Shown piece after piece: positions 1-32,204 of a stretch of DNA of 32,204 nt (position 1 is the stretch's first letter; the number at the start of each line of letters is the position of its first letter). The notes beneath the pieces are model-generated. The model was given only the letters and a program-made list of their open reading frames with translations. It ran no database searches and was not told the DNA's origin. Origin of the DNA: Amoebophilaceae bacterium (GTDB taxonomy: Bacteria; Bacteroidota; Bacteroidia; Cytophagales; Amoebophilaceae); contig JALOLY010000003.1 in assembly GCA_025455725.1 (NCBI GenBank), positions 1-32,204 on the forward strand, written 5' to 3'. The translations under genes and the position numbers were made by a program.

Positions 1-2807
1 TGGAAGAAAAATCGAGAGTCAAAATGATCCTCAAAGAGCTGACGTGTATTAAGCAGACCTGGCATAATGCTTACGTCTCCAACAGCACTAGTCTGATGGC
101 CCGATGATGGAGTCATGGTAGCAACATGGGCCTGGCCCCGCTGTTGGAAAAGCCATGCATAAAAAAATGTTTGGAACGCCGCTTTATTTCGTCTAAAAAC
201 TGTCCTATCAAACAAAAGGGGAATACTCTTTATCTTCTTCTCATCAAGGCCAGTCTTGTAGTCTAACACCCGAAAAACACCGGCTTTCCAATCCACTCGA
301 TCTATGATACCACGCAACCGTACACGCGTAGCTGGATCCAGATCAAAATCAAGATAAAGAGGTACCTGGCGGCCTACCTCGAGACCAATGAGTACGAAGG
401 GGGCATACGCCTGGTCAAGAACCAAGATTCTTTTCACTAACTTGGTCATAACGGCTTGAGCAATAGCATCACCGCCTTGCAAGGCTATCCATTGGTGCTG
501 ACCTGGGTGAAAAGTGCTGGCAAAAGTATTTTTCACTACAAGTTTTACGCCCTTTTGCAACACTTCCAGATCCTGGAGCTGCAGAGGCTGGCCCCGCTTT
601 TTCTTCATCAACGGTGTATACAGCCTTTCCATGACTGCATGCAAAAACCTACCAAAGACCAACGCATGGGTTGCCTGTTGGGGTGGCGCTGGAGATTGGA
701 GTCGTACAAGGTAATGGAAATAAAAACGCAGGCTACAGTCAAGGTACGTATTCAATGCAGATGGCGTCAAGTGCTGCCCCGTGCCGTCAGGCTGTAGTAT
801 AAACCTCCTCAGCTGCTGCCAGACTGATTCCTTTTTAGGGATCACAATAGGCTGGATCGTAGGTAGGTAAATGGGCTGAGCGATAGCCTTTTTTTTCAAA
901 GGCAACTTAGATTCATAGAGCAACTGCCAAAGGTAACGGCTCATCTCGCTCTGGTTGCCAGCTGCAGTTTTTGTGCTGTAGGTGATATACACCTGTCGGG
1001 CACGCTGAAGCAAGCGATAAAAATAATAGGCATACAAGGCCGCTTGGTGCTGGTCGGCTGTGGGTAAGCCATAGCCCTTACGAAGACTGTATGGGATAAA
1101 GGAAACTGAGCTAGTCTGTGCCGGAAAGTGGCCTTCGTTCATTCCCACAATGAAGACATGATCAAAATCTAAGTTGCGCGTAGCACGTATATCCAATACC
1201 TGAATGCCGTCTGGTGATTGTAGTCCCAAGGGAAGCCGAACAGACTGTACCAGCTGCCGAAGTAGTTGAAGCAATGCCTCGCCCTTGGTAAGGGGTGGTG
1301 TCAAAACCTCTTGAAGTCTGCCCAGCTGCCGCAAAAGTTGATGTAGCGCTACTTTTTCTAAAGAGTGTAAAGACACATCGGAGGCTTCTACACGAGATTT
1401 TACATACTCTACCACTTCTATCAGATACTGCAACAAGCAATCTTGGGAGCCCAAAACATTAAAAATTGTAGCATAAGGAGAATTTTCTTGGACCAGTGTA
1501 GCCTGATCCACATAACTATGCTTGGCTTCTTTGATACGGTTGATAGTAGCCTGTGCCAGAGCAACGTCCCAGCTCATTATGCACGGGTGGTTGAGCACAG
1601 ATAGCACATGCTGGGTAGCCCAGTAGCCTGAAGTAGATTGTTCTTGGGCAGCAGATTGCAGTACTAGTAGATGCTCGAGCAGGTGGTAGGTAGTCGTGTT
1701 TTTGAGCGGATAGCCTAGGTGGGTACTGACTTGGGTCATATTTAGAGCCAAAGCGTGCAGCACAGGCAAGAGTAAGGATTCGTTGGCCAGAACAATAGCT
1801 GTTCTCTGAGGCACAAAATCTGCACCTTGTGCCTCCATAAGAGCCTGTAGCTGGGCACCCATCACCTGGGCCTGTCCCACCTCAGACGCCACGGCTGTGA
1901 GATGAATCTCTTGAACACCATCGGAAAGTCGCTTAGGAAAGGTTTTGCCAAAACTGGCCTGGAAGTACGACTTTTTTTGATGTGCCCTCAAGTATACCCC
2001 TGCCTCTTGTTGCATATCTTCCATGTAGTAGGCATCCAAGTCCCAGCAAAATGATGTGGGTAAGTTTCTTTGGTACCAGGCCAATATTTTTTCTTTTACG
2101 GGTGTTAGCACATTAAACCCAGCAAAAACCCACTGACCACGTGGGACCGTCGTAGTGCCTGCTACCAAAGCCTCATAGGCTGCTCTATGGCACAGCCCCT
2201 GATAACCGGCACCCTGGTCCTGTAGACGCTTCTTAAAGTGTTGGTAGACTGCAGGAAGTAGCTTCCAGAGACCAAGGAATTCCTGCTGATGTGTCGATAG
2301 CCGTTGTTCAAAATTCTTCCAGAAAGACTGTATCGTGGCTCGTTGTGCTTCGGTCAGATAATCGTAAGATAGACTAAGCTCTTTTTGTTGGCTCAGGTCG
2401 GTAAAAAGATGATCAGCATCGACCAAGTACTTCTCGATGACATCCAAATCTTGAAGCAACACGCTCCCCCAAAAGTAAAATTGCTCAAAAGATTCTTCTC
2501 GTGGTTTTAATGCCTGAAAAGTCTGATAAAGCGTATGTGTTAACAGTAGGGTATTCGCTCGTTTAAGCGGACTAAGTTGCTGCATCAATGTTTCAATGCT
2601 TAGGACCTTAGGTGCCCAAGTGGGTTGAGACAAGTGAGCAGCCAGACAGCGCTTGAACACCTCCACTGCCCGCCAAGTGGGGAACACAACAGTTATCTCA
2701 TGAAAGCGATGGCGGTGCTGGGCATATAGCTCGGCTGCTAAGTCTTCTATAAAAGAGGTTGGTAAAGCCACGGGCAAGTAGGTCAGAAAACGAAATTGAT
2801 GCGCCAC
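1..2807 (-). CDS. AddB-like PD-(D/E)XK nuclease/helicase-like subunit, probable GTG start at 2807, 3' end truncated by the left window edge
   Basis: Minus-strand reading with codons in one register at several checked points: N-terminal FLTYLPVALPTSFIEDLAAELYAQHRHRFHEITVVFPTWRAVEVFKR; middle DFDHVFIVGMNEGHFPAQTSSVSFIPYSLRKGYGLPTADQHQAALYAYYFYRLLQRA (AddB-type); near the left edge RGIIDRVDWKAGVFRVLDYKTGLDEK (RecB-family nuclease motif). Missing from the ORF track because no stop lies in the window. Confidence 0.83.
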   Translation of the reverse strand, partial: MAHQFRFLTYLPVALPTSFIEDLAAELYAQHRHRFHEITVVFPTWRAVEVFKRCLAAHLSQPTWAPKVLSIETLMQQLSPLKRANTLLLTHTLYQTFQALKPREESFEQFYFWGSVLLQDLDVIEKYLVDADHLFTDLSQQKELSLSYDYLTEAQRATIQSFWKNFEQRLSTHQQEFLGLWKLLPAVYQHFKKRLQDQGAGYQGLCHRAAYEALVAGTTTVPRGQWVFAGFNVLTPVKEKILAWYQRNLPTSFCWDLDAYYMEDMQQEAGVYLRAHQKKSYFQASFGKTFPKRLSDGVQEIHLTAVASEVGQAQVMGAQLQALMEAQGADFVPQRTAIVLANESLLLPVLHALALNMTQVSTHLGYPLKNTTTYHLLEHLLVLQSAAQEQSTSGYWATQHVLSVLNHPCIMSWDVALAQATINRIKEAKHSYVDQATLVQENSPYATIFNVLGSQDCLLQYLIEVVEYVKSRVEASDVSLHSLEKVALHQLLRQLGRLQEVLTPPLTKGEALLQLLRQLVQSVRLPLGLQSPDGIQVLDIRATRNLDFDHVFIVGMNEGHFPAQTSSVSFIPYSLRKGYGLPTADQHQAALYAYYFYRLLQRARQVYITYSTKTAAGNQSEMSRYLWQLLYESKLPLKKKAIAQPIYLPTIQPIVIPKKESVWQQLRRFILQPDGTGQHLTPSALNTYLDCSLRFYFHYLVRLQSPAPPQQATHALVFGRFLHAVMERLYTPLMKKKRGQPLQLQDLEVLQKGVKLVVKNTFASTFHPGQHQWIALQGGDAIAQAVMTKLVKRILVLDQAYAPFVLIGLEVGRQVPLYLDFDLDPATRVRLRGIIDRVDWKAGVFRVLDYKTGLDEKKIKSIPLLFDRTVFRRNKAAFQTFFYAWLFQQRGQAHVATMTPSSGHQTSAVGDVSIMPGLLNTRQLFEDHFDSRFFF

Positions 2808-3259
2808 TTAAGGCAAGGTACCATCAAGAAAGTCAACCAACCAACAGTAACACTGGCTGTGCTCTGTCTTGCCCATCTAAGTGTAGTTTACTTCTGATTG
2901 AGCACTGCCGAGCAACACCTTTGCAACTCCTTTGCAGTAGGCTCGAGACCCGGGTTCCTAGCCACGAAAACAAAGAACAGCAAAGTCTTATAGCATCAAG
3001 ACCTTTGCATGGCATACTGAAACTTTTTCACAAAATATTGCAAATAAGGGCACTTTTAGTAGACCCGGGTTGTGGTCTACCAGGATATTACCCCCCTCAT
3101 CCCATGATCTAAAGGCAAATGCCAGGGACCCCAGACAGAGTAAATGTTGGCAGAAGAACAAGAAAGAGCAAGTTCTTTCACTAAATAGACGCCTTGATAG
3201 ATCAACTAAACTGTGTCTAAAAAAGAGCTTAGCAAGGTTTGTAAGCGCTCTGTTGAGGG

Positions 3260-3757
3260 TGCAGCGGGCAGGCCTGCCTATCATCCCCTGGTACTACTCA
3301 AGATGATGCTCCTACAAACCTTGGCATCATTTCCCTGACATGGGTGTAGAAGACATGGCCCATAATACTCTTGTCTGCTAGTTCCTTTTGTGGTTTACGC
3401 GTGGAAAACATCGTACCTGACCATGGCCCGCAAAGCTCGGGGAAAGTCCACTTATATGCTTGCGGGGTACCCCAACACCCCTCCCACCAAGAAAATGACG
3501 TCTAGCGTAGAGTGAGAAGTACGTTGGGTCAAAAAGAGAAGTAATCTCTAGTATGGCCACAAGCGTCATTACCTGGCAGCTGAAGACAAAGACTTAGTCT
3601 TAGTGGACACACTACCACTGCCAACGTACATGTTGGGCAGTGTATGGCATCCAGTCTTGATCAAGTAATCACTCCCTGCAGGTAGTCAGATCCTAGCAGA
3701 CAAAGGGTATTGTGCAGCCAAAAACGGTCAACTATTACGCCAGAGAGGTTATCAAGG
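3260..3757 (+). pseudogene. Degraded IS5-family-like transposase remnant (copy A)
   Basis: Nucleotide similarity to copy B at 10250-10750 (e.g. gcctgcctatcatcccctggtactactcaagatgatgctcctacaaacc versus gcctgcccatcatcccttggtgctattcaagatgatgctactacaaacc). Frame-broken fragments PLVLLKM-like, DMGVEDM and ADKGYCAAKNGQLLRQRGYQG resemble IS5-type DDE transposases. Confidence 0.7.
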
Positions 3758-3915
3758 GGCGCGTAAGAGATACCCATAACGCCTTATTAGCAGGCATGGG
3801 CTTCAACTTGATGCTGCTACTCAGAGAAATAGCCGGTTATTTTTTTGTCTTGCTGTTCAGAGCGTTAGCCCTGCTAGTGCTTCCTAGACAAGAGTACTTA
3901 CAGCAGACGGCCTAA
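3746..3915 (+). pseudogene. C-terminal transposase fragment of a different IS5-type subgroup, abutting copy A
   Basis: VIKGRVRDTHNALLAGMGFNLMLLLREIAGYFFVLLFRALALL resembles the (N)xLKGxxGDxxNALLAxxGxNxxxLL C-terminus of some IS5-type transposases; it differs from the C-terminus of copy B. Confidence 0.5.
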
Positions 3916-4044
3916 ACACGACCAGCGGATTGTTAAGACTCGACTTATTAGTTACTTCAATCAATCAGGCTTAGTAGTAACAGGCATACCAGTGGGTGTA
4001 CATGTAGGATTTTTAATGCCAACACTTACGAGTATCCTCATAGG

Positions 4045-5037
4045 CTATTTTCTGAAAACTAAGCTCGCTTTATCACTTTCCACACAAAGCGTCCCGATCT
4101 CACCGTGCGGAAACGCAAGATTAGGTGCTTCATGACCTATGGAAAATTGAAAGGCTACGGGATAATTGTAGCCAGCAACATGTTCCTGTATAATTCCCTC
4201 AGCACTCTTATTCATTGGGAGGGATGAAATGTCTTGCATATAGACCATCTTTCCTACAACAAGCCCCGCTAAATCTTTAAGCTTCCCGGCTCGTTTTAAC
4301 TGAACCATCATCCTGTCTAAAGCATAGAGATGCTCCCCAACCTCTTCAATAACCAGAATCTTATTCTTAGTATCGAGTGCCGATAGTGTCTCCATGTTAT
4401 TACAGATTAGTCCTAGATTACCTCCCACCACAGGCGCTGTTACTACACCCAGTCTATTCAATGCATTAGCAGGAGCCGTCAAATGGGCAGTACCCTCAAA
4501 GAGTAGCGTTCTTAAGCTGTCAATGGAAGCCTTATGTTGAGGATTTGAAAAAAGTATGGGCACTGCACCGTGTGCCGATACAAAACCCAGGTTATGTAGT
4601 CTTATATGTAAGGCAGTAATGTCACTAAAACCGATAACCCACTTGGGGTTTTTTAGAAAATGCGTAAAATCAAGTTGGTCTACAATGCGCGTGGTACCGT
4701 ATCCGCCTCTCAAAGAGATAACGGCCTTAATGGTCGGATCGTCAAGCGCCCACTGCATATCTTCGGCCCTTTGCGCATCTGACCCAGCAAATGCATTGCA
4801 GCTATCTACGCTTACATATTTACCCAACACCACTTCTAATCCCCAGGATTGGAAAATTTCGGTCGCTTTTTCCATTACCTTCTTTGACTCTTTGACCTTC
4901 GAAGCTGGGGCTACGATCGCTATCCTGTCTTTTTTTTTCAATAAGGGGGGGTGCGCAGGCACATCATGCTCTCTCGAAGACACAGTTCCGATACCGCCCA
5001 GAGAGAGTGCCGCAAATAGACAAAAGATTTTTTTCAT
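4045..5037 (-). CDS. S66-family LD-carboxypeptidase / MccF-like serine peptidase with predicted signal peptide
   Basis: N-terminal MKKIFCLFAALSLGGIGTVSS signal-like leader; RIAIVAPAS, SLRGGYGTTRIVDQLDF, nucleophile motif VIGFSDITALH, Glu motif LVIEEVGEHLYALDRMM, His motif SIGHEAPNLAFPHG. Confidence 0.88.
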   Translation of the reverse strand: MKKIFCLFAALSLGGIGTVSSREHDVPAHPPLLKKKDRIAIVAPASKVKESKKVMEKATEIFQSWGLEVVLGKYVSVDSCNAFAGSDAQRAEDMQWALDDPTIKAVISLRGGYGTTRIVDQLDFTHFLKNPKWVIGFSDITALHIRLHNLGFVSAHGAVPILFSNPQHKASIDSLRTLLFEGTAHLTAPANALNRLGVVTAPVVGGNLGLICNNMETLSALDTKNKILVIEEVGEHLYALDRMMVQLKRAGKLKDLAGLVVGKMVYMQDISSLPMNKSAEGIIQEHVAGYNYPVAFQFSIGHEAPNLAFPHGEIGTLCVESDKASLVFRK

Positions 5038-5154
5038 GATGTATTGCTTAACAATTATTGTACAACTAATTACTCAAACATAATCAAACACACCGAATAG
5101 ACCAATACTAACTGCTAAACGCGCATCGGCTGTTGCACTCCTCTTTTAGCCGAT

Positions 5155-8100
5155 CTAGGCACACCTGGTGCATCTTTGCCGCAGCTCCTTAGCGATGAAC
5201 TCGAGACCTAAGTGGGTAGCGATAGGTACATAAAACTTTAGTGTTTCGTCGACCATCTTTTCCTGCTGCGTACGAGCAAGATGGCTTTCCATCATCCTTA
5301 TGTGATGTAGATGGTCTGCCAGCTTGACATAGAGCACACGTTTGTCTTTTTCTTCCACCAACTTTAGGATAATCTCTTGGTCAGATAATTGTATTTTTTT
5401 AAAGCTATTTAAGCGACTGTCTACAGAAGACACGCCTTCTACAATGCGTTTTACGACAGGATTAAAGTGCAAGGAAATGTAATGCGAAGATAGGCGCGTT
5501 GTATCGATGGTATCATGTAGTAGCGCTGCCAAGAGCGTATCGGCATCTCGCGTATAGGTCAAGAGAATACTGGCTACTGCAATCGGGTGTAGGTAATTGA
5601 GGGCTGCTGTATCCCTTTGGCCACCTACTTTTATCTGTTTGATAAGTTGTATGGCTTTTTCCAGAAGCTTTCGCTCCATAGGTGTCTCAGCAAGCACTTG
5701 CTGCACGAAGGCTTGCTCCACTGGCTGCACCGCCTCAGGGATCATCTCTGATGACGGAGTAACCTGGTATTGGTCCATCATAGGCGGGCGCACCGCCCGT
5801 ACATCCTCGGGAAAAACATACACCTGCGTCACCCCAGTGGCTGTTGGGATTATCTCAGCAGCCCCATAGTGGGCTGCTACAATTTGCTGATGGTAAGCAA
5901 GGGACAGCTCTCCCACATCTTGGATCCATGGCAGTGATACGTGATCTACAATACCTAAGTACCACTGTTTAATTCTCGGTGGGGTTATTTCTGTGGTTAT
6001 CATCACGCACAACGCCCGGACGCGCTTGATGTAATTTGGTATAGACATAATAGGATAGGCGAGTTGTGTGTCGTCGATATGTAATAAAACAGGTCTCTGG
6101 GTATTGGGGTATGCTTCGGCATAGGCTACCGCAGTGCGTAGTAATCTTCTAATTTTACTACGATCTCCTTGTAACAATTTTGTGCTTGCGTGGTGCTGTA
6201 AGATCACCTTGGTCGCTTGGTTGTGCTGGTATATTGTTCGCTGGACGTCCTGCCATAATACATCTAAATCTATACACTCTACAACCAGACGCATGGGTTC
6301 TCGTGCGAGATGAAATAGCTGCTGTAAATACCGGTTGCGAGTGTCCAATTCGTAGATGCGCTGTTCTAGAGCTGCGTTGCTAGCCATGAGCTGTGCTTTG
6401 GTGGGGTTTTGCAATGTGGTACGTTGTGATGTTGCCCATGATTCGGTACACCCCACTGCTTTGAGAGGACGTAGGCTAGCTTCCTGCTGCAGTTGTGCCT
6501 GGTGGCGCATGGTTGTCAAAAACATCTGACTAGTGAAGCTATTATCTTCTTTGAGCTGTGCATGAGAGATAACCAAACCTCGGTAGACTTGTTTCCCTTT
6601 CAAGGCTAAGCTGACAAAAAGAAGGACGCAATAGAGCATCTGTACGGATCCGAGTACACTCAAGGGCAGCACGGATCCTGTATAACGCGTAAAGAAAAAA
6701 ACTGCGGCATAGGTGCCCGAAGAAGCCAAAAAAATAGCTAGCGGCCAGTGTAGTAGTAAGACTGCCATCAAGAGATTCATCATCATGATCATCACTTGCA
6801 TGTGATGGTAGCGACTCATGATCACCAAGAGCGTGCCAACAAAGAAGAGGAGGGTGCCAATACCGAGTGGCCAAAAGAAGGCCATGAAGCGACTATTTTT
6901 CAATGTAGGCGGCCAGACAGGGAAAGTTAAGAAAGCTGTGGCACCCACGAGGACAGTACGATAAATGCTATCGTAAATCTGCTGGCAAGCTTTGGTCTCT
7001 GCTGCGCTAAGGGTATAGCAGGCAACGTAAGTAGCGGCAATGGTGTAAAGACCAAAGAAAAAGTAAAAGCCTTCGTTCTGGGGCAGGTTTTGTTGTAGAT
7101 AAGGATAGAGTTTGAAGTTTTTGATAGTCTTGAGACGCCATTGCCAGCGCTGTACCCGGGCTGCCCGCTCCAAAGCAAAAGGACTCGTAGGATCCAGCTT
7201 TTGCCAGCCGCCTGGCTCGCCCAGAAGATAATGTTGGCACAACATGGTCATGATGTTGGCTAGCAGAGCCGGGAAGAAGCTATGGACACTTTCAAAATAA
7301 AAGAGGCATGCTGCAGTGGCTGCTGATCCTATTCCCATGGACATGAGCACCACCCGCCTACTGGTCTGAAAGCCAAAGATGGCTAGGAGTATGGGGACGG
7401 CGACAATAGGTGTATAGAAGTTGGCAGCACTTCGGAGTATGTTTAACAAATCTTGAATACTGAGTGCTAGTGCTAGACTGAGCGTTCCGAGTACCAGTGT
7501 AGCCCACCGGGCTGTGTTGAGTGAGCTTTGCTTTTGTAAGCCAAGCGGGGGAAGAATGTCATTGGCTACAATGACCGCACAAGCATTTAACACCGAATCT
7601 GCCGTAGACATGGACAAAGCAATGACACCAATGCCTAAAAGCCCTTTAAATCCTGGATAGGTATACGTATCGACAATATGCCGCATAATCTTATCTGCTT
7701 CGGGCCCTGGCCGATCCACTAAGATCATCATGGCGATCCATAGCATGCATAGCTCTATCCCTAGACACACGATTGCGGCATAACCAAACGAGCGCTGTAT
7801 CTGCACTGTGTCACGCGCCATGACCACGCGTTGAAAGAGTTGTGGTTGTAGTATGGGTGTCATCAGGTAAGCCATAAATAAGAGAGCTTTCCCAGACTCA
7901 GGTGACCACTTCACCACATCTTTGAAAGAGAAAAGTGGGTTAGTTCGGAACATATGTGTTACCTGGGCAGGGTCTTGAAGATTATTCCAAATCGTCAATG
8001 CGAGTAGGGGGAGCAGTGTTCCAAAGGTGAAGAACTGGAGGACATCGGTGAAGGTAACTGCTTTGACACCACCCGAAAGGGAGTATAGGGTGATGATAGC

Positions 8101-8592
8101 GGCTACTATCGTAACGATCTCGGGTCCTTCGCAGTTGAATAAGATGGCCAATATGCTAGCAATTACCTGCAACTGCATGGCTATATAACTCGTTGACCTT
8201 AATACAGTAGCAATGCCGGCAATAACCTGCACAGTTTTGCCATATAACTTCCCGAGTGACTCAGGTACAGAAAGGTTATTGAGGAACCTGCCCATGCGCG
8301 GCCCTATGACATATCCCATGAGCAGGAGGTATACTGGGGTACCTATGATGTCTGGTATGACATAGTACAAGCCTTGTTTGTAGGTCTTCTCTAGATTGAT
8401 GAATAAAGCCCCCCCCGACATCCATGTGGCCACAATAGTGGCGGTCAGGATGGCAGTAGAGAACTGCTTGTCACCGACGGCAAATTCTCGAAATGATTGC
8501 TTTCCCCCTCTGTAGAAAAAACCTACGATAATATTGAGCAATAAAAAGACGACGAAAATAAAACTATCTATCGTAAGGGGTGGTAGGGCCAT
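5155..8592 (-). CDS. Multidomain fusion: sodium:solute symporter (SSS) N-terminus, additional TM helices, degenerate histidine-kinase-like region, C-terminal RelA/SpoT-type HD domain
   Basis: N-terminal SSS family (AVGDKQFSTAILTATIVATWMSGGALF, YSLSGGVKAVTFTDVLQF, LSMSTADSVLNACAVIVANDIL); GDRSKIRRLLRTAVAYAE resembles an HATPase N-box; C-terminal NYLHPIAVASILL..TLLAALLHDTIDTT..RIVEGVSSVDS..LYVKLADHLHHIRMM is SpoT-HD-like. Confidence 0.85.
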   Translation of the reverse strand: MALPPLTIDSFIFVVFLLLNIIVGFFYRGGKQSFREFAVGDKQFSTAILTATIVATWMSGGALFINLEKTYKQGLYYVIPDIIGTPVYLLLMGYVIGPRMGRFLNNLSVPESLGKLYGKTVQVIAGIATVLRSTSYIAMQLQVIASILAILFNCEGPEIVTIVAAIITLYSLSGGVKAVTFTDVLQFFTFGTLLPLLALTIWNNLQDPAQVTHMFRTNPLFSFKDVVKWSPESGKALLFMAYLMTPILQPQLFQRVVMARDTVQIQRSFGYAAIVCLGIELCMLWIAMMILVDRPGPEADKIMRHIVDTYTYPGFKGLLGIGVIALSMSTADSVLNACAVIVANDILPPLGLQKQSSLNTARWATLVLGTLSLALALSIQDLLNILRSAANFYTPIVAVPILLAIFGFQTSRRVVLMSMGIGSAATAACLFYFESVHSFFPALLANIMTMLCQHYLLGEPGGWQKLDPTSPFALERAARVQRWQWRLKTIKNFKLYPYLQQNLPQNEGFYFFFGLYTIAATYVACYTLSAAETKACQQIYDSIYRTVLVGATAFLTFPVWPPTLKNSRFMAFFWPLGIGTLLFFVGTLLVIMSRYHHMQVMIMMMNLLMAVLLLHWPLAIFLASSGTYAAVFFFTRYTGSVLPLSVLGSVQMLYCVLLFVSLALKGKQVYRGLVISHAQLKEDNSFTSQMFLTTMRHQAQLQQEASLRPLKAVGCTESWATSQRTTLQNPTKAQLMASNAALEQRIYELDTRNRYLQQLFHLAREPMRLVVECIDLDVLWQDVQRTIYQHNQATKVILQHHASTKLLQGDRSKIRRLLRTAVAYAEAYPNTQRPVLLHIDDTQLAYPIMSIPNYIKRVRALCVMITTEITPPRIKQWYLGIVDHVSLPWIQDVGELSLAYHQQIVAAHYGAAEIIPTATGVTQVYVFPEDVRAVRPPMMDQYQVTPSSEMIPEAVQPVEQAFVQQVLAETPMERKLLEKAIQLIKQIKVGGQRDTAALNYLHPIAVASILLTYTRDADTLLAALLHDTIDTTRLSSHYISLHFNPVVKRIVEGVSSVDSRLNSFKKIQLSDQEIILKLVEEKDKRVLYVKLADHLHHIRMMESHLARTQQEKMVDETLKFYVPIATHLGLEFIAKELRQRCTRCA

Positions 8593-8880
8593 AAACCTAA
8601 GGGAGCGTAATTTTGTCTTTTTGCTATCACACGTTAGTTGGATAAAAAAGTAAAAGCAAACTAATTCGCGTATTTAGTTGCTATTATATGTATTCCGTAA
8701 GGCATCAGCACCAATTTGAGAAAAGGGAGCGTATGCTCACTACCCACCGATTCTTCTCCATTTGTTTCCTAGTATGAAAAAATAGACTATCTCAACTTGC
8801 CCCTTCAACCTTCAGGCAGTAGATGGGATTTGAAGCTATATCTTCAGAATCAGTAGCTGCATTTTGTGTTCAAATAAAGA

Positions 8881-9030
8881 ATGAGTGAAAAGAGTATGGA
8901 GACACGGCAATCTAACCTAGTGCCCAAATTAGCTATGCAAAAGGTCCAACCCTTACGCGTATCTCTTGCTTGCACACATTTGTTTATTTCTGCCATTATA
9001 CTTACTATAGCTGTTGCTAAGTTTTTGTAA
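8881..9030 (+). CDS. Possible 49-aa small protein with a single C-terminal hydrophobic helix
   Basis: ATG AGT GAA ... TTG TAA: MSEKSMETRQSNLVPKLAMQKVQPLRVSLACTHLFISAIILTIAVAKFL. Below the length cutoff of the supplied track. Confidence 0.3.
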   Translation: MSEKSMETRQSNLVPKLAMQKVQPLRVSLACTHLFISAIILTIAVAKFL

Positions 9031-9121
9031 TTGGATTGGGTTAGCGAACTTTTGTTTCGTTTTTTAGAGGCCTGAGATAGCGGGCGTCTATCCTTGCGGT
9101 TAGCAACCCTAAACGTGGCCT

Positions 9122-10198
9122 ATGTTGGTCAGACTTTTTGTAATGGGCAATAAAACAATAAATAAGATGTCTGTATTTAGGATTAAGCCATCTGGACTCC
9201 TCGCTTGCCTGCTATGGCTTGTTTATTTTAGCGCATTGGGCGAGCCTAGGGCACCCAAAAGAATTATCATCTTTTCCCAGTCGGAGAGCGATAGCTCTAT
9301 CCAATTGGGAAAGACATACGCAGCATATGGACATGAAGTTGTCAGTGCATTGTTAGACTCGTCAACCCGCATAGACGAAAAACGAGGCTTTATTTACTTG
9401 AGGGGAAGACGCTATTCCATAAAAGATTTTGACTTGGCGTACTTTAGAACTTGGGGCAATGCAAAAGCCAGAGATTTAGCATATGCTTGGCAATCGGCAT
9501 TCGAGCGTCACGGTGTCCCCTGTGTAGATCCCTTGAGAGCAAAGCACTATGCCAACAATAGGTATGATATGATGCAATTGTTCTTCACTAATGGGATCCC
9601 TACGCCCAAGACGCTGGTTGTCGGGGTAGGTACACCCGTTGATACTTGTCTTTCAATGATCCAACAGAATTTTGATCATATGGTAGTTATCAAAGGAGAG
9701 GGAAGTGGTGGTAAGAACCTTAGCTTCATAAATGTTGGCGATGCACAGAAGTTACGTAAAGTTTTACTGACTAGTTATTTAGTGGATGCTCGCGTTGGCC
9801 CCAACCCACTTGTATTACAGCAGTATATTTCTAGCAAGGACCAAGCTGGGTTTTCTTATCATTACAGGATCCTGGTTGTAGGAGGTGAAATTATCGAGAC
9901 GATGCGTTTCACGGCAAGCAGTAAGCAGACTTATGCCTCTAATTTGGCGTTAGGTGCGAATGCAGAGATGGTAAAATTGGATGAGGTATTTTCTGCTGAA
10001 CAGCAAGCGGAAATAATAAGGGCGTGTAACCTGATGGGGGTCAACATAGCAGGTGTGGATGCTACCGTAGTTAATGGGACATTATACATTTTTGAAGTGA
10101 ACGACAGCCCTAGCTTGAGCTTTCCTCGTCTATTATCAAAATCTTTCATAGAAAAGGTTGTTAGCTACTCTATTGAACGGCTAGCAAGGGCTAAGTAA
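9122..10198 (+). CDS. RimK-like ATP-grasp protein with N-terminal signal/TM-like segment (start could be the internal Met of MSVFRIKPSG)
   Basis: HYANNRYDMMQLFFTNGIPTPKT, VVIKGEGSGGKNLSFI, LVLQQYISSKDQAGFSYHYRILVVGGEII, GVDATVVNGTLYIFEVNDSPSL are ATP-grasp motifs; hydrophobic leader SGLLACLLWLVYFSALGEP. Confidence 0.8.
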   Translation: MLVRLFVMGNKTINKMSVFRIKPSGLLACLLWLVYFSALGEPRAPKRIIIFSQSESDSSIQLGKTYAAYGHEVVSALLDSSTRIDEKRGFIYLRGRRYSIKDFDLAYFRTWGNAKARDLAYAWQSAFERHGVPCVDPLRAKHYANNRYDMMQLFFTNGIPTPKTLVVGVGTPVDTCLSMIQQNFDHMVVIKGEGSGGKNLSFINVGDAQKLRKVLLTSYLVDARVGPNPLVLQQYISSKDQAGFSYHYRILVVGGEIIETMRFTASSKQTYASNLALGANAEMVKLDEVFSAEQQAEIIRACNLMGVNIAGVDATVVNGTLYIFEVNDSPSLSFPRLLSKSFIEKVVSYSIERLARAK

Positions 10199-10249
10199 GT
10201 TTTTGTGCGTGTATATGGGTAGCCATATTTTCGCTCTCCTGAGAATGTA

Positions 10250-10970
10250 GCAGAAAGCCTGCCCATCATCCCTTGGTGCTATTCAAGATGATGCTACTAC
10301 AAACCTAGTACCATCTCGCTGACATGGGCGTAGTAGACATGGTCCGGTACCCTGTCTGAGCATGCCTTTTGCAGGTTACGGGTGGCAGACGCGGTATCTG
10401 AGCATAGCACGCTCGGCCGTTTTAGAAGCGAGTTATCCGAGAAGGGCGCCATGCATAGGCTACTAGCGAACCTCAGTGCATAACTTGTACACCGAGGTTT
10501 GCAAGTGCAGCAAGGCGACAGCATGATCGATGCTTCTATCGTGCCTACGGCTCATAAACCGCAGGGTAAGGCCCACTTATATGCTTCCAGATCATCCAAA
10601 TACCCCTCCAATACCAAAGTACATGATGGGTAGTGTATGGCACCTACTCTTAATCAAGTAACACTTCTTGCAGGCAGTTGCATCCTAGTAGACAAAGAGG
10701 ATGGTTCAGCCAAAACGATCAGCTATTACGCCAAAGAGGTTGACGCAGCGGTATCCAACGCAAGTCCCATCAGCATAGTCCCTTGTCTGTCTAAGCAAGG
10801 CGATACAACAGGCTGATGGGTCGTAGTCGCTGCAAAATAGAGCGAGTATTTGGGCGTATACAACGTTGGTTCGGTAGACTAGAGACCAGGTATGTAGGCA
10901 TGGCTAAGACCTATGGGTAGCATGTTATGGAGGCCATTGCTTGGCACTTAGGACGCCCATAAATCATCAT
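10250..10970 (+). pseudogene. Degraded IS5-family-like transposase remnant (copy B)
   Basis: Frame-broken fragments AHHPLVLFKMMLLQT, YHLADMGVVDM, DSMIDASIVPTAHKPQGKAHLY, CKIERVFGRIQRWFGRLETRYVGMAKTYG*HVMEAIAWHLR; nucleotide similarity to copy A. Confidence 0.78.
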
Positions 10971-11109
10971 GCCGAAGGCGTAGCACAAGCAGAAAAAAGT
11001 ATTCAAAAGGGCACCTAGACCCCACAACAGGGGGGGGGCAGTAAGCAAACTGAAGACCTAAAAATGATCCCCAAAGAAGCGATCCAGAGATAGTGCACCT
11101 TTTACACAA

Positions 11110-11240
11110 AGGTCTCTCAATTCTGGGGCTTTCATAGTCAAACAAGATGGCGAGTACTCCAACAATGACTTGCAGTCGCATGGCCATATAACCCGTTGAC
11201 CTGAATATGGTAGCGATAGCTTGCACAGTTTTGTACTACT
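11110..11240 (-). pseudogene. Gene fragment of a sodium:solute symporter paralogue
   Basis: MQAIATIFRSTGYMAMRLQVIVGVLAILFDYESPRI matches VQVIAGIATVLRSTSYIAMQLQVIASILAILFNCEGPEI of the CDS at 5155-8592. Confidence 0.72.
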
Positions 11241-11291
11241 GTGGTACTCGCCCTCGTGCTGGTCTGCTGCGTGGGCCACGCACCAACCTCA

Positions 11292-14200
11292 TCAGCAGGA
11301 TACTACTTTGCCTGTTGTCAAGTAAAGCAAATACCCCTCTACCCGTACATACCCCATGGCGCTTAGCAGGGCTGCATAGGCTTTTACTTGCTGACCGTGG
11401 TGGGCATGTGGTTGACCAGTCTTAAAGTCGATGACCACGGCCCTACCAGGTTTTAAGAGCACCCTGTCAGGCCGATACACCTGGCCTGAGGGGGTCAAGA
11501 TCGTGGGTTCTTTTTTTACCTCCCAATCACTAGTGAACCAATCTCTGACCTGTGGGTTCCGAAAAAGTGCCGTGAGATGCTGTTGTAATTGCGACACCTC
11601 TACTTGGCTCATTTCTCCTGATACTTGCCAAGCAGATAATACTGCTGGCCATGCATCTATACCGGTCAACTGTGCTAAAAATAGATGTGCTAATCTGCCA
11701 TAGCTTGTCTGAGTGCTCTGCTCCACAATCTCAAGGGGGTACACATTACTTTTTAGGTGCTGTTGCAGCCAGTTACTTGTACGATACTGATGCAAACTGA
11801 TCGAGATATCTTGTAGGACCTCCGGTATGGCTACGGTTTGGGGCGTACCCAGTTCTAGCACACCGGTAGTTGTATTCCAACAATAGCCCCAAGATGGGCA
11901 GCTAGAAGCGGATTCATGCGTTGGAGAAAAAGTTTGATACAACAAGTCGGAAGTGGTTTTTAGCATCGACTTAGCAGGACGTTGGGCAAATACATAAAGG
12001 CGGTCTTCGGGCCTTGTAAAGGCCACATAGAGTAAATTTAGGTGGTCCAGATACGCTTGCATACGTTCTTCATAATAGGCACGCGCATAGACCGTATCCT
12101 GCAAACGGTGTGTATAACGTACAGGAAGTACGGGAAAAGTATCGAAGGGCGGAACGTCTGTAGCACACCACAAAGTGGGTGGTCGACGTGGACTATGGTC
12201 CAAGTCCCACGCACAAAAAGGAACGATGACCACTTTGAACTGTAGTCCCTTGGCTTGGTGAATGGTCATAAGTGTCATCGCATCCTGCCCAACTGTCCGG
12301 GGCAACGTGTATTGGCAGCCCTGTTCTTCCCACCAGGACAAAAAACCACGGATATCTACCACTTCCTTGTCTGAGAAAGCCACCACTACATCCTGAAAAG
12401 CCTGCAAAAATGGGACTGCTGCTGCCTGGCGTAGTTGAAAAAGAGCAATCAATGCCTCTATAAGCTCGTACAAAGGAAGCTGCTGCAGAGAATACCGCTG
12501 TTCTAAAAATATTTCAGGTAAGGTGGCAGTGCTTACTTCCGTTTGAAAACAAGCATGCAAAGTATCAGGTGTAGCTTCTAGTACATACAACTCGTAAAGG
12601 TACTGCAACTCGGCTCGTGCCAAGGTATTGTCTTCGTCAACTAAGTAGCGCAAGGCGTTGACCAAAATATTGACCCACGGATTATGGCTCAAATACAACG
12701 CCTCGGAAGCAATGACATCATACCGACAACCAGGTTGGGCTCGAGCAGCATGCTGACAGTCTAGCAGCTTCCGGAAAATTTCACGTCCTTCGGCATGGCT
12801 TCTCACAAGTAACGCGATATCCCGCAGGGCAATCCCGTCTTTTTGTAACGTTTCAATGAGCAGAGGTAACCGGTCTTTGACCTGCTCGCGCCAGCTTTGA
12901 GATACCATGCTATCCGCAACATCCTCCAAAAAAGTGATATTGACGTAACCCTTGTTAGCCTGGATGCACTGCACAGGCAACTTCTGAGTTACATCCTGAT
13001 AAGCTGCACCCAACTGTTGCACTTGTGCTCTCAAACTTTTTTGCCAGGTCAAGTCTTCCAACATGTCGAGATCGTCTGTCAAATACTGCACGATCGTATC
13101 AACAGCCTGAACGAAAAAGGAATTGTTAAAGTCAACAATGTGCTGCTTGCTGCGCCAATTTTGGTCCAAAACCACGGGAGTAGTACGTTCTACGTCCTTT
13201 TCAAGCTGGGTAAGTAGCAGCCGCCAGTCGCCACCTCGCCACCGATAAATTGATTGTTTGACATCACCTACCACAAGACTAGGATGGCCCTCGTGCAAGC
13301 TATTCTCTATCAGTGGCTTAAGATTGTACCATTGGAAGCCCGAGATGTCCTGAAACTCATCAATCAGGAAATGTTGATAAAAAGCCCCTATTTTCTCGTA
13401 TACAAAAGGGGTCTCGTTCTCTGCGATGACTTTTCGTAGAAATAAGGAGGCATCTGACACAAGCATGACGTTGCGCGACGTTCGATAGTCGTTGAGTCTT
13501 GCTAACAACTGCGTAACAACACCAAAAGCGTAGACAAAGTGTCGCACTTCCAGAGCCGTATGGTAGGCACGATGATGGGTGTCGTAAAAATTCACCGCCT
13601 CCTGCAAACATGGCCCTAACTTATCGCGTACGACCGGCACGATACGCTCTTTTTGGTTAGATACTCGGCTGTACCACGCCTCTACACAATGCAAGGCCCG
13701 CAAAGCCCTCTGGGGTGGGTGCCACTTGCGTTTGGTAGCCAACCCCACCAGATAGCCCATGACCCCGGCGCTGCCATATGCAAAATCATTCACCACCAGA
13801 CCAGCCTGCTGAATTGTGTTAAGGGCCCGATAGCCCAAAGCCTGCAGCTTATGCTCGAAATAAGTGATGTGCTGGTAAAGTACTTGGAGAAAACGGTGTA
13901 GGGTTGCTGAATCCCGCATGGCTCGTACTAGCTGAGCTTCGTTGACGCCAAAAGATTCTGTAAAGAGCTCCCGGCCCAAGGCAGCCAAATCACGCTTAAA
14001 ATTCCAGGTCCTACCGCTTAAAAGCTTTTCTTCGGCGAATCGAACCAACCATTGCTGCAGCTGTTGATCTTGACCAGCCGAGACTACCAAGTCATCGATG
14101 ACCGTGGCCAACACATGCTCCTGTTCCAGCTCAATGCGGAAACCACTCTGGAGCCCAAGCTCTTGGGCAAACCCTCGAATGATCTTTTGAAAGAAGCTAT

Positions 14201-14522
14201 CAATGGTGCTGACAGAAAACTGAGTGTATTGGTGCAAGATATTGGACAATAGAACTTGGGCACGGTCTTGCAAAATAGACATATCCCACCCCTTGTCTTG
14301 TAGCAACGCTTCAGCTATCGGATTGTGGGAGCCTTGAACGAGGCTATGTAGGCACACCAAGATACGCTGCTTCATTTCCTGGGTTGCCTGGTTGGTAAAA
14401 GTTACCGCCAAAATTTGGGAGAACACCTCTGGGTTGTCTAACGCCAATTTAAGGTACTCGCTGACTAAGGTGTGGGTTTTTCCAGCACCGGCAGAGGAAC
14501 GGTATATTCTGAGTGTAGCCAA
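11292..14522 (-). CDS. AddA/RecB-like UvrD-family helicase with C-terminal nuclease domain
   Basis: SSAGAGKTHTLVSEYLKL (Walker A), ILAVTFTNQATQEMKQRI, FLIDEFQDISGFQW, LVVGDVKQSIYRWRGGDW, LMTIHQAKGLQFKVVIVPF, LLYVAFTRPEDRLYVF, C-terminal YRPDRVLLKPGRAVVIDFKTG. Confidence 0.93.
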   Translation of the reverse strand: MATLRIYRSSAGAGKTHTLVSEYLKLALDNPEVFSQILAVTFTNQATQEMKQRILVCLHSLVQGSHNPIAEALLQDKGWDMSILQDRAQVLLSNILHQYTQFSVSTIDSFFQKIIRGFAQELGLQSGFRIELEQEHVLATVIDDLVVSAGQDQQLQQWLVRFAEEKLLSGRTWNFKRDLAALGRELFTESFGVNEAQLVRAMRDSATLHRFLQVLYQHITYFEHKLQALGYRALNTIQQAGLVVNDFAYGSAGVMGYLVGLATKRKWHPPQRALRALHCVEAWYSRVSNQKERIVPVVRDKLGPCLQEAVNFYDTHHRAYHTALEVRHFVYAFGVVTQLLARLNDYRTSRNVMLVSDASLFLRKVIAENETPFVYEKIGAFYQHFLIDEFQDISGFQWYNLKPLIENSLHEGHPSLVVGDVKQSIYRWRGGDWRLLLTQLEKDVERTTPVVLDQNWRSKQHIVDFNNSFFVQAVDTIVQYLTDDLDMLEDLTWQKSLRAQVQQLGAAYQDVTQKLPVQCIQANKGYVNITFLEDVADSMVSQSWREQVKDRLPLLIETLQKDGIALRDIALLVRSHAEGREIFRKLLDCQHAARAQPGCRYDVIASEALYLSHNPWVNILVNALRYLVDEDNTLARAELQYLYELYVLEATPDTLHACFQTEVSTATLPEIFLEQRYSLQQLPLYELIEALIALFQLRQAAAVPFLQAFQDVVVAFSDKEVVDIRGFLSWWEEQGCQYTLPRTVGQDAMTLMTIHQAKGLQFKVVIVPFCAWDLDHSPRRPPTLWCATDVPPFDTFPVLPVRYTHRLQDTVYARAYYEERMQAYLDHLNLLYVAFTRPEDRLYVFAQRPAKSMLKTTSDLLYQTFSPTHESASSCPSWGYCWNTTTGVLELGTPQTVAIPEVLQDISISLHQYRTSNWLQQHLKSNVYPLEIVEQSTQTSYGRLAHLFLAQLTGIDAWPAVLSAWQVSGEMSQVEVSQLQQHLTALFRNPQVRDWFTSDWEVKKEPTILTPSGQVYRPDRVLLKPGRAVVIDFKTGQPHAHHGQQVKAYAALLSAMGYVRVEGYLLYLTTGKVVSC

Positions 14523-14778
14523 TGGAACAGCTATTTAAATAACAGGAAGCGCTTACACCGCTTGTGAATACTCCAGGGTATACACCTACGACTCCATACA
14601 CTCCTCAATCGCTTCATGCTACACCAAATATCACCTGTCTATCCTGATGAGAGGTAGGTATACCACGTTGCGAGGCCTCCATTAACTACAAAGTTATGCC
14701 TAAGAAAGTCCTGCACCGGGTAGAGAGAACCACAGTGCATACTAAAGATGTAAAAAATCCGCGCCAACACGCAACCCT

Positions 14779-15915
14779 TTAGAAAAGAGAGCGCACACGA
14801 TCAAAAAAACTCTGTTCCTTTTTGCTAGGATTAGGAGTGAAGTTAGAAGCCCCTTTTAAAGAGGTGAGTATTTCATGCTCTTCTTTAGTGAGCTGTTGCG
14901 GCGTCCATACGTGCACATGAACGAGTTGGTCTCCCTTTCCATAGCCATTAATATCCCTGATGCCCTTGCCACGCAGCCGCAACACCTTACCACTCTGGGT
15001 GCCAGCGGGGATCTTTACCTTAACTCTGCCATCAATGGTAGGTACTTCTGCCTCACTCCCCAAGGCTGCATCCATAAAGCTGATGTAAAGATTGTAGTGC
15101 ACATGGGTCTCTTTACGTTTGAGCAAGTCATCTTCTTTTTCTTCGATAAGGATCAACAAGTTACCAGGCACACCTCCACGAGTAGGTACATTGCCCTTAC
15201 CTGTCATAGATAACTGCATGCCACCACTGACACCAGCAGGAATCTGAAGGTTAACCACTTCTTCTTGTAGCAGTCTTCCTTCTTGGTGGCAAGTAGTGCA
15301 TGGTGCTGAGATAATCTTGCCCTCTCCATAGCAAGCATGGCAAGAAACAGTGGTCATAACTTGCCCTAGAATTGTGTTGGCAACCTTGCGTATCTGACCG
15401 GTACCTTGACAAACGTTACAAGTGACGATGGCCGTGCCGTCCTTGGCTCCGTTGCCTCCACAGGTGTCGCAGGTTACGTAGCGCTTTATTTTTACTTTTT
15501 TCTCGACACCATTGGCAACTTCTTTGAGAGAGAGTTTAAGCTTGATACGTAAATCGGTGCCCCTGCGTACTCTTTGCTGCCCTTGCCGAAAAAATCCCTC
15601 AAAAGGACTATTTCCGCCGTTGAAGATGTCGCTAAACTGTGAGAATATATCTTCCATATTCATCTCTGGCCCCCTACCGTCTGGACCACGCACTCCCGCA
15701 TGTCCATAGCGATCATACTGCTGCCTCTTTTCAGCATGGCTCAGCACCTCATAAGCTTCAGCGGCCTCTTTAAACTTTTCTTCTGCCGCTTTATTATCAG
15801 GATTCTTATCAGGATGGTACTTAAGGGCCACCTTTCTATAGGCTTTCTTGATCTCTTCGGGGCTTGCATCGCGCGCCACACCCAGTATTTCGTAATAGTC
15901 CCCCTTGGTCATCAT
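14779..15915 (-). CDS. dnaJ: Chaperone DnaJ
   Basis: J domain [36 protein letters not shown] (HPD); zinc-finger CxxCxGxG repeats [32 protein letters not shown]. Confidence 0.97.
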
Positions 15916-16454
15916 GCTCCGGTTACAACTTTAGCAAACCTCAAAACCTTCTCTTGCAGCAAATATCCCTTCTCAAGTACCTCCAACACCTTACCTTGCA
16001 TATCTTCGTCATCTGTAGGTATTTGCGTCACTGCCTCGTGGAGCTCGGCGTCAAACGTCATACCTCTTTCTACAGGCATGGGCTGAACCCCTGCCTGTTG
16101 CAGTAGATGAACTAGTTTATCATGAATGAGGCGAATGCCTGCTTGTATGGCTTGGGTAGCTTCATCGGCGGCTTGTAAAGACTCTAGGGCTCGCTCAAAG
16201 TCATCTGCAATGGGCAACAACTTCTTGAGGATACTCGCTCCTGCTGTTTCTATGAGAGAGAGCTTCTCCTTAGCAGCTCTTCTTCTGAAATTCTCAAACT
16301 CTGAATACAGTCTGAGGTATTTGTCATGAGCTTCCGCCAAGGCGTCTGAGGATTTGTCGGGCTCCTGTAGAGGATGTCCCTCTTTGCCAACCTCCTTTTC
16401 CTTGGCTAGAGTAGCCTCTTGGGAGGTTTTAGGGATTGCTAGGTCTTCTTGCAT
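15912..16454 (-). CDS. grpE: GrpE nucleotide exchange factor
   Basis: [58 protein letters not shown]; stop overlaps dnaJ start (ATGA). Confidence 0.95.
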
Positions 16455-16692
16455 ATTCTTTTATTCGTAGTTATATCTAAAAAATCGCAGTACATACTAC
16501 TAGAGCAACTTCTTTACCAAAAGTATATAAATGCCAATATGACACCGCTCGCTTACGGACCCGTCCACGTTTAGACTTTGTAGATTTTAGAGGTACATGC
16601 GTACTAGCCGGCAAAGCTAGCCAAAAGTATGGCTTTTATGTAACTTCCTGATTGCTAAGAATACTCCTCTCAACCTCCTAAACTCATTCATA

Positions 16693-17592
16693 GTGACCTG
16701 GGAAATACTGCTACAGAAGTTTGTAAGCTACCTACGCCTCGAACGTGCTCTACTGCCACATACGATATCCGCATACCTACAAGATGTAAGCAGGTTATGG
16801 CGGTTCTTTCAAACAAACTCCTCCCATATCCAACCACTGGCCGTGAAGGCCGAACACATACGATCCTTTCTAGCCTACCTCCACACAGAAGGCATCAGTG
16901 CTCCTAGCCAAGCACGCATGCTGTCAGCGCTCAGGTCATTTTATAGGTTCTTATTGCTGGAGGAGTACTTAACTGAAAATCCCACTACCCTGATAACAAG
17001 CCCTAGAACGGGCCGTAAACTTCCACACACACTAGAGGTACATGAAATCGAGGCACTTTTCATGGCCATTGATCACTCCAAGCCCACGGGCGTGCGCAAC
17101 CGGGCTATCTTAGAAACATTGTATGGTGCTGGCTTGCGGGTTTCTGAACTCATCGGGCTAAAACTGAGCCACCTATACACTGAAGAAAGCTTTTTGCGCA
17201 TTATGGGCAAAGGCAATAAAGAACGCCTGGTACCTATAGGACAAACGGCCCTCAAATACATACAGCTATACATAGATGAGATACGGTGCCACGTACCTCT
17301 CCAAAGAGACTTTGCCAACTATGTGTTTTTGAACAGCAGGGGAAAACGATTGACTCGCCATATGGTTTTTTTGATTGTCAAAGAATTGGCACGGAAAATT
17401 GGTTTGAAGAAGACCATTAGCCCACACACTTTGCGACACGCCTTCGCCACACACCTCATAGAGGGAGGCGCAGATCTACGCGCAGTGCAGGCAATGCTAG
17501 GCCACCAATCTATCACGACCACTGAGATCTACACTCACCTCGATCGCAACTACCTCAAGCAAGTCATAGACTCATTTCATCCTAGAAGCTAG
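16693..17592 (+). CDS. Tyrosine recombinase of XerC/XerD type (GTG start)
   Basis: SAM-like N-terminus, LYGAGLRVSELIGLKLSHL, ISPHTLRHAFATHLIEGGADLRAVQAMLGHQSITTTEIYTHLD. Confidence 0.92.
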   Translation: MTWEILLQKFVSYLRLERALLPHTISAYLQDVSRLWRFFQTNSSHIQPLAVKAEHIRSFLAYLHTEGISAPSQARMLSALRSFYRFLLLEEYLTENPTTLITSPRTGRKLPHTLEVHEIEALFMAIDHSKPTGVRNRAILETLYGAGLRVSELIGLKLSHLYTEESFLRIMGKGNKERLVPIGQTALKYIQLYIDEIRCHVPLQRDFANYVFLNSRGKRLTRHMVFLIVKELARKIGLKKTISPHTLRHAFATHLIEGGADLRAVQAMLGHQSITTTEIYTHLDRNYLKQVIDSFHPRS

Positions 17593-17983
17593 TCGGCACC
17601 TTGACTGCGTGATGCCAGTGGACCTGGTGCCAAGCGTAACAACCGGGTTCAACCAAAAGAATTAAAATGTGTGCATACGACCGCCAAACTAGCAGAGGTC
17701 TTTGCGGTAGAGGACGAACATGTAAAGTGTATTCGATATGTCCTAAAAAACTGGCTCTTTAACTTTTTACTCACGACCGCCCAACAGACAACCAATTTGC
17801 TGCGTTACGATACCCCAAAAATTCGATATTATGTCAAAAAGTGACGTCGCATACGCTCCTAAGCTCATGACGTGTCAAAGGCGTCCACAAAAAAAATTGC
17901 TCAAGGGTACGCTTACTACCTTACGCGGGCAACCTACAATCACCGCAGCCATATTGGTACGCCAGTCAAGATCCAGGCCATCA

Positions 17984-19231
17984 TCACCAGTATACCCAAT
18001 CGACAAACGACTCCAAATAGTCTGCCACACGCTTCGCGAAGCCCCCCCCCAACGCACCATCAATCACCCGATGGTCATAGGCATGCGATAGATACATCTT
18101 TTTCCGAATAGCAATGACATCTCCCTGGGCACTCTCTACCACAGCAGGCTTTTTAACAATCGCCCCTAGCGCTAAAATAGCGACTTGAGGCTGCGGAATA
18201 ATCGGGGTACCCATCAAATTCTGAAAAGAACCCAAGTTGGAAACAGTGTAAGTAGCCCCTGTCACCTCATCAGGAACTAATTGCTGGTGGTGCGCTTTAT
18301 CAACCAGCATTTGCACTTCTCGGGCCAGTGCCGCCAGACTAAGTTGATCGGCATGCTTGATCACAGGAACTATCAAATTGCCATCGTTCAACGCCACAGC
18401 CAGCCCAACATTAATAGCCTTTTTCTTGATGATTCGATCTGCCTCCACAAAGGCATTAATCATAGGGAAATCTCGAATAGCCCGCACAATGGCCTGCAAA
18501 AACATGGACGTGTAGGTGAGCCTGACACCCTCTCTTTTCTCAAAATCTTCCTTGTATTGGTTTCTCCAACGCACTAAGTCAGTCACATCGGCTTCTACAA
18601 AAGAGGTTACGTGTGGTGCAATGCGTTTAGATGCCACCATACGCTCAGCAATGATTTGGCGTACCCTATCTATTTGAATCACTTCATCGTCGGGAGCAAC
18701 GGGCACACACGCTGCAGCGGACACACGCGGCCTATCTGTTGTAAGGCGATGTTGGAGATAGGCCAACAAATCATGTTTTGTTACACGATTCCCTCTACCT
18801 GTGCCCGGAATTTGATCAAGCGTTGAAAGCGATAGGCCCTCTTGTCGTGCCATGCGGCGCACTAAGGGCGAATAAAACCGACCGTAGGATTGCTTATGGT
18901 CAGTCGCTTGCAAGACTGAGACGGGTTGTGGCAAACGTACAACCACTGGCTGTGAGGACACTGCTGCTGGGGTAGCTGCAACGGACTCCCCTTCCGTCAC
19001 AATAACGGCAAGGGGGGCACCTATCTTTACTACTTCCCCTTTCTGGACCAACACCTTATACAGTCTGCCAGCATAAAGAGCAGGTACCTCAGAGTCGACT
19101 TTATCGGTGGCCACTTCTAAAATGGATTCCTCCTCCGCAACAATATCTCCCTCTTGCTTGAGCCATTGCAGGACGGTTGCTTCCATGACACTCTCCCCCA
19201 TGGCGGGCATGACCATTGTTACAAACGCCAT
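17984..19231 (-). CDS. 2-oxoacid dehydrogenase E2 component (dihydrolipoamide acyltransferase)
   Basis: Lipoyl domain MPAMGESVMEATVLQWLKQEGDIV..ILEVATDKVDSEVPA; E3-binding SPLVRRMARQEGLSLSTLDQIPGTGRGNRVTKHDLLAYL; catalytic LSHAYDHRVIDGALGGGF. Confidence 0.95.
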   Translation of the reverse strand: MAFVTMVMPAMGESVMEATVLQWLKQEGDIVAEEESILEVATDKVDSEVPALYAGRLYKVLVQKGEVVKIGAPLAVIVTEGESVAATPAAVSSQPVVVRLPQPVSVLQATDHKQSYGRFYSPLVRRMARQEGLSLSTLDQIPGTGRGNRVTKHDLLAYLQHRLTTDRPRVSAAACVPVAPDDEVIQIDRVRQIIAERMVASKRIAPHVTSFVEADVTDLVRWRNQYKEDFEKREGVRLTYTSMFLQAIVRAIRDFPMINAFVEADRIIKKKAINVGLAVALNDGNLIVPVIKHADQLSLAALAREVQMLVDKAHHQQLVPDEVTGATYTVSNLGSFQNLMGTPIIPQPQVAILALGAIVKKPAVVESAQGDVIAIRKKMYLSHAYDHRVIDGALGGGFAKRVADYLESFVDWVYW

Positions 19232-19899
19232 CGTGTGCTAAACCTATGCTTATACTCCATCACAGCCTATTTGCGGCACCCACGAATATAGTACATCCGC
19301 CCTAAACGGTGATGTCACCCCCATGAGCATCCAAATACGGTTGCTCCATCAAAAGATCAACGGGTCATGATCATGCTTTTGGGGAATACAACCCACATGG
19401 TTATGTGCCAAACTTTACTGGGGCCGATCCCAGCCAGGGATTTCTTGCCTAAAGAGGCAAGGCGTTTAATCAGATATTTCGGATACGATGGGCATCAAAA
19501 TGTCTATGATTTAACGTGTACCGGACTATTTGGGTGTAAGCTCTCTCACTTCTTTATTAAGAATCCTAAAAACAGAAATCTCCAGATGTACCTCCGTCTT
19601 GCTGACCTCTTCTGTCTCGTACCCCCCAAATAGATGTTATACAGGTTCGACTTCTCTTCCACAACTTGCTCAATGCTGCCTAACTGTCCGGCAGGTAGTC
19701 TCTACTCTTAAATTTGTGGAAAATTGGACCACCATGTTGCGATACATTCCAACTAAATTGGGCAAGAGGTTTGCCATCAATCTCGAAGAAAGCATTCTGG
19801 CAGCTTCAACTGCTTGGCTCTCGTTAACTTGCGTTATTTTACGCGTATAGCTGACGCCCAACAACTTAGATACTAGGTGTCAATCCCTGAACAACACTT

Positions 19900-20877
19900 A
19901 TGGCACGTATTCTTACCGGAATCCAAAGCACGGGAAGCCCTCACCTAGGAAATTTGCTTGGCGCTATGCTCCCTGCAATTGACCTGGCTAAGGACCCTAC
20001 CCACGAAGCCCTGTTTTTTGTTGCTGACCTACACACACTCACTTCAGTCAAAGACTCAGTTCAAAGGCAAACATACGCCTATGCCACCGCCGCTGCTTGG
20101 CTGGCTTGTGGGCTAGACATAGAGAAAGTCATTTTTTATCGACAATCTCAAATACCTGCCGTGTGCGAACTAACCTGGTACCTCAACTGTTTTGCGCCCT
20201 ATCCCATGCTGGCCAACGCCCACGCTTTCAAGGACAAAGCAGCACACCTAGCTAATGTCAGTGCGGGACTATTTACCTATCCTATACTCATGGCAGCAGA
20301 CATTTTGCTTTATGAAGCCCTCTTCGTACCTATAGGACAAGACCAACTACAGCATTTAGAGATTACTAGAGACCTTGCCGCTAATTTTAACCACCAATAC
20401 GGGGAAACATTCGTGCTTCCACAAGCAAAAATTAGTACCAACGTGCGCACCATTCCAGGCACTGACGGGCGAAAAATGAGCAAATCGTACCACAACACCA
20501 TCAACCCTTTTTTGCCAGAAAAAGAGCTCAAAAAAACCATCATGGCCATCAAAACCGATAGTACTCCGCTAGACCAACCCAAAAACCCAGACCAGTGCAC
20601 CGTCTTCCGTTTGTACAGCATGCTGGCTGACAAAGTACAGACCGATGACCTGCGCAAAAAGTACTTGGTAGGTGGCTACGGGTATGGGCAAGCTAAAAAA
20701 GAACTGCTAGGGCTCATCATCGAGCTTTTTGCCACAAAACGGCAGTGCTTCCAAACCTACATGCAAGACGTATCAAGCATCGAACGACAGTTGGCTGTAG
20801 GAGAAACTAAAGCAAGGAATCTGGCCACCGAAATGCTGAGAAAAGTGCGTGCTAAGCTGGGCTACGCACTAATCTAG
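19900..20877 (+). CDS. trpS: Tryptophanyl-tRNA synthetase
   Basis: GIQSTGSPHLGNLLGAM (HIGH-like), FVADLHTLTS, LLYEALFVPIGQDQLQHLEITRDLAANFN, GRKMSKSYHNTI (KMSKS). Confidence 0.96.
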   Translation: MARILTGIQSTGSPHLGNLLGAMLPAIDLAKDPTHEALFFVADLHTLTSVKDSVQRQTYAYATAAAWLACGLDIEKVIFYRQSQIPAVCELTWYLNCFAPYPMLANAHAFKDKAAHLANVSAGLFTYPILMAADILLYEALFVPIGQDQLQHLEITRDLAANFNHQYGETFVLPQAKISTNVRTIPGTDGRKMSKSYHNTINPFLPEKELKKTIMAIKTDSTPLDQPKNPDQCTVFRLYSMLADKVQTDDLRKKYLVGGYGYGQAKKELLGLIIELFATKRQCFQTYMQDVSSIERQLAVGETKARNLATEMLRKVRAKLGYALI

Positions 20878-20928
20878 ATGGGCAAGCGGTGCAGATAATC
20901 TAACGCCAAGTGTATACATAATCATCGC

Positions 20929-21948
20929 ATGTCAATACAAGAAAATGTCTCACTCAAGCATCTCAATACGCTGGGTATTGATGCTCAGGCGCGCTATTAC
21001 GCACACATCGATCATGCACAACACCTACGTGATCTTCTACAGCACAAAAAGCTACAGTCCCTACCCCGATTGATCTTAGGAGGAGGCAGTAACGTACTAT
21101 TCCTAAACGACTTCAAGGGCACCGTGATGCACATGACTGTTGGCGGAATCGCTACCATCAGAGAAGATCCAGCACATGTCTGGGTGAAAGCAGGTGCAGG
21201 TGTCAACTGGCATACACTGGTACGCTACTGTGTAGAAAAGGGCTATTCAGGCATTGAAAACCTATCACTGATTCCAGGAACCGTAGGCGCAGCACCGATA
21301 CAAAACATTGGAGCTTACGGCGTAACACTCAGCGACACATTCGAGTCATTAGAAGCCATGGAAGTCGACTCAGGATCAGTGCGCACCTTCACCACACAGG
21401 ATTGTGCTTTTGGCTATCGAGACAGTGTGTTCAAGAATGCATGCAAAGAGCCATATGTCATCCTGAATGTCACCCTAAAATTACAAAAGCAGCCTACTTT
21501 TCGGACTACTTATGGTGAACTTCAAGAAACCCTAGAGGCTATGGGCATACAAAAACTATCTATCAAAGCCATCAGCGATGCGGTCATCCACATTCGTCAA
21601 AACAAACTACCTGACCCAGCCATCTTGGGCAACGCAGGTAGCTTTTTTAAAAACCCCGTTATCCTACAAGAGCAGTTTAAGAAACTCAGAGATACATATC
21701 CCAACATACCTGGCTATATACAATCTGAAAATCAGGTCAAAATACCATCCGCCTGGCTTATTGAGCAGTGTGGATGGAAAGGGAAAAGAAGAGGAGACGT
21801 GGGGGTACACACGCAACACGCATTGATATTGGTCAATTATGCCAACGGAACAGGCCAAGAGATCTATCAGCTTGCTCAGGATATCCAGCAATCAGTAAAA
21901 GATACATTCAACATCGAGATAGTGCCTGAGGTACAGCTTGTTAGCTAA
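20929..21948 (+). CDS. murB: UDP-N-acetylenolpyruvoylglucosamine reductase
   Basis: NTLGIDAQARY, LILGGGSNVLFL, GAGVNWHTLVRYCVEKGYSGIENLSLIPGTVGAAPIQNIGAYG, FGYRDSVFK, GNAGSFFKNP. Confidence 0.95.
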   Translation: MSIQENVSLKHLNTLGIDAQARYYAHIDHAQHLRDLLQHKKLQSLPRLILGGGSNVLFLNDFKGTVMHMTVGGIATIREDPAHVWVKAGAGVNWHTLVRYCVEKGYSGIENLSLIPGTVGAAPIQNIGAYGVTLSDTFESLEAMEVDSGSVRTFTTQDCAFGYRDSVFKNACKEPYVILNVTLKLQKQPTFRTTYGELQETLEAMGIQKLSIKAISDAVIHIRQNKLPDPAILGNAGSFFKNPVILQEQFKKLRDTYPNIPGYIQSENQVKIPSAWLIEQCGWKGKRRGDVGVHTQHALILVNYANGTGQEIYQLAQDIQQSVKDTFNIEIVPEVQLVS

Positions 21949-22235
21949 TACTGATACAGGACAAGATACCTACATAGGAATGGTACCTCACCCGTAGTGC
22001 CTATTTTTAGTGCCCAAAAGGTGGCGCAACACATCTCCTTAAATAAAAAAGACAAGACAAACCCCAGCTTTGAAACAAGCGAGGGTGGCATGGTGAAGAG
22101 AAAGTCACAAAGTTTGTCGCCGCTGTAGTCAGGGCAAAACGTACGAGTCTGGAGAGCTTTTGGCATGACAGCGCAGCCGCCAAAAGCCCCAGCCGAAGAG
22201 TGGTCTCCTGTATAGTACAAAGTATGATACCCCAA

Positions 22236-22721
22236 TTATTGTCTATAGACGTTTACAGCCACTCCGAACTCTTGGAGAAAATCCACCCCCTCTTCCTGCT
22301 GAATGCCTTTGTAAGCAGCATACGAGTCTACATAAACGACTGTCTTGATTCCGGCACTGAAGATCATACGTGCACAAGCCAAACAAGGCGCTAAGGTCAC
22401 ATACAGTGCAGCTCCTTCTATAGAAGCATGATTTTTTACCGCATATAAAATAGCATTTTGCTCGGCATGCAACGCCAGAAAACAACTACCTCTGGCATCT
22501 CTGGAGCATCCCACTCCAGGCCACTTCTCATCGCAATTGTGAGTACCTGCTGGGGGACCATTGTAACCAATAGAAATAATGCGGGTATCTTTGGTTAGGA
22601 CGGCACCTACTTGCTTTTTGACACAGTGTGATCTTTTAGCTAGATTCATTGCCAGCGCCACGAAGATATCATCAAATTCAGGTCTTTTCATGCTAAACAA
22701 ATCTTTGTAGTCCCGTTGCAA
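22236..22721 (-). CDS. dCMP/cytidine deaminase (ComEB-like)
   Basis: VGAVLTKDTRIISIGYNGPPAGTHNCDE, LHAEQNAILYAVKN (HAE), LYVTLAPCLACARMIFSAGIKTVVYVDSY (PCxxC). Confidence 0.93.
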   Translation of the reverse strand: MQRDYKDLFSMKRPEFDDIFVALAMNLAKRSHCVKKQVGAVLTKDTRIISIGYNGPPAGTHNCDEKWPGVGCSRDARGSCFLALHAEQNAILYAVKNHASIEGAALYVTLAPCLACARMIFSAGIKTVVYVDSYAAYKGIQQEEGVDFLQEFGVAVNVYRQ

Positions 22722-22841
22722 CCATACACTGTAGCTTCAAGACAAGAGAGTAACCTCTCAGGCACTTCGAGCGTGTGTGAACCCTATGGGTAGTTCTCTC
22801 GGCCGTTTCGCAATAACAAGCCTACAAAATAAAAAACCAAG

Positions 22842-24443
22842 ATGATTGTCATCAACGACTTGACCTATCAACTAGGTTCCAAGACACTCTACGAACACGC
22901 CTCGTTACACATTAAGCCCAAAGATAAGATCGGCTTAGTGGGCATGAATGGCACAGGGAAGTCGACCCTACTCAGAATTATTGCCGGTGAACTCACTCCT
23001 GACCAGGGTACCATCAGCCAACGTAAGGACTGTACCATCGGCTTTCTCAACCAAGACCTGCTGTCTTACCAAACTATCGACAGCATTCGTAGCGTAGCTA
23101 TGATGGCTTTTGACGACGCCATAACCGTCCAGAAAAAGATAGAGTTGGTCCTCCACCAACTGGAAACCCACTACCAAGATTCCCTGGTAGATCAATTGGC
23201 AGTACTCCAGGAAAAGTTTGAGCAACTGGGAGGTTATGAAATACAAGCTAAAACGGAGGCCGTGTTAGAAGGCATGGGCTTCAGTACCCAAGACTTAGAT
23301 AGGCCCTTGAATGAATTTTCGGGTGGGTGGCGCATGCGTGTGATGCTGGCCAAGCTATTGCTCCAAAAACCTTCGCTGCTATTGCTAGATGAACCGACCA
23401 ACCACCTAGACATCACTTCTATTCAGTGGGTAGAAAACTATCTAAAAAGCCATACGAGCGCTTTTATCGTTGTTTCGCACGACCGCAGCTTTCTAGACCA
23501 AGTAGCTACCAAGACGGTAGAAGTCGCCCAACAACAGCTACACGTATACATGGGCAACTATACCTTTTATGAACAGGAGAAGGACACGCGAGCAGCGTTG
23601 CAACAAAATGCTTACACCAATCAGCAGAAAAAGATCAAGCAGACGGAGGACTTTATAGAACGCTTTCGTTCTAAAGCCAGTAAAGCAAAGCAAGTGCAAT
23701 CTCGTATCAAATCCCTGGATCGAATAGACAAAGTAGCCCCATTAGCAACTAAGGCTTCCTCCATCAAGTTTAAGCTGAGTGTCCAGCAACAGCCTGGTAG
23801 ATTGGTAGCCTCGCTAGAACACGTAGCAAAGTCCTTTGGTCTAGTAGCCATTTTGAAAGACGCACATGCCAAGATAGAACGGGGAGATAAAATCGCGCTT
23901 ATTGGTGCCAACGGCAAGGGAAAATCTACGCTACTACGAATTATCGCCGGCGTAGAAGCCACAAACGCAGGGGAGAGTATCCTGGGTCACAACGTCAACG
24001 TGGCTTTTTATGCCCAGCATCAGCTAGAAGCTCTCAACCTAGACCACACCATATTGGCAGCATTGAAACACACAGGTGCAGCAAGGACAGAAACCGAGCT
24101 TAGAAGCATTGCAGGCATGTTTCTATTTACCAAAGATGATGTTTTTAAGAAAATTGGCGTACTCTCTGGCGGTGAGAAATCGAGGGTGGCGCTCGCTAAG
24201 GTCTTGCTCTCAGAAGCCAACTTTTTGCTACTAGACGAGCCCACCAACCACCTAGATATGGTCTCCATCAACATCCTAGCGCAAACCTTGCAGCAGTACA
24301 CCGGCACCTACTTACTGGTCTCTCACGATCGACACTTTGTGTCCCAAGTAGCCACCAAGATTTGGTATATCGAAGACACGCAAATCAAAGAATATCCTGG
24401 TACCTACGATGAGTATACCTACTGGCGACAACAAAGTGCTTGA
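22842..24443 (+). CDS. ABC-F family ATPase
   Basis: Two ABC domains: GMNGTGKSTLLRIIAGE, EFSGGWRMRVMLAKLLL, LLLLDEPTNHLD; GANGKGKSTLLRIIAGV, LSGGEKSRVALAKVLL, LLLDEPTNHLDM; ABC-F linker in between. Confidence 0.95.
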   Translation: MIVINDLTYQLGSKTLYEHASLHIKPKDKIGLVGMNGTGKSTLLRIIAGELTPDQGTISQRKDCTIGFLNQDLLSYQTIDSIRSVAMMAFDDAITVQKKIELVLHQLETHYQDSLVDQLAVLQEKFEQLGGYEIQAKTEAVLEGMGFSTQDLDRPLNEFSGGWRMRVMLAKLLLQKPSLLLLDEPTNHLDITSIQWVENYLKSHTSAFIVVSHDRSFLDQVATKTVEVAQQQLHVYMGNYTFYEQEKDTRAALQQNAYTNQQKKIKQTEDFIERFRSKASKAKQVQSRIKSLDRIDKVAPLATKASSIKFKLSVQQQPGRLVASLEHVAKSFGLVAILKDAHAKIERGDKIALIGANGKGKSTLLRIIAGVEATNAGESILGHNVNVAFYAQHQLEALNLDHTILAALKHTGAARTETELRSIAGMFLFTKDDVFKKIGVLSGGEKSRVALAKVLLSEANFLLLDEPTNHLDMVSINILAQTLQQYTGTYLLVSHDRHFVSQVATKIWYIEDTQIKEYPGTYDEYTYWRQQSA

Positions 24444-24916
24444 CTCCATCACAGGGCACGTACTACCACGGGCCACTAGCCATACTTTTTCTGGTAGGTG
24501 GCGTAAGATTTAGCTGCGGAGTACGATAGATATGATACTTGTGACTTCAAATCAGCCCCCGAGGCTGCAAACCGTGTGCAAGTGCCGTTACACCCAGTGA
24601 TGGCATCCGTTGCTACCAATCATAGTCACACACAGATGGCATGTCTAGCATGGGACGCCCTGAGCACGAAACTAAGCGACTCACGGATACATTGATAGAC
24701 CAAAATTATTGCAACAATCTCAAGAGGTGTGTTAATAGCCCGACGAGCTCTCTGAGAATGCTTATAAGGGCGGAGCGCCCTCAGGTAGAGCATGGCTACG
24801 TACTGCGCGTGTACTCAGACATACGCCACGTTGAACTCAAAAGCCGAGACATGACAAAACGCACAGAGGACATCATTGAGGCTGCTCTATGTGTTACCTG
24901 CGATGAAATGGTATCA

Positions 24917-26542
24917 CTACCATGTATACATCAGTCCTGCCATAAAGTGAAAGCCACGAGAGGGATAATACAAGTACCGCTCATTACTTCTAGCCAGAAG
25001 GTTCTGGCAGTTGAAGACGACCACAAAACGTGTACCTAGCCAGTAGTCGAGGCCTACACGAACATCAACCACATCTGTCAAGGCTACAGGCACTCTTGCG
25101 GTCACGTCCCATGCCTCTATTCCACCTAGCCAACACATAGAGCCTCTCAAACCAACCTTGTCGTACAAACGATAGGTACTGAGTAGTTCTATCTGATAAC
25201 GAGGTCTGTGCCAAGGCTTGGGCAACTTTTGCAGCGCATAATAGAAATAGTCGCCTCTCAACCGGGTGGTCAAGGTTTCAGCCAAGTTGGTGTGTGTCAA
25301 CTCGCAAAATGTATTGAACAGCGTAACTGCTGGATCATACCTAATATCGAATCGGCCGGGATCTTGGTCACTATTGACCAAGCAGTAAAAGTTTTGGTAC
25401 GTACCTACAGAAAGACCAGCGTGCCAATCTACTTGCCCCACAATGTCGCCTCTACCCCCCCCATAAAATATAAAGCGTTGGTTGGTGTGGCGTAGATCTG
25501 CTTCAGGAGCTAACAAGGGGTTGTCTCGAAGAAAACTTTGCAAGAAATTTTGCTGTACGTCACCACTGATGCCACAATACGGCTGCAACCACTTTCGAAA
25601 GGCATACTTGACTTCCAACACTGGGTATGCATTCAAGGAATTTACTATGTGGGATACGTCATTTTGATAGACCAGGTTGCATCCCGCTTGCACATCAAAC
25701 TCATTGATAGTAAAGTCTAGTACAGGATTGAAGCGTCCTAGATTGCGATGGACCACTTTTTTATCACGGTATTGGGTGCAGTAAAGGTCAATAAAAACCT
25801 TGAGCGTCCATGCATCATTGAGAACATAGTGGCTACTCCCATGGCATTCCCACTGATTTTCACGGGCCTGATGAACACCATAGCAACCATGAAATAGAGC
25901 ATCGATCCGGAAGTCGAACGTGCTATGAACGTAGTTAGCTAACGTCTTACGTACTGAGAATTGATGTAAAACTTGTGATGGTGACGCTGCTACTGTACTA
26001 TTTTTAGCATTATATAACGGATACTTATCCCCACTATACGCTATTTCTCCTTCCAGACGTAGTGTTTCGAGAAACCATTTTCCGTGTAGCCGGATCAGGT
26101 TATGGGTTTCTTCAAAAAAGGCATCTTTCCCATTAGACAAGTGTCTCATTTGGAGGCCATAGGCATATTTCGCATGATCCTTGTTAGCCAAAACCGCCTC
26201 CAAAAACGGCGCACGAAAATTACCGTAGCCACTTTGTAAACAATTTCCATAGAGTCTAGTGACCGTATCTCGCTTGGTGCGTAAGATTCTGGTCTTGCAC
26301 GGCAGTATATCAAATTCAGGGCATAAGTCTGGTAAGACATACTCCAAAGACTTGATAGAATCGTCCATAAAAGGTGCCGTGGGGGCACGCTCAAACAAAC
26401 GGGAAGCTTCGGGTAGCAGATGTTTGTACTCTTTCTCGATAATAAACTCAGCATCCTTGAATGCGCCCTGCGGAGTGAGCCGCTGCCCCAGCACACTGTA
26501 AGAAACACTGAAACATGCCAATGCCAAAAAAACCTGCCTCAT
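24917..26542 (-). CDS. Putative outer-membrane beta-barrel protein (TonB-dependent-receptor-like barrel, no clear plug)
   Basis: Signal peptide MRQVFLALACFSVSYSVLGQ; alternating amphipathic strands; terminal YLYYPSRGFHFMAGLMYTW typical of a barrel C-terminus. Confidence 0.62.
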   Translation of the reverse strand: MRQVFLALACFSVSYSVLGQRLTPQGAFKDAEFIIEKEYKHLLPEASRLFERAPTAPFMDDSIKSLEYVLPDLCPEFDILPCKTRILRTKRDTVTRLYGNCLQSGYGNFRAPFLEAVLANKDHAKYAYGLQMRHLSNGKDAFFEETHNLIRLHGKWFLETLRLEGEIAYSGDKYPLYNAKNSTVAASPSQVLHQFSVRKTLANYVHSTFDFRIDALFHGCYGVHQARENQWECHGSSHYVLNDAWTLKVFIDLYCTQYRDKKVVHRNLGRFNPVLDFTINEFDVQAGCNLVYQNDVSHIVNSLNAYPVLEVKYAFRKWLQPYCGISGDVQQNFLQSFLRDNPLLAPEADLRHTNQRFIFYGGGRGDIVGQVDWHAGLSVGTYQNFYCLVNSDQDPGRFDIRYDPAVTLFNTFCELTHTNLAETLTTRLRGDYFYYALQKLPKPWHRPRYQIELLSTYRLYDKVGLRGSMCWLGGIEAWDVTARVPVALTDVVDVRVGLDYWLGTRFVVVFNCQNLLARSNERYLYYPSRGFHFMAGLMYTW

Positions 26543-27262
26543 CGTTGTCTGTTATTGCTTATGGGCACAGCGCCGCATAAGCAGGGAGACAAAAGTAGCT
26601 TTTTCTCTTTGCTTCTTCTTTATGCAAAGGTCACCAGAGAGATTTGCTCGCGATAAGACAACCAGGAGATAAGAACATGCAAAGAACTATAACCGAATAA
26701 CCCAAGACTAGACGCACATCCTCTTTAGGTCAGTGAGGACCCCAATAGAGTAATATCCTACTGCTCACCCCCCAGATTACCGAGATACAACACCCCCCAA
26801 ATCATACCCGAAGACCCCGGGCACAGTAAGTAACAATAGCCCCGAGTACCATTTGACCAAGTGTACAAGGCCCAAAAAAAGCAATGATGCTCATCACAGT
26901 CCTTGACATAGCAAATAAAAACTAGTGCAGAGAAAGCGCTTGAGAACAAGAAAATAGCTGCAAAAGACGAGGCCTGTTAGCAAACTACTCGCAGAATAGA
27001 AAGAACGGCCATAGCTCGAAAAAAGAGCGGCTGTTGGGGTGTATGAACAGAGTCTGAGCGAGGAGAACCTCATAAAGCAATCAACAAAAGTCTGATCCCA
27101 CAACCTTCAATATTTTAAGCGAAGATACCCCAGTGCCCGACAAACTCATGAACACATTCCCGACGCTAAATTGGATACAGTTGCGCGGCGAGAAACGAAG
27201 TATTATCGTTTTTTGCTAAAAATCCAGCGAGCTAGATCCTGATAAAATCGTGGCAGCGCTGT

Positions 27263-30200
27263 TCAATCCTCTGGTATCTTGGACTCATGCCCTCCCTCGG
27301 TCGGCACCGCATCAGCTCCAGATAACTCGACCGGAGGGGCTGTCTTTTGTGCCAATAGCGCCAACTTTTCCCGGGCACTGGCTACGATAGACTCTTCTGC
27401 AGCATGGTCGATAATAGACTGAAGCGTAATCTTGGCCTGAAAGACTTCTCCTGAGGATGTGTAATTCTCTGCAATGAGCAAAAAGCCTTTATTTACCCAT
27501 TCCTTGTAAGAAGGAAACTGCTTATTAAGCTCAAAAAGTGCTTCGAGTGATTGTTGATATTTTTGGGCCTCGTAGTGCAACAGTCCCAGTAGGTATTGTG
27601 CCTCGGCTGCATGATGATTGCGATAGCTCTTCACAACCTTCGTGAAGCAGGCCTGAGCTTCCTGATACTTGCCTTGTTGCATCGCTGCTTTTCCCATAAA
27701 AAGCCTCGCTTCACTGGTAGCATCGACAGTTAGGTTACCTTTTTTTATAATAAGCAAAGCGCATTCTTGTACTGCTTTATAACGTTGTAGTGCATAGCTC
27801 GCTTTCATAATACCCGCTAAGGCATGATAGACTTCCTTTTGGTTCTTGGCACAGTCCTGCAACTGCTGATAATACGTGAGAGCTTGTGAAAAATTTTCCT
27901 GCTTGTATGCCAGCGCACCGATTCGTAACAGAACTTTATTATGAAACGGTGTGTGAGGCACCTTTAGTACAGCTTGATAGTGAGACAAGGCGTTGGGCAC
28001 ATCATTTCTTCGGTAATAGGCTTCTGCCACCAAAAAACTTGCTTCTGACACTACTCTACTTTGAGGATAACGTGCCATAAAACCTTGTAACTGTTCTATA
28101 GCAGCCGCATAACGTTGGTCGTAGAACAAGGCCTTGGCAGTGTCAAACGTCACCTTTTCTAGGGCATTAGGATCAGTAGCTTGGTATTGGATTAAGTATC
28201 GAGACAACTTGTCTTGCTTGCCTTCGAGTGTATAAATCTTAGACAATTCCAAAAGAGCACTCTGTGCGTTGGGGTGCTCGGGATATACGTCCAATAACAA
28301 TTCACAGTCCTGTGTAGCCTGGGTGTACTGAGAAAGATTCACATAGGCAAGGGCTCGATTAAGAAGTGCATCGGGCAATAGCGTGCTATGGGGTCGTGTC
28401 TGAATCAACTTGGTAAACTTCTCAATAGCCTGTAGATAGTCGTTCTGTACAAAGTCAATTTGGGCTATTGCAAAAAGTGCTTTTTCATAATACACCGTGT
28501 GAGTATGGCCATTGAGAATAGACTGAAAACTAGCCTGAGCAGCAGTCACGTCGTTCAAAATGCCAAAAATCAAGCCCTTCTGATAGTGTACGTGTGCGGG
28601 ATAATATTGGAGTACTTGGTCATAGCCTTGAAGCGCTCGCTGGTAATCTTTAGTAGCGTAGTAACAATCGGCCAATCGGACCAGTACGTCTTGTTTCCAT
28701 ACAGTAGCTGTCGCGCCCTGATTTTGCGCCAGATATTGTACAAACTGAGATAGGGCTTGTGAATAATTTGCCGTGTTAAAATAAGCATACCCCAGCCCAT
28801 AGAGCGCTTGTCGGTACAGGGGGGCTATCTGGGCGGTGCTGGGCAAAACCTGCTGATAAACAGCGATTGCTTGCTCATACTGCTGTAGGGCTGAAAGACA
28901 CTCCCCCAACCAGACGTGCGATTGTATAGCTAGGGACTGATCAAAAGGATAGAGCAAGGATTTTTGAAACAGGCCAATAGCTTGGGTATAGGCTGCATCA
29001 TTAAAATATGCTCCACCCTTACAAAAAGTAACTTTCTGGTACAACTCGAGCATGCACTGAGGCTTCGTTGCGAGCCCCTCTATGTGGCTAATGGCCAGGT
29101 CGTAGTCCTTGGAACGAAAGTATGCCTCACCCAATAGGGCGTTTGCTTCAGGGAGATGTTTACTAGCTACGTAGGCTCGTCTAAACTCTTGCAGCGTTTC
29201 GATCGTGGCGGAAAAGTAGCCTAACTCATAGCTTACCTTGGCGTGATTAAATGCAGCTTCTTCCTGTATATCAGCAAAAAAATCGGCTTTTTTCGCTTTT
29301 TCGAAAGCTGACAGGGCGACTGTCTTTTGATTTTCCTTCAGACAGATTAACCCCGTATAATAACTCGCCAACTGGCCAATGGCATCCTCTCGCAGTGCTA
29401 ACGCTTTAAAGTAGTGTAGTGCTTTGTAAGCTTCAGATGCCCTGTAAAAAGCATATCCAGTCCGGTACAACACCTCACTAGGCACTACAAAATCTTTGAG
29501 TGCTATATGTTCCTCATAGTGTTGGGCTGCTGCTGCGTAGTCACCTGTGAAGAAATAAGCTTCGGCCGTCAACAATGCTATCTCATCTTCACTGCTTAGG
29601 ACCACTTCAACGCTCCTGACCTCGTGAATGTAATGAAGTAATTCCTGAAAGCGCTGCTGCTTATAATACACTTGCAGCACTAGATAAGGAACTACGGACT
29701 GATAAGCTGTATTTTTACTGGCTCGCATGAGGTCATCCAACGCTGTCGCATAGTCCCCTTGCTTAAACGCAATGTAGCCAGCATAGTAATTAGCCGCATG
29801 ATAATAGGGATTCTCGTGGGTCTTGATATCACTGAAATAAACTAGCGCCTTATCAAAGTCTTTCGTATTCAAGTGCGCATAAGCCAAGCGGTACTGAAGC
29901 GCATACCGCACAGACTCACCCAAAACATCCTGATCGACCTGCAAATAATACGTAATACTCCTAGGGAAATCCTGGTTAGTGAAGTAGAGGTTGCCCAACT
30001 GGTAATAAGCTAGCGCTGCTCTTCGGTGTTGAGGGTAGGCTCTAATAAGTTGGTGAAGCCGCTCTTCACCATCGGGCCTTCCCAGTTGGATGGAGCACAG
30101 GGCTGCATAGTATTGTGCCTCTATAGCATTGAGGACGTGGCTATTCGTACGAGTATATGCCTCTAAGTGATACTGAGCACTTTCATACTGCCCTTTGTGA

Positions 30201-30337
30201 AAAAGTGACAGGCCTCGGGCAAACAAGCATGTTGGTCGGGGAGAGAGTGGCTGCGCATAACTGGACGAAAAACAGCCGGAAAATAGCACTACACCAAGCA
30301 ATAAATCATGTAACCAACGAGATCGAATAATAAACAT
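27263..30337 (-). CDS. Large TPR-repeat protein with signal peptide
   Basis: Many TPR-like units (e.g. AALAYYQLGNLYFTNQDFPRSITYYLQV, ALYGLGYAYFNTANYSQALSQFVQYL, KALFAIAQIDFVQNDYLQAIEKFTKLI); hydrophobic N-terminus LLLGVVLFSGCFSSSYAQ. Confidence 0.93.
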   Translation of the reverse strand: MFIIRSRWLHDLLLGVVLFSGCFSSSYAQPLSPRPTCLFARGLSLFHKGQYESAQYHLEAYTRTNSHVLNAIEAQYYAALCSIQLGRPDGEERLHQLIRAYPQHRRAALAYYQLGNLYFTNQDFPRSITYYLQVDQDVLGESVRYALQYRLAYAHLNTKDFDKALVYFSDIKTHENPYYHAANYYAGYIAFKQGDYATALDDLMRASKNTAYQSVVPYLVLQVYYKQQRFQELLHYIHEVRSVEVVLSSEDEIALLTAEAYFFTGDYAAAAQHYEEHIALKDFVVPSEVLYRTGYAFYRASEAYKALHYFKALALREDAIGQLASYYTGLICLKENQKTVALSAFEKAKKADFFADIQEEAAFNHAKVSYELGYFSATIETLQEFRRAYVASKHLPEANALLGEAYFRSKDYDLAISHIEGLATKPQCMLELYQKVTFCKGGAYFNDAAYTQAIGLFQKSLLYPFDQSLAIQSHVWLGECLSALQQYEQAIAVYQQVLPSTAQIAPLYRQALYGLGYAYFNTANYSQALSQFVQYLAQNQGATATVWKQDVLVRLADCYYATKDYQRALQGYDQVLQYYPAHVHYQKGLIFGILNDVTAAQASFQSILNGHTHTVYYEKALFAIAQIDFVQNDYLQAIEKFTKLIQTRPHSTLLPDALLNRALAYVNLSQYTQATQDCELLLDVYPEHPNAQSALLELSKIYTLEGKQDKLSRYLIQYQATDPNALEKVTFDTAKALFYDQRYAAAIEQLQGFMARYPQSRVVSEASFLVAEAYYRRNDVPNALSHYQAVLKVPHTPFHNKVLLRIGALAYKQENFSQALTYYQQLQDCAKNQKEVYHALAGIMKASYALQRYKAVQECALLIIKKGNLTVDATSEARLFMGKAAMQQGKYQEAQACFTKVVKSYRNHHAAEAQYLLGLLHYEAQKYQQSLEALFELNKQFPSYKEWVNKGFLLIAENYTSSGEVFQAKITLQSIIDHAAEESIVASAREKLALLAQKTAPPVELSGADAVPTEGGHESKIPED

Positions 30338-30681
30338 TTCAAATATATGGATTACAGGACTCCGCCCATTAATTCACGGATATGATCGGTCTGTCGGTAA
30401 AAATACACCATAGGGACCGGTAATCCTTGGCTTGTCCAAAGAGCAGTTTACATCAAAACCCATGACATTGAAAGTGCTAAGTTGACGTGTGCCCAATAAC
30501 TTACATAGGCAACATGATCAAGGGAAGAAGGTTTTAGAAAACATAAGGTCAAAAAAGACGATATATCCACTCGCCGGGAGCATCTCTTTGCCCTACCGCA
30601 CAAAGGTGGTCATAAGCTCACAACGTGAAGCTATTTGTGTTTATACAAAATAATACACACATTACTGTGCCTTGGTCATGC

Positions 30682-30703
30682 AAGGTTGGCCATGGCTAAC
30701 CTT
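30682..30703. repeat. 22-bp near-perfect palindrome
   Basis: aaggttggccatggctaacctt; arms pair at 10 of 11 positions. Confidence 0.6.
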
Positions 30704-30724
30704 CCCGGGGCAGTTCGTTTGCAG

Positions 30725-30740
30725 GCCCCTGTTGAGGGGC
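30725..30740. repeat. Short GC-rich hairpin, 6-bp stem with 4-nt loop
   Basis: gcccct-gttg-aggggc. Confidence 0.55.
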
Positions 30741-30919
30741 TCAAGTGCCAGAATATCAAAGGTTCACGGATCTTGGTAGCGCGCACAACAACAGAACTTC
30801 GTGCCCAAGCCTCGTAGGGAGGTGCACTTTGCATCAAGCATTGCCTCCCTCACATACAATACAAGTGTTAGCGATCAACAAAGCAGTGTGATCCCCAACA
30901 CTGGTGACGCGAATGGGCT

Positions 30920-31056
30920 TGGGTACCAATACAGGCACCCGTTGTTGGGGGTTTTTCCTCCGGGGGGCTCAATGTCAACAACAACAACAATGACAACAAC
31001 AACAACGGCGTGGCTGGGCTCCGGAAATTCTGTAAGGCAAAGCCCACTAAGCCGCC
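30920..31056 (+). other. Candidate DGR template repeat (TR); core A-rich segment 30971-31006, outer boundaries approximate
   Basis: Plus strand ctcaatgtcaacaacaacaacaatgacaacaacaacaacggcgtggctgggctccgg. In frame: LNV-NNNN-N-D-NNNN-GVAGLRKF, i.e. 10 Asn (AAY) codons and 1 GAC, 21 adenines in 36 nt, followed by a GC-rich A-poor tail; adjacent to avd-like and RT genes. Confidence 0.72.
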
Positions 31057-31078
31057 CCTAATAGGCAGCTCAGTGGGC
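31042..31078. repeat. Inverted repeat / stem-loop at the 3' end of the candidate TR, overlapping the avd stop codon
   Basis: gcccactaagccgcc (31042-31056) and ggcagctcagtgggc (31064-31078), 13 of 15 positions pair, 7-nt loop cctaata. Confidence 0.7.
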
Positions 31079-31429
31079 AACGAACTTGAGCCACCCTCCC
31101 ACCATCTTACCAATCTCTTGCAGTAGGGTCTGCAACGCTAAGTATTGCTTGGGTGTGATGGTGTGTGTTTCTTTTGCCAGACGAATCAGCACCTTGAGCA
31201 AGTCCACGTCTTTGCTCATTTCATGGAGTGCCTGCATCCTCAACTCCCCTACCAGGTGGCCGGTACTGACGACCCGTTCTAGCAATGCAAGTGATAGGTT
31301 TTCACACCTTTGCCAAAGCGTATAGCGTTGCATCTTAGGAATCGTGCCATGGTAACCGTTGAGTGTCTTGTAGAGGTCATATACCTTGTGAAAGATAGGG
31401 ATGTCAAGCACAGAACGTTTTTGAGCCAT
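31070..31429 (-). CDS. avd: Avd-like DGR accessory protein (four-helix bundle, S23rRNA-IVP-like)
   Basis: IPIFHKVYDLYKTLNGYHGTIPKMQRYTLWQRCENLSLALLERV...KDVDLLKVLIRLAKETHTITPKQYLALQTLLQEIGKMVGGWLK matches the family pattern IPIFxKxYDLY..PKxxRYTLxxRxENL..DLLKxLIRLAK...YLxLQxLLQEIGxMxGGW. Confidence 0.87.
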   Translation of the reverse strand: MAQKRSVLDIPIFHKVYDLYKTLNGYHGTIPKMQRYTLWQRCENLSLALLERVVSTGHLVGELRMQALHEMSKDVDLLKVLIRLAKETHTITPKQYLALQTLLQEIGKMVGGWLKFVAH

Positions 31430-32204
31430 GAAAGTAGCGCGTTGTCTATTTGATCACATGGTTGCTGTTGACAATCTGCTGCTTGCTTGGCAGCACTTTA
31501 GGCGAGGTAAGCGCCAGCGGCAAGATGTTCAGTATTTTGAGCGGCATCTAGAAGACTTTATTTTCGATCTGCACGAAGACCTCACCACACTGCGTTATCA
31601 GCATGGACCTTACCAGCATTTTTATGTATTTGACCCGCAAAAGCGATACATCAGCAAAGCTTCTGTTAGGGACCGGCTCGTCCATCAAATGCTTTATGCT
31701 GCCCTTACGGAGGTTTTTGGTAAAACGTTCATCTTTCATTCTTTCTCCTGTCGTGTAGGCAAAGGAACCCATGCAGGAGTAGATCAGCTCCAGAAGATCC
31801 TAAGACAGGTAAGTCGCAATGGCACCCGCGCCTGCTTTGCCCTAAAAATGGACGTACAGCGCTTCTTTGATTCCATTGATCATGACCTACTCAAATCCCT
31901 CCTGTACGAACGCATACAAGACCACTGCGTACTAGCTATCGCCGACCGCATCATCGACAGCTTTGTGAGTAGCCCTAGCAACAGAGGACTCCCGCTGGGG
32001 AATGTGACCTCACAAATTTTTGCCAACGTGTATCTTCACCCGTTAGATCACTTCATCAAGCACACGCTGCGCCAAAAGTACTACTTACGATACTGCGATG
32101 ATTTTATCATGGTAGCGCACGAAAAGTCCCAGCTCACCGCACTCATCGAGCCCATCCGTAATTTTTTAGCACAAAGGCTACGACTGACACTGCATCCCCA
32201 AAAA
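31428..32204 (+). CDS. DGR-type reverse transcriptase, 3' end truncated by the right window edge
   Basis: Open frame from ATG 31428 to the window end: MKVARCLFDHMVAVDNLLLAWQHFRRGKRQRQDVQYFERHLED..FYVFDPQKRYISKASVRDRLVHQMLY..FSCRVGKGTHAGVDQLQ..CFALKMDVQRFFDSIDHDLL..GLPLGNVTSQIFANVYLHPLDHFIK..YYLRYCDDFIMVA..FLAQRLRLTLHPQK. The catalytic YCDD and the LGNxTSQ motif are present. Not in the ORF track because there is no in-window stop. Confidence 0.9.
   Translation, partial: MKVARCLFDHMVAVDNLLLAWQHFRRGKRQRQDVQYFERHLEDFIFDLHEDLTTLRYQHGPYQHFYVFDPQKRYISKASVRDRLVHQMLYAALTEVFGKTFIFHSFSCRVGKGTHAGVDQLQKILRQVSRNGTRACFALKMDVQRFFDSIDHDLLKSLLYERIQDHCVLAIADRIIDSFVSSPSNRGLPLGNVTSQIFANVYLHPLDHFIKHTLRQKYYLRYCDDFIMVAHEKSQLTALIEPIRNFLAQRLRLTLHPQK

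Follow-up and report, generated by a model that had tools for sequence, protein, structure and literature searches.

A chromosomal diversity-generating retroelement and its probable dispersed target genes in a 0.9 Mb Amoebophilaceae genome

The stretch of DNA analysed here (the window, 32,204 nucleotides of contig 5 in an Amoebophilaceae genome of 896 kb assembled as 58 contigs) carries a diversity-generating retroelement (DGR) at its right edge. Its parts follow one another, 5' to 3', as a leader, the core of a template repeat (TR), the accessory gene avd, and a reverse transcriptase (RT) frame that runs past the end of the contig:

30661-30940, plus strand: conserved leader, 90% identical to a cassette copy on contig 53
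30941-31030, plus strand: TR core with 10 AAY codons, encoding VVGGFSSGGLNVNNNNNDNNNNGVAGLRKF and matching variable repeats (VRs) on other contigs
31016-31030, plus strand: 3' end of the TR, putatively IMH*-like; in the alignment GGGCTCCGGAAATTC in the TR versus GGTCTCCGGAAGTTC or AGTCTCCGGAAGTTC in most close VRs
31042-31078, plus strand: predicted stable hairpin directly 3' of the TR (single-sequence fold)
31070-31429, minus strand: avd, the accessory gene (119 aa), on the strand opposite to TR and RT (PF22296, NF033474, PHROG 3206)
31428-32204, plus strand: first 259 aa of a DGR RT, open at the contig end, matching 8ub7_A and falling in the DGR clade

A preliminary description of this DNA had proposed a DGR from the TR, avd and RT; all three lie where it put them, and the system extends beyond what the window contains. 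The leader, part of which (30702-30818) is 81% identical to a sequence in a congener (G019:C36:4273-4391) that also adjoins an RT remnant, is probably the 5' part or the promoter of the TR RNA. No long coding frame surrounds the TR core. By analogy with the Bordetella phage BPP-1 element, the 3' end of the TR may play an IMH*-like role, the alignment giving GGCTCCGGAAATTC for the TR and GTCTCCGGAAGTTC as the form common to most close VRs. The hairpin that follows is a candidate structured spacer of the TR RNA, and the sole result of an Rfam search was a chance microRNA match on it. Downstream of the VRs, folding predicts a stem-loop in some cases in G019 (e.g. on its contig 3) and none that is common across the VRs of the genome itself. 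Within the assembled sequence no target adjoins the cassette.

The accessory gene, earlier called Avd-like, matches Pfam bAvd (PF22296, 8.9e-18), the PHROG "Avd protein of DGR" (PHROG 3206, 2.7e-17) and NCBIfam DivGenRetAVD (NF033474, 2.6e-20), the last at 72.7 bits, under the model cut-off of 80. What the preliminary description lacked is the strand: avd sits between TR and RT, opposite to both and divergent from the RT, and a single CATG forms the overlapping start codons of the two genes. Among the DGRs of phages and plasmids that we inspected, those in which avd is annotated have it ahead of the RT on the same strand. The antisense position is not unique to the present locus, as another genome of the order (G167:C377, about 186-1852) has avd and a DGR RT in the same head-to-head layout, their start codons overlapping, and the arrangement therefore recurs; an AAC-rich stretch downstream of that RT may be its TR. 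DGR cassettes have already been surveyed, and TR, VR and RT were reported in many different orders and orientations (PMC6642488). Elsewhere in the window (5155-8592, minus strand) lies the gene for a 1145-aa protein in which a sodium:solute symporter (SSF) domain is followed by a C-terminal HD_4 domain, an unusual fusion that may be sensor-like; a paralogue of almost equal length is found on contig 53 (4786-8226, plus strand).

The RT carries LGNVTSQ at 31995-32015, the motif on which its assignment to the DGR type had been based, and also YCDD at 32091-32102. Among solved structures, the RT of the BPP-1 DGR matches it best (8ub7_A, 3.3e-38), with group II RTs behind at 6e-16. We built a tree of 28 RTs, 19 of them DGR-type (the query, BPP-1, and 17 more from named phage and plasmid DGRs and from same-motif RTs of the order) and nine from group II or other RTs, and the query grouped with the DGR RTs at a support of 100/100, as the preliminary description had suggested it might, with no settled position inside that clade. 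That the enzyme is instead a group II intron, retron or antiviral RT, a reading that draws on a group II model being its best NCBIfam match, though far under the cut-off, is ruled out by the tree, which puts it outside the group II clade, and by the motif, LGNVTSQ standing in place of the absent QGxxxSP, and it sits poorly with the adjoining Avd and TR. A search for a DGR RT in the other 20 genomes of the family found distant RTs only, those included in the tree falling outside the DGR clade, and RT scans of genome-contig and viral-contig collections gave no close relative.

When the genome was searched with the TR DNA, matches appeared on contigs 14, 23, 25 and 16 (E 2e-19 to 4e-3), and the matching segments are the 3' ends of open reading frames in a large paralogous family. 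The TR candidate is no chance stretch, since VRs outside contig 5 match it with E values from 2e-19 to 2e-12. The ~210-aa module of the targets has 31 matches in the genome, the TR itself being one of them. Sixteen modules are protein-terminal with a TR-like tail, and they are spread over ten contigs other than contig 5 (three each on contigs 14 and 13, two each on 16 and 43, and one each on 23, 25, 32, 45, 22 and 9). Targets are built of one or two modules, with the VR in the last module only, and at the N-terminus of most full-length ones there is a signal peptide with a lipobox (e.g. LLLQSC, LCLQGC or LLLQAC). Several are cut by contig ends or apparently damaged: the target on contig 9 has a stop within the module, and the VR at C14:26230 has lost its stop codon.

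Mismatches to the TR core, which has 24 adenines and 66 other bases, fall preferentially on the adenines. In the VR at C14:26230, 11 of the 24 adenines and 4 of the 66 remaining bases are changed (p=4e-5); the figures are 11 and 5 for the VR of contig 23 (p=1e-4) and 13 and 9 for that of contig 25 (p=2e-4). Many matches with adenine-restricted mismatches exist genome-wide, the pattern that the preliminary description had proposed to look for. Every VR also has mismatches at other bases, 4-5 of 66 in the two freshest and 9-28 in older ones. Tested singly, seven terminal VRs reach p<0.001, and two internal modules reach p 0.01-0.03, so that the weaker VRs are inseparable from internal modules by the adenine test alone. 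Seven of the 16 VRs are therefore individually clear, the other nine being no clearer than internal control modules, and the cassette has left its marks on at least seven, perhaps sixteen, related genes for presumed surface proteins.

Codon position provides a stronger test. At the AAY codons, positions 1, 2 and 3 are altered in 70, 42 and 4% of cases in the five closest VRs (p=3e-11) and in 71, 51 and 19% across all 16 terminal VRs (p=7e-19), against 81, 69 and 64% in five internal modules (p=0.12), which have one near-constant sequence among themselves and are undiversified. Third positions are largely constant although selection on the protein would let them drift, which argues for adenine-directed copying from the TR. 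One might otherwise ascribe the C-terminal variation to positive selection or to recombination between paralogues, with no effect of a retroelement and the RT present by coincidence; recombination is likely in a target family this large and paralogous, and the variable part is a loop of the protein. We consider this very improbable, because in the closest VRs the third positions of variable codons are 96% conserved and positions 1 and 2 vary, the reverse of selection-driven divergence, because the internal modules lack this constancy, and because the congener G019 shows the same pattern, its six VRs of equal length having variable columns that read NNY with third bases nearly constant.

The target module is present in three congeners, and among 392 sampled genomes of the order it was not found outside the genus, bar weak matches in one other family member. 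A pattern search of G019 found no TR, and its RT consists of tail remnants only: an open C-terminal tail at G019:C36:4508-4732 (39.6 bits to a DGR RT tail profile), which adjoins a leader of the window's type, and further tails on contigs 55 and 27 of that genome, weaker or decayed. Each of these tails is found a short way downstream of a target gene, pointing towards it. The DGR probably predates the split of these species and decayed in at least one of them, where the targets persist, and an intact copy may have been lost from the G019 assembly. The targets of G019 are larger, with frames of 1050-1240 aa; one of them (G019:C36 4902-8450, minus strand) has an N-terminal lipobox-like signal and, ahead of the variable module, weakly matches a P-loop GTPase (E 5e-4, just below the cut-off), and it recalls the NTPase-linked targets of DGRs.

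The preliminary description had also called the RT and avd frames uninterrupted and taken this as a sign of recent function. Uninterrupted they are, as far as they can be read; the C-terminal part of the RT, which other DGR RTs suggest to be roughly 70-110 aa long, is absent from the assembly, and searches of the genome with the tails of other DGR RTs and with the congener tail did not find it. The cassette occurs a second time at the end of contig 53, where it is 90% identical in the leader and 96% in the RT. About 800 bases are gone from it, from within the TR to the middle of the RT, a deletion that took the TR core, avd and the N-terminus of the RT and left an open fused frame. Contigs 5 and 53 terminate at the same base of the RT and no other contig has its 3' end, so it was probably the 3' end shared by two copies that broke the assembly. 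The two RT copies differ by 10 silent and 7 coding changes (pN/pS 0.21; p=0.0015 for a neutral RT to collect this few coding changes); constraint thus seems to have acted on the RT during much of the period after the duplication. The cassette deletions on contig 53 (1-522, minus strand) and at G019:C36 (about 4430-4510) are separate events. Each runs from the 5' end of the TR, or from close by, to a point within the RT, and the TR is a possible hotspot of deletion.

Recent function is accordingly a divided matter: the mostly silent changes between the RT copies speak for it, and the 4-5 mismatches at 66 non-adenine bases in even the freshest VRs, the unread RT 3' end and the broken second copy speak against it. 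It is conceivable that the DGR is a fossil, its mechanism having made the VRs in the past and its RT now being truncated or silent. The deletion in the contig 53 copy would fit such a history, as would G019, which kept its targets beside RT tail remnants of which two are decayed, the missing RT 3' end, and the non-adenine mismatches carried by all VRs. Set against these are the open RT and avd frames of the window, the intact catalytic motifs, the low pN/pS, and the two-copy repeat that accounts for the missing 3' end; we regard a fossil as unlikely, if by no means negligible.

The best explanation, to which we assign a probability of about 0.9, is a chromosomal DGR that mutates dispersed target genes, and every defining feature of DGRs for which a decisive test was possible identifies the element as one. 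The RT, assisted by Avd, would copy a plus-strand TR transcript and make errors at its adenines; the resulting mutated cDNA would then act in trans, replacing the 3' ends (the VRs) of targets scattered over the genome, so that AAY codons of the TR would become NNY in the VRs. Since NNY is never a stop, about 6e11 variants (15^10) would be possible per VR. The system may be active at present, and the last transfers need not be recent, given the non-adenine mismatches of even the freshest VRs. Its purpose is probably to diversify the binding surface of proteins that would be displayed outside the cell, towards the host cell, phages or other microbes, and that would bind ligands there.

The target module has no sequence match in Pfam, PHROG or solved structures. 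It is modelled at a pLDDT of 94 and a pTM of 0.92, with the VR in the last strands and loop. Foldseek against the PDB gave no significant match (best E 0.47) and a viral fold search with the module nothing significant; several of the weak top PDB hits are C-type lectin (CLec) or FGE folds, which makes a divergent CLec fold likely. One relative was found outside the family, an F-box protein encoded on plasmid pPNK of Candidatus Protochlamydia naegleriophila (2779-3657, 31% identical), which has the module at its end and the GGFGIDGIRITKASNDHPRLGVAAMRKF terminus as in the targets; no DGR is annotated near its gene. Because an F-box points to action in a eukaryotic host, the module may be a general recognition domain common to amoeba-associated bacteria.

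Symbionts with genomes of about 0.9 Mb are usually thought to lose adaptation machinery, and the organism studied here presumably leads an endosymbiotic life. If its DGR serves many dispersed surface proteins, then a reduced symbiont keeps a dedicated protein-diversifying system, and its surface ligands are directly testable. It also adds a case of one TR that evidently served many remote targets, and the VRs of G019, which outlast the RT, point to machinery gained and lost around a lasting target family. We speculate, at somewhat less than even confidence, that in a genus of intracellular symbionts with reduced genomes one DGR is an engine of antigenic or ligand variation for at least ten surface proteins, and that this surface faces the eukaryotic host, since the recognition module is also fused to an F-box in an amoeba-infecting chlamydia. 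The unusual features are the reduced, endosymbiont-type genome, the many dispersed targets per TR, a target domain outside Pfam and PHROGs, and an antisense avd between TR and RT. In our literature search no paper made a relevant connection between DGRs and Cardinium or Amoebophilus.

Several known systems share parts of this design. The DGR of phage BPP-1 has a similar RT (3.3e-38 to 8ub7_A), Avd, an AAC-rich TR and a VR at the 3' end of its target; it differs in being phage-borne, in having its target adjoin the cassette and all genes on one strand, and in its target Mtd, which is unrelated in sequence. Legionella pneumophila, as presented where PMC4891356 cites Arambula 2013, is likewise an intracellular bacterium of eukaryotes that diversifies a surface lipoprotein, its DGR being a horizontally acquired genomic island, whereas in the present genome the targets are scattered along the chromosome and the cassette has core genes around it. 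Thiohalocapsa PB-PSB1 resembles our genome in its many targets and its duplicated, partly incomplete cassettes, and there is evidence of action in trans there; it has nine DGR loci for 15 targets, which are NTPase-linked defence sensors, whereas the present genome has one known intact TR and lipoprotein-like targets (PMC10907252). The closest known system is the DGR of Treponema denticola, with TvpA and other lipoprotein targets (PMC4891356). It too combines one TR and RT with several remote targets, many bearing lipoprotein signals, has an accessory gene between TR and RT, and has related strains that keep targets and have lost the core (PMC4891356). In the present genome avd is antisense, the target domain is unrelated in sequence and the genome is much smaller, and whereas the T. 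denticola DGR has up to seven targets (PMC4891356), here seven are clear and there may be up to 16.
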